This document shows, piece by piece, positions 1-64,000 of a DNA stretch of 64,000 nucleotides. The stretch covers positions 186,001 through 250,000 of the forward strand of contig NZ_CP079863.1 of assembly GCF_025263485.1 (NCBI RefSeq). The letters are read 5' to 3'. The notes below the pieces were generated by a model that saw only the letters and a list, made by a program, of their open reading frames with translations, did no database searches and was not told the DNA's origin. This stretch comes from Mycobacterium sp. SMC-2. Its GTDB lineage: Bacteria; Actinomycetota; Actinomycetes; Mycobacteriales; Mycobacteriaceae. The first letter of the stretch is position 1. Each line of letters begins with the position of its first letter. A program made the translations under genes and the position numbers.

Positions 1-252
1 GCGCTTGCGCAGGAGACTGCCGCCAAGGCTCGCGCTGCGCAGGCCGAGGCGGAGGTCAAGGCGGCCGAAGCCGCACGGCTGCAAGAGCGGGCGGCCGAGC
101 ATCAAAGCGAAGCCGCGGCATCGCGCGAGCAGCTCCACGAGCAATGGAGCCGTGCCGACAGCCTTGACCCCGGAAAGAAGGCGGCCGATCCCGAGGCCGT
201 GGAGGCCGGCAAAAGCCGCGACACCGGATCGGGTCGGCCGGCCAGCGACTGA
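1..252 (+). CDS. C-terminal end of an alanine-rich coiled-coil protein (5' end outside window)
   Basis: Reading from base 1 in frame 1 gives 83 residues ending in a TGA at 250-252. The visible part is rich in Ala, Glu, Gln and Arg with heptad-like spacing (for example ETAAKARAAQAEAEVKAAEA), so an extended helix or coiled coil is likely. The tail after about residue 55 is polar and probably disordered (PGKKAADPEAVEAGKSRD). No family can be named from this fragment. It converges on hsaB, whose stop lies 172 bp away. In the H37Rv layout nat would be expected next to hsaB; this gene is different, so gene order has already diverged here. Confidence 0.6.
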   Translation, partial: ALAQETAAKARAAQAEAEVKAAEAARLQERAAEHQSEAAASREQLHEQWSRADSLDPGKKAADPEAVEAGKSRDTGSGRPASD

Positions 253-424
253 AAAAGGGCCACTGGGCTACTCGCTGGATCGCCCCCTCAACGAGCCATC
301 GGGTAGCCCACTTACACCGGGCCGGGGCACCGCCCGCTTGCGAGGAATCGTCGGCGCGAAACGTCGAGGGGACGCCACGGCGCCACATCCGCAACGCGGG
401 CGATGCCCCGGCTCGCGCAAACGT
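253..424. other. Convergent intergenic region, no gene seen
   Basis: 172 bp between two convergent stops. Only shadow frames cross it. No clear hairpin followed by a T-tract was found, so termination of either gene is not explained by an obvious intrinsic terminator. Confidence 0.4.
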
Positions 425-988
425 TTAGAGCCAGGTGTCCTGGGTGGTGGCGGTGAGGAACGCCTCCAGGTCGTCGCGCCACTGCGCCGGCGTGGTCTTG
501 TCCGGTTCGATCCCGGTGTACTCCCCGCGATAGAACAGCAGCGGGCGCGGCTTGATCTTTGGTGCCTCCGACAACGATTGGACCGCGCCGAACACCACGA
601 AGTGGTCGCCGCCGTCGTGCACGGACGCCACCGTGCAGTCGATGTGGGCCAGCGACCCGTCGATGATGGGCGAGCCGAGTTCCGAGGCGTGCCAGTCGAT
701 ACCGGCGAACTTGTCGGGTTCCTTCGACCCGAAGCGCGCGGAGACATGTTTCTGCTTCTCGGTCAGCACGTTGACGCAGAACCGCCCGCTGGCCTGGATG
801 GCCTGCCAGGACCGCGATACCTTGGTCGGGCAGAACAACACCAACGGCGGGTCCAGCGACAACGCCGCGAAAGACTGGCAGGCGAAGCCGACCGGGACCT
901 GGTCGTGCACGGTGGTGATGATCGTGATGCCGGTGCAGAACTGGCCCAGCACCTGCCGGAAGGCCCGCGGATCGATCTGCGCAGACAT
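425..988 (-). CDS. hsaB: HsaB, flavin reductase subunit of the 3-HSA hydroxylase
   Basis: 187 residues, the usual HsaB length. It belongs to the flavin reductase (FMN-binding split-barrel) family and supplies reduced FMN from NADH to HsaA, which hydroxylates 3-HSA to 3,4-DHSA in cholesterol ring degradation. Family features seen are an early GQFCTGITIITT strand, FACQSFAALSLDPPLVLFCP, and a central HxxxSARFGSKEPDKFAGI segment. The ATG at 988 is chosen because it follows the hsaC stop by 2 bp and gives the conserved MSAQIDPRAFRQVLG start; a start at 1027 would run into hsaC. It is last in the operon hsaA-hsaD-hsaC-hsaB, under the KstR boxes upstream of hsaA. Confidence 0.93.
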   Translation of the reverse strand: MSAQIDPRAFRQVLGQFCTGITIITTVHDQVPVGFACQSFAALSLDPPLVLFCPTKVSRSWQAIQASGRFCVNVLTEKQKHVSARFGSKEPDKFAGIDWHASELGSPIIDGSLAHIDCTVASVHDGGDHFVVFGAVQSLSEAPKIKPRPLLFYRGEYTGIEPDKTTPAQWRDDLEAFLTATTQDTWL

Positions 989-990
989 GG

Positions 991-2768
<1,778 letters not shown>

Positions 2769-3953
2769 CTAGACCATCGTGTCGCCAGGCGGCAACCCGA
2801 ACTCGTTGTTTCCGAAGATCTGGTAAGCCCGCTCGGGATCGTTGGCCGCGTGCACCCGGCCGGCGTGTGCGTCCCGCCAAAAGCGTTGCACGGGTTGGTC
2901 GTTGGCCAGGGCGGTGGCGCCGGAAGCCTCGAACAGCCGGTCGATGGAGGCGATCGCGCGCCCGGTCGCCCGCACCTGGTCGCGGCGGGCGCGGGCGCGT
3001 AGCCCAAAGGGGATCTCCTTGCCGGCGGACAACAATGCGTACTCGTCGGCGACGTTGCCGCTCAACTGGCGCCACGCCGCGTCGATGTCGCTGGCCGCCT
3101 CGGCGATGCGCACCTTGGCGAACGGGTCGTCCTTGGCCTTCTCCCCGGCGAACGCCGCGCGCACCCGCTTGCCCTGGTGCTCCACGTGCGCGTCGTACGC
3201 GCCGTAGGCCATGCCGACAATCGGAGCGGAGATGGTGGTGGGATGCATTGTGCCCCAAGGCATCTTGTAGACCGGGGCGGTGTTCGTCTGGTAGCCGCCG
3301 GCGGTGCCGTCGTTCATCGCCTTGTAGGACAGGAACCGGTGCCGGGGCACGAAGACGTCCTTGACGACGAGCGTGTTGCTGCCGGTGCCGCGCAGGCCGA
3401 CGACATGCCACACGTCGTCGATGCGGTACTCGGTGCGCGGGATGAGGAAGCTGCCGAAGTCCACCGGCCGGCCGTCCTTGATGACCGGGCCGCCCACGAA
3501 CGTCCACGAGGCGTGGTCGCAGCCCGACGACCAGTTCCACGAGCCGTTGACCAGGTAGCCACCGTCGGTCACGACGCCCGCGCCCATCGGGGCGTACGAC
3601 GACGAGATGCGGGTGTTGGGGTCGTCGCCCCAGACCTCCTCCTGTGCCTGCTGGTCGAACAACGCCAGGTGCCAGTTGTGCACGCCGATGATCGAGCTCA
3701 CCCAGCCGGTCGAGCCGCACGCGCTGGCCAGGCGGCGGACGCCCTCGTAGAACAGCGCGGGGTCGCACTGCAGTCCGCCCCACTGTTCGGGCTGCAGCAG
3801 GGTGAAGAAGCCGATGTCCTGCAAGTCCTGAACGGTCTCGTCGGGCAGCCGGCGCAAATCCTCCGTCGCCTGGGCGCGCTCCCGAATCCGCGGCAGCAGA
3901 TCGTCGATGCCGGCCAAAACAGACTGCGCGTCACGTTGTTGAATGGACGTCAC
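2769..3953 (-). CDS. hsaA: HsaA, flavin-dependent 3-HSA hydroxylase (oxygenase subunit)
   Basis: 394 residues, acyl-CoA-dehydrogenase fold, the group D flavin monooxygenase that uses FMNH2 from HsaB to hydroxylate 3-HSA. The start is the GTG at 3953 (MTSIQQRDAQSVLAG). A strong AGGAGG Shine-Dalgarno lies 9 nt upstream, and the length matches the family exactly; the open frame beyond it (to 4067) crosses the KstR boxes and is not coding. It is the first gene of the hsaADCB operon and diverges from kshB. In actinobacteria this operon is induced by cholesterol metabolites through KstR. Confidence 0.95.
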   Translation of the reverse strand: MTSIQQRDAQSVLAGIDDLLPRIRERAQATEDLRRLPDETVQDLQDIGFFTLLQPEQWGGLQCDPALFYEGVRRLASACGSTGWVSSIIGVHNWHLALFDQQAQEEVWGDDPNTRISSSYAPMGAGVVTDGGYLVNGSWNWSSGCDHASWTFVGGPVIKDGRPVDFGSFLIPRTEYRIDDVWHVVGLRGTGSNTLVVKDVFVPRHRFLSYKAMNDGTAGGYQTNTAPVYKMPWGTMHPTTISAPIVGMAYGAYDAHVEHQGKRVRAAFAGEKAKDDPFAKVRIAEAASDIDAAWRQLSGNVADEYALLSAGKEIPFGLRARARRDQVRATGRAIASIDRLFEASGATALANDQPVQRFWRDAHAGRVHAANDPERAYQIFGNNEFGLPPGDTMV

Positions 3954-3991
3954 TAGGTTTGCCTCCTGGAGTGCGGACTTACACCAGAGAC

Positions 3992-4005
3992 TAGAACACG
4001 TTCCG
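3992..4005. promoter_or_regulatory. KstR operator 1 (hsaA side)
   Basis: TAGAACACGTTCCG matches the KstR consensus TNNAACNNGTTNNA at every fixed position except the last base. It lies 39 bp upstream of the hsaA GTG. KstR is the TetR repressor of cholesterol catabolism, encoded here at about 12.5 kb. Confidence 0.75.
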
Positions 4006-4059
4006 ATTTGTGTCGAGCAGGGTATTCCTGCGGCTGGTAGCGATACGAATCCACTTTTC

Positions 4060-4073
4060 TGTAACATGTTCTA
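4060..4073. promoter_or_regulatory. KstR operator 2 (kshB side)
   Basis: TGTAACATGTTCTA is a full match to the KstR consensus TNNAACNNGTTNNA. It lies 26 bp upstream of the kshB TTG start, so each divergent gene has its own operator. Confidence 0.85.
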
Positions 4074-4098
4074 GTTGTAGCGAGAGGGAGGATGGGTC

Positions 4099-5181
4099 TT
4101 GGCCGAGGCCAATCTCGACGAGCCGCTCGGCGACCACGTCCTTGAACTGCAGATCGCCGAGGTCGTCGCCGAGACGGACGACGCGCGGTCGCTGGTGTTC
4201 GCGGTCCCCGACGAGCCGGGCGACCCCGCCATCCCGCCCGAACGGCTCCGCTATGCCCCCGGCCAGTTCTTGACGCTGCGCGTTCCCAGCGAGCGCACCG
4301 GGTCGGTGGCCCGCTGCTACTCGCTGTGCAGCTCACCGTTCACCGACGACGCGCTCACCGTCACGGTCAAACGGACGGCGGACGGATACGCGTCGAACTG
4401 GCTATGTGAGCACGCACGGGCGGGCATGCGGATCCACGTGCTGGCCCCGTCGGGCAACTTCGTGCCGAAAACGCTCGACGACGACTTCCTGCTGATGGCG
4501 GCGGGCAGCGGGATCACCCCGATCATGTCGATCACCAAATCGGCCCTCGCCGAGGGCGGCGGCCAGGTGACGCTGCTCTATGCCAACCGCGACGAGAAGT
4601 CGGTCATCTTCGCCGATACGCTGCGCGAACTGTCCGCCAAGTATCCCGACCGGTTCACGGTGGTGCACTGGCTGGAATCGCTGCAGGGGCTGCCGAGCGT
4701 GACCGCGCTGGCGAAGCTCGCCGCCCCGTATACCGATCGCCCCGTGTACATCTGCGGGCCCGGCCCGTTCATGGACGCCGCCCGCGAAGCGCTGGAATCG
4801 CTGAAAGTTCCTGCGCCGCAAGTCCATATCGAAGTGTTCAAGTCTTTGGAATCCGACCCGTTCGCGGCGGTGAAGATCGACGACACCGCGCCGGGCGACC
4901 AGCCGCCGGCCACCGCGGTGGTGCAGCTGGACGGTGAAACCCATACCGTGTCGTGGCCGCGCAACGCCAAGTTGCTCGACGTGCTGCTCGCGAAAGGTCT
5001 GGATGCGCCCTTCTCCTGCCGCGAGGGCCACTGCGGCGCGTGCGCTTGCACCTTGCGCAGCGGGAAGGTGAGCATGGAGGTCAACGACGTGCTCGAGCAG
5101 CAGGACCTCGACGAAGGCCTCATCCTGGCCTGTCAATCTCACCCGGAATCTGATTCGGTGGAAGTCACCTACGACGAATAG
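4099..5181 (+). CDS. kshB: KshB, reductase component of 3-ketosteroid 9-alpha-hydroxylase
   Basis: 360 residues. It passes electrons from NADH through FAD and a plant-type [2Fe-2S] cluster to the oxygenase KshA, which opens steroid ring B. Domain order is an FAD-binding domain with RCYSLCSSP at about 72-80, an NAD-binding domain with MAAGSGITPIMS at about 133-144, then a ferredoxin domain whose cluster ligands are Cys307, Cys312, Cys315 and Cys345. The start is a TTG at 4099, 7 nt after GGGAGG (4086-4091); an upstream ATG at 4092 is out of frame. It is divergent from hsaA with a KstR box just upstream. Confidence 0.94.
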   Translation: MAEANLDEPLGDHVLELQIAEVVAETDDARSLVFAVPDEPGDPAIPPERLRYAPGQFLTLRVPSERTGSVARCYSLCSSPFTDDALTVTVKRTADGYASNWLCEHARAGMRIHVLAPSGNFVPKTLDDDFLLMAAGSGITPIMSITKSALAEGGGQVTLLYANRDEKSVIFADTLRELSAKYPDRFTVVHWLESLQGLPSVTALAKLAAPYTDRPVYICGPGPFMDAAREALESLKVPAPQVHIEVFKSLESDPFAAVKIDDTAPGDQPPATAVVQLDGETHTVSWPRNAKLLDVLLAKGLDAPFSCREGHCGACACTLRSGKVSMEVNDVLEQQDLDEGLILACQSHPESDSVEVTYDE

Positions 5182-5231
5182 TCGCGGGGCTAGGTTCGCC
5201 CCTGGCGTTGGCGAACCGAAAGGGGAGCAGC

Positions 5232-5759
5232 ATGAAGCGACTGATAGCGGGGTTTGCGGTGGTCGGAACGGCGTTGACGTTCGCCCCGGCTGCCGGCGCG
5301 GCCAGCAACACCGCCACCACGTTGTTCCCGCTGGACGGACCCAACCAGCTGGAGACGCGCGTGGTCCTGAATTGCTTCAAGTCCGACGGCCACTGCGACT
5401 TCACCGCCGGGGCAGACATGCTGACGCCCGACGGGGTGACCGGCTTCCCGCCCGGCCTGTGGGCCCGCCAGACCACTGAGATCCGGTCCTCGAGCCGGCT
5501 GGCCTACCTGGACGCGCACGCCACCGGCCAGTACGAGCGGATCAACAAGTCCATGGGGTCCGACGAGATCACCACCGTCTACTTCGGTGAGGGACCGCCC
5601 GACAAGTATCAGACGACCGGGCGCATCGACTCCACCGATTGGCAGACGGGCCAACCCAAGACCGACAACAACGTCATCGTCTGCACCCACATCCAGGTGG
5701 TCTATCCCGGGGTCAACACCACCTCCCCCAGCACCTGCGCCCAGACGACGTTCTCCTAG
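5232..5759 (+). CDS. Secreted protein of unknown function (Rv3572-like)
   Basis: 175 residues. The N-terminus MKRLIAGFAVVGTALTFAPAAGAASN is a clean Sec signal peptide with probable cleavage after AGA. The mature part has four cysteines that could form disulfides (LNCFKSDGHCDF, VIVCTHIQV, STCAQTTF) and no catalytic motif I recognise. The ATG at 5232 has AGGGGAG just upstream. It sits 50 bp behind kshB on the same strand, as Rv3572 does behind Rv3571, so co-transcription within the KstR-controlled unit is plausible. The function is unknown. Confidence 0.85.
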   Translation: MKRLIAGFAVVGTALTFAPAAGAASNTATTLFPLDGPNQLETRVVLNCFKSDGHCDFTAGADMLTPDGVTGFPPGLWARQTTEIRSSSRLAYLDAHATGQYERINKSMGSDEITTVYFGEGPPDKYQTTGRIDSTDWQTGQPKTDNNVIVCTHIQVVYPGVNTTSPSTCAQTTFS

Positions 5760-5837
5760 TTCTCCGGGGATTCGCGGATCTGGCCCGGCCGTCGCTCAAC
5801 GCACCGGCCTTCGGCCTAACTGCCGCGCCACGTGCGG

Positions 5838-6059
5838 TCACGAAGTGACCGCGCGACACGCCCGGTGGCCCGGGCGCTGCGCGGCGAGCCACGTCAGCTC
5901 CTTGTCCCAGATGACACTGGGGAAGACGTTTTGGAAGTGATCGATGAGCATGACGGAGTCCAGCCGCATCGCCCGGGCTCCGAGAAGGAAGGCGCGGGTG
6001 GCACCGAGCGGGGGCTGGGTGCCGAGCTGCAGGCCCACCGAGATCCCCGAATAGGTCAC
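5838..6059 (-). pseudogene. Truncated N-terminus of an LLM-class flavin oxidoreductase
   Basis: A GTG at 6059 overlaps the ATPase stop (GTGA) and opens a 73-residue frame. Residues up to about 64 look like the start of a luciferase-like (LLM) flavin/F420-dependent oxidoreductase: SVGLQLGTQPPLGATRAFL, then RAMRLDSVMLIDHFQNVF and IWDKELTWLAAQRP. After QRP the frame runs into GHRACRAVTS and stops, where the family should continue for about 300 more residues. The break lies close to a GC palindrome (CGCCCGGTGGCCCGGGCG on the plus strand). Nothing resembling the missing barrel is found between here and kshB. I read it as a deletion remnant that is still translationally coupled to the ATPase. Confidence 0.65.
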
Positions 6060-8629
6060 GACGGCCTCACCCGGCGAGGATGCCGGTGCGCGGTGACGGT
6101 CTTGTAGAGCTCGAACCAGGCGACACCAATGATTCCGGCGACGACGGCCACACACCATTGACCGAGCGTGATCTGGCCGAACTTGAACGCGTGGCGCAGC
6201 CCCGGAACGGACAGCACGGGAACGAGAAGCACGGCCGCACCGCCCAGGATCCATTTGAGCGCCGGGTTGCGGCGCTGCTGGAACGCTCGCCACACCGGAA
6301 GCCTCCATGAGCGATTCACCAAAATCAGTGCCAGGTTGCCCACGACGAGCGTCGCGAAAGTGATCGAGCGCACCACATCGTCGGCCCTTCCGCTGAGCAC
6401 GGCCCACACGTAGACCGCCGCGGTGGCGGTCAGCGCCGACAACCCCTGCAGCGCAGCGATGGTCAGCACGCGCCGGCCGAACATCGGCTCGTGCAGCCCG
6501 CGCGGTGGTTGCCGCATGATCGCCGGATCGATCTGCTCCGCCTCGAAGACGACCGAGCAGGCGGGGTCGATGATGAGTTCCAGGAACGCGATCTGTACGG
6601 GCAGCAGGACCAGCGGCCAGTGCGCGACGAAGACGGGGATCAGCGACATGCCGACGATCGGCAGGTGCACCGCGATGACGTAGGCCATCGCTTTGCGCAG
6701 GTTGTCGAAGATGCCCCGGCCCTGACGTATGCCGCCCACGATGGAGGTGAAGTCGTCGTCGGTGATCACCAGCGCCGCCGATTCACGGGCGACGTCCGTG
6801 CCGTGTGCTCCCATCGCGATGCCGATGTCGGCGGCGCGCAGCGCGGGCGCGTCGTTGACGCCGTCGCCCGTCATCCCGACGACCTCGCCGTTGGCCTGCA
6901 GTGCCCGGACCAGCGCGAGCTTCTGGTCGGGAACCATCCGCGCGAACACGCTAACCGAGCGAATGCGTTCCGCCAGTTCGGCTTTCGGGATCGTGTCGAG
7001 TTCGGCACCGGTGACGCAGCCGGCGGCGTGGTCCAGGCCGATTTCGCGCGCGATGGCCAAGGCTGTCCCGGGATAGTCGCCGGTGATCATAACGGTCCGT
7101 ATCGCCGCGCCCCGGCATTCCTCGACGGCGTCGGCCACGCCCGGGCGAACCGGGTCCTGCAGGCCGACGAGACCGAGGAATTCGAAGTCGAAATCATGCT
7201 GCTGGACGGGCAACGCGCTGTCGGCGTCGAATCCTGCGCGCGCAACGGCCAGCACCCGCTGACCGCCGGCGGTGGCCTGTTCGACTTGAGCGGCCAGCGA
7301 CGCAAGCCGTTCGGCGCCGAAGTGACACAGGTCGGCGATCGCCTCCGGGGCGCCCTTGGCGGCAATCACATAGCGTTCCCCGCCGGGTGAGCGCCACACG
7401 TGCGAGAGGGCCAGCAGCGCTTCGGACAGCGGATACTCCCGGACCAGTTCCCAATCCGCGTGCACATGCGGGCTGCCGAACAGATACTTTGCGCCGAGAT
7501 CCTTGAACGCCTTGTCCATCGGATCGAACGGATCGATCGGAGAGGCCAGCACGGAGAACTCCGCGAGTGTGTGAAACTCCTCCGGCAGCGGTTGGCCATC
7601 GCAGGTGAAGGCCTGCCCGTCGACGATCAGCTGCCGCACCGTCATCTGGTTCAACGTCAAGGTGCCGGTCTTGTCCACGCACAGCACGGTCGCCGATCCC
7701 AGCGTTTCGACCACGGGGGGCCTGCGCGTGAGCACATGCCTGCGGGACATTCGCCAGGCGCCCAGCGCCATGAACACGGTGAGCACGACGGGAAACTCTT
7801 CGGGCAGCAGCGCCATCGCGGTCGCGATGCCGGCGAGCAGCCCGGCCAGCCAATTGCCGCGGGTCAACCCGTAGACCACCACTACGACGGCCGCGGCCGC
7901 CATCCCGAAGACGGCCAAAACCCGGACCAGTCGGTCGATTTCGCGCTGCAGCGGGGTGCGCTGCGGCTCGATGGTCCGCAGGGCCGCCCCGATCTTGCCC
8001 AGCTCGGTGCCCGCGCCGGTTGCCTTGGCGACGGCCATACCATGGCCTTTGACCACCAGGGTGCCCGAGAAGACCCACGGCGTCGCATCACCACCCGCAC
8101 GCCCCATCGCCGCCGACAAGGCCGAAGAGTCGGCCGCTACCTTCCGCACCGGCACGGACTCACCCGTCAGCGCCGATTCGTCGACGGAGAAGTTCGCACA
8201 GTCCACCAGCGCAGCGTCGGCGGGCACCCGGTCACCCTCGGCCAGCATCAGCAGGTCGCCGCGCACCACGTCCCTGCCCGCTATGCGCCGTTGCACGCCG
8301 TCACGCACGACGAGCGCCCGCGGTGACGACAGATCCCGCAGCGCGGCCAACGCCCGCTCGGTCTTGTGCTCCTGGTAGATCGAGATCACGATGACCACGA
8401 CCACGAACGCCATCAACATCGCGCCGTCGAGCGGCTCGGCCAGAAGGAAATTGACCGTGCCGGCACCGAGCAGAAGCAACAGCATGGGCTGGCGGATCAC
8501 ATCCCACGCCTCACGGAAGATATTGCGGCGCTGAGCCGTGGGCAACTCGTTCGGCCCGTCGACCGCCAGCCGGCGCGCGGCCACCTCCGACGTCAGCCCA
8601 ACGGCCAGACCATCAGCTGTAAGCGACAC
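6056..8629 (-). CDS. P-type cation-transporting ATPase (Ca2+-ATPase-like, P2 group)
   Basis: 857 residues. It has the core parts of a P-type ATPase in order: N-terminal cation-ATPase domain (GLTSEVAARRLAVDGPNELP), actuator motif ALTGESVPV, PEEFP in the ion-path helix, phosphorylation site VDKTGTLT, nucleotide-binding domain with the KGAPEAI motif, hinge MTGDGVNDAPALRAADIGIAMG, and a C-terminal set of hydrophobic helices. The substrate cannot be assigned; PEEFP replaces the PEGLP of classical Ca2+ pumps, and no N-terminal heavy-metal domain is present. The start is taken as the GTG at 8629 (MSLTADGLAVG), which has GGGAGCAGGG upstream; the frame stays open to 8779 with non-family sequence. It overlaps the truncated oxidoreductase downstream by 4 bp. 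Confidence 0.88.
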   Translation of the reverse strand: MSLTADGLAVGLTSEVAARRLAVDGPNELPTAQRRNIFREAWDVIRQPMLLLLLGAGTVNFLLAEPLDGAMLMAFVVVVIVISIYQEHKTERALAALRDLSSPRALVVRDGVQRRIAGRDVVRGDLLMLAEGDRVPADAALVDCANFSVDESALTGESVPVRKVAADSSALSAAMGRAGGDATPWVFSGTLVVKGHGMAVAKATGAGTELGKIGAALRTIEPQRTPLQREIDRLVRVLAVFGMAAAAVVVVVYGLTRGNWLAGLLAGIATAMALLPEEFPVVLTVFMALGAWRMSRRHVLTRRPPVVETLGSATVLCVDKTGTLTLNQMTVRQLIVDGQAFTCDGQPLPEEFHTLAEFSVLASPIDPFDPMDKAFKDLGAKYLFGSPHVHADWELVREYPLSEALLALSHVWRSPGGERYVIAAKGAPEAIADLCHFGAERLASLAAQVEQATAGGQRVLAVARAGFDADSALPVQQHDFDFEFLGLVGLQDPVRPGVADAVEECRGAAIRTVMITGDYPGTALAIAREIGLDHAAGCVTGAELDTIPKAELAERIRSVSVFARMVPDQKLALVRALQANGEVVGMTGDGVNDAPALRAADIGIAMGAHGTDVARESAALVITDDDFTSIVGGIRQGRGIFDNLRKAMAYVIAVHLPIVGMSLIPVFVAHWPLVLLPVQIAFLELIIDPACSVVFEAEQIDPAIMRQPPRGLHEPMFGRRVLTIAALQGLSALTATAAVYVWAVLSGRADDVVRSITFATLVVGNLALILVNRSWRLPVWRAFQQRRNPALKWILGGAAVLLVPVLSVPGLRHAFKFGQITLGQWCVAVVAGIIGVAWFELYKTVTAHRHPRRVRPS

Positions 8630-8716
8630 GTGACGCCCTGCTCCCGTCGTTCGTGCAAGACCGCGGCATGTCGCGCGCCCGCGACATGGCTCCCTCCCCA
8701 CACCGGTGTTTGACTC

Positions 8717-8763
8717 AGTAAAGCGAGCGTCGGTCGTGCCCGGCCAGTGCCGAAAGGCCCCGG
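8717..8763 (-). promoter_or_regulatory. Possible DosR-type promoter for the P-type ATPase
   Basis: On the minus strand 8763-8744 reads CCGGGGCCTTTCGGCACTGG, which resembles a degenerate DosR box (GGGACTTTNGNCCCT) with two or three mismatches. A TTTACT -10-like hexamer follows at 8722-8717, putting the box near -44. This geometry is typical of DosR promoters, but the match is imperfect and GC-rich sequence produces such hits by chance. Confidence 0.25.
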
Positions 8764-9197
8764 CGGGGCGACGCCCCACCCGAGCTTAGCCGCAAGGCCG
8801 CACGAGATGCTGGCGGCGTTGCAGCGGAGCCCATTGCCATTTTGCCGCGAACCCCGTTGCGCACGAGCACTTCTCGCCAGGCAAGACCGGCCGCGACCGG
8901 TACGCCCCATGGAGGCCCGTGGCTGAGGACTTCGTCCTCTACCTCCCGGTGCGTCGGAAGGCCCAAACTAGTCTGGCAATGAGCTGATGAAGGGGATCGA
9001 CATGAAACGCGAAGTCTGCAACTCGTTCCCGGGATTGCCGCCTTTGCGGCGTGCGGTGTGTTCACGATTTTGACATGCGGGCTTCCCGGAGAAATTGCAC
9101 CTCAAGCGCCAGGCGGTGCTCGTGACGCCCGCACTCCGGGCGCTGGGCGTCCTCGCACGGCCCTCAGCTGAGCGCCGTCGGCAACCCCGCACTGACC
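8764..9197. other. Gene-poor stretch with a possible decayed secreted-protein gene
   Basis: About 430 bp with no convincing intact gene. It holds a palindrome GAGGACTTCGTCCTC at 8925-8939. At 9002 an ATG preceded by AAGGGG opens a signal-peptide-like start (MKREVCNSFPG) that stops after 23 codons at a TGA. Shifting frame at about 9034 gives IAAFAACGVFTILTCGLPGE and then an open frame to a TGA at 9169-9171. Together they look like a frameshifted lipoprotein or signal-peptide remnant. Confidence 0.35.
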
Positions 9198-10031
9198 ATG
9201 GCTGATCACATAGAGGTCAGCCTCAACGGGACGCAGCAGACCGCGCTGGTCACCCTCTACGGCAAGGCTCTGGACAGCCGACGGCCCGATTCCATCCTCG
9301 GCGACCGGGAAGCCGACAGGGCCGTGCGGCGCCTCGACTACGACTTCAGCACCCTGCGCATGCGCCCTCGCGATCAACAATCCTCCGCGGTTCGCTCCAA
9401 GGCCTACGACCGGCGGGTGATGCGCTTTCTCGACGATCACCCCGACTGTGTCGTACTGCATCTGGGCTGCGGACTCGACACGCGGGCCTACCGCGTCAAC
9501 CCGCCGCCCACTGCCGACTGGTATGACGTCGATCTACCCGACGTTATCGCGTTGCGCCGCAAGCTGTTTGAACCGCGCGCGGGATTGCACCTTGTCGGCG
9601 CCTCGGTCACCGACCCGAGGCTGGTCGGCGAGATCGCCGGGGACCGGCCGGTCCTGGTTGTCGCAGAGGGGCTGACACCGTATCTACAGCGCGCCGACGG
9701 CGTGGCGATGTTGCGGCGCATCGTCGGGCATTTCCCCGCGGGTGAACTGCTTTTCGATGGCTACAGCCGGGCTGGAGTATGGCTCATGCAGCACTATCCT
9801 CCGGTCAAAGCCTCTGGCGCGCAGTTGGATTGGAGCATCGACGATCCGCGCGACCTCGAACGGGCCGTACCGGGGCTGGTGTTCGACGGCGAATGGTGGT
9901 TCGCCGATGCCCAAGAGATCAAACGGCACTACTCACCGTTGTATTGGCGAATGATGCAGATCTTGTTCCGCATCAGGCCGATAAGGCGACTCGGGCGCGG
10001 CCTGCAATACCACTTCGGGTCAGACGCGTGA
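9198..10031 (+). CDS. SAM-dependent methyltransferase, leucine carboxyl methyltransferase (PPM1/TcmP) family
   Basis: 277 residues, class I SAM methyltransferase. The SAM-binding motif I is VLHLGCGLDTRAYRV at about 86-100, followed by WYDVDLPDVIALRR (acidic motif II) and VVAEGLTPYL (motif IV). This set is typical of the TcmP/PPM1 group, which in mycobacteria includes many O-methyltransferases of unknown substrate. The ATG at 9198 has no obvious Shine-Dalgarno sequence. It stands alone between the gene-poor stretch and the convergent fadE34, and it is absent at this place in H37Rv, so it belongs to the lineage-specific block. The substrate is unknown. Confidence 0.85.
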   Translation: MADHIEVSLNGTQQTALVTLYGKALDSRRPDSILGDREADRAVRRLDYDFSTLRMRPRDQQSSAVRSKAYDRRVMRFLDDHPDCVVLHLGCGLDTRAYRVNPPPTADWYDVDLPDVIALRRKLFEPRAGLHLVGASVTDPRLVGEIAGDRPVLVVAEGLTPYLQRADGVAMLRRIVGHFPAGELLFDGYSRAGVWLMQHYPPVKASGAQLDWSIDDPRDLERAVPGLVFDGEWWFADAQEIKRHYSPLYWRMMQILFRIRPIRRLGRGLQYHFGSDA

Positions 10032-10081
10032 GATCAAATCCGGGGCCGGAGGGTCTTTCGGCCGTGCAGGCGCGAAGTCCG

Positions 10082-12196
10082 TCAGCGCGGTAGGCCGAGG
10101 AGCCGCTCGGCGGCGACGGTGAGCAGGATCTGCTCGGTGCCGCCGGCGATGGTGAGGCAGCGGGTGTTCAGGAAGTCGAACACCGCGCGGTTGCGCACCA
10201 GGCCGCCGCCCTCGGAGACGTCCATCGTGTACTCGGCCAGCGCCTGCCGGTAGCGCACGCCGATGAGCTTGCGGACGCTGGATTGCGCCCCCGGATCCTG
10301 CCCGCCCACGGCGAGCTGGGCGATCCGCTGGTCCAGCAGCGCGCCGGTCTGGGCGATGGCGATCAGCCGGCCCAGCCGGTCCTGCTGCGCGGCATCGAGG
10401 TCGAGCTCGGCCAGCACCTCGAGCAGCTCCTCCATCGGGTTGCCCAGCGCGGTGCCGGTCGCCATCGCGACGCGCTCGTTGGCCAGCGTGGTCCGGGCCA
10501 GCCGCCAGCCGTCGTTGACCGCGCCGACCACCAGCTCGTCGGGGACGAACACGTTGTCCAGGAAGACCTCGTTGAACAGCGAGTCACCGGTGATCTCGCG
10601 CAGCGGGCGGATCTCGATACCGGGTGAGGCCATGTCCACCAGGAAGTAGGTGATGCCCTTGTGCTTCGGCGCGTCGGGGTCGGTGCGCGCCAGGCACACA
10701 CCCCACCGCGCCTTGTGTGCGGCCGACGTCCACACCTTCTGGCCGGTGAGCAGCCAGCCGCCCTCGCCGCGCACGGCCTTGGTGCGCAGCGACGCCAGAT
10801 CGGAGCCGGCTCCAGGCTCGGAAAATAGCTGGCACCAAAGGAATTCACCGCGCAGGGTGCCCGGCACGAAGCGCTCGATCTGCTCCGGGGTGCCGTGCTC
10901 GAGGATGGTCGGCGCGGCCCACCAGCCGATCACCAGGTCCGGACGAACCACGCCCGCCACCGCCAGTTCCTGATCGATCAGCAGCTGTTCGGCGGGCGAC
11001 GCCCCGCGCCCGTGCGGCGGCGGCCAGTGCGGCGCCTGCAGCCCGGCCTCGGCCAGGGCGGCCTGCCGCTTCTCCTCGGGCAGCGCGGCGATTTCGGCGA
11101 CGGCGGCGGCGATCTCCACGCGCTGGTGTTCGACGTCGGTGAGGTCGATCCCCAGGCGCCGCCGCACACCGGCCTGGGTCAGTTCGGTGATGCGACGCAA
11201 CCAGCGCTCAGCGCCACCCAAGAAGCGGCCTATGGCATGCGCCCGGCGCAGGTACAGGTGCGCGTCGTGCTCCCAGGTGCAGCCGATGCCCCCGAGCACC
11301 TGGATGCAGTCCTTGAGGTTCGCCTTCGCGGCAGCGATGCCGATGGCGGCGGCCACAGCGGCCGCGACCGAGAACTGCTCCGGATCGGAATCCGCTGCTG
11401 CACGGGCGGCGTCGGCGGCCGCCACCTCGGTCTGCTCGGCGCGACACAGCATCTCCGCGCACAGGTGCTTGACGGCCTGGAAGCTGCCGATCGGCTTGCC
11501 GAACTGCTCGCGGACCTTGGCGTAGGCGACGGCGGTGTCCAGCGCCCACCGGGTCAGGCCGGCCGCCTCGGCCGCCAGCACGGTCGCCGCGAGCTCCTCG
11601 ACACGTTCGGGGGAATCGATGACGGTGGCCGGCGCCGACGTCAGCACCACGCGGGCCAACGGCCGGGAGAAGTCGGTGGCCTCCAGCGGCTCGAGCTGCG
11701 CGCCGTCACCGGCGGTGTCGACCAAAAGCCACGTCCCGGCGGCCGGCAAAAGCACCACAGCGCCGTCGGCGGCGCCCAGCACGAGCGGCAGCGTGCCCGA
11801 CGCGCGCTCGCCGTCGAACCGGGCGTCACCGTCCAGCGCCAGCCCGGCGAAGCGTTCGCCGGCGGCCAGTTGCGCCAACAGTTCCGGGTCGGTGACGACC
11901 AGCGTCGCCAGCGCGGTGGTCGCCACCGGACCGGGAATCAGCGCCTTGGCCGCTTCCTCCACCATGGCGCACAGGTCCTCGACGCTGCCGCCTGCCCCAC
12001 CGTGGTCCTCCGGGATTGCGACGCCGAAGATGCCCAGCTCGGCCAGGCGGGCGAAGACCGGGCGCCACGCGTCCGCGTCACCCTGTTCGACCTCGCGGAT
12101 CGCCGTCGTCCCGCCCGGCCCCGACGTCGAATTGCGGGCCCAGTCGCGCACCAGGGCGCGCGCGGCAAACTGCTCGTCTGTGACGGTCGCTACCAC
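10082..12196 (-). CDS. fadE34: FadE34 (ChsE3), steroid side-chain acyl-CoA dehydrogenase
   Basis: 704 residues, about twice the usual acyl-CoA dehydrogenase length because two ACAD modules are fused. The N-terminal module runs to about residue 345; the C-terminal module starts near 370 and has CQLFSEPGAGSDLASLRTKA (FAD and substrate loop) and the helical end NTRCLTIAGGTEQILL. In M. tuberculosis this protein oxidises the five-carbon cholesterol side-chain CoA ester. The start GTG at 12196 has GGAGG 9 nt upstream. It diverges from kstR with a perfect KstR box between them, so repression by KstR is expected. Confidence 0.92.
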   Translation of the reverse strand: MVATVTDEQFAARALVRDWARNSTSGPGGTTAIREVEQGDADAWRPVFARLAELGIFGVAIPEDHGGAGGSVEDLCAMVEEAAKALIPGPVATTALATLVVTDPELLAQLAAGERFAGLALDGDARFDGERASGTLPLVLGAADGAVVLLPAAGTWLLVDTAGDGAQLEPLEATDFSRPLARVVLTSAPATVIDSPERVEELAATVLAAEAAGLTRWALDTAVAYAKVREQFGKPIGSFQAVKHLCAEMLCRAEQTEVAAADAARAAADSDPEQFSVAAAVAAAIGIAAAKANLKDCIQVLGGIGCTWEHDAHLYLRRAHAIGRFLGGAERWLRRITELTQAGVRRRLGIDLTDVEHQRVEIAAAVAEIAALPEEKRQAALAEAGLQAPHWPPPHGRGASPAEQLLIDQELAVAGVVRPDLVIGWWAAPTILEHGTPEQIERFVPGTLRGEFLWCQLFSEPGAGSDLASLRTKAVRGEGGWLLTGQKVWTSAAHKARWGVCLARTDPDAPKHKGITYFLVDMASPGIEIRPLREITGDSLFNEVFLDNVFVPDELVVGAVNDGWRLARTTLANERVAMATGTALGNPMEELLEVLAELDLDAAQQDRLGRLIAIAQTGALLDQRIAQLAVGGQDPGAQSSVRKLIGVRYRQALAEYTMDVSEGGGLVRNRAVFDFLNTRCLTIAGGTEQILLTVAAERLLGLPR

Positions 12197-12305
12197 CCTC
12201 GGGACCTCCGCGTCCTTCGACTCGACGTGACGTGGGGCCTACGACCCCTAGCTCTCGATTCTCCTGCTCGCCTCGGGTGACTGCGCAACCCGCCTCGTCG
12301 CAGAC

Positions 12306-12319
12306 TAGAACGTGTTCTA
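12306..12319. promoter_or_regulatory. KstR operator between fadE34 and kstR
   Basis: TAGAACGTGTTCTA matches TNNAACNNGTTNNA at all fixed positions and its flanking triplets are also complementary. It is placed to control both fadE34 (110 bp to its start) and kstR itself (autoregulation). Confidence 0.9.
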
Positions 12320-12526
12320 ATAGTGCCAGCGATCGACCGTCAAGTCGAACGCCATCACAGCAGCACACGCGGTTGTCCCGGCGGTACGGAGGTGGGAAAT
12401 TCACACTCAGGATGCGTATCGTTTGCAAGCGAGCCGCCAGAAAGAGGAGCAACCCGTCAGATGCCAGCCAGTGCCAACTCGAAGGCCAACGCGAGCCGCG
12501 CTTCCGACTCGCAACCGCGTGAGGTG

Positions 12527-13138
12527 ATGAACGTGGCGGTACTGGCAGAGTCCGAACTCGGCTCGGAGGCACAGCGGGAACGCCGCAAACGGATCCTGGA
12601 CGCCACCATGGCCATCGCGTCCAAGGGTGGCTATGAGGCGGTTCAGATGCGCGCCGTCGCGGACCGCGCCGACGTGGCGGTGGGCACGCTGTACCGGTAC
12701 TTCCCGTCCAAGGTGCACCTGCTGGTGTCTGCCCTGGGCCGGGAATTCGGGCGCATCGACGCCAAGACCGACCGCTCGTCGGTCGCCGGGGGGACGCCGT
12801 TTCAGCGGCTGAATTTCATGGTCGGCAAGCTCAACCGCGCGATGCAGCGCAATCCGCTGCTCACCGAGGCCATGACGCGGGCCTACGTCTTCGCCGACGC
12901 CTCGGCGGCCAGCGAGGTCGACCAGGTCGAGAAGCTCATCGACTCCATGTTCGCCCGGGCGATGGCCGACGGCGAACCGACCGAGGACCAGTACCACATC
13001 GCCCGGGTGATCTCGGACGTGTGGCTGTCCAACCTGCTGGCCTGGCTCACCCGGCGCGCCTCGGCGACCGACGTCAGCAAGCGGTTGGACCTCGCCGTGC
13101 GGTTGTTGATCGGGGACACCGAGTCCAGCGAAACCTAG
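12527..13138 (+). CDS. kstR: KstR, TetR-family repressor of cholesterol catabolism
   Basis: 203 residues with this start. The N-terminal TetR helix-turn-helix reads RRKRILDATMAIASKGGYEA followed by VAVGTLYRYFPSKVHLL; the C-terminal ligand domain is almost fully conserved relative to M. tuberculosis KstR, which binds 3-oxo-cholestenoyl-CoA-type ligands and represses the kst regulon. The start is uncertain. ATG 12527 and GTG 12533 both give the conserved VAVLAESELGSEAQ start, with GAGG at 12521. ATG 12461 with AGGAG upstream would add 22 residues. The 3' end overlaps the convergent LacI gene by 3 bp. Confidence 0.93.
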   Translation: MNVAVLAESELGSEAQRERRKRILDATMAIASKGGYEAVQMRAVADRADVAVGTLYRYFPSKVHLLVSALGREFGRIDAKTDRSSVAGGTPFQRLNFMVGKLNRAMQRNPLLTEAMTRAYVFADASAASEVDQVEKLIDSMFARAMADGEPTEDQYHIARVISDVWLSNLLAWLTRRASATDVSKRLDLAVRLLIGDTESSET

Positions 13139-14238
13139 GCCGGCGGCCCGGCCGTGCGGCCGCGGATCAGCGCGGTGTCCAACACGTCGACGACCGGCAG
13201 GCCCGACCGCGGCGGGCTCAACAACAACTCACCCGCCCGGCGGCCCTTCTGCAGGCTCGGCTGGGACACCGTGGTCAACCCCCGGCCGATCGCGTCGGGC
13301 ACGCCATCGAAACCGGTGACGGTCATCTGACCGGGAACGTAAATGCCACGCGCGCGAAGGTAATCCATGGCGGACAGGGCCAAGATGTCCGCCGTGCACA
13401 TCAGGGCGGTGATTCGCGGATTCGCCTCCAGCGCCGCCTTGGCGGCCGCGCCACCGGATTCCGGCAGGTGCTCGTAGCTCTCCACCACGGTCAGCGCATC
13501 GAGGTCGACGCCGGCGGCCGTCATCGCCTCCCACACCCCGATGATGCGTTCGCGCTGCACGTCGAAGGCCGGCGACCGCAGCCGGTCGGCGTCCACCAGC
13601 CCTTGCCGGCGGTCCCGGCCCAGCCGCATGGTCAGCAGCCCGATCTCGCGATGCCCCAGCCCGAGCACGTAGTCCGCCAGCTCGCGCATCGCCGCCCGGT
13701 CGTCGATGCCCACCCGGGACACACCAGAGAGTCCCTTCGGCTGGTCGACGACCACGACCGGCAACCGGCGCTGCATGACGACCTGTAGATACGGGTCCTC
13801 TTCGCACACCGAATACACCACGAAGCCGTCCACGCCGGCGCCGAGCACCGCGCTCGTCCCGTCCTGGATGCTGCGGCCGGGCCCGACGGCCACCAGCAGC
13901 AGGCCCTGCCCCAGCTCTTCGCAGGACTGGGCGACGCCGGCAACGAAATCCCGCGCCGCCGGATCGCTGAAGAAGTAGGTCAGCGGCTCCGCCATCACCA
14001 GGCCGACCGCCCCGGCCTTGCGGGTGCGCAGCGATCGCGCCACCGGGTCGGGGCCCGGGTAGCCCAGCCGCTTGGCCGTGGCGAGCACGCGTTCGCGTAG
14101 GTCGGCGGAGAGTTGATCCGGCCGGTTGAAGGCGTTCGAGATGGTGGTGCGCGAAACCTTCAGTTCGTCCGCCAACGATGCGAGAGTCGCACGCCGGTGC
14201 GGGGGTACCTCCCGCTTGCGGGGGAGTGCGGGGCTCAC
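13135..14238 (-). CDS. LacI-family transcriptional regulator (Rv3575c-like)
   Basis: 367 residues. The N-terminal LacI helix-turn-helix (ATLASLADELKVSRTTISNAFN) is at about 17-38, and the hinge and periplasmic-binding-protein-like sensor domain fill the rest, with family strands AGAVGLVMAEPL, DGFVVYSV and MTVTGFDGVPDAIG. The ligand is unknown; the gene is a neighbour of kstR in M. tuberculosis too. It is convergent with kstR (overlapping stops) and divergent from the zinc-type ABC operon, with 129 bp between starts, so it could act on that shared region, although the visible operator there looks like a Zur box. Confidence 0.88.
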   Translation of the reverse strand: MSPALPRKREVPPHRRATLASLADELKVSRTTISNAFNRPDQLSADLRERVLATAKRLGYPGPDPVARSLRTRKAGAVGLVMAEPLTYFFSDPAARDFVAGVAQSCEELGQGLLLVAVGPGRSIQDGTSAVLGAGVDGFVVYSVCEEDPYLQVVMQRRLPVVVVDQPKGLSGVSRVGIDDRAAMRELADYVLGLGHREIGLLTMRLGRDRRQGLVDADRLRSPAFDVQRERIIGVWEAMTAAGVDLDALTVVESYEHLPESGGAAAKAALEANPRITALMCTADILALSAMDYLRARGIYVPGQMTVTGFDGVPDAIGRGLTTVSQPSLQKGRRAGELLLSPPRSGLPVVDVLDTALIRGRTAGPPA

Positions 14239-14299
14239 AGTCGGTGACGCTACAGCCGATCCGCATGCGCGCCTACGCGGCTTCCACCCGTCACTTTGT

Positions 14300-14318
14300 A
14301 ATGGAAACGATTTTCATT
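14300..14318. promoter_or_regulatory. Probable Zur box
   Basis: AATGGAAACGATTTTCATT is an imperfect palindrome resembling the mycobacterial Zur operator (TGAAAATNATTTTCA type). It is the most AT-rich patch nearby and lies 50 bp upstream of the solute-binding protein gene. Zur would repress the transporter when zinc is plentiful. Confidence 0.6.
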
Positions 14319-14367
14319 AGTATTGTGGGTCGGCCGACCGGCCGGCGAGAGGACATCGGACGCACGC

Positions 14368-15291
14368 ATGGGACGAATCGGAGCGGGCCGCGCGCTGCGT
14401 TGGCTGCCGGCCGTGCTGGTCCTGCTGGCGGCCGGCACCGCGCCCATCGGGTGCGGCAGCCCGGCGCACCCGCGTGCGGCCACCGTCGTGGCCTCCACCG
14501 GTGTGTGGGGCAGCGTGGCGAGCGCCATCACCGGCCGTCACTTCGTGGTCGAGTCCATCCTGACCGGGGGCGACACCGACCCGCACTCCTACCAGGTCAG
14601 CCCGTCGGACGCCGCCGCCATCGCCGACGCCACCCTGGTCGTGTACAACGGCGGCGGTTACGACCCCTGGGTGGACCAGGTGCTGGCCGGGCATCCCGGC
14701 GTGAGGTCGATCGACGCCTATTCGTTCCACAAGGACTCGGCGGAGCGGCCGGCCAACGAGCACGTCTTCTACGACCTCGACGTCGCCAAATCGGTCGCCT
14801 TCGCCATCGCCGACCGCCTCGCCGCCCTCGACCCCGCCCACACCGGCGACTACCGCGCCAACGCCGCCGAGTTCTGCCGCGGCGCCGACGCGATCGCCAT
14901 CTCCGAACACGCCATCGCCAGCGCCTACCCCGGCGCCGGGATCATCGCGACCGAACCCGTCGGGTACTACCTGTTGAGTGCGTCCGGCCTGGTGAACCGC
15001 ACGCCGCCCGCGTTCACCGCGGCCAACGAGAACGAGACGGACCCCTCGCCCGCCGACATGGCGTACGTCCTCGACCTGATCGACCACCGTCAGGTGTCGG
15101 CCCTGCTGGTGGACCCGCAGACGTCCACCGCCGCGATCAACGGCGTCCGGGACGCCGCCCAGCGCGCGGGCGTGCCGGTGACCGAGGTGAGCGAAACTCT
15201 GCCCGCCGGCACGGATTACCTGACCTGGCAACGCAACACGGTCAACCAGCTGCTGGCCGCGCTCCAGTCCCGCCGGTCAGTACAGCCGTGA
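14368..15291 (+). CDS. Zinc/manganese-type ABC transporter solute-binding lipoprotein
   Basis: 307 residues of the ZnuA/TroA cluster A-1 family. A lipoprotein signal (LPAVLVLLAAGTAPIGC) places the lipidated Cys at residue 29. Likely metal ligands are the His in DTDPHSYQVSPSD, the His in ANEHVFYDLDVA, and acidic residues in ANENETDPS or LLVDPQ. The long His-rich loop of classical ZnuA is missing. The ATG at 14368 is chosen because the signal peptide starts there. The stop overlaps the ATPase gene (GTGA). With the Zur-like box upstream, zinc is the likeliest substrate. Confidence 0.85.
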   Translation: MGRIGAGRALRWLPAVLVLLAAGTAPIGCGSPAHPRAATVVASTGVWGSVASAITGRHFVVESILTGGDTDPHSYQVSPSDAAAIADATLVVYNGGGYDPWVDQVLAGHPGVRSIDAYSFHKDSAERPANEHVFYDLDVAKSVAFAIADRLAALDPAHTGDYRANAAEFCRGADAIAISEHAIASAYPGAGIIATEPVGYYLLSASGLVNRTPPAFTAANENETDPSPADMAYVLDLIDHRQVSALLVDPQTSTAAINGVRDAAQRAGVPVTEVSETLPAGTDYLTWQRNTVNQLLAALQSRRSVQP

Positions 15292-16112
15292 GCCTCGACG
15301 CGGTCCGGGATGTCGGCCGCTACCCGGATACCGTCTCGCTGCGCGGTGCCCGGCTGGCTCTCGGTGACCGCGTGCTGTGGGACCACCTGGACCTGTCGGT
15401 GGCGCGCGGCGAATTCATCGCCGTCCTCGGACCCAACGGCAGCGGCAAGACGTCGCTGCTCAAGGTGTTGCTGGGGCAGTTGTCGCTGTCCTCCGGTGTC
15501 GCTCTGGTGGATGGAAAGCCGATGAGCTCGGGCAGCGGGCGCGTCGGCTACGTGCCGCAACACCGACCGATGGACCACGACGTGATGCTGCGGGGACGCG
15601 ACCTGGTTCGCCTGGGCGTCGACGGGCATCGCTGGGGCGGCATGCCGCTGAAACCCGCCGACCGGGTCCGACGGCGCGCGGCCGTGGCCGAGGCGCTGCG
15701 GCAGGTCAACGCCGAACACCTGGCGGACGTCCGGGTGGGCCTGATGTCGGGCGGCGAGCTGCAGCGGATGCGCATCGCGCAGGCGCTGGTCAGCGATCCG
15801 ATGCTGCTGCTGTGCGACGAGCCGCTGCTGGCGCTGGACCCCGCGAACGCGAAGCTGGTGTCCGGCCTGATCGACCGCCGCCGCCGCGACGCCGCGACCA
15901 CCGTCATCGTCGTCACCCATGACCTCAACGCGATCCTGCCGTACGTCGACCGGCTGGTTTATCTGGTCGACGGACGATTCCGGATCGGCACCGTCGAAGA
16001 GGTGATGACCACCGAGACGCTCTCCATGCTGTACCGGGCCGACATCCAGGTGGTGAAGGTCAAGGACCGCTACGTGGTGGCGGGCGAGACGAACGACTGG
16101 GCCCACCAGTGA
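15288..16112 (+). CDS. Metal ABC transporter ATP-binding protein
   Basis: 274 residues. Walker A is GPNGSGKTSLLK at about 54-65, the Q-loop is in VGYVPQHRP, the signature is LMSGGELQRM (a slightly degenerate LSGGQ), Walker B is LLLCDEP and the switch His is in VVTHD. The start GTG at 15288 overlaps the preceding TGA (GTGA), which fixes it against a longer open frame upstream that is only the shadow of the binding-protein gene. It ends with GTGA overlap to the permease, so the three genes are translationally coupled. Confidence 0.92.
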   Translation: MSLDAVRDVGRYPDTVSLRGARLALGDRVLWDHLDLSVARGEFIAVLGPNGSGKTSLLKVLLGQLSLSSGVALVDGKPMSSGSGRVGYVPQHRPMDHDVMLRGRDLVRLGVDGHRWGGMPLKPADRVRRRAAVAEALRQVNAEHLADVRVGLMSGGELQRMRIAQALVSDPMLLLCDEPLLALDPANAKLVSGLIDRRRRDAATTVIVVTHDLNAILPYVDRLVYLVDGRFRIGTVEEVMTTETLSMLYRADIQVVKVKDRYVVAGETNDWAHQ

Positions 16113-16969
16113 ATCACCGGCTCACCGGCGTGCTGGCCCACCTGCTCGACTTCGACGTCACCGCCCACCTGCTCGGCCACGACTTCGTCCAGCAAGCGTT
16201 GCTGGCCGCTGCGCTGCTGGGACTGGTGGCCGGGCTGATCGGGCCGTTCATCGTGATGCGCCAGATGTCGTTCGCCGTGCACGGCTCCAGCGAATTGTCC
16301 TTGACCGGAGCGGCTTTCGCACTCCTGGTCGGCGTCGAGGTGGGGGTGGGCGCCCTGATCGGCAGTGCTTTGGCGGCCGCGCTGTTCGGCGTGCTGGGCC
16401 GGCGGGCCGGCGAACGCGACTCGGTGATCGGCGTGGTGCTGGCGTTCGGACTGGGCCTGGCGGTGCTGTTCATCTACCTCTACCCGGGCCGGACCGCGAC
16501 CAGCTTCGCGTTGCTCACCGGACAGATCGTCGGTGTCGGCTACACCGGGCTGACGATGCTGGCGCTGGTGTGCCTGCTCGTCATCGCCGTCATCGCGACG
16601 TGCTACCGCCCGCTGTTGTTCGCCACCGTCGACCCCGACGTCGCCGCGGCCCGCGGCGTGCCCGTTCGCGCGTTGGGCATCGTGTTCGCCGCCCTGGTCG
16701 GTGTGGTGGCCGCGCAGGCCGTGCAGATCGTCGGGGCGCTGCTGGTGATGTCGTTGTTGATCACCCCGGCGGCCGCGGCCGCCCGGGTGGTGGCGTCGCC
16801 GGCCGCGGCGATGGTGGCCTCGGTCGTCTTCGCCGAGGTATCCGCCGTCGGCGGCATCGTGCTGTCGCTGGCGCCCGGTGTTCCGGTGTCGGTCTTCGTC
16901 GCGGGGATATCGTTCTTGATCTACCTGTCCTGCTGGCTGCTGGGGCGCCGCAGCGAGGCCACCACTTAG
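16109..16969 (+). CDS. Metal ABC transporter permease (ZnuB family)
   Basis: 286 residues with about eight hydrophobic helices and the ABC-3 family pattern: GPFIVMRQMSFAVHGSSELSLTG near 45-70 (ATPase-coupling segment) and VVAAQAVQIVGALLVMSLLITPAAAA near 190-215. It forms the membrane channel for the metal delivered by the binding protein. The GTG at 16109 overlaps the ATPase stop. pxpA starts 20 bp downstream on the same strand. Confidence 0.92.
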   Translation: MNHRLTGVLAHLLDFDVTAHLLGHDFVQQALLAAALLGLVAGLIGPFIVMRQMSFAVHGSSELSLTGAAFALLVGVEVGVGALIGSALAAALFGVLGRRAGERDSVIGVVLAFGLGLAVLFIYLYPGRTATSFALLTGQIVGVGYTGLTMLALVCLLVIAVIATCYRPLLFATVDPDVAAARGVPVRALGIVFAALVGVVAAQAVQIVGALLVMSLLITPAAAAARVVASPAAAMVASVVFAEVSAVGGIVLSLAPGVPVSVFVAGISFLIYLSCWLLGRRSEATT

Positions 16970-16989
16970 CGTGCCCATAAGCTGGGCGG

Positions 16990-17748
16990 GTGGCCGGTAT
17001 CGACCTCAACGCCGACCTGGGCGAGGGCTTCGGCGTCTGGCGCCTCGGTGACGACGACGCCCTGCTGCGGATCGTCACCAGCGCCAACGTGGCGTGCGGA
17101 TTCCACGCCGGGGATCCCGCCGGCCTGCTGCGGGTCTGCCGGTCGGCCGCCGAGCGCGGCGTTCACATCGGGGCGCAGGTGAGCTATCGAGACCTGGCCG
17201 GGTTCGGCAGGCGCTTCATCGACGTCGCCCCCGACGACCTCGCCGCCGACGTGGTGTATCAGATCGGCGCGCTGCAGGCCATCGCGCACGCATCCGGTTC
17301 CGCGGTGTCCTACGTCAAACCGCATGGCGCGCTGTACAACACGATCGTGACCAACCGCGACCAGGCGGCCGCGGTCGCGGAGGCGGTGCGGATGGTCGAC
17401 CCGGCATTGCCGGTGCTGGGCCTGGCCGGCTCGGTGTTTTTCGACGAGGCGGCGCGCCGCGGGCTGCGCACGGTGGCCGAGGCGTTCGCCGACCGCGCCT
17501 ACCGGGTCGACGGCCAGCTGGTTGCTCGCCGCGAGCCCGGCGCGGTGCTGCACGACCCGGCAGCGATCGCCGACCGCGTGCTGAGCATGGTGACCGCCGG
17601 CCGGGTCAACGCCATCGACGGCACGCAGATCGCGGTCAGGGTGGAATCGGTTTGCGTACACGGTGATTTGCCCGGTGCGGTGCAGATAGCGACCGCCGTG
17701 CGCGAACGGCTCGAGGCCGCCGGCCTCGAGATCGGGGCGTTCAGCTGA
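16990..17748 (+). CDS. pxpA: 5-oxoprolinase subunit A, LamB/YcsF family
   Basis: 252 residues, typical for the family. Signature segments are IDLNADLGEGFGVW at 4-17, ITSANVACGFHAGDP-type sequence at about 30-45 and YVKPHGALYN near 110. PxpA works with PxpB and PxpC in ATP-dependent hydrolysis of 5-oxoproline to glutamate. No pxpB or pxpC partner is adjacent here; the neighbours are a metal transporter and a metallo-beta-lactamase-fold gene. The start is GTG at 16990, and the stop overlaps the next ATG (ATGA). Confidence 0.88.
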   Translation: MAGIDLNADLGEGFGVWRLGDDDALLRIVTSANVACGFHAGDPAGLLRVCRSAAERGVHIGAQVSYRDLAGFGRRFIDVAPDDLAADVVYQIGALQAIAHASGSAVSYVKPHGALYNTIVTNRDQAAAVAEAVRMVDPALPVLGLAGSVFFDEAARRGLRTVAEAFADRAYRVDGQLVARREPGAVLHDPAAIADRVLSMVTAGRVNAIDGTQIAVRVESVCVHGDLPGAVQIATAVRERLEAAGLEIGAFS

Positions 17749-18665
17749 TGCGGCTGAAACTCGGTCGGCCCGACATCGCGCGCTACGCGGACCGGTTCGA
17801 CGCGCCCGCCGCCGCTCCCGGGTCCTTGTCGGTGACGTGGATGGGCGTGGCGACGCTGCTCATCGACGACGGCTCGTCGGCCTTGCTGACCGACGGCTAC
17901 TTCTCCCGCCCGAGCCTGGCGCGGGTGGCCGCCGGCAAGGTGGCGCCGTCGCCGCCCCGGGTGGACGGCTGCCTGGCGCGGGCCAAGGTGTCCCGGCTGG
18001 AGGCCGTCGTCCCCGTGCACACCCACATCGACCACGTGCTGGACTCCGCGCTGGTCGCCGACCGCACCGGCGCGCGACTGGTCGGCGGTGAGTCGGCGGC
18101 CAATGTCGGGCGCGGGTACGGGCTGCCCGAGGACCGCCTCCTGATCGCCGCCAGCGGGGAGCCAATCGGATTGGGCGCCTACGACGTGACGCTCGTGGAA
18201 TCCGCGCACTGCCCACCGGACCGGTTTCCCGGCACGATCGACGCCCCGGTGACGCCGCCGGTCAGGGCGTCCGCCTACCGGTGCGGCGAGTCCTGGTCGA
18301 CGCTGGTGCACCACCGGCCGACGGGCCGGCGGCTGCTGATCCAGGGCAGCGCCGGTTTCGTCGAGGGCGCGCTGGCGGGCCAGCGCGCCGACGCCGTCTA
18401 CCTGTCCGTCGGGCAGCTGGGTCTGCAGCCGAGGTCATACCTGGTGGACTACTGGACCGAGACCGTGCACGCGGTGGGGGCGCGCCGGGTGGTCATGATT
18501 CACTGGGACGACTTCTTCCGGCCGCTGTCAAAACCGCTGCGGGCCTTGCCCTATGCGGGCGACGACCTGGACTCCGCCATCCGCGTCCTCGACGACCTGG
18601 CCGCACGGGACGGCGTCGCGCTGCACCTGCCGACGGTCTGGCGACGCGAGAACCCCTGGGCGTGA
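17748..18665 (+). CDS. Metallo-beta-lactamase-fold hydrolase (Rv3577-like)
   Basis: 305 residues. The metal motif HTHIDH (HxHxDH) is at about 88-93, with further candidates in VESAHCPP and MIHWDDFF. The strand TWMGVATLLIDDGSSALLTDGYFSRP is typical of the UlaG-like branch. The substrate is unknown. Its ATG overlaps the pxpA TGA, and arsB2 follows after 12 bp, so pxpA, this gene and arsB2 may be one transcript continuing from the zinc transporter genes. Confidence 0.85.
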   Translation: MRLKLGRPDIARYADRFDAPAAAPGSLSVTWMGVATLLIDDGSSALLTDGYFSRPSLARVAAGKVAPSPPRVDGCLARAKVSRLEAVVPVHTHIDHVLDSALVADRTGARLVGGESAANVGRGYGLPEDRLLIAASGEPIGLGAYDVTLVESAHCPPDRFPGTIDAPVTPPVRASAYRCGESWSTLVHHRPTGRRLLIQGSAGFVEGALAGQRADAVYLSVGQLGLQPRSYLVDYWTETVHAVGARRVVMIHWDDFFRPLSKPLRALPYAGDDLDSAIRVLDDLAARDGVALHLPTVWRRENPWA

Positions 18666-18677
18666 AGCGGTTTTCCA

Positions 18678-19919
18678 TTGACTTTGACCATTGCGCTGGC
18701 GCTGCTCGCTGCCGTCCTGGCCTTCGCCGTGGTGCGCCCACGGGGCCTGCCCGAGGCGGTGGCGGCGGTTCCCGCGGCCCTGATCCTGATCTCGGCCGGG
18801 GCCATATCGATGCGTCAGGCCGTCGAGGAGGTGACCGGGCTTTCGGCGGTGGTCGGGTTCCTGGGCGCGGTGCTGGTGCTGGCCAAGTTGTGCGACGACG
18901 AGGGCCTGTTCGAGGCGGCGGGCGCGGCGATTGGGCGCGGGCGCGTCGGGTCGAGCGGCCTGCTGCGGCGGGTGTTCGTGGTCGCCGCACTGATCACCGC
19001 CGTGCTGAGCCTGGACACCGCGGTGGTGTTGCTGACCCCGGTGGTGCTGGCCGCCGTCCGCCGGCTGCGGACCCCGGTGCGGCCGTATGCCTATGCCACC
19101 GCGCACCTGGCCAACGGTGCCTCCCTGCTGCTGCCGGTGTCGAACCTGACCAACCTGTTGGCCTTTCACAGCGCCCACATTTCATTCACGCGGTTCACCC
19201 TGTTGATGGCGTTGCCGTGGGCGGGTGTGGTGGCCACGCTGTACGCGGTGTTTCGGTGGTTCTTCGCCGGTGACCTGCGGGTGCAGCCGCACCCGGAGCA
19301 ACCCGGGCCGGCGCCGCGGCCGCCGGTGTTCGTGTTGGCGGTGGTCGGGCTGACGCTGGCCGGGTTCGCGGTGGCCCAGTCCGTCGGGGTGGCCCCGGCC
19401 TGGGTGGCGCTCGCCGGCGCCGCCGTGCTCGCGGTGCGCAGCCTGAGCCGACGGCACACCTCGTTGGTCGAGGTGGCGCGCTCGGCGCACGTGTCGTTTC
19501 TGGTGTTCGTGCTGGCGCTGGGCGTGGTGGTGCGGGCGCTGATGGTCAACGGGATGGACAGCGCGATGTCCGCGGTGTTGCCATCGGGCTCGGGTCTGCC
19601 CGCATTGGTGGCGATCGCGGCGATCGCCGCCGTGTTGGCCAACGTCGTCAACAACCTGCCCGCGACGCTGGTGTTGCTGCCGCTAGTCGCGCCCGGCGGG
19701 CCGGTAGCCGTTCTCGCGGTGCTGATCGGGGTCAACATCGGCCCCAACCTCACCTACGTGGGTTCGCTGTCGAACCTATTGTGGCGCAGGGTATTACGCC
19801 AGCACCACGTCGACGCCGGCGTCGGGGAGTACACCCGCCTCGGGTTGTGCACCGTGCCGGGGTCCCTGGTGGTCGCGGTGCTCGGGCTGTGGGTGTCGGC
19901 GCGGCTGCTCGGCGCCTAG
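18678..19919 (+). CDS. arsB2: ArsB/NhaD-type ion permease (ArsB2, Rv3578-like)
   Basis: 413 residues, about ten to eleven hydrophobic helices, ion transporter (IT) superfamily. Family segments are LSLDTAVVLLTPVVLAA, LANGASLLLPVSNLTNLLA and ANVVNNLPATLVLLPL, plus NIGPNLTYVGSLSNLLW near the C-terminus. Some members export arsenite or antimonite, but no arsR, arsC or arsenite-binding motif is nearby, so the substrate is open. The start is a TTG at 18678; no in-frame ATG or GTG lies close upstream. Its last 170 bp overlap the convergent phosphodiesterase gene. Confidence 0.82.
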   Translation: MTLTIALALLAAVLAFAVVRPRGLPEAVAAVPAALILISAGAISMRQAVEEVTGLSAVVGFLGAVLVLAKLCDDEGLFEAAGAAIGRGRVGSSGLLRRVFVVAALITAVLSLDTAVVLLTPVVLAAVRRLRTPVRPYAYATAHLANGASLLLPVSNLTNLLAFHSAHISFTRFTLLMALPWAGVVATLYAVFRWFFAGDLRVQPHPEQPGPAPRPPVFVLAVVGLTLAGFAVAQSVGVAPAWVALAGAAVLAVRSLSRRHTSLVEVARSAHVSFLVFVLALGVVVRALMVNGMDSAMSAVLPSGSGLPALVAIAAIAAVLANVVNNLPATLVLLPLVAPGGPVAVLAVLIGVNIGPNLTYVGSLSNLLWRRVLRQHHVDAGVGEYTRLGLCTVPGSLVVAVLGLWVSARLLGA

Positions 19920-20889
19920 CGCGGCGGTAGGGCGGCGGCAGCGGCATTCCGAATTCGGCGAGCACGCCGCGCAACAGCGTGGGGTAGTCGGTGATCAGCC
20001 CGTCGACCCCGTCGGCGATCTGTTCGCGCATGGCGGCCGCGTCGTCGACCGTCCACGGGATCACTTGCAGCCCCAGCGAATGCGCGCGATCGACATACGG
20101 TTTGCCGGTGACCAGCCGGTACTCGGGCGAGACGATGTCCGCACCCACCAGCTTCGCCCCGATCATCGGGTCTCCGATGGCGCCGGCGTCCTCACCGGCC
20201 AGCCACGGCGAATCGCGCACCCAGGTGTCTTCGTCGTACAACGCCGCCAACGGAATTGACGGCTCGGCCCGGCGAACCAACGGCAGCGTGCGCCAGTCGA
20301 AGCTCTGTATCTGCACCCGGCCGACCTTGCCGGCCGACCTGACCGCAGCCAGTATCACGTCGACGAACTGCTGGGGCTCGGCGGACGTGCCGGGGTTGTC
20401 GGCCGCCACGTTCGCCTCGATGTTGTAGCGCACGGCGGCGCGGTAGGAATCGGCGAGCGCGAACACCTCCGGCAAGATGGCTATCTTGTTGCCCCGCACC
20501 ACCTCGGCGTCGGGAAAGTCGGGTAGCCACCGTCCGCAGTCGAGGGTGCGGATCTGCACCAGGGTGAGCTCGTGCACCAGCTTGCCGACGTAGGGATACT
20601 GCGGATCGCCGCCGAAGGCGGGTCCGGTGTCGGCGCATTTCTCGGCGTCGATCGTCGGATCGTGCCACACCAGCGGCTGCCCGTCTCTGGTGATGTTGAT
20701 GTCGAGTTCGAGTGTGCTGACGCCCAATTCGAGCGCTTTCGCGAAGGCCCGCAACGACTCCTCGGTGGTCTCTCCGCGGCCGCCGCGATGGGCCTGCAGG
20801 TCGAATTCGGGGGCTTGGGCACCGGCCGCGGGCGCCAGGGCAACAAGGAGGACCAGCACGGCGCAGAGGCGCACGGGCCAGCGGCGCAC
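19750..20889 (-). CDS. Secreted glycerophosphodiester phosphodiesterase
   Basis: 379 residues. The signal peptide MRRWPVRLCAVLVLLVALAPAAGA is followed by the GDPD catalytic start LQAHRGGRGETTEES (HR motif, metal Glu), TLELDINITRDGQPLVWHD (Glu, Asp and His) and, near the end, DGLITDYPTLL. It would hydrolyse glycerophosphodiesters outside the membrane. The GTG at 20889 lies just after the rlmB stop at 20895. The conserved domain ends near residue 315; the remaining 60 or so Arg/Pro-rich residues are read antisense to arsB2 and have no family match, so the stop codon was probably lost or moved. Confidence 0.8.
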   Translation of the reverse strand: MRRWPVRLCAVLVLLVALAPAAGAQAPEFDLQAHRGGRGETTEESLRAFAKALELGVSTLELDINITRDGQPLVWHDPTIDAEKCADTGPAFGGDPQYPYVGKLVHELTLVQIRTLDCGRWLPDFPDAEVVRGNKIAILPEVFALADSYRAAVRYNIEANVAADNPGTSAEPQQFVDVILAAVRSAGKVGRVQIQSFDWRTLPLVRRAEPSIPLAALYDEDTWVRDSPWLAGEDAGAIGDPMIGAKLVGADIVSPEYRLVTGKPYVDRAHSLGLQVIPWTVDDAAAMREQIADGVDGLITDYPTLLRGVLAEFGMPLPPPYRRARRRAAAPTPTARAPRPPGTPARCTTRGGCTPRRRRRRGAGVIPCATIGSTANPRR

Positions 20890-20894
20890 CGCGG

Positions 20895-21827
20895 TTAAGC
20901 CCTGCGCTGGCGGGCGATCTCGGCGAGCACTACCCCGGCGGCCACCGAGGCGTTCAGCGATTCGGCGTGCCCGGCCATCGGGATGGAGACCACCTCGTCG
21001 CAGTTCTGCCGCACCAGTCGGGACAGCCCTTTGCCTTCCGACCCGACGACCACCACCAGCGGGTCGGCGCCGTCCATGTCGTCGACCAGGGTGTCGCCGT
21101 CTGCGTCCAGGCCGATCACCCGGACTCCGCGGTCGGCCCAATCCTTGAGCGTCCTGGTGAGATTCGTGGCCCGCGCCACCGGGATGCGCGCCGCGGCCCC
21201 GGCGCTGGTGCGCCAGGCCACCGCCGTGACCGACGCCGAGCGCCGCTGCGGGATCAGCACACCGTGACCGCCGAATGCCGCGACCGAGCGCACGATTGCA
21301 CCGAGGTTGTGCGGATCGGAGATGTTGTCCAGCGCAACCAACAGCGCCGGCGGCGAGTTGGTGGCGGCCGCCAACAAGTCGTCGGGGTGTGCGTAGTTGT
21401 ACGGCGGCACCTGCAACGCGATGCCCTGATGCAAGTGGTTGCTGGTCATCCGGTCCAGGTCGGCACGTGGCACCTCAAGGATCGAGATGCCCGAATCCGC
21501 CGCGCGCGAAACGCATTCGGTGACCCGCTCGTCGGCGTCGATGCCCACGGCCACGTAGAGCGCGGTCGCCGGGACCCCGGCCCGCAGGCACTCCAGCACC
21601 GGGTTGCGGCCGAGCACCGTTTCCGTCTCGTCGGTGGTCCGCCGGGCAGGCCGGCGCGACTGCGACTGGGCGCGTTTGGCGGCGGGATGGTGGGGACGCA
21701 GGTGCGCCGGCGGTGTGGGACCGCGTCCCTCCAGCGCGCGGCGACGCTGGCCGCCCGAGCCCACGGTCGGTCCCTTCTTGGTGCCCGCCTTGCGTATCGC
21801 CCCGCGGCGCCGCGAATTGCCGGCCAT
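20895..21827 (-). CDS. 23S rRNA 2'-O-methyltransferase, SpoU/TrmH family (RlmB-like, Rv3579c)
   Basis: 310 residues. A basic, disordered N-terminal tail of about 65 residues ([18 protein letters not shown]) precedes a ribosomal-L30e-like substrate domain ([16 protein letters not shown]) and the SPOUT knot domain with motif 1 [21 protein letters not shown], motif 2 [14 protein letters not shown] and motif 3 [22 protein letters not shown]. It probably methylates 2'-O of a guanosine in 23S rRNA. Its ATG directly abuts the cysS stop, as in M. tuberculosis, so the two are co-transcribed. Confidence 0.9.
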
Positions 21828-23246
21828 CTACTTGGTGCGCTTTTCTTCGCGGGCCAACAGCTCCCACTGCGGCCCGTCGGCGGTGTCGGTGACCTCGATG
21901 CCGGCGAGCTTCAGCCGATCCCGGATCTCGTCGGCAAGCGCCCAATTGCGTTGCTCGCGGGCCTTTTCCCGGTTCTCCAGTTCCGCGCGCACCAGCACCT
22001 CGACGGCGGCCAGCGCGGCCGACGTCTCGTCGCGGGTCTCCCAGCGCTCGTCGAGCGGGTCGCAGCCCAGGATGCCCATCATGGTGCGGATCGCGCGGGC
22101 ATGCTGCAGCGCGCCTTCGTGGTCGCCGCTGTCGAGAGCCCGGTTGCCCTCGGCCCGGGCGTGGTGCACCTCGGCCAGCGCGGCCGGCACGGCCAAGTCG
22201 TCGTCGAGCGCCCCGGCGAACCGCGGGGTCCATTCCCCGGGCTCGACGGCGCCGACGCGGACGCGGACGCGGTGCAGGAATTCCTCGACTCCCACATAGG
22301 CTTTCACCGCGTCCTGCAGGGCGGTGTCGGAGAATTCCAGCATCGAACGGTAATGGGCGCTGCCCAGGTAGTAGCGCAGCTCCGCCGGTCGCACGCGCTG
22401 CAACATCGTCGGTATGGCCAGCACGTTGCCCAGCGACTTGCTCATCTTCTCGCCGCCCATGGTGACCCAGCCGTTGTGCAGCCAGTAGCGGGCGAATCCG
22501 TCGCCCGCGGCGCGGCTCTGCGCGATCTCGTTCTCGTGGTGGGGGAAGACCAAGTCCATCCCGCCGCAATGGATGTCGAATTCCGGCCCCAGATAGGTGC
22601 GTGCCATCGCCGAGCACTCCAGGTGCCAGCCGGGGCGTCCGCGGCCCCACGGTGTGGGCCACGACGGCTCACCGGGTTTGGCGGCCTTCCACAGCGTGAA
22701 GTCGCGCTGATCGCGCTTGCAGGTGGCCACGCCTTCGCCTTGGTGGACGTCGTCGATCTTGTGGCCGGACAGCTGGCCGTACTCCGGGTAGCTGAGCACG
22801 TCGAAGTACACGTCGCCGCCCGCCGCGTACGCGTGGCCCGTTTCGATCAGGCGATCCATCAACTCGACCATCTGGGTGATGTGCCCGGTGGCGCGTGGCT
22901 CGGCCGACGGCGGCAAGACGTCCAGGGCGTCGTAGGCGGCGCTGAATGCGCGCTCGTACGTGGCTGCCCACTCCCACCACGGCCGGTCGGCCGCGGCGGC
23001 CTTGTTGAGGATCTTGTCGTCGATGTCGGTGACGTTGCGAATGAACAAGACGTCGCAGCCGCGCGCCATCAGCCACCGGCGCAGGATGTCGAAGGCCACG
23101 CCGCTGCGCACGTGGCCGATGTGCGGCAGGCCCTGGACCGTGGCGCCACACAGGTAGATGGAGACGTGGCCCTCGCGCAGCGGAACGAAATCACGCACGG
23201 CACCGGTTGCGGTGTCGTGTAGCCGCAAGCGGGCGCGATCGGTCAC
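21828..23246 (-). CDS. cysS: Cysteinyl-tRNA synthetase
   Basis: 472 residues, class I synthetase. The HIGH motif is in [16 protein letters not shown] is in [15 protein letters not shown], and the zinc ligands of the family are visible ([28 protein letters not shown]). It charges tRNA-Cys. The GTG at 23246 has no Shine-Dalgarno; instead TAAGCT lies 8 nt upstream, within a 17-nt string TAAGCTGGCACGTCGTG that also precedes lysS exactly, start codon included. Translation from a leaderless or nearly leaderless mRNA is likely. The gene starts 48 bp after the ispF stop. Confidence 0.95.
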
Positions 23247-23260
23247 GACGTGCCAGCTTA
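23247..23260 (-). promoter_or_regulatory. cysS promoter -10 (TAAGCT), leaderless-type
   Basis: Minus-strand TAAGCT at 23260-23255 (TANNNT pattern) is followed by GGCACGTC and then the GTG start. The same 14 nt stand before lysS. Confidence 0.5.
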
Positions 23261-23294
23261 CCGGGTGGTTCCAGGCTGCCCGGCGCTGCGCGCC

Positions 23295-23774
23295 TCAGCC
23301 AACGGCGACTATCAGCGCGGTGGCGATGGCAGCGCGGCCCTCGCCGCGGCCGGTCAGGCCCAGCCCGTCGGTCGTGGTCGCCGATACCGAGACCGGCGCC
23401 CCCAGCAGCTCCGAGAGCAACCGCTGCGCCTCGTCACGGCGCGGACCGACCTTCGGCTGGTTGCCGATCAGCTGCACGGCGGCGTTTCCGACACGAAAGC
23501 CATCCCGCGATACCAGGTCCGCGACATGGCGCAGCATGGCGGCGCCGCTGACGCCCTTCCAGCGCGGGTCGTCCACCCCGAAGACGGCGCCGATGTCGCC
23601 CAGCCCCGCGGCCGACAACAGCGCGTCGCACAGTGCGTGCGCCCCCACGTCGCCATCGGAGTGGCCGGCGCAGCCGTCGGCGCCGGGAAACAGCAGACCC
23701 ACCAGCCAGCAGGGCCGCCCGGGTTCGATCGGGTGCACGTCGACGCCCAGGCCGACGCGCGGCAGCTCGCTCAC
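23295..23774 (-). CDS. ispF: 2-C-methyl-D-erythritol 2,4-cyclodiphosphate synthase
   Basis: 159 residues, full length. It cyclises CDP-ME 2-phosphate to MEcPP in the MEP isoprenoid pathway. Metal-binding Asp12 and His14 lie in [10 protein letters not shown], the third ligand is in [19 protein letters not shown], and the C-terminal signature is [20 protein letters not shown]. The GTG start at 23774 overlaps the ispD TGA by 4 bp (GTGA). It is the last gene of carD-ispD-ispF. Confidence 0.95.
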
Positions 23775-24442
23775 CGCCGCACGATCGCTTCCGCGAGCAG
23801 CAGATCGAGCTGGGTGGTGATCTTGAACGCCAGCGGGTCGCCGTCGACTACCTGGACCTGGCCACCGACGTGCTCGACGAGCGAGGCGTCGTCGGTGAAA
23901 TCGGCGGTGCCGGCGCGCTGGTAAGCGCGCAGCAGCAAGTCGCGGGAGAAACCCTGCGGTGTCTGCACGGCGCGCAGGCCGGCCCGCTCGGGCGTGCCCA
24001 GGACCACACCGTTGGCGTCCACGGCCTTGATGGTGTCATGCAGCGGGAGTGCGGGCACGACTGCGTTGTGCCCGGCCCGCAGCGCGTCGACCACGCGCAC
24101 GATCAAGGCGGGCGGTGTCAGGGCGCGGGCGGCGTCGTGCACCAGCACGAACTCGGGATCACCGGGGATGGCGGCCAGCGCCTGGCTCACCGATGTGATG
24201 CGGTCAGGCCCGCCGGCGACGACGGTCGCTCGCCCGTCCAGGGCCCGCTTGGCTTCGTCGACCCGCGCCGCCGGGACCGCGACCACCACGTGGTCGACAA
24301 CCCCGGAGTCCAGCAGACCGCCGACGGAACGGTCCAGCAAAGTGCGCCCGTCGACTTCACAGAAAGCCTTCGGAATACCGGCGCCCAGCCGCTCCCCCGA
24401 CCCTGCGGCCGGGACCACCGCGACAACGCTGCCCCCGACCAC
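23771..24442 (-). CDS. ispD: 2-C-methyl-D-erythritol 4-phosphate cytidylyltransferase
   Basis: 223 residues. It transfers CMP from CTP to MEP. The nucleotide-binding loop is [18 protein letters not shown] at about 10-27 (conserved Arg and Lys). [15 protein letters not shown] carries the substrate region, and [13 protein letters not shown] is the conserved C-terminal motif. The start GTG at 24442 lies 15 bp after the carD stop, so carD, ispD and ispF are one unit, as in M. tuberculosis. Confidence 0.94.
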
Positions 24443-24457
24443 CAGAGCTCAGGGCCT

Positions 24458-25243
<786 letters not shown>

Positions 25244-25810
25244 GTGAACCGATTCGAGATCAGCCTCCCCGTCCGCCTGCCCGCGCCGACCGCTCGGGCC
25301 GCGCTCGTCGGCCTCGTCGCGGTGGTCGCGGTCCTGCTCAGCGGCTGCAGTGCGGGCCAGGTCTCGCAAATGGCCGTCCAGGAGCCCGCCATCAACGGCA
25401 ACAAGGTCACGTTCAACAACGTGGCGCTGCGCGACATCCGCATGCAGGCCGAGCAGACCGGTGACTCCGTGCAGCCGGGACAGACCGTGGACCTGGCGCT
25501 GGTCGCCGTCAACCGGTCGCCGGACATGCCGGACAGATTGGTGAGCATCACCAGCGACGTCGGCTCGGTGGCCTTGCGCGGAGATGGTCGACTGCCCGCC
25601 GGCGGCATGCTGTTGATCGGAACGCCGGAGGGGCAGAGGGTGGGGCCCGGCCCCATGGGCTCCAGCAACGCGACCAAGGCGACCGTGACACTGGCCAAGC
25701 CGATCAGCAACGGCCTGCTGTACAACTTCACCTTCAACTTCGAGAAGGCCGGTCACGCCACCGTCCTGGTGCCGGTTTCGGCCGGGCTGGCCCCGCCGCA
25801 GCAAAGCTAG
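25244..25810 (+). CDS. lpqE: Lipoprotein LpqE
   Basis: 188 residues. The signal peptide ends in the lipobox LLSGC, giving lipidated Cys35. The mature part is an immunoglobulin-like or copper-chaperone-like beta-domain of unknown function; the same lipoprotein lies between carD and radA in M. tuberculosis (Rv3584). The start GTG at 25244 is preceded by AGGAGG with a short spacer, which decides it. It is divergent from carD and 59 bp upstream of radA. Confidence 0.9.
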   Translation: MNRFEISLPVRLPAPTARAALVGLVAVVAVLLSGCSAGQVSQMAVQEPAINGNKVTFNNVALRDIRMQAEQTGDSVQPGQTVDLALVAVNRSPDMPDRLVSITSDVGSVALRGDGRLPAGGMLLIGTPEGQRVGPGPMGSSNATKATVTLAKPISNGLLYNFTFNFEKAGHATVLVPVSAGLAPPQQS

Positions 25811-25869
25811 ACGGGCGTAACCGCCTGTCATAGCGGGGATTTGTCGTACCCGCTCGATACCGTCATGGC

Positions 25870-29176
<3,307 letters not shown>

Positions 29177-29279
29177 GTTTGCAGCGTAGGCCCAGGTCAC
29201 GTCGAGTTGACTGACCCGCCCCGGCGTGTCGCGGGGTTTGCTGGCTCACGGCCGTGTTAGTGACGGGCCGCGCCGCGCC

Positions 29280-29897
29280 CTATTCGCCGATGTCGCCGAC
29301 GTGGTCGACCAGGGCCGCGCGCCCGTCGGCGAGGTGATAGGTGGCGCCCGCTATCGCAAGGGTGCCGGCGGACACCCGCTCGGCGATCGCGCTCGAACGC
29401 GACATGAGCTGGGCGATCGTTTCGCTCACGTGCCGTGCCTCGAACTCGTCGACGCGGCTGAGGCCGTCGCGGCGGCCCATCAGGATCGACGGTGTGACCC
29501 GCTCCACCACGTCTCGCAGGAAACCGCCCGGTATCGCGCCGTCCTCGATCGCGGCCAGCGCCGCCTTGACCGCACCGCAGCTGTCATGGCCCAGAACGAC
29601 GATCAGCGGCACGTCGAGCACCATCACCGCGAACTCGATGGAGCCCAGCACCGCCGAGTCGATGGCCTGGCCGGCGGTGCGCACCACGAACATGTCGCCC
29701 AGACCCTGGTCGAAGATCAGTTCGGCCGCCACCCGGCTGTCCGAACAACCGAACACCACCGCGATGGGCCTCTGCCCGGCGGCCAGGCTGGCCCGGTGGT
29801 CGACGCTCTGGCTGGGATGCTGGGGCTGGCCCGCGACGAATCGCTCGTTACCCTCTTTGAGTGCTTTCCACGCGGTTACCGGGCTGGTGTTAGGCAT
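29280..29897 (-). CDS. canB: Beta-carbonic anhydrase CanB
   Basis: 205 residues. It interconverts CO2 and bicarbonate. The zinc site of the beta class is complete: Cys51 and the Asp53-Arg55 pair in FGCSDSRVA, His104 and Cys107 in LGHDSCGAV. The ATG at 29897 is chosen from the conserved start MPNTSPVTAWKALKEGNERF. It is divergent from mutY, and the two ATG codons share bases in a single CATG, which leaves no room for separate leaders unless one of the starts is further in. Confidence 0.93.
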   Translation of the reverse strand: MPNTSPVTAWKALKEGNERFVAGQPQHPSQSVDHRASLAAGQRPIAVVFGCSDSRVAAELIFDQGLGDMFVVRTAGQAIDSAVLGSIEFAVMVLDVPLIVVLGHDSCGAVKAALAAIEDGAIPGGFLRDVVERVTPSILMGRRDGLSRVDEFEARHVSETIAQLMSRSSAIAERVSAGTLAIAGATYHLADGRAALVDHVGDIGE

Positions 29898-30807
29898 GGC
29901 TGCAATCATGCCGCAACCGCCGCTGAACCGCCCAGAACACATATCAGTTACCGACCTTCTCGACTGGTACGAACGATCTCGCCGCGACCTGCCCTGGCGG
30001 GCGCCCGGCGTCAGCGCATGGCAGATCCTGGTCAGCGAATTCATGCTGCAGCAGACACCGGTGTCGCGGGTGCTGCCGATCTGGTCGGACTGGGTGCGGC
30101 GCTGGCCCACCCCGTCGGCCACCGCCGCGGCCAGCGCCGCCGACGTGCTGCGCGCCTGGGGCAAGCTGGGGTACCCGAGGCGGGCCAAGCGTTTGCACGA
30201 ATGCGCGACCGTGATCGCGCGCGATCACGACGACCTGGTTCCCGACGACGTCGATGTCCTGCTGGCCCTGCCGGGCGTCGGCGGCTACACCGCCCGCGCC
30301 ATCGCCTGTTTCGCCTACCGCCAACCGGTGCCCGTGGTGGACACCAACGTGCGCCGGGTGGTCGCCCGTGCCGTGCACGGACGGGCCGACGCCGGCGCAC
30401 CCTCCGCGGCGCGCGACCATGCCGACGTCTCGGCACTGTTGCCTCCCGACGAGAAGGCGCCCGATTTTTCGGTGGCGCTGATGGAGCTGGGAGCGATCGT
30501 TTGCACCGCACGGGCGCCGCGCTGCGGGCTGTGCCCGCTTGAGCGGTGCGCGTGGCGGGACGCCGACTATACCCCGGCGCAGGGGCCGGCCCGCCGGGTG
30601 CAGACCTATGCCGGAACCGATCGGCAAGTCCGCGGTCGGCTGCTGGATGTGTTGCGCGCCAACGACTCCCCGGTCACGCGTGCGGAGCTGGACGTCGCAT
30701 GGTTGACCGACACCGCCCAGCGCGACCGGGCACTGGGATCGTTACTGGCCGATGGCCTGGTGACGAGGACGGCCGATGGCCGTTTCGCGTTGCTGGGCGA
30801 AGCGTAG
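29896..30807 (+). CDS. mutY: Adenine DNA glycosylase MutY
   Basis: 303 residues. It removes adenine mispaired with 8-oxoguanine. Seen are VSEFMLQQTPVSRVLPIW (catalytic Glu), the helix-hairpin-helix LPGVGGYTARAIACF, the catalytic Asp in PVVDTNVRRVVAR, and the [4Fe-4S] cysteines in CTARAPRCGLCPLERC (CX6CX2CX4C, the mycobacterial spacing). The C-terminal NUDIX-like domain is short, as in M. tuberculosis. The start may be ATG 29896 or ATG 29908; neither has a clear Shine-Dalgarno. Confidence 0.93.
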   Translation: MAAIMPQPPLNRPEHISVTDLLDWYERSRRDLPWRAPGVSAWQILVSEFMLQQTPVSRVLPIWSDWVRRWPTPSATAAASAADVLRAWGKLGYPRRAKRLHECATVIARDHDDLVPDDVDVLLALPGVGGYTARAIACFAYRQPVPVVDTNVRRVVARAVHGRADAGAPSAARDHADVSALLPPDEKAPDFSVALMELGAIVCTARAPRCGLCPLERCAWRDADYTPAQGPARRVQTYAGTDRQVRGRLLDVLRANDSPVTRAELDVAWLTDTAQRDRALGSLLADGLVTRTADGRFALLGEA

Positions 30808-30817
30808 CCGCCGCCGA

Positions 30818-32302
30818 TCAGAGGTCGTTGCCGGCGTAGGACTGGTTGAAGCTTTTGTTGGCCAGCGGGAAGTCCGGGACGATGGTGTCGGCCATCGCGA
30901 CGGGCAGCGCCGGCCAGTTGAACCACGACGGGTCGACGATCTTCGCGCGAGTGATCCGATTCGCTGCGTCGGTTTCGACCCGGTGGACGATGGTGCCCCG
31001 CCAGCCCTCGACGATGCCGATGCCACTGCGCGGTGCGCGCGGTGCCGGCGGGGTTTCCGCGTATTCGGTTGGGCCGCTGTGTGATTCGATCAGGTGGCAG
31101 GCCAGCTCGGTGGACGCGGCGAACTCGTCGCGCCGTACGGTGTAACGGGCCAGCGCGTCGCCCGCGGCGGCCCCTGTCTCGGTGACGGGCAGTGGGGTGG
31201 TCGGGTGTTCGAGTCGGGCGTCCGTGCGGATGCCGCTGGCGCGCGCGACGTAGCCCAGGCACCCGAGTGCGTGAGCGTCTTCTTGGTGCAGGACGGCGGT
31301 CCCGGCGAACCGGTCGTAGACCACGGTGTTGCGCAGCGTCAGTTCGGCGATCTCGGCGACATCGGCGGCGATGCGCCGCAGCGCGGCGACATCCGGCAGC
31401 TCCCGCAGTGCGACCGCACCCGGGCGCACGGCGCCGCGCAACAGCCGATGCCCGGTGACGGCGGCGTTGAGCCGCAGCAGTTGTTCCCGAACGCGTTGCG
31501 CGTGCGCGTGCGCGAGCGCGAACCCGGCGTCGTTGGCCAGCGCCCCCAGGTCGGCGGCGTGGTTGTAGAGCCGTTCGAGCTCGACCAGCAGCGCCCGCAG
31601 CCGGTGCACCCCGTCGGGAAGCTCGATGGCGAGCGCGTCTTCGATGGCGAGGCAGTGGGCGAGCGCATGCGCAACGGAGGTGTCGCCGCTGACCCGTTCC
31701 GCCACGTCGACTGCACCGCCGGCCGGCCGGCCCTCGAACAGCTTCTCCACGCCCCGGTGGACGAACCACAGTCTGGCCTTGAGGCGCAGCACGGTTTCGC
31801 CGGCGACGGAGAAGCGGAAATGCCCGGGTTCGATCAGCCCCGCGTGCACGGGACCCACCGGGATCTCGTACACCCCGGGTCCCTCGACGGTGACGAACGG
31901 AAAGTGGCGGCTGCCATCGAATTCGGGCACCGGCTGCGCCGTGCGGCGCATGGGATACCAATCCTCGGGCCAGTGGGCATGCCGAACCAGGCGGCGCGGT
32001 TTGGGATGGCCGACGCAACGGATCCCGTACAGGTCCGCCATTTCGCGCTCGAACCGGCCGGCCGGAAACGACAGATAGGCCAGCGATCGAACCGCCGGGT
32101 CATCCTTGGGCACTACACATTCGAGCTCGATGCGGCGATCCGGCCGGCCGGCAAGGAACAGGTAGACCACGCGAAAGGCGGCGGGGTCGGGGTCCTCGTG
32201 CGCGGCGACCAGGCCCAGCCGAAACCCTTTGCCCAGCAAGTCTTCTGCCGTCTCGGCCAACCGGTCTTGCGGCAGCCGGTGGAGCTGCCATTCACGCCTC
32301 AC
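30818..32302 (-). CDS. hycE: Hydrogenase-like large subunit of an Ehr/FHL-type complex (Rv0087, HycE-like), NiFe ligands missing
   Basis: 494 residues. The N-terminal part (about 1-130) is a complex I 30-kDa/NuoC-like domain (RFEREMADLYGIRCVGHPKPRRLV); the rest is a NuoD/hydrogenase large-subunit domain. In true [NiFe] hydrogenases the active site is held by RxCGxC and DPCxxC. Here these places read ERVSGDTSVAHALA and, at the C-terminus, DFPLANKSFNQSYAGNDL, so all four Cys ligands are absent. It therefore cannot bind NiFe and belongs with energy-converting hydrogenase-related complexes. It is the last gene of the cluster; its GTG overlaps the previous stop. Confidence 0.88.
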   Translation of the reverse strand: MRREWQLHRLPQDRLAETAEDLLGKGFRLGLVAAHEDPDPAAFRVVYLFLAGRPDRRIELECVVPKDDPAVRSLAYLSFPAGRFEREMADLYGIRCVGHPKPRRLVRHAHWPEDWYPMRRTAQPVPEFDGSRHFPFVTVEGPGVYEIPVGPVHAGLIEPGHFRFSVAGETVLRLKARLWFVHRGVEKLFEGRPAGGAVDVAERVSGDTSVAHALAHCLAIEDALAIELPDGVHRLRALLVELERLYNHAADLGALANDAGFALAHAHAQRVREQLLRLNAAVTGHRLLRGAVRPGAVALRELPDVAALRRIAADVAEIAELTLRNTVVYDRFAGTAVLHQEDAHALGCLGYVARASGIRTDARLEHPTTPLPVTETGAAAGDALARYTVRRDEFAASTELACHLIESHSGPTEYAETPPAPRAPRSGIGIVEGWRGTIVHRVETDAANRITRAKIVDPSWFNWPALPVAMADTIVPDFPLANKSFNQSYAGNDL

Positions 32303-33765
32303 CTCGGTCCCCCGACACCGCTGGCCGCGGTGGTGAACAGGTCGGCGAGCGGGCCGGCGGTGACACCGAGGGCGACCGATGCGGCGATTCCGACGAACAA
32401 CGCCGCCGCCACCGTTCGCGGCACGGCGATTTCCGGTCCGGCCGCCGGGCCGCCCAGCAGGATGCGGCCCGAGTTGCGGGCCAGCGCGGCGAAGGCAATC
32501 GCCACCAACAGCATGCCCGCGGCGAGGGCCCAGGTGAGCCGGGCGTCGGCCAGTGAACGGACGATGGCCAGCTCGCTGGCGAACATCGCGAAGGGCGGCA
32601 GGCCGAGCAGCACGATCACGCCGACGGCGAGCGACACGCCGACAACGCGGGAGCGCCGCAGCACGGCGCCGATGTCGGCGATCGCGGTGGAATTATGCGC
32701 GGCCTGCAGCTGGCCGCTCGCCAGGAAGAGGACCGTCTTGCCGATCCCGTGGGCGAGGACGTGCAGCAGCAGCGCGGCGATGGCCAGCTGGGTTCCGGCC
32801 GCCGCGGCGATCGCGATCAGGCCCATGTTCTCCATGGAGGAGTAGGCGAGCATGCGTTTGAGGTCCGGTGTCACCGTCAGCATCAGGGCCGCGATTAAAA
32901 GCGTTGCCAGCCCGAGCACCAGCAGGCCCGAGCGCATGAAGGCGGGTCCGGTGGCCGTGCCGATGATGGGCTTGAGGCGAATCAACACCGAGAAGGCCAC
33001 CGACAGCAGCACCCCGCTCATCAACGCCGAAACCGGTGCAGGGGCCTGGCTGTGGGCATCGGCCAACCAGGTGTGGAATGGAAACAACCCCGCCTTGGCG
33101 CCGTAGCCGATCAGCAGCAGCCCGCCCGCCAGGCGGGCGATGTCGGCGTCGAGCCCGCCGGCGTGTGCCGCCAGCACGTCGAGGTTCAGGGCCGCGGCGG
33201 CCGGAGCACCGGCGTGCTCGGCGGCGTAGTAGAGCAGCACGGTGCCGAGGAAGGCGATGGCGATTCCGACCGAGCAGATCACGACGTATTTCCAGGTCGC
33301 TTCGAGCGCGCTGCGGGTGCGGCGGTGCCCGACCAGGAAGGCGGTGATCACCGTGGTCGCTTCGACCGCGATCCAGATCACGCCGATGTTGTTGGCGCAC
33401 ACCGCGACAACCATCGCCGCGAGGAACCCGGCCGTCAGGGCCCCGTACACCCGGGCGCCGCGCGTATCGGTGTGGCCGTGCGCGAGTTCGGCGTCGAGGT
33501 AGCCGATGCTGGCCCAGGTGGCCAGTGTGGCAACGATTCCGATGACGATCAGCATGGTGACACTCAGCGCATCCAGCCGCAGCAGCCCACCCAGTGCGAA
33601 CCGGGTGCCGGATCCGACACCGAACGCGAGCGCCGCACCGCATCCGAGCACCGTCACCGCCGAGAGGACGATCAGTGTCGCGGTCGCCCGGCGCCATCCG
33701 GCGATCAGGACGGCCACCGACGCACCCACCGGGGTGAGGATCGCGGCGAGCAGTAACGCGGTCAT
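32299..33765 (-). CDS. hycQ: Proton-pumping membrane subunit, NuoN/HyfF-like (Rv0086, HycQ-like)
   Basis: 488 residues, about 14 hydrophobic helices of the antiporter-like (proton-conducting membrane transporter) family. The conserved block is GYGAKAGLFPFHTWLADAHSQAPAPVSALMSGVLL, with an invariant Lys on a broken helix, followed by PDLKRMLAYSSMENMGLI. It would translocate ions as part of the membrane arm. Its ATG at 33765 overlaps the hycP-like TGA (TGATG) and its stop overlaps the hycE-like GTG. Confidence 0.9.
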   Translation of the reverse strand: MTALLLAAILTPVGASVAVLIAGWRRATATLIVLSAVTVLGCGAALAFGVGSGTRFALGGLLRLDALSVTMLIVIGIVATLATWASIGYLDAELAHGHTDTRGARVYGALTAGFLAAMVVAVCANNIGVIWIAVEATTVITAFLVGHRRTRSALEATWKYVVICSVGIAIAFLGTVLLYYAAEHAGAPAAAALNLDVLAAHAGGLDADIARLAGGLLLIGYGAKAGLFPFHTWLADAHSQAPAPVSALMSGVLLSVAFSVLIRLKPIIGTATGPAFMRSGLLVLGLATLLIAALMLTVTPDLKRMLAYSSMENMGLIAIAAAAGTQLAIAALLLHVLAHGIGKTVLFLASGQLQAAHNSTAIADIGAVLRRSRVVGVSLAVGVIVLLGLPPFAMFASELAIVRSLADARLTWALAAGMLLVAIAFAALARNSGRILLGGPAAGPEIAVPRTVAAALFVGIAASVALGVTAGPLADLFTTAASGVGGPR

Positions 33766-34430
33766 CAGTCGTGCAGCTCCTGTAACGCGTCCAGGTCGGC
33801 ACCGCCGAACGCACGAGACAGCCGGCCCGTCAGTACGCCGATCACGATGATTGCGAACAGCACGTCCAACGAGGCGCCCAATTCGACGATCAGCGGCACC
33901 CCCGCGGTGAGCAAGAAGGCCGTGGCGGCTATTCCGTTGTCCAGCATGAGGAATCCCGCGGCCTGCGACACCGCGTGGCGCCGCGTCACCATGACGAACA
34001 GCGCGATCAGCACCACCGCGGTGGCGGCCGGGACCGCGGAGGTGGTTGTGGCGGCGGGCTGCAGGTTCACCAGGGGTCGAGTGGCGGCGAACGCGGCCAG
34101 CGTCAGCACGGCGGTGACGAGCAGTGACGTGGCGGTGTTCACCAATGGGGTGGCTTCCCGGCGCGATTGCGACTCGGCGCCGAGCGCGCGGGCCAGCAGC
34201 CGCGGCAGCACCGCGACCCGCAGGACCAACACGGCCAAACCGACACCGATGAGCGCCGCGTCACCGTCGTATACCCCGCGCAGCATGGGAATGGCCGCCA
34301 GAGCGACGCCCTGCCATGCCAGCAGCCGGATGATGGCGACCAGGTCGCGGCGCCACACGATCAACACCGCGGCCAGCAGCAGCCCGCCGGCGGCGAGGTC
34401 GACCAGCACGGAAAACGTGTTGTACGTCAT
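33765..34430 (-). CDS. hycP: Small membrane subunit, HyfE-like (Rv0085, HycP-like)
   Basis: 221 residues with about six hydrophobic helices. Segments such as [18 protein letters not shown] and [40 protein letters not shown] match the HyfE/NuoK-like subunit of group 4 hydrogenase complexes. The ATG at 34430 overlaps the hycD-like stop (ATGA), which fixes the start against a longer open frame upstream. Confidence 0.87.
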
Positions 34431-35386
34431 GCCGGCACCACGAAGAAGTTGGCCGCAACCACCGCGAGCAGCGCCAGCAGGAACGATCCCGCCAACAACT
34501 CGGGCACCCGGAACAGCCGCAGCTTTGCGACGAAAACCTCGACGGTGGAAAGCAATCCCGCCAGCAACGCGACCTTGACCGCCACCGCCGCGGCGCCGAC
34601 GACGATCTCGGTCACACCGGGTCGGGCCCCCGCAATGCCCCACGGCGCGAACAGGTTTGCCAGCAGCGCGAGGAGAACGGTCAACCGCATCCCCGCGGCC
34701 CACTCGACCAGGGCGAGGCGGGGGCCGGCGTACTCGAGCACCATCGCCTCGTGAACCATCGTCAGCTCGAGGTGCGTGCTCGGGTTGTCCACCGGAAGTC
34801 GCCCGGTTTCGGCGACGATCACGATCACCAGCGCGACAAACGCCAGCACCGCGGCCAGCGACACCACCTGCCCGGGATGGGTGATCGTATGCGCCACCAG
34901 CGCACCGAGATTGGCCGATCCCACCGGCATCGACAGGGCGAAGACGGCCAGCAAGATGGTGGGTTCGACGAGTGCGGCAATGGTGATCTCGCGGCTAGCT
35001 CCCATACCGCCGAACGAGGTGCCGGTGTCGATGCCGGCCAGGGCCAGCGCGACGGTCCCCACGAACAGCAGGCCCACCACGGCGAACAGGTCGGCGCTGG
35101 CGTCCAGAGGCGATCCCGTGGCGACCAGCGGCGCGATCGCGGCAATAAGCAATGTCGATCCCGCGATGATCGCGGGTGCGGCCGCGAACACCACCGTCGT
35201 CCCGAGCGGGGTGACCTGTTGCTTGCCAAGCTGTTTGACGATGTCGCGCCACGGCTGCAGGATTCCGCCGCCGGCGCGGCCTTCCCAGCGGGCGCGCACC
35301 TGTCGGGTCAGGCCGACCACCAGCGGTGCGCCGACCATGACGCCGCCGACCTGGACCGCGCCCGCAACGTAGGACAGGACGTTCAT
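34427..35386 (-). CDS. hycD: Membrane anchor subunit, NuoH/HyfC-like (Rv0084, HycD-like)
   Basis: 319 residues, eight or so helices. The NuoH/HycD family loop is clear: [32 protein letters not shown] (split here only for length), with the acidic residues that link the soluble module to the membrane arm, and an N-terminal [17 protein letters not shown]. It joins the hydrogenase-like module to the pumping subunits. The ATG at 35386 overlaps the upstream stop (ATGA). Confidence 0.9.
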
Positions 35387-37359
35387 CGGGCCACCACCAG
35401 CACGATCAGCACGCCGAGGGCGCCGTACGCCAAATACAGGTGCACGCTGCCGGTGTGGGCGCGCCGCACCAAATCGGCCGCGGCCGCGATCGCCCGGATC
35501 ACCGGGGTGTAGCAGCGTTCCTCGATCGCATCGACGATTCTGGTGCGGTAGGTGATCTTTTCGGCCAGATAACGCGACTCGGCGGTGTGCGTGACTTCGA
35601 CGTCGGTGTCGGGGCGCAGGACGTCGTCGAACACGCGTTGCAGCGGCTCGGCGAACGACGTGGCGGTGTACTGCATCCGGGCGGTGAGATCGTCGGCGCC
35701 ACAAGCCCATAGCGGCAACGTCGCTGGTTCCGGGCGCCGGCTGCGGCGCCAACGCGCCAGCACGGCGGCGGTCAGTGTCGCTACCGCAACTCCCGCGGCG
35801 ATCGCCCCGGGAGCGATCGACCCCTGCAGGCCCGGCAGGCGCACCACGGCCCCGAAACCGTTGAATTGCACTGCCCGTGCGGCTGGTAACGCACCGACCG
35901 CCTCGCGCAACACTGGTGCGATGACCGCGGGTGCCACGGCCAGCGTCAGGCAGCCGGCCGCCGCGGCCGCCATGCCGGCCAGCATGCTGCCCGGCGCCTC
36001 CCCGGCCTGGGCCGCCTGCTCGGAACGCGGCCGCGCCAGGAATCCGATCCCGAACGCCTTGATCATTGCCGCCACGCCCAGACCGGTGGTGAGCGCGACG
36101 GCGCCCACCGCCAGCGGCGTCGTCAACGCCAAGACGGTGGAATGTTCTCGGGCCGTGTGGATCAGCGACTGCAGCAGCAGCCACTCGCTGACGAATCCGG
36201 CGCCCAGCGGCAGCCCCGACGCCCCGAGCGCGGCCACGGCGAATAGGGTGGTCGTCGCCGGCATCCGGCGGGCCAGACCGCCCAACCGGTCCAGGTCGCG
36301 CAGCCCGGTCGCGGCAAGCACCGAGCCCGCGGCGAGGAAGCCGAGGCTTTTGAATGCCGCGTGCGCGACGAGGTGCAGCATGGCTGCGGCCACGGCGATC
36401 GTCGCCGGGCCGTGCGCGCCGGCGGCGGCGAACAGGGTGGCGGCCCCCAATGCCAGGGTGATCAGCCCGAGGTTCTCGGTTGACGAATACGCAAGTAGCC
36501 GTTTGAGATCCGTGGCGACCGAGGCCTGCACCACGCCGTAGAGTGCCGACACCGCGCCTACGGCCATCAGGGTCAGCCCCCACCAGCGCGGCCCCGGACC
36601 GAGCAGCTGCAGATCGACGCGGCAAATGCCGTAGACCCCAAGGTTGATCATTGCCGCGCTCATCAGCGCCGACACGGGGCTCGGCGCCTCCGGGTGGGCG
36701 CGCGGCAGCCACGCATGTAGCGGTACCAGCCCGGCCTTGGAGCCAAACCCCGCCAGCGTCAACAGGAACACGGCGGCGCACGCGCCTTGCGGTATCCCGT
36801 GCAGGTCGGCGAACCGGTCCGCGCCGCCCGCGGCCGACAACACCATCAGGCCGACCAGTATCGCGACAAACCCCAACTGGGTCATCACCGCATACACCAA
36901 CGCGGCGGAGCGAACCTTTGGGTGGGTGTGGTGGGTCAGCACCAACACCAACGACGCGACCGCCATCAGCTCCCACGCCAACAGGAAGGTGGTGACCGAC
37001 GCCGCCGCGGGCACCAACAGCATCGCCGCGACGAACGTCGGCAGGACGGCCAGGGTGACGGGTCCGAGCTTCTCACGCCGGGCATAGCCGATCGTGTACA
37101 GCCCGACCGCGATCGCGACCGCCCCCGTGAGCGCCATGAAGAATCCGCCCAACGGATCGACGCCCAGCTGGACGCCCGCCAGGGGAAGCAACCATCCGAT
37201 GTGGACCGCGCGCACCGAACCGAACATTCCCAGTGCGCCCGCCCATATCCCACCGGCGCCCAGCAGCGAGGTCAGCGCGCCCGCGCAGATGGAGCCGGAG
37301 TCGTTGCGGTGCACGAGGTTTGGCTCCGGCAGGATTCTGGTAGCCAGCCCCGCGGTCAC
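35383..37359 (-). CDS. Proton-pumping membrane subunit, NuoL/HyfB-like (Rv0083)
   Basis: 658 residues, about 16 helices, antiporter-like subunit. Conserved blocks are LAWELMAVASLVLVL, GFGSKAGLVPLHAWLPRAHPE with PSPVSALMSAAMINLGVYG, and TDLKRLLAYSSTENLGLI. A soluble tail (residues about 560-620) carries PLWACGADDLTARMQYTATSFAEPL, usual for HyfB/HycC proteins. The start is the GTG at 37359, which overlaps the TGA of the small-subunit gene (GTGA). Confidence 0.9.
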   Translation of the reverse strand: MTAGLATRILPEPNLVHRNDSGSICAGALTSLLGAGGIWAGALGMFGSVRAVHIGWLLPLAGVQLGVDPLGGFFMALTGAVAIAVGLYTIGYARREKLGPVTLAVLPTFVAAMLLVPAAASVTTFLLAWELMAVASLVLVLTHHTHPKVRSAALVYAVMTQLGFVAILVGLMVLSAAGGADRFADLHGIPQGACAAVFLLTLAGFGSKAGLVPLHAWLPRAHPEAPSPVSALMSAAMINLGVYGICRVDLQLLGPGPRWWGLTLMAVGAVSALYGVVQASVATDLKRLLAYSSTENLGLITLALGAATLFAAAGAHGPATIAVAAAMLHLVAHAAFKSLGFLAAGSVLAATGLRDLDRLGGLARRMPATTTLFAVAALGASGLPLGAGFVSEWLLLQSLIHTAREHSTVLALTTPLAVGAVALTTGLGVAAMIKAFGIGFLARPRSEQAAQAGEAPGSMLAGMAAAAAGCLTLAVAPAVIAPVLREAVGALPAARAVQFNGFGAVVRLPGLQGSIAPGAIAAGVAVATLTAAVLARWRRSRRPEPATLPLWACGADDLTARMQYTATSFAEPLQRVFDDVLRPDTDVEVTHTAESRYLAEKITYRTRIVDAIEERCYTPVIRAIAAAADLVRRAHTGSVHLYLAYGALGVLIVLVVAR

Positions 37360-37835
37360 TTGCCGGTCACCGACCGCAAAGCCGCGACGATCTGGCTCGG
37401 GGTCGGCGGGCATCCCGGGATCTCCAGATCTACCCCCACCGTCTCGCCGACCGCGCCGACCACACCGTAGGCGTCGCCGAACACCCCTCGGTCAATGGCG
37501 CAGTCCCCACACGCGATCACCCGGCGTGGCCGCGGTGTCGCCTCGATGGTCGCGCGCAAGGGGCCGGCCATGTTGTGCGTGACCACACCGGTGACCAGGA
37601 GTGCGTCCGCATGCCGTGGGGAGGCCACCAGGCGGGCCCCGAACCGTTCGGCGTCATAGACCGGCCCGAACGCGCCCGCAATCTCGACCTCACAGCCGTT
37701 GCAGGAACCCGCGTCGACATGCCGAATCTGAAGCGAGCCCCGCACTCCCGCAAGCGGTTTCATCGCCGGCGCCGGTAACGGCGCCGCAGGCTCGGTGATC
37801 CGCCCGACCCCGAAAACTTTGCCAATCCAGCCCAC
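37356..37835 (-). CDS. NuoB/HyfI-like iron-sulfur subunit (Rv0082)
   Basis: 159 residues, NADH-ubiquinone oxidoreductase 20-kDa/hydrogenase small-subunit family. Cluster cysteines are visible in DAGSCNGCEVEI, VIACGDCAIDRG and EIPGCPPTPSQIV, so an N2-type [4Fe-4S] cluster can form even though the partner large subunit lacks NiFe ligands. It begins with GTG at 37835, 5 bp after the regulator gene, and overlaps the next gene by 4 bp. Confidence 0.9.
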   Translation of the reverse strand: MGWIGKVFGVGRITEPAAPLPAPAMKPLAGVRGSLQIRHVDAGSCNGCEVEIAGAFGPVYDAERFGARLVASPRHADALLVTGVVTHNMAGPLRATIEATPRPRRVIACGDCAIDRGVFGDAYGVVGAVGETVGVDLEIPGCPPTPSQIVAALRSVTGK

Positions 37836-37840
37836 GGGCG

Positions 37841-38176
37841 TTACTCCGCGCCGCCGGCACGCAGGTCCTCCAAGACCGCCACGCGGTCCCTGAGCACCCC
37901 GGTAAGCACCTTGCGCGCCACCATCAGCAGCTCGGCGATATCCGGCGAGGCGATCGAGTAGATCACCGTGTTGCCGTCCCTGATCGCCTCAACTACGCCG
38001 GCCCGGCGCAGGACGCCGAGTTGCTGTGAGAGATTCGATGATTCGAGCCCGACCTCCGGCAACAGCTCGGCGACCGACTTGTCCCCCGTCGCCAGGAGCT
38101 CGAGAACCCTGACGCGCGCCGGATGGCCCAACGTCTTGAAGAACTCGGCCTTGAGCTTGTACAGCGGCTCGGACAC
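37841..38176 (-). CDS. ArsR-family regulator of the cluster (Rv0081-like)
   Basis: 111 residues, winged helix. The recognition region is VGLESSNLSQQLGVLRRAGVV and the wing is IRDGNTVIYSIAS. It has no cysteine at all, so it cannot be a classical thiol-based metal sensor. In M. tuberculosis Rv0081 is a hub regulator that controls itself and the downstream hydrogenase-like genes and is itself in the DosR regulon. The start GTG at 38176 has AGGAG 8 nt upstream. It is first in the seven-gene operon. Confidence 0.92.
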   Translation of the reverse strand: MSEPLYKLKAEFFKTLGHPARVRVLELLATGDKSVAELLPEVGLESSNLSQQLGVLRRAGVVEAIRDGNTVIYSIASPDIAELLMVARKVLTGVLRDRVAVLEDLRAGGAE

Positions 38177-38200
38177 GACGGATCTCCTGAAGACTCTTAG

Positions 38201-38219
38201 ATTCGAACAATTGAAGAAT
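38201..38219. promoter_or_regulatory. Candidate operator of the Rv0081-like regulator
   Basis: ATTCGAACAATTGAAGAAT, 25 bp upstream of the GTG, has inverted ATTC/GAAT ends around an AT-rich core containing CAATTG, in an otherwise GC-rich context. ArsR proteins often bind such sites to repress themselves. The symmetry is imperfect, and no DosR box was seen upstream. Confidence 0.35.
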
Positions 38220-38335
38220 TTATCAGATGGTGATGATCCCGGGCGACGCCCAGAAGCCCGCCTGGCCGGGCATGCAGGCCAATGATCTGCGGTTATGCAG
38301 CGGAGCGGGCGAGGTTATGACGTCGAACACATCGG

Positions 38336-39112
38336 TCAGAACGTGGACGAGCCGGATAAGTTGGCCAAGAATGACTCGACCGCCTCGCGGTACTCCTGCG
38401 GCGCTTCGTCGTGAACCAGGTGACCGGCGCCCTCCACCCGCAGGTAGCGTGTCGCGGAATCGTTTGCGGTCATCGCCCGCATCTGGCCGGGCGGCGTAAC
38501 GGAGTTGCCGGCCTCGATGAGCAGCGCCGGCGCGCGCACCGCCCGCCACTGGTCCCAGTAGTCGCGGGCGCCCCATTCGGCGGCGATCTCGATCCACCGC
38601 GCGGTGTGGCCGTGCAGCCGCCAACCGGTTTCGGTGCGGTCGAAGGCCTCCAGGAAATACCGCCCAGCAACCGGCCCGAACTCATCGAATATCCGCTCTG
38701 CTGAGTCGAATTCGACTGGGAGGGCATGCAGCCACGGCTCCCATGGACCGGTGGTGCGCCCACGGAAGTCCGGGGCCATGTCCTCGAGCACCAGCGCGGA
38801 AACCAGCTCCGGACGCTCCGCGGCCAAACACCACGAGTGCAGGGCGCCCATCGAATGCCCGACCAATTTGACCGGTGTTTGAAGTGTTCTCACCGCGTCC
38901 GCCAGGTCGGCCACGAACCGTTCGGTGCTGATCGGGTGCGGGTCGTCGACGCCGCGGCCCCGATGCCACAGGGCGTCATACGTGTACACGGCGCCCAGCC
39001 GAGTCAGCCACGGCAACTGCCGCGACCACGTGGTGCCCCGCCCCATCAGGCCATGCACCAGCACCAACGGCTCGCCTTGCCCCCCGCGGCAAGTCAGCAG
39101 ATCACCGGGCAT
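38336..39112 (-). CDS. Alpha/beta hydrolase (Rv3591c-like)
   Basis: 258 residues. The oxyanion segment is LVLVHGLMGRGTTW, the nucleophile elbow is LVGHSMGALHSW (Ser at about 94), the acid is probably the Glu or Asp near LLIEAGNSV, and the His is in VEGAGHLVHDEAP. The substrate is unknown. It is divergent from mhuD, with 62 bp between the starts. Gene order (this hydrolase, mhuD, lpqF) matches M. tuberculosis. Confidence 0.88.
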   Translation of the reverse strand: MPGDLLTCRGGQGEPLVLVHGLMGRGTTWSRQLPWLTRLGAVYTYDALWHRGRGVDDPHPISTERFVADLADAVRTLQTPVKLVGHSMGALHSWCLAAERPELVSALVLEDMAPDFRGRTTGPWEPWLHALPVEFDSAERIFDEFGPVAGRYFLEAFDRTETGWRLHGHTARWIEIAAEWGARDYWDQWRAVRAPALLIEAGNSVTPPGQMRAMTANDSATRYLRVEGAGHLVHDEAPQEYREAVESFLANLSGSSTF

Positions 39113-39141
39113 GTCACCATCCTGCGTGCCCCGCCCTGCAG

Positions 39142-39168
39142 TTGGACAGGCGGGCGAAGGGGTAGCCT
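39142..39168 (+). promoter_or_regulatory. mhuD promoter, probably leaderless
   Basis: TTGGAC (39142-39147) and TAGCCT (39163-39168) are separated by 15 bp. The -10-like element ends 6 nt before the ATG, the spacing expected for a leaderless transcript, and no Shine-Dalgarno sequence is present. Confidence 0.45.
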
Positions 39169-39174
39169 AGCGCC

Positions 39175-39495
39175 ATGCCGCCAGTGGTGAAGATCAACGC
39201 AATCGAAGTACCCGCCGACGCCGGCCCGGAACTGGAGAAGCGGTTCGCGCACCGGGCGCACGCGGTCGACAACCAACCCGGCTTCCTCGGGTTTCAGCTG
39301 CTGCGCCCGATCAAGGGCGAGAACCGCTACTTCGTCGTGACGCAGTGGGAATCCGAAGAGGCATTTCAGGCGTGGGCGCAAGGGCCTGCCATCCAGGCGC
39401 ACGCCGGTGAGCGGGCCAACCCTGTGGCCACCGGCGCCTCGCTGCTGGAATTCGAGGTTGTGATGGACGTTGCCGGCAGCAAGCAGGCCGGCTAG
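39175..39495 (+). CDS. mhuD: MhuD, haem-degrading monooxygenase (mycobilin-forming)
   Basis: 106 residues, antibiotic-biosynthesis-monooxygenase-like fold. It degrades haem to mycobilins and releases iron. The key residues of M. tuberculosis MhuD (Asn7, Trp66, His75) are all present at +1 numbering: Asn8, Trp67 in AFQAWAQ and proximal haem ligand His76 in IQAHAGE. The extra residue is a second Pro after Met1. It overlaps the lpqF start by 26 bp, and no IdeR box was seen in the short upstream region. Confidence 0.94.
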   Translation: MPPVVKINAIEVPADAGPELEKRFAHRAHAVDNQPGFLGFQLLRPIKGENRYFVVTQWESEEAFQAWAQGPAIQAHAGERANPVATGASLLEFEVVMDVAGSKQAG

Positions 39496-40834
39496 CGGGC
39501 TTTCGGCCCGGCGCCGCGCGCTGGCGTTGGGTGTCGCCACCGCACTGGTAGTCACGTTCGCGCCCGGTTGCGCCCCCTCGCCCTCCCCGCAGGCGAACGC
39601 GGCCAATCCCGGCCGGCAGATCGACGTCCGGACGCCGCCCGGTGTCCGGGCCCAGCAGACGCTGGACATGCTTAACTCGGACTGGCCCATCGGCCCCGTC
39701 GGGGTCGGCACGCTGGCCGCGCCCGACATGGTCAAGTCGGTGGAGACCACCATGGAGGGGCTGTGGTGGGACCGCCCGTTCACCCTCAACGGTGTCGATC
39801 TGGGCGCCAGCGTGGCCACGTTGCACCTGACGTCCTCCTACGGTGCGCGACAAGACATCCGCATCCACACCGACGACGGCGGGCGGGTCGATCGGTTCGA
39901 CCTCGAGACGCAGCCGCCGAAGATCAACTCGTGGCACGACATCGACTCGGTATTGAGCAAGACCGGTGCCCGCTATTCCTACCAGGTCGCCAAGGTTGAT
40001 GACGGACACTGCGACCCGGTTGCGGGCACCAACACCGGTGAACCTTTGCCGCTGGCTTCAATTTTCAAGTTGTACGTGCTGCACGCCCTCGCGGGCGCCA
40101 TCAAGGACGGAACGGTCTCCTGGAACGATCAGCTGACCGTCACCGACAAGAGCCGAGCGGTGGGCTCGTCCGGTTTGGCACTGCCTGCGGGAGCTCATGT
40201 TTCGGTCCAGACGGCCGCCGAGAAGATGATCGCCACCAGCGACAACATGGCGACCGATCTGCTGATCGGGAAGCTGGGCACCCACGCCATCGAGCAAGCG
40301 CTCGCCACGGCCGGCCACCACGACCCGGCCAGCATGACGCCGTTCCCAACGATGTACGAGCTGTTCTCGGTCGGCTGGGGTAAGCCGGACCTGCGCACCC
40401 AGTGGCAGCACGGGTCACCGCAAGTCCGCGCCCAGCTGCTGGCGCAAGCGAATTCGACTCCGTATGAACCCGATCCGACCCGCGCCCACACCCCCGCGTC
40501 GTCTTACGGCGCGGAGTGGTACGGCAACGCCGAGGACATCTGCCGGATTCACGCGGCGCTGCAGGCCGATGCCGTCGGCAAGGCCGCACCGGTCAGGCAG
40601 ATCCTCTCGGCGGTGTCGGGCATCCAGCTGGACCCCAATGTCTGGCCCTACGTCGGCGCGAAAGCCGGTGGCCTGCCGGGTGATCTGACCTTCAGCTGGT
40701 ACGCCGTCGACAAGACGCAGCAGCCGTACGTGGTCAGCTTCCAGCTCAACTGGACACGCGACCACGGGCCGACCGTGACCGGGTGGATGCTGCAGGTAGC
40801 GAAGCAGGCCTTCGCGTTGATCGCACCCCAATAG
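39470..40834 (+). CDS. lpqF: Lipoprotein LpqF, beta-lactamase/transpeptidase-like
   Basis: 454 residues. A lipoprotein signal (RRRALALGVATALVVTFAPGC) gives lipidated Cys34. An N-terminal cystatin-like domain (about 60-170) precedes a class A beta-lactamase-like domain with SxxK (PLASIFKLYVLHAL) and SDN (MIATSDNMATDL) and a KAGG that replaces the KTG box. It may be a serine hydrolase acting in the envelope; lactamase activity is not assured. The only usable start is a TTG at 39470, inside mhuD, so the genes overlap by 26 bp and are probably coupled. Confidence 0.87.
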   Translation: MPAASRPASGLSARRRALALGVATALVVTFAPGCAPSPSPQANAANPGRQIDVRTPPGVRAQQTLDMLNSDWPIGPVGVGTLAAPDMVKSVETTMEGLWWDRPFTLNGVDLGASVATLHLTSSYGARQDIRIHTDDGGRVDRFDLETQPPKINSWHDIDSVLSKTGARYSYQVAKVDDGHCDPVAGTNTGEPLPLASIFKLYVLHALAGAIKDGTVSWNDQLTVTDKSRAVGSSGLALPAGAHVSVQTAAEKMIATSDNMATDLLIGKLGTHAIEQALATAGHHDPASMTPFPTMYELFSVGWGKPDLRTQWQHGSPQVRAQLLAQANSTPYEPDPTRAHTPASSYGAEWYGNAEDICRIHAALQADAVGKAAPVRQILSAVSGIQLDPNVWPYVGAKAGGLPGDLTFSWYAVDKTQQPYVVSFQLNWTRDHGPTVTGWMLQVAKQAFALIAPQ

Positions 40835-41036
40835 CCTTGTGACCGCCGGCGAATCGCTGGTCGATACCTTCCCCGGGGCGTGTGTTCATCGAGCGCGTGC
40901 TGTCATTGGGCGGCTTGGGTATCCCCGAAGACCTGATGAGGGCCGCAGGTATTGGCCGGCGGCGATGTGGGCCTTGCGCAAACGAAATTCGTTATGTTCC
41001 AAGATTTTTTCAGCTTGGGTGCGATGCTGCTCCAAC
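40835..41036. other. Convergent intergenic region, no gene seen
   Basis: 202 bp between the lpqF stop and the HNH protein stop. Only shadow frames occur, and no intrinsic terminator with a T-run was found. Confidence 0.4.
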
Positions 41037-42296
41037 CTAGTTGGGTGTTGGTGGTGGTTGGGGTTGGGGTTGGAAGGGGTCGTACCACCACCATTGGGCG
41101 CGTTCGCCGGTGGGTCCGGGGCAGGGTGGCACGGCGGGTGGGGGTTGGGTGGGTGGGCGGGCCAGTGATCCCGGGCTCAGTGCTTGGCCGGCGTCGTCGG
41201 TGACGGTGAGAGTGTGTGCGGGTCCGGTGATGGTGATGACGCCGCGGTGGTGCGACCGGTGATGATAGGGACAGACCAAAACGAGGTTGGCCAGCTCGGT
41301 GGGGCCGCCGTCTTCCCAGTGCCGGATGTGATGGGCGTGCAGGCCCCGGGTGGCGCCGCAACCGGGAACCACGCACATGCGGTCGCGATACTCCAGCGCG
41401 CGGCGCAACCGCCGGTTGATCACCCGGCTGGCCCGGCCGGCGCCGATGACCTGACCGTCGCGTTCGAACCACACCTCAGCCGTGGCATCACAGGTCAAAT
41501 ATTGGCGTTCGGCGTCGGACAGCAGCGGACCCAGATGCAGCGCCGCGGCGCGCTGGGCCACGTCGAGGTGCACCACCACGGTGGTGTGCTGCCCGTGGGG
41601 CCGGCGGGTGGCCTCGGCATCCCACCCGGCCTCGACCAGGCGCAGAAACGCCTCGAGGGTGCCCGGCAACGGCGGCCGCTGATCGGAGGCGCCCTGGCCG
41701 TTGTCGTGGTCGTGTTTCCATTCGGCGATCAGCGCCTCACGATGAGACGCCAAGGCGGCGTCGAACGTCGCCGCGTCGGGCTGCGCAAGGGTGATCCGGT
41801 AGCAGCTGAACTGCTCGTCGGGGGTGGTCGTGGTGATCGAGGGCTGCGGTTGCGGCCGGGAATCGGGGTCGGGTCGCGGTTCGAGCTTGACCGCGGTGCG
41901 CAGCTGGGTGACCGTGGCGACGTGCGCCAGCTGCGCGTAGTGCTCATCAGATCCCTCACCGGCGCGCCCCGCGATGACGCCGACCTGATCCAGCGACAGC
42001 CGACCCTCCCGCATGCCCGCAGCACAGCGCGGAAACTCCTCCAGCCGGCTCGCGACGGTGGCGATCGTCTGCGCATTCCCCGGCGAGCAGCCCGTCGTCC
42101 AGGCCACCAACGCCGGCACCGAGCGCGCCCCCGTGCCTCCCCACAACTGCTCACGATCGATCTCGGCGACAATCTCCACGATGCGCCCATCGATGGCGTT
42201 GCGCTGACCGGTCAACTCCGCCAACTCCTCGAACAGCACCTCAAGGCGCTCTTTAGGACTCACCACCACGGCCTCAGCAGATGCGGTCGAAGACAT
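41037..42296 (-). CDS. DUF222/HNH endonuclease-domain protein (13E12 repeat family)
   Basis: 419 residues. DUF222 occupies about 10-330 (VLFEELAELTGQRNAIDGRIVEI and others). A C-terminal HNH motif follows: MCVVPGCGATRGLHAHHIRHW then LVLVCPYHHRSHH, with the zinc cysteines and catalytic histidines. The tail is Pro/Gln-rich (FQPQPQPPPTPN). This family is multicopy in mycobacteria (REP13E12) and copies can serve as prophage attachment targets; its function is unproven. The ATG at 42296 gives the conserved start; the open frame to 42485 is not family sequence. It is absent here in H37Rv and is probably a mobile or duplicated insertion. Confidence 0.85.
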   Translation of the reverse strand: MSSTASAEAVVVSPKERLEVLFEELAELTGQRNAIDGRIVEIVAEIDREQLWGGTGARSVPALVAWTTGCSPGNAQTIATVASRLEEFPRCAAGMREGRLSLDQVGVIAGRAGEGSDEHYAQLAHVATVTQLRTAVKLEPRPDPDSRPQPQPSITTTTPDEQFSCYRITLAQPDAATFDAALASHREALIAEWKHDHDNGQGASDQRPPLPGTLEAFLRLVEAGWDAEATRRPHGQHTTVVVHLDVAQRAAALHLGPLLSDAERQYLTCDATAEVWFERDGQVIGAGRASRVINRRLRRALEYRDRMCVVPGCGATRGLHAHHIRHWEDGGPTELANLVLVCPYHHRSHHRGVITITGPAHTLTVTDDAGQALSPGSLARPPTQPPPAVPPCPGPTGERAQWWWYDPFQPQPQPPPTPN

Positions 42297-42458
42297 AACC
42301 ACATCATCGCAGCCACCTACGACAAAACCCGGCCCGCCGAACCCGCCTTGGGGTGTGACCAATTGACCACCCGGGCAGCCCCCGACGTCAATGCGCAGAT
42401 CCCAGCCACCCCGGCGCCAGGCGCTGATTGACGCTGGACATAGGTGACTTACGAAGTC

Positions 42459-42476
42459 GATAGCGTCTGCGCTATC
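42459..42476 (-). terminator. Possible terminator after the cbt operon
   Basis: GATAGCG-TCTG-CGCTATC, a perfect 7-bp stem with a 4-nt loop, about 40 bp downstream of the phosphatase stop on the minus strand. No T-run follows, so it is only a candidate; it could also belong to the HNH gene's upstream region. Confidence 0.35.
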
Positions 42477-42516
42477 AACGGGCAAGCCGCATGGCCTGGA
42501 GAGCCGCCGGGGCTAG

Positions 42517-43068
42517 TTACAAACGCAGCGTCCAGCGGCCGTTTCGGAAATGCAGCAAGGTGCGACTCACCGGCGCAATATCGATGCGCCAGAACGACTC
42601 CGGGGGAGCATCGAGGCTGTGCACAACGGCGGCGCGAATCACCGCCGGATGTGTCACCGCCACGGCGCGCGACGCTTCGTCGGTGAGAGACTCCAGCCAG
42701 CCGCCCACCCGTTGGATCAGGTCGAGGATCGACTCACCGCCGTGCGGGGCCCGCGCCGGATCGGTCAGCCACGTCTCGAGGTCCGCGGGTCCGACGGCCT
42801 GCAGCGTCTGCCCGCACCATCCCCCGCAATGCAGGTCGGCCAACCGCGGCTCGGTTGTGGCATGCAGACCCAGCAGCTGCGCGGTCTCCCGAGCACGCTG
42901 CTCGGGTCCCGCCAGTTGCCGCGTGCCTTTCGGAACATCAAGGCGCCCCGCCTTTTTGACACGCCGGCGGCCCATGTCGTTCAGCGGCTCGTCGGCGGGG
43001 AAACGCGCGGCCACCATGGCATCGGTCATCGCGTGCGATACCAGGATCAGCCGGGCGACCTCCGTCAC
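42517..43068 (-). CDS. Histidine phosphatase-family protein linked to cobalt/B12 transport
   Basis: 183 residues, phosphoglycerate-mutase-like fold. The usual catalytic RHG motif is replaced by VSHAMTD, keeping His and losing the Arg. Other parts (GPEQRARETAQLLGL, AVTHPAVIRAAVVH) are typical. The GTG at 43068 overlaps the cbtA TGA (GTGA), so it is translationally coupled to the riboswitch-controlled cbtBA. A CobC-like phosphatase acting on a cobalamin intermediate is a reasonable guess, but the changed motif makes activity uncertain. Confidence 0.8.
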   Translation of the reverse strand: MTEVARLILVSHAMTDAMVAARFPADEPLNDMGRRRVKKAGRLDVPKGTRQLAGPEQRARETAQLLGLHATTEPRLADLHCGGWCGQTLQAVGPADLETWLTDPARAPHGGESILDLIQRVGGWLESLTDEASRAVAVTHPAVIRAAVVHSLDAPPESFWRIDIAPVSRTLLHFRNGRWTLRL

Positions 43069-43856
43069 GCCGCGATGCTCGATGCCCGTCCGCTCTCGGC
43101 GCGCTGCCCGAGCAGCCGGCCGGCGAGGGTCGCGAACACCACGCCGATGGTCACCCACAGCACTAATTGCGTGGCCAGAGACAACAACCGGAAATCGTAG
43201 AGAACGTCGGCGGGAAAGCCGGGATAGACGATCGCGCCCGACGCGTCGCGCAGCGGTTCGGGTGTCTCGTCCACGTTCGGTAGCAACACCATCACCGCCG
43301 CAACCGCCGCGACGTAGGCGCCAGCCGCCAGCATCCGCCCGTTCCACGCTCCGAACCGCGCCGTCAGCGAGCGCGCCAGCCACACCACCGCGATGGCCAG
43401 CGCCACCGAAGCCAGCACCATCACCAGATACCACCCGGTGCGCGCCCCGATCGTGTCGGCCTGACCCACCGCCGGTGGATTCGGCGGATACTTCACGAAC
43501 GGCACCAGATACACCGCGACGAACGCGGCCGCCGCCAACAGCAGCGAAAGGGCGCGCGGACCAACGTTTCTCGCGCGCGGGGCGACGACGCAGAACAGCA
43601 CGGCGAACAGCGCGCCCATCGCGACGCCGAAGATGAGCACACCGAAGCCCAAACCGGCGCTGGACTGCACGCCGCGGCTGAACAACTCGGCGCCGTGCTC
43701 GTGCACGCCATGAGCGTTCTCGGCGTCGGTTCGTCCGTCCTCGAACGCGATGGCGCGGCCGATCACCGGCTCGGCGCACAGGCGGGCGAAGACGAACGCC
43801 AGCACCGCGCCGAGTGCACCGGCCAACAGGCCGCGTCCGATCAGACGCTTCTCCAC
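43065..43856 (-). CDS. cbtA: CbtA family cobalt/cobalamin-linked membrane protein
   Basis: 263 residues, about seven hydrophobic helices. CbtA proteins are predicted cobalt transporter subunits regulated by cobalamin. Family features are the N-terminal LIGRGLLAGALGAVLAFVFARL, an acidic/His segment HGVHEHGAELFSRGVQSS that may bind metal, and PFVKYPPNPPAVG. The start GTG at 43856 lies 4 bp after the cbtB stop; the stop overlaps the phosphatase gene. Confidence 0.9.
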   Translation of the reverse strand: MEKRLIGRGLLAGALGAVLAFVFARLCAEPVIGRAIAFEDGRTDAENAHGVHEHGAELFSRGVQSSAGLGFGVLIFGVAMGALFAVLFCVVAPRARNVGPRALSLLLAAAAFVAVYLVPFVKYPPNPPAVGQADTIGARTGWYLVMVLASVALAIAVVWLARSLTARFGAWNGRMLAAGAYVAAVAAVMVLLPNVDETPEPLRDASGAIVYPGFPADVLYDFRLLSLATQLVLWVTIGVVFATLAGRLLGQRAESGRASSIAA

Positions 43857-43860
43857 GCGA

Positions 43861-44076
43861 TCAGTGGCAGGGGAAGCCGAGCAGGTGCCGCGCGTCGTGC
43901 ACGAACTCGTGCACGTGCGAATCGCTGCCGAACAGCGAAACCGCGCCCTGGTCGACGCCGACGAAATACAGCGCCAGCAGCGCCAGGAAGGCGGTTGCCG
44001 CCAACCAGACCGCGGCGCTGGCCGCTGACAGATCGACCGATCGGGTACGGCCGCCGGTTAGCTCGGGATTGGGCAC
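43861..44076 (-). CDS. cbtB: CbtB family cobalt-linked membrane protein
   Basis: 71 residues: one transmembrane helix (VWLAATAFLALLALYFVGVD) and a His-rich C-terminus, HVHEFVHDARHLLGFPCH, which is the likely metal-binding site of CbtB. The start GTG at 44076 is chosen because GAAGGAG lies 7 nt upstream. The frame is open to 44127, but that part overlaps the riboswitch tail. It is the first gene of cbtB-cbtA-phosphatase. Confidence 0.9.
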   Translation of the reverse strand: MPNPELTGGRTRSVDLSAASAAVWLAATAFLALLALYFVGVDQGAVSLFGSDSHVHEFVHDARHLLGFPCH

Positions 44077-44127
44077 GATCGACTCCTTCCGGGGATATCC
44101 GCGTCCCCGCTGCTGACGACGGGCCAT

Positions 44128-44215
44128 GGGTCTGACTATCGACAGTGGCGCGACCGTTCTGGACTTTCACCAGATTCCGTTGCCCGTCAGGACAGGAGTC
44201 AGTGTAAACCGGGGG
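44128..44215 (-). promoter_or_regulatory. Cobalamin riboswitch upstream of cbtB
   Basis: On the minus strand the leader contains the cobalamin aptamer core: GACGGGCAACGGAATCTGGT, then GAAAGTCC and CAGAACGGTCGCGCCACTGT (the B12-box pattern ending CGCCACTGT), then AGTCAGACCC. It begins at the ybjQ stop and ends about 50 nt before the cbtB GTG. Cobalamin binding is expected to turn the cbt operon down, probably at translation initiation since no terminator hairpin is seen. Confidence 0.85.
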
Positions 44216-44596
44216 TCAATGCTGTGGCGGCGCGGCACCGTAGCCCAGCTGGGCGGCCGTGTACTGGGCGGCCTCGGTGACCGGGACCGCCTGGACCGCC
44301 GTGCCGTAGGCGCAGATCTCGGTCCACACGTCGCCGATCTCGGTGGTGTCGAAGCGCATTGCGACGATCGCGTTGCCCCCGCGATTGCGCGCCTCGGCGA
44401 TCAGCCGCCCCATCGCCTCGTTGCGGCTCTCGGCCAGGTTCTTCGTCATCCCCTGAAGCTCGCCGCCGAACATGGCCTTGAAGCCCGCGCCCATCTGGGA
44501 GAACGCGTTTCGGGAGCGGACGGTCAGCCCAAACACCTCGCCGCAGACGCGCTGGATCTCCCAGCCAGGGAGGTCGTTGGTGGTCACGATCAGCAC
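44216..44596 (-). CDS. YbjQ/UPF0145 family protein
   Basis: 126 residues, heavy-metal-binding-domain (YbjQ) fold that assembles into rings. Typical segments are LPGWEIQRVCGEVFGLTVRS at the start and NRGGNAIVAMRFDTTEIG in the middle. A biochemical function is not established. The GTG at 44596 begins the conserved sequence. It is preceded by the clpC1 terminator and followed directly by the cbtB riboswitch, so the cbt promoter must lie within this gene or transcription reads through from it. Confidence 0.85.
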   Translation of the reverse strand: MLIVTTNDLPGWEIQRVCGEVFGLTVRSRNAFSQMGAGFKAMFGGELQGMTKNLAESRNEAMGRLIAEARNRGGNAIVAMRFDTTEIGDVWTEICAYGTAVQAVPVTEAAQYTAAQLGYGAAPPQH

Positions 44597-44625
44597 AGGC
44601 AGGCCCCTTAGCTCTCAGGACGGCA

Positions 44626-44663
44626 AAACGGGTGGTTAGTCCGGAAAGACTAACCACCCGTTT
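44626..44663 (-). terminator. Strong intrinsic-type terminator of clpC1
   Basis: AAACGGGTGGTTAGTC, loop CGGAAA, GACTAACCACCCGTTT: a perfect 16-bp stem 9 bp downstream of the clpC1 stop. On the minus strand the stem itself ends in GTTT and is flanked by TGCCG. It is the clearest hairpin in the window. Confidence 0.85.
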
Positions 44664-44672
44664 GCTGTAGTG

Positions 44673-47207
<2,535 letters not shown>

Positions 47208-47455
47208 CGGTGGCTACCTGCTCTCCCTCACCATCGGTACTGGCCTCTTAGTGGCCTACCGGCCGCCGTTGCGGCCGGAATCGCATACCTGCCATCCACT
47301 GTAATGGTCGGCCTGCCAGGGGGCATAACCTTGCGGTTCCTTGCTGCTGAAAGACCCGCAGGCCCGTTTCGGGCGATTCCCCCCTGTGACTACAGCGCCG
47401 TAACTGACCAACGTGGCCGGGCGCCAATTCGTTTCCTTTAATTACGGACGATCTT
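47208..47455 (-). promoter_or_regulatory. Long clpC1 leader
   Basis: About 250 bp between clpC1 and the ClgR-like palindrome, with no gene. Just downstream of the palindrome the minus strand reads GATCGTCCGTAATTAAAGG, an AT-rich patch that could hold the -10 (TAATTA). A long untranslated leader is implied. Confidence 0.4.
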
Positions 47456-47470
47456 TTCGCCGCCAGCGAA
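47456..47470. promoter_or_regulatory. ClgR-like operator upstream of clpC1
   Basis: TTCGC-CGCCA-GCGAA is a perfect palindrome of the form TTCGC-N5-GCGAA, the core of actinobacterial ClgR sites. ClgR activates clp genes, and the position fits clpC1. Confidence 0.6.
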
Positions 47471-47476
47471 ATGACA

Positions 47477-47512
47477 AACCGGCGCCGAGGCAGGTGCAGC
47501 CCGGCGCCGGTT
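47477..47512 (-). terminator. lsr2 terminator hairpin
   Basis: AACCGGCGCCG and CGGCGCCGGTT form an 11-bp stem with a 14-nt loop, ending 9 bp after the lsr2 stop. The neighbouring ACAAACC and GGTTTGT can extend the pairing. Confidence 0.7.
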
Positions 47513-47521
47513 AGAGGTTTG

Positions 47522-47860
47522 TCAGGTCGCCGCGTGGAAGGCGTCGATGACGTCGGCCGGGATGCGGCCGCGCGTCGACACGTTGTACCCGTTTCGGCGG
47601 GCCCATTCGCGGATCGCCGCGCTCTGCTCACGGTCGATCGCGCCACGGCCGCGACCGGAGCCGGAACGCCCACGCCGCCGACCGCCGACCCGACGACCGG
47701 CTTCCATCCACTGCTTCAGGTCGTTGCGAAGTTTCGCGGCATTCTTGGACGAAAGGTCAATCTCATAGGTCACCCCGTCAAGCCCGAATTCGACCGTTTC
47801 GTCGGCTGCGCCCGCACCGTCGAAATCATCGACCAAGGTGACGGTCACTTTTTTCGCCAT
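47522..47860 (-). CDS. lsr2: Lsr2, H-NS-like nucleoid-associated protein
   Basis: 112 residues, the usual length. The N-terminal dimerisation domain ([15 protein letters not shown] to about 55) is followed by a basic linker ([15 protein letters not shown]). The C-terminal DNA-binding domain has the AT-hook-like RGR at 97-99 in [12 protein letters not shown]. Lsr2 silences AT-rich and horizontally acquired DNA. The ATG is preceded by AGGA. An 11-bp imperfect direct repeat (CTGAGCAGTTG, CTGAGCAGTTT) lies in the leader at 47883-47904. Confidence 0.97.
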
Positions 47861-47983
47861 TGGCTTATCCTCGCATTTCGTCCTGAGCAGTTGCTGAGCA
47901 GTTTGGGTGAGCCTCCCCGGTCACCAATCTGCCATAACAACGCAGCATACTCAATCCGGCCGCAAAGCGCACAGTTGCACTTT

Positions 47984-49486
47984 TCAACTGGAGTGGGGCC
48001 GAACAATCGGGAACAAAACTGTCTCTCGAATTGACAGTCCAGTCAGAGACATCAACAACCGATCGATACCCATTCCAGTTCCGGTGCACGGCGGCATCGC
48101 ATACTCGAGCGCCGTGAGAAAGTCTTCGTCGAGCGCCATGGCTTCGTCGTCGCCCGCCGCCGCCAGGCGGGCTTGCGCGGCGAATCTCTCCCGCTGCACG
48201 ACGGGGTCGTTCAATTCGGAATACCCGGTGGCCAGTTCGATCCCGCGCACGTACAGGTCCCACTTCTCGGTCACACCCGGGATGCTGCGATGCTGACGCG
48301 TCAAAGGCGTTGTCTCCTCTGGGAAGTCCCGTACGAAGGTGGGCGCGGTCAGCGTGTTCCCGACCGTGTGCTCCCAGAGTTCCTCGACGAGCTTTCCATG
48401 CCCGTAGCCTCGGTCGGTCGGGATCTCGACCCCGAGCCGGTCCGCGATCGCCCAAAGCCGCTCGACCGACGTCTCGGGTGTGATCTCTTCGCCCAGGGCG
48501 GCCGACAGCGACGGGTACATTTGAATCGACGCCCATTCTCCGTCTATGTCGTAGACACTGCCGTCGGGCAGCGGTAGTTGTCTGGTTCCGATCGCCTCGT
48601 CGGCGACCTCTTGAATAAGCTCGCGCGTGACGACTGCCGAATCGTCATAGGTTCCGTACGCCTGGTAGGTCTCCAGCATCGAGAATTCCGGAGAATGCGT
48701 CGAATCCGCACCTTCGTTTCTGAACACTCGATTTACTTCGAAAACCTTGTCGAAACCACCGACGACGCAGCGCTTGAGGAACAGTTCCGGTGCGATCCGC
48801 AGGTACAGATTCATGTCGAGGGCGTTGGAATGCGTGACGAACGGCCGCGCCGCCGCGCCACCCGCCAGCGTCTGCAACATCGGCGTTTCGACTTCCAGGA
48901 ACCCCCGCCGTTCGAGTGCGTTGCGTATCGCGCGGACCACGGCGATTCGCTGCCGCGCCACCGAGCGGGCCTGGGGGCGGACGATCAGGTCGACGTAGCG
49001 CTGCCGCACTCGCGCCTCTTCGCTCATCTCCTTGTGGGCCACGGGCAGCGGTCGCAGCGCCTTGGCCGCGATCTGCCAGGAATCGGCGAGGACGGACAAC
49101 TCGCCGCGGCGGGAGCTGATCACGTTGCCGTGCACGTAGACGATGTCGCCGAGGTCGACGTCGGCCTTCCACGCGTCCAGCGATTCGGCACCCACCTTGT
49201 CCAGGCTGATCATCACCTGAAGGCTGGTGCCGTCGCCCTCCTGAAGTGTCGCGAAGCACAATTTCCCGGAGTTGCGCGCGAATATCACCCGGCCGGCGAC
49301 GCCGACGACGTCGTCGGTCGCGGTGTCGGTCGGCAGGTCGGAATGGTCGGCGCGCACCTGCGCCAGGGTGTGGGTGCGTTCGACGGCGACCGGATAGGGT
49401 TCGTGGCCCTCCGCCAGCAAGCGAGCGCGCTTGTCCCGGCGGATGCGGAACTGCTCGGGCAGGTCTACCGCGTCGGCGTCACTCAC
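47984..49486 (-). CDS. lysS: Lysyl-tRNA synthetase (class II)
   Basis: 500 residues. The N-terminal OB-fold anticodon domain ([21 protein letters not shown]) precedes the class II core: motif 1 around [11 protein letters not shown], motif 2 [18 protein letters not shown] and motif 3 [11 protein letters not shown]. It charges tRNA-Lys. The GTG at 49486 has no Shine-Dalgarno and sits at the end of TAAGCTGGCACGTCGTG, the same 17 nt as at cysS. The frame is open further upstream to 49858, but that part is antisense to coaX and not family sequence. Confidence 0.95.
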
Positions 49487-49500
49487 GACGTGCCAGCTTA
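49487..49500 (-). promoter_or_regulatory. lysS promoter -10 (TAAGCT), leaderless-type
   Basis: Minus-strand TAAGCT at 49500-49495, then GGCACGTC, then the GTG start; identical to the cysS arrangement. Confidence 0.5.
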
Positions 49501-49605
49501 AATGACCTCGGGGGGCGGCTCTTACTGGCGGCCCGCCGAGATTGCCGTCGTGGTCGTTGTTTCGTCCGCGAGCACGACCACTGGAGCAATCTCGTCGTCG
49601 CAAAC

Positions 49606-50421
49606 TCAACGCGCGGTCTTGAGCCGGCCGCGCTGGGCGTCCCGGTTGCGTTCGAAGACCAGCCGCAGCCCGTGCAGGGTCAGATGTTGGTCGTAATGGC
49701 TGGTGGTGGTCAGCTCGGGCAGCAGCAGCGGTGCCGTATGCCCGGTGGCCACCACGGCGACGTCGTCGCCGGCGAAACCGTCCACGTCCTCGCGAATCCG
49801 ACCGACCAGACCGTCGACCAGCCCGGCGAAGCCGAATACCGCTCCCGCCTGCATGCATTCGACGGTGTTCTTGCCCACCACCGAACGGGGGCGGGACAGT
49901 TCCACCCGGCGCAGCGCGGCGGACCGGGCCGCGGCGGCGTCCGAGGAGACCTGCACGCCGGGCGCGATCGCACCGCCGAGGAATTCGCCCTTGGCCGACA
50001 CGACGTCCACGCAGATCGACGAACCGAAGTCGATGACGATGGCGGCGCTTTGGAATCTATGAAATGCGGCCAGGCAGTTGACGATTCGGTCGGCGCCCAC
50101 TTCTTTGGGATTGTCGACCAGCAGCGGGATGCCGGTGCGCACGCCCGGCTCGATCAGCACGTGTGGCACCGACGGCCAGTACTGGTCCAGCATGATCCGC
50201 ACCTCGTGCAGCACCGACGGGACGGTGGACAGGGCGACGGCACCGGTGAGCCGCTCGGAGTCGTCGCCGATGAGGCCGTCGATGGTCAGCGCCAGCTCGT
50301 CCGCGGTCACCTCGGACTCGGTCCGGATCCGCCAGTGCTGCACCACCTTTGCGTGCTCTTTGGACCCGGAAATCAGCCCCACGACGGTGTGGGTGTTTCG
50401 GACGTCGATGGCCAGCAGCAC
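49606..50421 (-). CDS. coaX: Type III pantothenate kinase
   Basis: 271 residues, ASKHA fold. The phosphate-1 motif is [15 protein letters not shown], the pantothenate/ATP motif is [14 protein letters not shown], the phosphate-2 motif is [14 protein letters not shown] and adenosine contacts are in [11 protein letters not shown]. It phosphorylates pantothenate, the first step of CoA synthesis; in M. tuberculosis CoaX is thought to be dispensable because type I CoaA serves. Residues 7-10 read VRNTH where most members have NT(H) after Gly, a small variation. The start is GTG at 50421, 2 bp after panD. Confidence 0.92.
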
Positions 50422-50423
50422 GG

Positions 50424-50852
50424 CTACCGCGCAACGATTCGGGGGTCTAGCAGTTCGGCGGCGACAGATATGTCCGAGGGCACGAACGCCGGGTCGTGGC
50501 CCAGGTCGATCGGCTTGTTGTCGGCGTCGACGAACACGATCCGCGGCTGGTAGGACCGCGCCTCCGCCTCTTCCATGGTCCCGTATGCGATCAGGATCAC
50601 CAGATCACCCGGGTGCACGAGATGGGCCGCGGCGCCGTTGATTCCGATCACCCCACTGCCGCGCTCCCCGGCGATCGCGTAGGTGACCAGGCGCGCACCG
50701 TTGTCGATGTCCACGATGGTCACTTGCTCGCCCTCGAGCAGGTCAGCCGCGTCCATCAGGTCGGCGTCGATGGTCACCGAGCCGACGTAGTGAAGGTCGG
50801 CCTGCGTGACGCTGGCGCGGTGGATCTTCGACTTGAGCATCGTCCGTAGCAT
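50424..50852 (-). CDS. panD: Aspartate 1-decarboxylase
   Basis: 142 residues as a proenzyme. Self-cleavage between Gly24 and Ser25 ([13 protein letters not shown]) makes the pyruvoyl cofactor; Lys9, Tyr58-region and Thr57 neighbours ([25 protein letters not shown]) are in place. It makes beta-alanine for pantothenate. The ATG at 50852 is preceded by GGAGG 6 nt upstream and overlaps the panC TGA (TGATG). A start 4 codons upstream is less likely. The extreme C-terminus, which influences pyrazinoic-acid-linked degradation in M. tuberculosis, differs slightly ([15 protein letters not shown]). Confidence 0.95.
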
Positions 50853-51790
50853 CAATTCCTCCAAGATGATTCACGGGTGCCGGGATATCCGTCCGGCCCC
50901 ACGGGTGCCGGCGAAGTTTCGATGTCGATCGCGACGTTGTCCAGCAGCCTGGTGCCGCCCAGCCGGACGGCGACGAGCAGCCGGCCGGTTTTGTTGGGCT
51001 GCAACGGCCCCAGGTCCGCATCGCGCAATTCGAGGTAGTCGACCGTAAGTTCGGGCACCGCATCGAGCACCGCGCGCGCCGCGTCCAGCGCGGCCTGCGG
51101 CCCGGCGTCCGCGGCGTGCGCCGCCGCCGCCAACGCCGCCGACACCGCCACGGCCGCCTCGCGTTGCACCGGGTCCAGGTAACGGTTGCGCGACGACATG
51201 GCCAGCCCGTCGGCTTCGCGGACGGTGGGCACGCCGACCACCGCGACGTCGAGGTCCAGGTCGGCGACCATCTGCCGGATCAGCACCAGTTGCTGATAGT
51301 CCTTCTCGCCGAAGAACACCCGGTCTGGGCGCACGATCTGCAGCAGCTTGCACACCACCGTCAGCACGCCGGCGAAATGGGTCGGCCGCGGACCGCCCTC
51401 GAGGTCGGCGGCCAGCGGACCGGGCTGCACGGTGGTGCGCAGGCCGTTCGGGTACATCGCCGCGGCCGTCGGCGCGAACACGATGTCGACGCCCTCGCCG
51501 CGCAGCAGCGCCACGTCGTCGTCGAGGGTCCGTGGGTAGGCGTCGAGGTCTTCCCCGGCACCGAACTGGAGCGGGTTGACGAAGATGGACACCGCCAGCA
51601 CCGAACCGGGCACCCGTTTGGCGGCGCGCACCAGCGCGAGGTGACCGTCGTGCAGCGCACCCATGGTGGGCACCAGCATCACCCGACGGCCGGTGTGCCG
51701 CAGCGCGCGACAGACGTCCGTGACGTCGCGCGGGCGCGAGTAGACATTGAGTTCGCCGGCCTTGAAGGCGGGCGGCTTGCCGGGTCTCAT
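50852..51790 (-). CDS. panC: Pantothenate synthetase
   Basis: 312 residues. It joins pantoate and beta-alanine using ATP. The HIGH-type motif is [15 protein letters not shown] at about 41-55, [14 protein letters not shown] binds pantoate, [10 protein letters not shown] is conserved, and [10 protein letters not shown] is the KMSKS-like loop. The start and the previous gene overlap by 4 bp. The C-terminal about 25 residues ([17 protein letters not shown]) are tail-like. Confidence 0.95.
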
Positions 51791-52698
51791 CCCGCCAGGA
51801 CCTCGACGACGTCGGCGGGCGCGTGGGCGCGCCGGGCGGTCCGCAGGGCGTTCACCCGGTACGCCTGCGCAAGTTCCGGGTCGGCCTGGTTCAGCGCGGC
51901 CAGGTGCCCGGCGACCGCGGCGGCGTCACCGCGTGCGACCGGGCCGGTCAGCGCGGCCTGACCGCGTTGCAGGGTGTTCTCCAGCGCCGCCCGGGCCAGC
52001 GGCCCGACGATGCGTTCGGCGATGCCGCCAGGCTGGTCGTCGACGGATTGTTGTCCGAGCAGTTCGTTGCCCCGCAGCGCGACCCGCAGCGCCTCGAGCG
52101 CGTCGGCGAGCACCGTCACCAGGTGGTTGCCGGCATGCGCCAGGCCGGCGTGGTAGAGCACCCGCGCTTCCTCGCGCACGCAGAACGGTTCGCCGCCCAT
52201 CTCCAGCACGAGCGACTGACCTATCGCATACCCGACATCGTCGGCCGCGGTGACGCCGAAGCAGGTGTCCGGCAGCCTGTTGATGTCCTCGTCGGATCCG
52301 GTGAACGTCATCGCCGGGTGGATCGCGAGCGGTATGCAGCCGTCCTGGGCCAGCGGCGCGAGAATGCCGACCCCGTTGGCGCCGGACGTGTGGGCGACGA
52401 TCGTGCCCGGGCGCACCGACGACGTCGCGGCCAATCCGGACACCAGGCCGGCCAGTTCGCTGTCGGGAACGGCCAGCAGCAGCAGCTCGGCACCGGAGGC
52501 CACGTCCGGCGGCGGCACCACCGGGGTGTCGGGCAGCCAACGCTGCGCCCGCTGCCGCGACGCGTGGGAGATGGCGCTGCACGCCACCACCACGTGGTCG
52601 GCGCGCTCCAGCGCGACCCCGAGCGCGGTGCCCACCCGGCCGGCCGAGATGACTCCCACCTTGAGCCTGGCCGGGCGCAAACCGTCGAACTGCACCAT
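51787..52698 (-). CDS. Rossmann-like and DUF2520 domain protein (Rv3603c-like)
   Basis: 303 residues. The N-terminal Rossmann fold has the dinucleotide loop [17 protein letters not shown] at about 15-31; the C-terminal DUF2520 domain is helical and resembles 6-phosphogluconate-dehydrogenase-type dimerisation domains. It sits directly before panC with a 4-bp overlap in many actinobacteria. A ketopantoate-reductase-like role has been speculated because of this position, but no activity is known to me. The ATG at 52698 gives the M. tuberculosis length; the frame is open to 52740. Confidence 0.82.
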
Positions 52699-52813
52699 CG
52701 CAGACGACCTCACAGATTTCTTCGTTCGTTCCGGTCCCACTTCGTGGGTACCGTTCGGTCACTAAGACTGTAGTCGATTACCGGGCCCCGCCCAATGTGA
52801 GGAAGCTCCCAGC

Positions 52814-54175
52814 TCAGCCTTCGCGGCGGCGGCGCCGGCCACCCTCGGACGGCTGGACCTGCAGCCGCGCCAGCAGCTCGGCAACCGACTGGCCACCGGT
52901 CCGCGAGCCATCGCCTGGGCCGTCCGTGCCCTGCGCCAGCGGGTCCGCGCCGCCGTGCCGAGGAGTGTGCTCCGGCGGTGGCGGCGGGGCGAGCCGCGGC
53001 GGTGGCGCCGCGGCCGCAGGTGGTGGCGGTGGCGGCGTGGCCGCGGCGGGACCGGGAGCCGGAGCAAACGCCGGCTCGTTCGGGCGCTCGCTGGGGGGCG
53101 CGAAGTTGCCAACGCCATAGTCGCGGTACTCGGCCGAGTGCCGTGACCGGGCCCGGCGACCCGACTCACCGTACGGCGGCGGGGCTGCCTGCTCGACGGG
53201 CGGGCCGGCCCAGGCCTCGTCCGGTTCGGAGTGGCGGGCGCGCCGCCGTCGTCCCGACGTTGCGTCGGCCGGTGCGACGGACTCATCGGAGCCCGCCCAG
53301 TGGCTGCCCGGCGTCCCGGGTGGCAACCACAGTCCCGACGAAGCCGCCGGCTGCCAACCCTGCGGCTCCGGCTGTTGCGGAGGCGGGGGCTCGTGGCGGG
53401 TTTCGAATCGCGGCTCGGGCTCCGGCGGCGCGGCGCTGTACGAGGGCTGGGGCGGGGGCGCCGGCTCCTGCGGCGCTTCGTACTGGTAACGGACCCGCTC
53501 GCGGCGGGGCTGCGGCTGGCTCTGGGGCTGCCGGGGCGGCAACAGCGGCTCCTCGGGCACGTCGATGATCGCCGTCTCGTCGGCGCGGCCCTGCGGGCCC
53601 TCCTGGGGTACGGAGGTGACCCGATCGCTGGCGACCCAGTCGTAGGGCGCGTCACGCGGGGTCTCGCCGTTGCGGTCCCACTCGCTGTACGCGCGTTCGG
53701 GCGGCGCCTCGGTCTCGGGCGTCTCCAGCGCCGGGCGGTGGGCGAGGTCGGTGTCGAACAGGATCTCCAGGCTGGTGCGCAACGCGCTCAGCTCCGCGCG
53801 CAGCTCGGCCAGGTCGTCCGCGGCCTGTGCGCGCAGTTCGGACGCCAACTCCCGTCGCAGCTGGGATTCCACGGTCAGCTCGTACTCGCGTCGGGCCGAG
53901 ATTTCCCGATCCAGCTGCAAGTCGTACACCAGCTTCAGGTCGCGGACGCGGGATTGATCCGCGTCGCTCTGACGGCGATACAGCACCGAAACGAAGGCGC
54001 CGGCGACTGCGGCCCACAGCGCCAGGATTACAGCGAGCTTGAGGAGTTCCACCCGATTGGTGAAAACCAAAGCGGAACTGGCCCCCATTGCGAGGACCAG
54101 CAACGCGGTCAAGAGCACCCAACCCGGCCTGCGGCCGCCGCGCCGCACCCGGGCGCCGCGGGACAGAACGGTCAT
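52814..54175 (-). CDS. Membrane protein with long Pro-rich region (DUF6779, Rv3604c-like)
   Basis: 453 residues. Two transmembrane helices (about 20-40 and 45-67) are followed by a coiled-coil segment (RRQSDADQSRVRDLKLVYDL and after) to about 150. The rest is a roughly 290-residue low-complexity region dominated by Pro, Ala, Glu and Arg with runs such as PPPPPPAAAAPPP, then a conserved end (SVAELLARLQ). The function is unknown; it lies between pan and fol genes as in M. tuberculosis. The ATG at 54175 is chosen over 54202 because the conserved part starts there. Confidence 0.8.
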   Translation of the reverse strand: MTVLSRGARVRRGGRRPGWVLLTALLVLAMGASSALVFTNRVELLKLAVILALWAAVAGAFVSVLYRRQSDADQSRVRDLKLVYDLQLDREISARREYELTVESQLRRELASELRAQAADDLAELRAELSALRTSLEILFDTDLAHRPALETPETEAPPERAYSEWDRNGETPRDAPYDWVASDRVTSVPQEGPQGRADETAIIDVPEEPLLPPRQPQSQPQPRRERVRYQYEAPQEPAPPPQPSYSAAPPEPEPRFETRHEPPPPQQPEPQGWQPAASSGLWLPPGTPGSHWAGSDESVAPADATSGRRRRARHSEPDEAWAGPPVEQAAPPPYGESGRRARSRHSAEYRDYGVGNFAPPSERPNEPAFAPAPGPAAATPPPPPPAAAAPPPRLAPPPPPEHTPRHGGADPLAQGTDGPGDGSRTGGQSVAELLARLQVQPSEGGRRRRREG

Positions 54176-54261
54176 GGCCTGACTGTACCTGCGCGAGGTC
54201 AATCCGCGTGTCGCCCTACTCCGGCGATTCTCACGCGGTTGCCGGAGGGGTCACAGGCGCG

Positions 54262-54738
54262 CTAGTTTTCGGCGCCCTCGCCGTGCTCGGTCTGGTCCGG
54301 TGGCGACTTGCAGCAATGCTGCAGCCACAGCGCGGCGGCGACCAGCGCCAGCGCGCTGACGGCCGCAACCACGGTGCCGGTGGTGTCCTCGGCGGCCACC
54401 CGCAGCCACGACCGCCGCGGCAGGAAATACACCAGCACTCCGACCCACCAGCCCAGCACTAGCGCGCCCACCCAGGCCGACGCCTTGGCGACCATCAGGC
54501 TGCGCGCTACCGCCAGCGGGTGCAGCCAGCCGGGCCCGACGCCGATTTCGCCGTCGCTGATCTTGGCCCGCACGTAGCGGGCCCACAGAGCTTCGACGAC
54601 GGCCACCGCCAGCAGCGACAGGCCGGTCCACACCGTGATCGGCGGAAACCACCGGTACAGGCCTTTAACGACCAGATAGCCCACCACCGCGGCGGCCACC
54701 ACCGCGGCCGTCAGGTCACGTTTCCTGGTCGGTCCCAT
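54262..54738 (-). CDS. DUF3180 membrane protein (Rv3605c-like)
   Basis: 158 residues with four hydrophobic helices (VVAAAVVGYLVVKGLY, TGLSLLAVAVVEALWARYV, AWVGALVLGWWVGVLVYFL, GTVVAAVSALALVAAALWL). The function is unknown. Its ATG overlaps the folK TGA (TGATG), so it is coupled to the folate operon; DUF3180 genes follow folK in many actinobacteria. Confidence 0.87.
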   Translation of the reverse strand: MGPTRKRDLTAAVVAAAVVGYLVVKGLYRWFPPITVWTGLSLLAVAVVEALWARYVRAKISDGEIGVGPGWLHPLAVARSLMVAKASAWVGALVLGWWVGVLVYFLPRRSWLRVAAEDTTGTVVAAVSALALVAAALWLQHCCKSPPDQTEHGEGAEN

Positions 54739-55286
54739 CAGGTTTGCGGTTTCCGGTCGGCCAGGGACTCGCCCGCCGGCTGCAGCTTCAGACCGGTCAA
54801 CCGGACGCTTTCCCGGTCGGCCGGGTCCAGCTCGGCGAGCAGGCTCGCGACAGGACTCGGTGCCTCGGCGACGGTCAGCCAGGCATCGGGGTCGATGGCC
54901 AGCCAGGGGATCATGACGAAGGCCCGCAGATGGGCCAGCGGGTGCGGCAGCGTCAGGTTGTTGTCGCGGGCGATCACCTCCGCATCGCCGTAGCAGGCGA
55001 TCAGGTCGACATCGAGGGTTCGCGGGCCCCAGCGCTCGCCGCGCACGCGGCCCGCCGCCCGCTCGAACTCCTGGGCCCGCCGCAGCCAGCACTGCCCGTC
55101 ACACGCCGGATCGTTGGCGATCAGCACCGCGTTGAGAAAGGGTCCCTGATCGACCCGGCCCCACGGGTCCGTCTCGTACACCGGCGAGACCGCGAGCACC
55201 GTCTCGCCCAGCCCGTCGACGACCGACTGCAACCGTGCCAGCCGGTCGCCCAGGTTGGAGCCGATGGACAGTACGACTCGCGTCAT
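54738..55286 (-). CDS. folK: 6-hydroxymethyl-7,8-dihydropterin pyrophosphokinase
   Basis: 182 residues. HPPK signatures are LSIGSNLGDRLARLQ at the start, YETDPWG, RRAQEFERAAGRVRGERWGP, TLDVDLIACYGD (catalytic Asp pair) and LPHPLAHLRAFVMIPW. It uses ATP to activate the pterin for FolP. The ATG at 55286 gives the conserved MTRVVLSIGSN start. It lies 79 bp after the folB stop; the gap has the inverted motif CCACCC/GGGTGG but no gene. Confidence 0.95.
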   Translation of the reverse strand: MTRVVLSIGSNLGDRLARLQSVVDGLGETVLAVSPVYETDPWGRVDQGPFLNAVLIANDPACDGQCWLRRAQEFERAAGRVRGERWGPRTLDVDLIACYGDAEVIARDNNLTLPHPLAHLRAFVMIPWLAIDPDAWLTVAEAPSPVASLLAELDPADRESVRLTGLKLQPAGESLADRKPQT

Positions 55287-55365
55287 AGGCGCCGCTTCTT
55301 CCACAAGTGGGCGGGCGTGCGTCCACCCCCACAAGCGGGTGGCGTCCCCACGGATCCGTCGACGC

Positions 55366-55767
55366 TCATAACGCCCGGCCCGCCGGGACCACCGAGCCGC
55401 GGCCGCCGCGCCGCGACCGCCGCACCACCACCGCGACGTCGGCGAACTGCTGCGGGATCGGAGCCTGCGGCTTGTGCACCACCACCTCGACGGCGTGCAC
55501 TCGCTCGTCTTCCATCACCCGGTCCGCGATCTCGCCCCCGACCGCTTCGATGAGGTTGCGCGGCGGCCCGGCCACGACGTCGGACGCGAGCTGGGCCAGG
55601 GCGGCGTAGTCGTAGGTGTCGGCCAGCGCGTCGCTGGCGGCGGCCTCGGCGAGGTCGATCCACACGGTCATATCGACGACGAAGTCCTGCCCGTCGGCGC
55701 GCTCGTGGTCGAAGACTCCGTGTCGCCCACGAATCTTCAACCCCCGCAGTTCGATTCGATCAGCCAT
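55366..55767 (-). CDS. folB: Dihydroneopterin aldolase
   Basis: 133 residues, full length. Motifs are [20 protein letters not shown] (with catalytic neighbourhood), [30 protein letters not shown] and [21 protein letters not shown] (active-site Lys). It cleaves dihydroneopterin to hydroxymethyl-dihydropterin and glycolaldehyde. The ATG at 55767 overlaps the folP end by 8 bp. Confidence 0.94.
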
Positions 55768-56602
55768 CGTCTCCAGCCAGCTCAGTCTGCTGCGTTTCGG
55801 TCTGCGTCCAGGCCTGAACCACCTTGAGGGCGTCGACCGTGGCCCGCACGTCGTGCACGCGAACGCCCCACGCCCCGTGCAGCGCGGCCAGCACGGAGAC
55901 GACCGCGGTCGCCGTCTCGCGGCCGTCGGGGGGTCGCGGTGAGCCATCGGGCCCGGCCAACAACGTACCGAGGAACCGTTTGCGCGACGCGCCCAGGAGC
56001 ACGGGGATTCCGGTGGCGACCAACTGCGGCAACGCGCGCAGCAGCGCCCAATTGTGTTGACCCGTCTTGGCGAATCCGAGGCCCGGGTCGATCACCAGCT
56101 TGGCGGGGTCGACGCCCGCGGCCACCGCGGCGTCCACGCTGGCCAGCAGCTCGGCGCGCACCTCGGCCACTACGTCGTCGTAGTGCGGGGTCGCGTGCGG
56201 GCGGTCGGCTGACACCGACCGCCAATGCATCAGCACCCAGGGCACGCCGGCGTCGGCCAGCAACGGCGCCATCGCGGGATCGGCGCGTCCGCCCGAGACG
56301 TCGTTGACGATCCGCGCGCCGTTCTGCAGCGCCGCCCTCGCGACGTCGGCGTGCATGGTGTCGATGCTTACTGTGATGCCCTCCGCCACAAGTTCTTTGA
56401 CGACAGGGATCACGCGAGACGTCTCGACCTGGGAGTCGATTCGGATGGCGCCGGGTCGGGTCGACTCCCCTCCTACGTCGACGATGCCCGCGCCCTCCGC
56501 GGCCAGCGCCAGCCCGTGCTGGACTGCGTTGTCGGTATTGAGGTAGCGGCCGCCGTCGGAGAACGAGTCGTCAGTGACGTTCAGGACTCCCATAACCCGC
56601 AC
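55760..56602 (-). CDS. folP: Dihydropteroate synthase
   Basis: 280 residues. It joins pABA to the pterin and is the sulfonamide target. Loop 1 is [18 protein letters not shown], loop 2 is [10 protein letters not shown], with MVNDVSGG-like [26 protein letters not shown] and [11 protein letters not shown] (pABA pocket Arg and Lys) following. The GTG at 56602 is 10 bp after the folE stop and gives a slightly shorter N-terminus than M. tuberculosis FolP1. The order folE-folP-folB-folK is the classic actinobacterial folate operon. Confidence 0.95.
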
Positions 56603-56612
56603 AGGCGCCGAC

Positions 56613-57227
56613 TTACTTACGCAGGATGAGGTCGAGCGCTTCGGATCGAGAAGCGGCGTTGGATTTGAACAGTCCGCGCACCGCCGAGGTGGTGGTGACC
56701 GCGCCGGGCTTGCGCACGCCGCGCATCGCCATGCACAGGTGCTCGGCCTCGATCACGACGATCACGCCCCGCGGATTGAGCTTTTTGGTCAGGGCGTCGG
56801 CGATCTGGCTGGTAAGCCGTTCCTGCACCTGCGGTCGCTTGGAGTACAGGTCCACCAGGCGCGCGATCTTCGACAGCCCGGTGACTCGTCCGTCGGCGCC
56901 GGGGATGTACCCGACATGGGCCACACCGTGGAATGACACCAGGTGGTGTTCGCACGTGGAGTACAGCGGGATTTCCTTGACCAGCACCAGTTCGTCGTGT
57001 TCTTCGTCGAACATGGTGTTCAGCACGCTGTCGGGATCGGTGTAGAGCCCGGCGAACATTTCCTGGTAGGCGCGGGCGACGCGTGCCGGCGTATCCCGCA
57101 GGCCGTGCCGGTCCGGGTCCTCGCCGATGGCGTACAGCAATTCGCGGATCGCGGCCTCGGCGCGCTCCTGGTCGAACACCCGAATTGAGGGAGTGGCGGT
57201 ATCCGGCCCAAAACCGGTTAAGGCCAT
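56613..57227 (-). CDS. folE: GTP cyclohydrolase I
   Basis: 204 residues, type IA. It opens GTP to dihydroneopterin triphosphate. The zinc ligands are visible in [20 protein letters not shown] (Cys, His) and [16 protein letters not shown] (Cys). [24 protein letters not shown] is the conserved substrate loop. It starts 15 bp after the ftsH stop, so ftsH and the folate genes may share a transcript. Confidence 0.96.
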
Positions 57228-57242
57228 CGAATCCTCCGTTCG

Positions 57243-59636
<2,394 letters not shown>

Positions 59637-59706
59637 CAATCATCGGCCTTGCTGGCCAGGTCCTTCCCCGATATACACGCAGCTGGAAAAGTCCAGGCTA
59701 CCGCTC

Positions 59707-59752
59707 GTGGCGATCGCCAGCCCGGCCGAGCCGGGCGCAGCGGGTCGCCACC
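59707..59752. repeat. 46-bp structured repeat, copy 1
   Basis: Begins GTGGCGATCGCCAGCCC and ends GCAGCGGGTCGCCACC. The ends GTGGCGA/TCGCCAC are complementary, and an inner CCCGGC-CGA-GCCGGG hairpin sits inside, so the unit can fold on itself. It is identical to copy 2, 9 bp away. Confidence 0.85.
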
Positions 59753-59761
59753 GTTGTTCCC

Positions 59762-59807
59762 GTGGCGATCGCCAGCCCGGCCGAGCCGGGCGCAGCGGGT
59801 CGCCACC
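59762..59807. repeat. 46-bp structured repeat, copy 2
   Basis: Identical in all 46 bases to copy 1, separated from it by GTTGTTCCC. The perfect identity in non-coding DNA suggests a recent duplication or a dispersed mobile repeat. Confidence 0.85.
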
Positions 59808-59901
59808 ACTCAGTGGATATAACGAGCAGGGGTTCCCGCCGGCAACAGCTGACCGCGCCGGGCGTGACATTGGACGGCGGGTGCTCACGTCGGGCGTTCC
59901 G

Positions 59902-60318
59902 TCATTCGTAATAGCGGGCCTCTATCACGTTGCCGTCCGGATCGCGGAAGTAATAGCCCTGCGGCGCCCAACCCCGGGCGCCGAAGTTAGGGCTCAACCG
60001 CGCCTCGGTGTCCACTTTCTCAGCTTGGAGGCGTTGGTCCAACGCGTCGTACTCGGATTTCGTGAACGCAATGCAGACGTGATTCACCGGGTGGCCGGCG
60101 CTGCCTTCCGCGCGCGTGAGCGCCTCGGTGCCGGCAACGGCGGCAAGCGGCAACAGGTCGATGATCGAGTCCTCACAAACCCGCACGCTCGGGAACGGCG
60201 CCTCGCCGGCCTCGAACTCGGCAAACCGGACCGGCGCCAACCCGACCACCCTGGTATAGAAATCCATCGCGCCGCGCGGATCTTTAGTCCACAGGACGAC
60301 GTGGTCGAGCCGCTTCAT
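59902..60318 (-). CDS. Glyoxalase/VOC-superfamily protein
   Basis: 138 residues, vicinal-oxygen-chelate fold with two repeats. Candidate metal ligands are His6 (KRLDHVVLW), the His in PVNHVCIAF and the Glu in DPDGNVIEARYY. This set fits glyoxalase I/dioxygenase-like proteins; the substrate is unknown. The ATG at 60318 begins the conserved strand. It is divergent from ephA. Confidence 0.85.
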   Translation of the reverse strand: MKRLDHVVLWTKDPRGAMDFYTRVVGLAPVRFAEFEAGEAPFPSVRVCEDSIIDLLPLAAVAGTEALTRAEGSAGHPVNHVCIAFTKSEYDALDQRLQAEKVDTEARLSPNFGARGWAPQGYYFRDPDGNVIEARYYE

Positions 60319-60447
60319 TCCGGGTCACCTGCTTTCACCTGATGTGGGGCTTCACGGCGATGTCTACCAGGCGACCAAAGCCGTTGGAACGCTATTCGCA
60401 ATCAGCGCGAATACTTCTCAGCCCCGGAGCGGTTGTGCTTTGGTGAC

Positions 60448-61419
60448 ATGGTGCTCAAATCAACCGAACGGTTAGTAGAGACCAACGGTGTGCGGCTGCG
60501 GGTAGTGGAGGCGGGAGAGCGCGGCGCGCCCTTGGTGATTTTGGCCCACGGCTTTCCCGAGTTGGCATATTCCTGGCGCCACCAGATACCTGTCCTCGCC
60601 GACGCCGGCTACCACGTGCTCGCGCCCGATCAGCGCGGCTACGGCGGGTCCTCCCGCCCCCAAGCGATCGAGGCCTACGACATCCACCAGCTGACGGCCG
60701 ACCTGGTCGGTCTGCTCGACGACGTCGGCGCCGAACGTGCGGTCTGGATCGGACACGACTGGGGGGCCGCCGTGGTCTGGAATGCGCCCCTGTTGCACCC
60801 GGATCGCGTGGCGGCCGTCGCGGCGCTCAGCGTGCCGGCGGTGCCCCGCTCGCACGTGGCGCCGACGAAGGCGTGGCGCAAGATGCTCGGCGACAAATTC
60901 TTCTACATCCTGTATTTCCAGGAGCCGGGCGTCGCCGACGCGGAGCTCAATGGTGATCCCGCCCGCACGATGCGCCGGATGCTGGGCGGCCTGCGGACAT
61001 CGGGTGACCCGCTCACCGCGTCGCGGATGGTGGCGCCCGGTCCCGAGGGATTCATCGATCGCCTTCCCGAACCCGACCGGCTGCCGGACTGGCTGAGCCA
61101 GGACGAGCTCGACCATTACATCAGCGAGTTTTCCCGCACCGGATTCACCGGCGGGCTGAACTGGTATCGCAACTTCGACCGCAACTGGGAGACGACCCCG
61201 GAGCTGGCCGACGCGAAAATAACTGTGCCGGCGCTCTTTATCGGTGGGACCGCCGACCCGGTGTTGACGTTCACCCGCGCCGACCGCGCGGCGGAGTTGA
61301 TCACCGGACCCTACCGGCAGGTGATGATCGAGGACGCGGGCCACTGGCTGCAACAGGAACGGCCGGACGAGGTGAACACGGCCCTATTGGACTTCCTCAA
61401 CGGATTGGAGCTGCGATGA
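60448..61419 (+). CDS. ephA: Epoxide hydrolase EphA
   Basis: 323 residues, alpha/beta-hydrolase epoxide hydrolase. HGFPELAYSWRHQ is the oxyanion HGXP motif, GHDWGAAVVW at about 100-110 has the nucleophilic Asp, lid tyrosines are in FFYILYFQEPG and GLNWYRNFDRNW, the charge-relay Asp is in GGTADPVLTF and the His is in DAGHWLQQERP. It is orthologous by sequence to M. tuberculosis EphA. The start ATG 60448 is preferred; a TTG at 60433 or GTG 60451 are alternatives. Its stop overlaps the next ATG (ATGA). Confidence 0.92.
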   Translation: MVLKSTERLVETNGVRLRVVEAGERGAPLVILAHGFPELAYSWRHQIPVLADAGYHVLAPDQRGYGGSSRPQAIEAYDIHQLTADLVGLLDDVGAERAVWIGHDWGAAVVWNAPLLHPDRVAAVAALSVPAVPRSHVAPTKAWRKMLGDKFFYILYFQEPGVADAELNGDPARTMRRMLGGLRTSGDPLTASRMVAPGPEGFIDRLPEPDRLPDWLSQDELDHYISEFSRTGFTGGLNWYRNFDRNWETTPELADAKITVPALFIGGTADPVLTFTRADRAAELITGPYRQVMIEDAGHWLQQERPDEVNTALLDFLNGLELR

Positions 61420-62603
61420 GCGCCCCGCTGCGTTTCGGTGTCTTCATCACACCTTTTCACCCGATCGGCCAATCGCCAACGGTGGCTTTGGAATACGACA
61501 TGGAACGCGTGGTCGCGCTGGATCGGCTCGGATTCGACGAAGCCTGGTTCGGCGAACACCACTCCGGAGGCTACGAATTGATCGCCTGCCCGGAGGTGTT
61601 CATCGCGGCCGCGGCCGAGCGGACGAAACACATCCGGCTGGGCACCGGCGTGGTTTCGCTGCCCTACCACCATCCGTTGATGGTGGCCGATCGCTGGGTG
61701 CTACTCGACCACCTCACCCGCGGCCGGGTGATGTTCGGCACCGGCCCCGGCGCGCTGCCGTCGGATGCCTACATGATGGGCATCGACCCGGTCGATCAAC
61801 GGCACATGATGCAGGAGTCGCTGGAGGCGATCCTCGCGCTGTTCCGCGCCGGGCCCTCCGAGCGAATCGACCGCCACACCGACTGGTTCACCTTGCGCGA
61901 GGCGCAACTGCACATCCGGCCCTATACCTGTCCCTACCCCGAGATCTCTACCGCGGCAATGATTTCGCCGTCCGGCCCTCGGCTGGCGGGTGCGCTGGGC
62001 ACGTCATTGCTGTCGCTGTCGATGTCGGTGCCCGGCGGCTTCGCCGCCCTGGAAACCACCTGGGACTTGGTGCGCGAGCAGGCCGCTAAAACCGGCCGCG
62101 ACGAGCCGGATCGGGCGGACTGGCGCGTGCTGAGCATCATGCACATCGCCGACAGTCGCGAGAAGGCCATCGACGACTGCACCTACGGGCTGCAGGATTT
62201 CGCCAACTATTTCGGCGCCGCCGGGTTCGTTCCGTTGGCCAACACCGTGGAAGGCGCCCAGACGCCGCACGAGTTCGTCGAGGACTACGCGGCCAAGGGC
62301 AATTGCTGCATAGGAACCCCCGACGACGCGATCGCCCACATCGAGGACTTGCTCGACCGCTCGGGCGGTTTCGGCACGTTGCTGATGCTGGGTCACGACT
62401 GGGCCTCGCCCGAGGCGACGTATCACTGCTACGACCTGATGGCGCGCAAGGTGATTCCCCACTTCAAGGGCCAGCTGGAAGCATCGCGGTCGTCGCACGA
62501 CTGGGCCAAGAGTCATCGCGACCAGTTGATCGGCCGAGCGGGCGAGGCCGTGGTGAAAGCCATCACCGAGCATGTCGACGAGCAGAAGGGCGTAAAGAAC
62601 TGA
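61416..62603 (+). CDS. LLM-class flavin-dependent monooxygenase (Rv3618-like)
   Basis: 395 residues, bacterial luciferase-like TIM barrel. Family segments are LDRLGFDEAWFGEHHSGGYE, IRLGTGVVSLPYHHPLMVAD, LLDHLTRGRVMFGTGPGALP and DDAIAHIEDLLDRSGGFGTLL near the C-terminus. The substrate is unknown; it probably uses FMNH2 from a separate reductase. It is translationally coupled to ephA (ATGA) and to the dehydrogenase downstream (TGATG), so monooxygenation, epoxide hydrolysis and alcohol oxidation may be sequential steps on one compound. Confidence 0.92.
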   Translation: MSAPLRFGVFITPFHPIGQSPTVALEYDMERVVALDRLGFDEAWFGEHHSGGYELIACPEVFIAAAAERTKHIRLGTGVVSLPYHHPLMVADRWVLLDHLTRGRVMFGTGPGALPSDAYMMGIDPVDQRHMMQESLEAILALFRAGPSERIDRHTDWFTLREAQLHIRPYTCPYPEISTAAMISPSGPRLAGALGTSLLSLSMSVPGGFAALETTWDLVREQAAKTGRDEPDRADWRVLSIMHIADSREKAIDDCTYGLQDFANYFGAAGFVPLANTVEGAQTPHEFVEDYAAKGNCCIGTPDDAIAHIEDLLDRSGGFGTLLMLGHDWASPEATYHCYDLMARKVIPHFKGQLEASRSSHDWAKSHRDQLIGRAGEAVVKAITEHVDEQKGVKN

Positions 62604-63616
62604 TGCGCGCCGCGGTATTACGCGACGGCCGGATGGCCTACCGCGACGACGTGCCGGAGCCCGTGCCCGAGACCGGGCAGGTCCTCGTCGGCGTGCGGGC
62701 GTGCGGGATCTGCGGCTCGGACTTGCATTTCGCCGCCCACAGCGCGCAGGTGCTGGAAATGACCGATCGGGTGGCCGGCGGTAGGGGCGGCATGCACGTC
62801 GACCTCAACAACGACATCTTCATGGGTCACGAGTTCAGCGCCGAGGTACTCGAGGCCGGGCCCGACACCGAGACGCACCCGCCGGGAACGCTGGTCACCT
62901 CGCTCCCGGTGCTGCTCTCGGCCAAGGGCGTCGAGCCAATCGTCTACAGCAACAGCACAATCGGCGGTTACGCGGAACGCATGTTACTCTCGGCTCCGCT
63001 GCTACTGCCCGTCCCCAACGGCCTGGACTTCAAACATGCGGCCCTGACCGAACCCATGGCGGTGGGGTTGCACGCCGTCAACAAGTCCAACATCTCCCCC
63101 GGCGAGACGGCCCTGGTCATCGGCTGCGGGCCGATCGGCATCGCGATCATCGCGGCCCTGCGCGCCCGAGGGGTCGAAAACATTGTGGCGTCTGACTTTT
63201 CGCCGAAGCGGCGCGAGCTGGCCGCCGCCATGGGCGCCCACCAAACACTGGATGCCGCGCAGGGTTCGCCATTCGACTCCGCAAAACCCGCCGTCGTGTT
63301 CGAGGCGGTCGGAGTCCCGGGGATCATCGACGACGTGCTGCTCCGGGCCCGGCCCGGCACCCGCCTGGTGGTCGCCGGCGTTTGCATGCAGTCCGACACC
63401 GTCCATCCATTCTTCGCAATTGCCAAAGAGATCAACGTCCAGTTCGTGCTCGCCTACACCCCTGAGGAATTCGCCGACTCGCTGCGCGCGCTGGCTGAAG
63501 GCGACATCGACGTGTCCCCACTGATCACCGGGGAGGTCGGCCTCGACGGGGTCGGCGCAGCCTTTGACGACCTCGCCGACCCCGAGCGACACTGCAAGGT
63601 CCTCGTCACTCCCTAG
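62603..63616 (+). CDS. Zinc-type medium-chain alcohol dehydrogenase
   Basis: 337 residues. The catalytic-zinc Cys is in ACGICGSDLHF, the His-Glu is in FMGHEFSAEV and the Rossmann loop is ALVIGCGPIGIAIIAALRARG. The four-cysteine structural zinc loop of classical ADHs is absent: after GHEF the chain goes straight to GTLVTSLPVLLS. An insertion with MTDRVAGGRGGMHVDLNNDI precedes the GHE motif. The substrate is unknown. The ATG at 62603 overlaps the monooxygenase TGA. No equivalent lies at this place in H37Rv. Confidence 0.88.
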   Translation: MRAAVLRDGRMAYRDDVPEPVPETGQVLVGVRACGICGSDLHFAAHSAQVLEMTDRVAGGRGGMHVDLNNDIFMGHEFSAEVLEAGPDTETHPPGTLVTSLPVLLSAKGVEPIVYSNSTIGGYAERMLLSAPLLLPVPNGLDFKHAALTEPMAVGLHAVNKSNISPGETALVIGCGPIGIAIIAALRARGVENIVASDFSPKRRELAAAMGAHQTLDAAQGSPFDSAKPAVVFEAVGVPGIIDDVLLRARPGTRLVVAGVCMQSDTVHPFFAIAKEINVQFVLAYTPEEFADSLRALAEGDIDVSPLITGEVGLDGVGAAFDDLADPERHCKVLVTP

Positions 63617-63630
63617 GTCGATGGCGGCGA

Positions 63631-63915
63631 CTAGGCCCAGCTTGATCCGACGGCGCTGTCGGTGCTGGCCATGTTGTTGCCGGCGCTCTGCACCTTCTGA
63701 CCGTGGGCGTTGGCCTGCTCGTAGATCACCTGGAAGTTGCGGCCCAACTGGGTGATGAACTCCTGGCAGGCCACCGAACCGGCACCGCCCCAGAAGTCAC
63801 CCGCAGCAAGCACATCGCGAATGATGGCCTGGTGCTCAGCCTCCAAAGACGCGGCCTGGGCGCGGATCAAGGCACCGTGGGCGTCGACATCGCCGAATTG
63901 ATAGTTGATGGTCAT
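63631..63915 (-). CDS. ESAT-6-like WXG100 protein (EsxV/EsxN subfamily)
   Basis: 94 residues, the exact length of the mycobacterial Esx ESAT-6-like group. The WXG motif is FWGGAG in the turn between two helices. The sequence start MTINYQFGDVDAHGALIRAQ and end NNMASTDSAVGSSWA match the EsxI/L/N/O/V subfamily. It would form a heterodimer with the CFP-10-like partner encoded just upstream and be exported by a type VII system (ESX-5-type pairs). The ATG is preceded by GGAGA about 10 nt upstream. It sits at the place of esxV next to ephA/Rv3618 in M. tuberculosis. Confidence 0.92.
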   Translation of the reverse strand: MTINYQFGDVDAHGALIRAQAASLEAEHQAIIRDVLAAGDFWGGAGSVACQEFITQLGRNFQVIYEQANAHGQKVQSAGNNMASTDSAVGSSWA

Positions 63916-63950
63916 TGTTAATCGTCTCCTGTTTGTCCGTCGGTGGTGGG

Positions 63951-64000
63951 CTAGCTGCCCAGGATTTGCTGCGAGGCCTGCTCTTGCTGCTCGTAGTTGT
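63951..64000 (-). CDS. CFP-10-like Esx partner (EsxW/EsxK type), C-terminal end only
   Basis: Reading the minus strand from the window edge gives NYEQQEQASQQILGS and a TAG at 63953-63951. This ending is that of the QILSS group of CFP-10-like proteins, here with GS in place of SS. Its stop is 35 bp before the ESAT-6-like ATG, the normal gene order of an esx pair. The rest lies beyond the window. Confidence 0.8.
   Translation of the reverse strand, partial: NYEQQEQASQQILGS

Follow-up and report, generated by a model that had tools for sequence, protein, structure and literature searches.

An Ehr complex beside mutY in Mycobacterium sp. SMC-2: lost NiFe ligands, an invariant pocket and a retained ion-pump arm

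Introduction

What can a complex built like a hydrogenase do once the residues that hold its metal are gone? The question is raised by a seven-gene block in a 64,000-nucleotide stretch of the Mycobacterium sp. SMC-2 chromosome (the window). Energy-converting hydrogenase-related (Ehr) complexes are defined, in the excerpts cited here, as kin of group 4 hydrogenases without NiFe-coordinating residues (PMC6349859, PMC10284858, PMC7304191), and Rv0081-Rv0087 has already been printed as one (excerpt of PMC6728331). Ehr are widespread and related to complex I; in the best known host of the mycobacterial complex, the operon is hypoxia-linked. Coupling of a cytoplasmic reaction to ion transport by Ehr is, in the excerpts cited, a suspicion only.

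Results

Gene content of the locus

The block occupies positions 30818-38176 on the minus strand; an 18-bp element lies upstream of it.

38208..38225, minus strand: operon-specific cis element TGATAAATTCTTCAATTG, exact in the window
37841..38176, minus strand: ArsR-family regulator, Rv0081-like; 111 aa, no cysteine; Pfam HTH_5
37356..37835, minus strand: small subunit; 159 aa; Pfam Oxidored_q6; HycG (7z0s_G) 116 bits, MbhJ 109 bits
35383..37359, minus strand: HyfB-like antiporter subunit; GTG start, 658 aa; Proton_antipo_M
34427..35386, minus strand: HycD/NuoH-like membrane subunit; 319 aa; NADHdh; start checked
33765..34430, minus strand: HyfE-like membrane subunit; 221 aa; start checked
32299..33765, minus strand: HyfF-like antiporter subunit; 488 aa; Proton_antipo_M
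30818..32302, minus strand: large subunit, NuoC+NuoD/HycE-like fusion; 494 aa; Complex1_49kDa, Complex1_30kDa, NiFeSe_Hases

Pfam and NCBIfam matches agree with the initial annotation of a regulator, an FeS small subunit, four membrane subunits (two of them antiporter-like) and a large subunit. All seven genes described there are present, but not all overlap: with the assigned starts neighbours share 1-4 nt, except for a 5-nt gap between the ArsR and small-subunit genes. The HyfB-like gene has a longer alternative reading from an ATG at 37413 (676 aa). The best PDB match of the regulator was 6jmi (Rv0081; E=1.3e-49). Scores against the hydrogenase 4 models stayed under their cut-offs for the HyfB-like (NF005086, subunit B, 555 bits against 667), HyfE-like (NF008556, membrane subunit, 72 against 136) and HyfF-like subunits (NF005044, 322 against 610).

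Large subunit

A PDB search with the large subunit returned E. coli HycE (7z0s_E; 172.8 bits, E=1e-49). In the alignment, RVCGIC of HycE faces RVSGDT, and DPCYSCTDR faces NQSYAGNDL-stop, with no maturation extension in the window protein. Our main homologue sample comprised 79 loci with 80 large-subunit rows, the best 80 of 158 matches. The four NiFe cysteine positions were S205, T208, S488 and G491 in all 80 rows (T208 being Ser in six), and SGD and the C-terminus were identical in every one of these best 80 of 158. The loss of CGxC and of the C-terminal DPCxxC, and with it the description of a hydrogenase-like complex without NiFe ligands, is thus upheld: the window complex is an Ehr.

Across the 80 rows E158, H161, R163, S205, G206, D207, H212, E432, W434, R435, D457 and SYAGNDL-stop were invariant, and 207 of the 494 positions were near-invariant. 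Down to 35% identity, all 45 rows retained H153, E158, H161, R163, SGD, E432 and R435, as well as N482-K483-S484-F485-N486, S488, Y489, G491 and D493. This fixed signature of the former NiFe pocket is new in this analysis; since it is kept at such distance, the pocket is no relic.

By sequence alignment, the two 49-kDa-subunit residues that we take to form the quinone site of complex I, a His and a Tyr, face Ile157 and Gly206 respectively. On structure, the E158 equivalent of the Pyrococcus protein MbhL (Glu21) has been equated with that His (excerpt of PMC11228991), and Ile157 is one residue away. Simulations in the same source describe MbhL Glu21, His75 and a Glu21/Lys24/Asp379 network as gating protons and coupling to loops (PMC11228991); Glu21, Lys24 and Asp379 map by alignment to E158, H161 and D493. 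A lone-chain model of the large subunit (pLDDT 83, pTM 0.87) had 7z0s_E as its best fold (TMq 0.86). We sought the pocket lining in it, but segments 132-182 and 488-494 fell under pLDDT 50 and their geometry was unreadable.

Small subunit and electron-wire subunits

Positions C45, C48, C112 and C142 of the small subunit align with C48, C51, C115 and C145 of HycG. In the window's own clade all four ligand positions for an N2-like [4Fe-4S] cluster, and an additional C109, were present in 77/77 rows. That the small subunit keeps its cysteines had been stated for the window in the initial annotation; the N2-type ligands of complex I are thus there in the hydrogenase-type CxxC form.

Relatives have gone further. 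Three of the four cysteines were lost in 120/120 small subunits of the SGDS sister clade among the matches listed, and in all five SGDS operons read. A second mycobacterial Ehr type, which conforms to the motifs of the L116/L137 type, had lost all four (5/5 loci read). The ligands are therefore missing at two positions of the tree, which is new here; no printed account was found in the literature searched, and the founding Ehr papers may contain one. Because the SGDS clade keeps the same large-subunit pocket without three of the ligands, the conserved role of the pocket needs no electrons from that cluster.

Subunits of the HycB/HycF kind were sought as open reading frames with a ferredoxin-type motif (C..C..C...C[PGAS]), a scan that recovered HycB and HycF from the E. 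coli locus as positive control. None occurred in the window, and the motif was absent nearby in 96 of 99 Ehr loci and present in three; the initial annotation does not mention this lack. In the SGDE branch the small subunit itself carries such a motif as a fusion (3/3 loci), which hints at electron entry there in that branch. HypD was found in 11 of 15 genomes of the SGD, SGDE and SGDS groups, where it may serve other hydrogenases, and was absent from four. With NiFe ligands, C-terminal extension and wire subunits all missing, H2 use is rejected, as had been claimed. None of the loci read held a gene recognisable as donor or acceptor, and the locus names neither partner, again in line with the earlier reading.

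Membrane arm

The operon holds the Mrp/complex I-type antiporter subunits by which Ehr are recognised. Near-invariant in the clade were E148, K226, K304, K355 and E410 of HyfB (numbering of the 676-aa reading) and E135, K224, K303, K343 and E398 of HyfF, which we take, from complex I, to be channel residues. Most were retained in both cluster-less types, SGDS and L116/L137. The claim that the pump arm is kept therefore stands. E. coli HycC, part of a working formate hydrogenlyase (FHL), has L and Q at the K226 and K304 positions, which shows that these lysines do not characterise the superfamily as a whole.

Regulation

Scored against an assumed DosR consensus, the window held no 20-mer reaching at least 16/20, the best within 400 bp upstream scoring 12, and a box of at least 15/20 was found upstream of 0/76 loci scanned. 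The reported lack of a DosR box is thus correct for the window but not peculiar to it, and DosR control through an upstream box is rejected for these 76 loci.

The element TGATAAATTCTTCAATTG, unmentioned before, begins (5' end) 49 bp ahead of the ArsR start. Of 71 loci, 55 had it with at most three mismatches in the 150 bp upstream of the regulator; no further copies occurred elsewhere in the 79 loci. Six of eight whole genomes contained it, with a single match each except for two in G527. Judging by this distribution, it is probably an operator or part of the promoter.

Chromosomal position and neighbours

The mutY gene converges on the large-subunit gene, ending 10 bp from its stop, a spacing not remarked on previously. 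Linkage to mutY (matches of 83-91% identity) was found in 29 of the 79 loci and the window, which form one branch of the tree; mutY directly follows the large subunit in 28 and a second copy in L012, and none was found at the other 50. Several other contexts exist among the 79 loci (neighbours named by eye). The locus had been called relocated: its place beside mutY is real, but it is a trait of the whole clade. Repeated moves of the hyc locus in Actinobacteria were reported in 2009 (excerpt of PMC3087520).

A GTP-PEPCK paralogue adjoins Ehr in 9/79 loci, SulP transporters in three Nocardia loci, and a carbonic-anhydrase-like ORF (by eye) lies near it in two; mutY-linked loci have neither PEPCK nor SulP neighbours. 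The five PEPCK copies of at least 81% identity, one of which has an in-match TGA, were all no more than 2 kb away from Ehr. For the loci tested, a PEPCK paralogue tree favours a separate isoform; five of its rows labelled 'house' are additional copies from Nocardia, and two of these are identical to linked copies. A second PEPCK occurred in 6/71 Ehr-bearing and 4/177 Ehr-free mycobacterial genomes (counted from lists), which weakens PEPCK as a general Ehr partner; pckA copies in Nocardioides have been read as traces of insertion (excerpt of PMC3087520). A guess that the 295-aa neighbour of cluster 43 resembles malic enzyme was rejected, as Pfam finds nothing in it.

Discussion

Our preferred reading, held tentatively and with considerable doubt, is that Ehr descends from a group 4 [NiFe]-hydrogenase-type ion pump and may still be a single-cluster, proton-gated one, fed by a soluble donor and handling no H2. 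The sequences themselves give the subunit set, the lost NiFe ligands, the conserved cluster-ligand, gating, coupling and channel residues, the lack of nearby ferredoxin-type motifs, and the element; we infer the presence of the cluster, its donor and acceptor, the direction, the ion and the role of the element. A soluble, ferredoxin-like one-electron donor would dock directly at the place on the small subunit that HycF-type subunits would take, and reduce the single N2-like cluster. The change of charge would shift protons in the remodelled, metal-free pocket, where the presumed proton-gating E158 survives with its partners H161 and D493; the beta1-beta2 loop would then move and drive H+ (or Na+) transfer through HycD, HyfE, HyfF and HyfB. 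Menaquinone or another membrane carrier might take up the electron, or it might pass to a small ligand within the pocket. Expression would be governed chiefly by the ArsR that the operon encodes, acting on the conserved upstream element.

The initial annotation spoke of an energy-conserving system of undefined chemistry. That phrase should also cover a complex without any redox chemistry, given that cluster ligands are lacking in the sister clade and in the second mycobacterial Ehr type. A non-redox machine is a serious rival, though somewhat less likely than our preferred reading: an ion pump or exchanger driven by the binding of a ligand, by an ion gradient or by non-redox chemistry in the pocket such as CO2/bicarbonate interconversion, with the mycobacterial cluster as a structural or an oxygen- or redox-sensing latch. 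Relatives of proton antiporters support such interconversion elsewhere. Ligand loss at two tree positions, with most channel residues and, in SGDS, the same pocket kept, speaks for it, as do neighbours concerned with C1/C4 acids in some relatives; those PEPCK and SulP genes are lacking in mutY-linked loci, and both the intact ligands in the window's clade and the fused motif of the SGDE branch count against it. The stronger version is unlikely, namely that Ehr, as hydrogenase/complex I-type ion machines, left redox chemistry. The window complex would then be the one with a cluster beside a large sister clade, and beside a second type in its own genus, that have neither NiFe nor N2-type centre yet retain the pump; the invariant pocket (E158/H161/D207/R435/D493) would bind or convert some non-redox ligand, bicarbonate/CO2 being one possibility, and the mycobacterial cluster would be latch rather than wire.

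The idea of an ordinary quinone chamber, making this a donor:menaquinone oxidoreductase like complex I, draws on the closeness to NuoCD/NuoB in fold and sequence and on the structural equation of E158 with the quinone-site His, yet Gly206 stands at the Tyr position and cluster-less relatives keep the pocket, which makes it quite unlikely. It is very improbable that the operon is a decaying remnant without function: the catalytic metal site is lost and one of 71 Ehr-bearing mycobacterial genomes (G430; counted from list) has a stop inside a full-length large-subunit match, but two-fifths of the large subunit is near-invariant and operons in several genera carry their own conserved element. Hardly credible at all is a formate hydrogenlyase, despite the Hyf/FHL-like operon and the database name 'formate hydrogenase', given the missing ligands, extension and HycB/HycF-type motif, the four genomes without HypD, and neighbours listed for 14 loci among which no formate dehydrogenase was recognised by eye.

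Ehr complexes form a loss series, from NiFe through wire subunits to the ligands of the last cluster, with channel residues mostly kept. They are natural mutants for asking which part of a complex I-type machine drives the pump.

Comparison with known systems

Respiratory complex I shares a homologous core (NuoB/NuoC/NuoD/NuoH) with the window complex, which differs in three respects: the window has no ferredoxin-type motif, the seven genes include no NADH module, and the quinone-site Tyr is missing. E. coli FHL (HycC-HycD-HycE-HycG, 7z0s) is the best PDB match to large subunit, small subunit and predicted fold; it has CGIC, DPCYSC, HycB/HycF and, following DPCYSCTDR, an extension of 32 residues, and the window complex has none of these, and so neither the two CxxC motifs nor the HycB/HycF-type subunits of a group 4 [NiFe] hydrogenase. 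With the membrane arm of E. coli-type hydrogenase 4 (HyfB, HyfE, HyfF) it shares two antiporter-like subunits and HyfE, but has only those two antiporter-like subunits, and its best NCBIfam scores lie under the equivalog cut-offs. Relative to Pyrococcus Mbh (6cfw; small subunit 109 bits), the four Cys ligands are replaced by S205, T208, S488 and G491, and the equivalents of Glu21, His75, Arg320 and Asp379 are kept. The M. tuberculosis complex Ehr, Rv0081-Rv0087, is put at another chromosomal place, next to DosR genes, by the initial annotation, and no DosR-like box was seen in the window; by the description excerpted (PMC6728331) it is the same seven-gene block, and the window's regulator, the one member compared directly, matches the Rv0081 structure 6jmi.

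Operon organization and genomic context

The Ehr operon comprises seven co-directional genes, with neighbours overlapping by 1–4 nt apart from one 5-nt gap; its GC content (69.8%) is close to that of the window as a whole (68.7%).

30818–38176, − strand: Ehr operon, encoding a regulator of the ArsR family, a single-cluster small subunit, four membrane subunits (HyfB-, HycD-, HyfE- and HyfF-like) and a large subunit of fused NuoC/NuoD type
37356–37835, − strand: small-subunit gene

The closest solved structure to the regulator is Rv0081 itself (6jmi), and the large subunit is closest to HycE of E. coli formate hydrogenlyase (FHL), both among solved relatives and by comparison of its predicted fold (TMq 0.86).

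The initial annotation described the operon as relocated between mutY and the Rv3591c homologue and proposed comparing its position across mycobacteria. The adjacency stood, but as a placement common to 29 of 79 loci (from the best 80 of 158 large-subunit matches), which a single branch (SH-aLRT 98) separates, together with the window, from the rest. The comparison revealed several contexts besides mutY: Ehr also lies next to PEPCK, to genes specific to Mycolicibacter, to a PHP-domain-like gene and to a gene resembling serB2 (cluster 39), most of these neighbours being named by eye. The locus was reported earlier to have been transferred several times, with an M. avium island and copies of pckA in Nocardioides among the cases (excerpt of PMC3087520). 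In M. interjectum (L012), two large-subunit copies with equal scores lie about 2.5 kb apart, mutY following the second, which reflects either tandem duplication or an assembly artefact; in M. palustre (L016), HyfF, HyfE and HycD are seemingly inverted beyond mutY and the operon is split, by either local inversion or misassembly. One further large-subunit match (G430:C1:5431001-5432464) contains a single internal TAA.

A GTP-PEPCK with a second ArsR lies near Ehr in 9/79 loci (best 80 of 158; L028, L030, L031, L034, L041, L062, L068, L074, L078), from Mycobacteriaceae, Nocardia and a MAG, and in none of the mutY-linked loci. This PEPCK is a paralogue distinct from the housekeeping enzyme (tree, 100/100): all nine linked genomes carry two or more matches, all six unlinked genomes one, and N. 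aurantiaca, whose Ehr locus ends at a contig edge, two. Among 248 mycobacterial genomes, a second PEPCK occurs in 6/71 Ehr-bearing and 4/177 Ehr-free ones, a statistically weak link. The neighbour is a hint, not proof, of a connection to C4/CO2 metabolism. Several PEPCK-linked loci and L054 also encode a family of about 295 aa with no Pfam match (cluster 43), and CrcB-like (fluoride channel) and DUF190-type ORFs lie near Ehr in L068, L136, L162 and L164, assigned by eye except for DUF190 in L068, which Pfam backs.

Transcriptional control

The reported absence of a DosR box at the operon proved general: none of 76 loci scanned upstream had one at ≥15/20, a level reached by 9/380 shuffled sequences. 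Upstream of the ArsR start lies instead TGATAAATTCTTCAATTG, present in 55/71 loci (≤3 mismatches, ≤150 bp upstream; loci from the best 80 of 158), most commonly at 57 bp. No further match was found elsewhere in the 79 loci (best 80 of 158) or in 789,440 shuffled bases, and whole-genome scans gave matches in 6/8 genomes, a single one in each apart from M. interjectum (G527), which has two. Rv0081 is said to be a repressor that binds an inverted repeat located in the promoter of its own gene (excerpt of PMC6177252); TGATAAATTCTTCAATTG is likely the counterpart of this site.

The former NiFe site

The initial annotation's loss of NiFe ligands (CGxC to SGDT, DPCxxC absent) extends across the window and all 79 loci (best 80 of 158). 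In the same 80 rows, S205, G206, D207, E158, H161, R163, H212, E432, W434, R435, D457 and the C-terminus S488-Y489-A490-G491-N492-D493-L494 are identical, and T208 is kept in 74, with S in the other six. Most of these residues stay invariant across 45 selected rows, at identities down to 35%; named sources of homologues include Thermoleophilia, Syntrophales, Patescibacteria and Wildermuthbacteria. In E. coli HycE the motifs are CGIC and DPCYSCTDR, the latter preceding a 32-residue extension that is cut off during maturation, whereas the window protein stops directly after NQSYAGNDL, so that its gene end coincides with the end of DPCYSCTDR.

Small subunit and stepwise ligand loss

The small subunit retains its cluster cysteines, as annotated: C45, C48, C112 and C142 are present in 77/77 rows. 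An extra cysteine, C109, three residues ahead of the third ligand, is equally invariant (77/77) and is missing from E. coli HycG and from locus L118. Scanning 99 Ehr loci, some ended by contig edges, for C..C..C...C recovered the motif in three, each on a small-subunit reading of the SGDE subgroup, and nowhere in the window; HycB and HycF were recovered in the E. coli control locus. With no ferredoxin motif near the complex, any electron donor must come from elsewhere; such a donor would dock on the small subunit.

In large-subunit trees of 49 rows and, under a mixture model, 36 rows, the SGDS clade neighbours the window's clade (100/94 and 99/95), and SGDE branches next (96/80 and 90/78). A separate clade (CYAC, 100/100) keeps CxxC-like motifs, complete in most rows, and has no C-terminal extension; HypD occurs in 2/9 of its genomes, many of which may be incomplete, versus 4/4 FHL genomes. 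SGDS small subunits carry T or S for C45, D for C112 and D (once A) for C142 in 120/120 best matches listed for an SGDS query, a sample biased toward this clade, and T, D, D in all five SGDS operons whose small subunit could be read (L122, L123, L159, L160, L161). The channel residues checked are kept.

A second mycobacterial Ehr type was matched in 7/248 genomes (131–204 bits). The five loci read (L167–L171; genomes G614, G458, G422, G445, G510) share the order HycD-HyfE-HyfF-LS-SS-HyfB and a large-subunit end ASFGL[CS]YAGVAM, with each of the four small-subunit ligand positions occupied by D, N, S or A. HyfF retains all 12 channel residues checked; in HyfB, K304 is lost along with a few further residues, and several are missing from HycD. 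K226 and K304 (676-aa HyfB reading) are also absent from E. coli HycC. Judging from these sequences, the NiFe ligands and the full N2-type set are both missing in at least two branches, SGDS and the second mycobacterial type.

Working model and comparison with known systems

A single-cluster redox pump fits the data best, although we hold it only tentatively; it is favoured by the retained cluster ligands and coupling residues and by the relatives in which a ferredoxin motif is fused. A non-redox machine is somewhat less likely but a serious alternative, and it draws its weight from the cluster-less sister clade that retains the same pocket, the strongest result against the redox pump. Ehr complexes without NiFe ligands have been described (excerpts of PMC6349859, PMC7304191 and PMC10284858); in the portions of the Ehr literature covered, which exclude the founding papers, the loss of small-subunit ligands is not mentioned.

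Residues were mapped onto Pyrococcus membrane-bound hydrogenase (Mbh) by structure-match alignment for the N-terminal part and by HycE comparison with the numbering in an excerpt of PMC11228991 for the rest. In Mbh simulations, active-site events are relayed to membrane-arm loops by Glu21 together with the ion pair it forms with Lys24 and Asp379 (same excerpt). The proton-gating Glu21 corresponds to E158, His75 to H212, Arg320 to R435 and Asp379 to D493, with Lys24 replaced by H161. The four Mbh cysteines and Asp372 are all replaced. With these gating and coupling equivalents kept, the Ehr large subunit appears to be one from which catalysis has been removed and in which the coupling part of Mbh has been retained.
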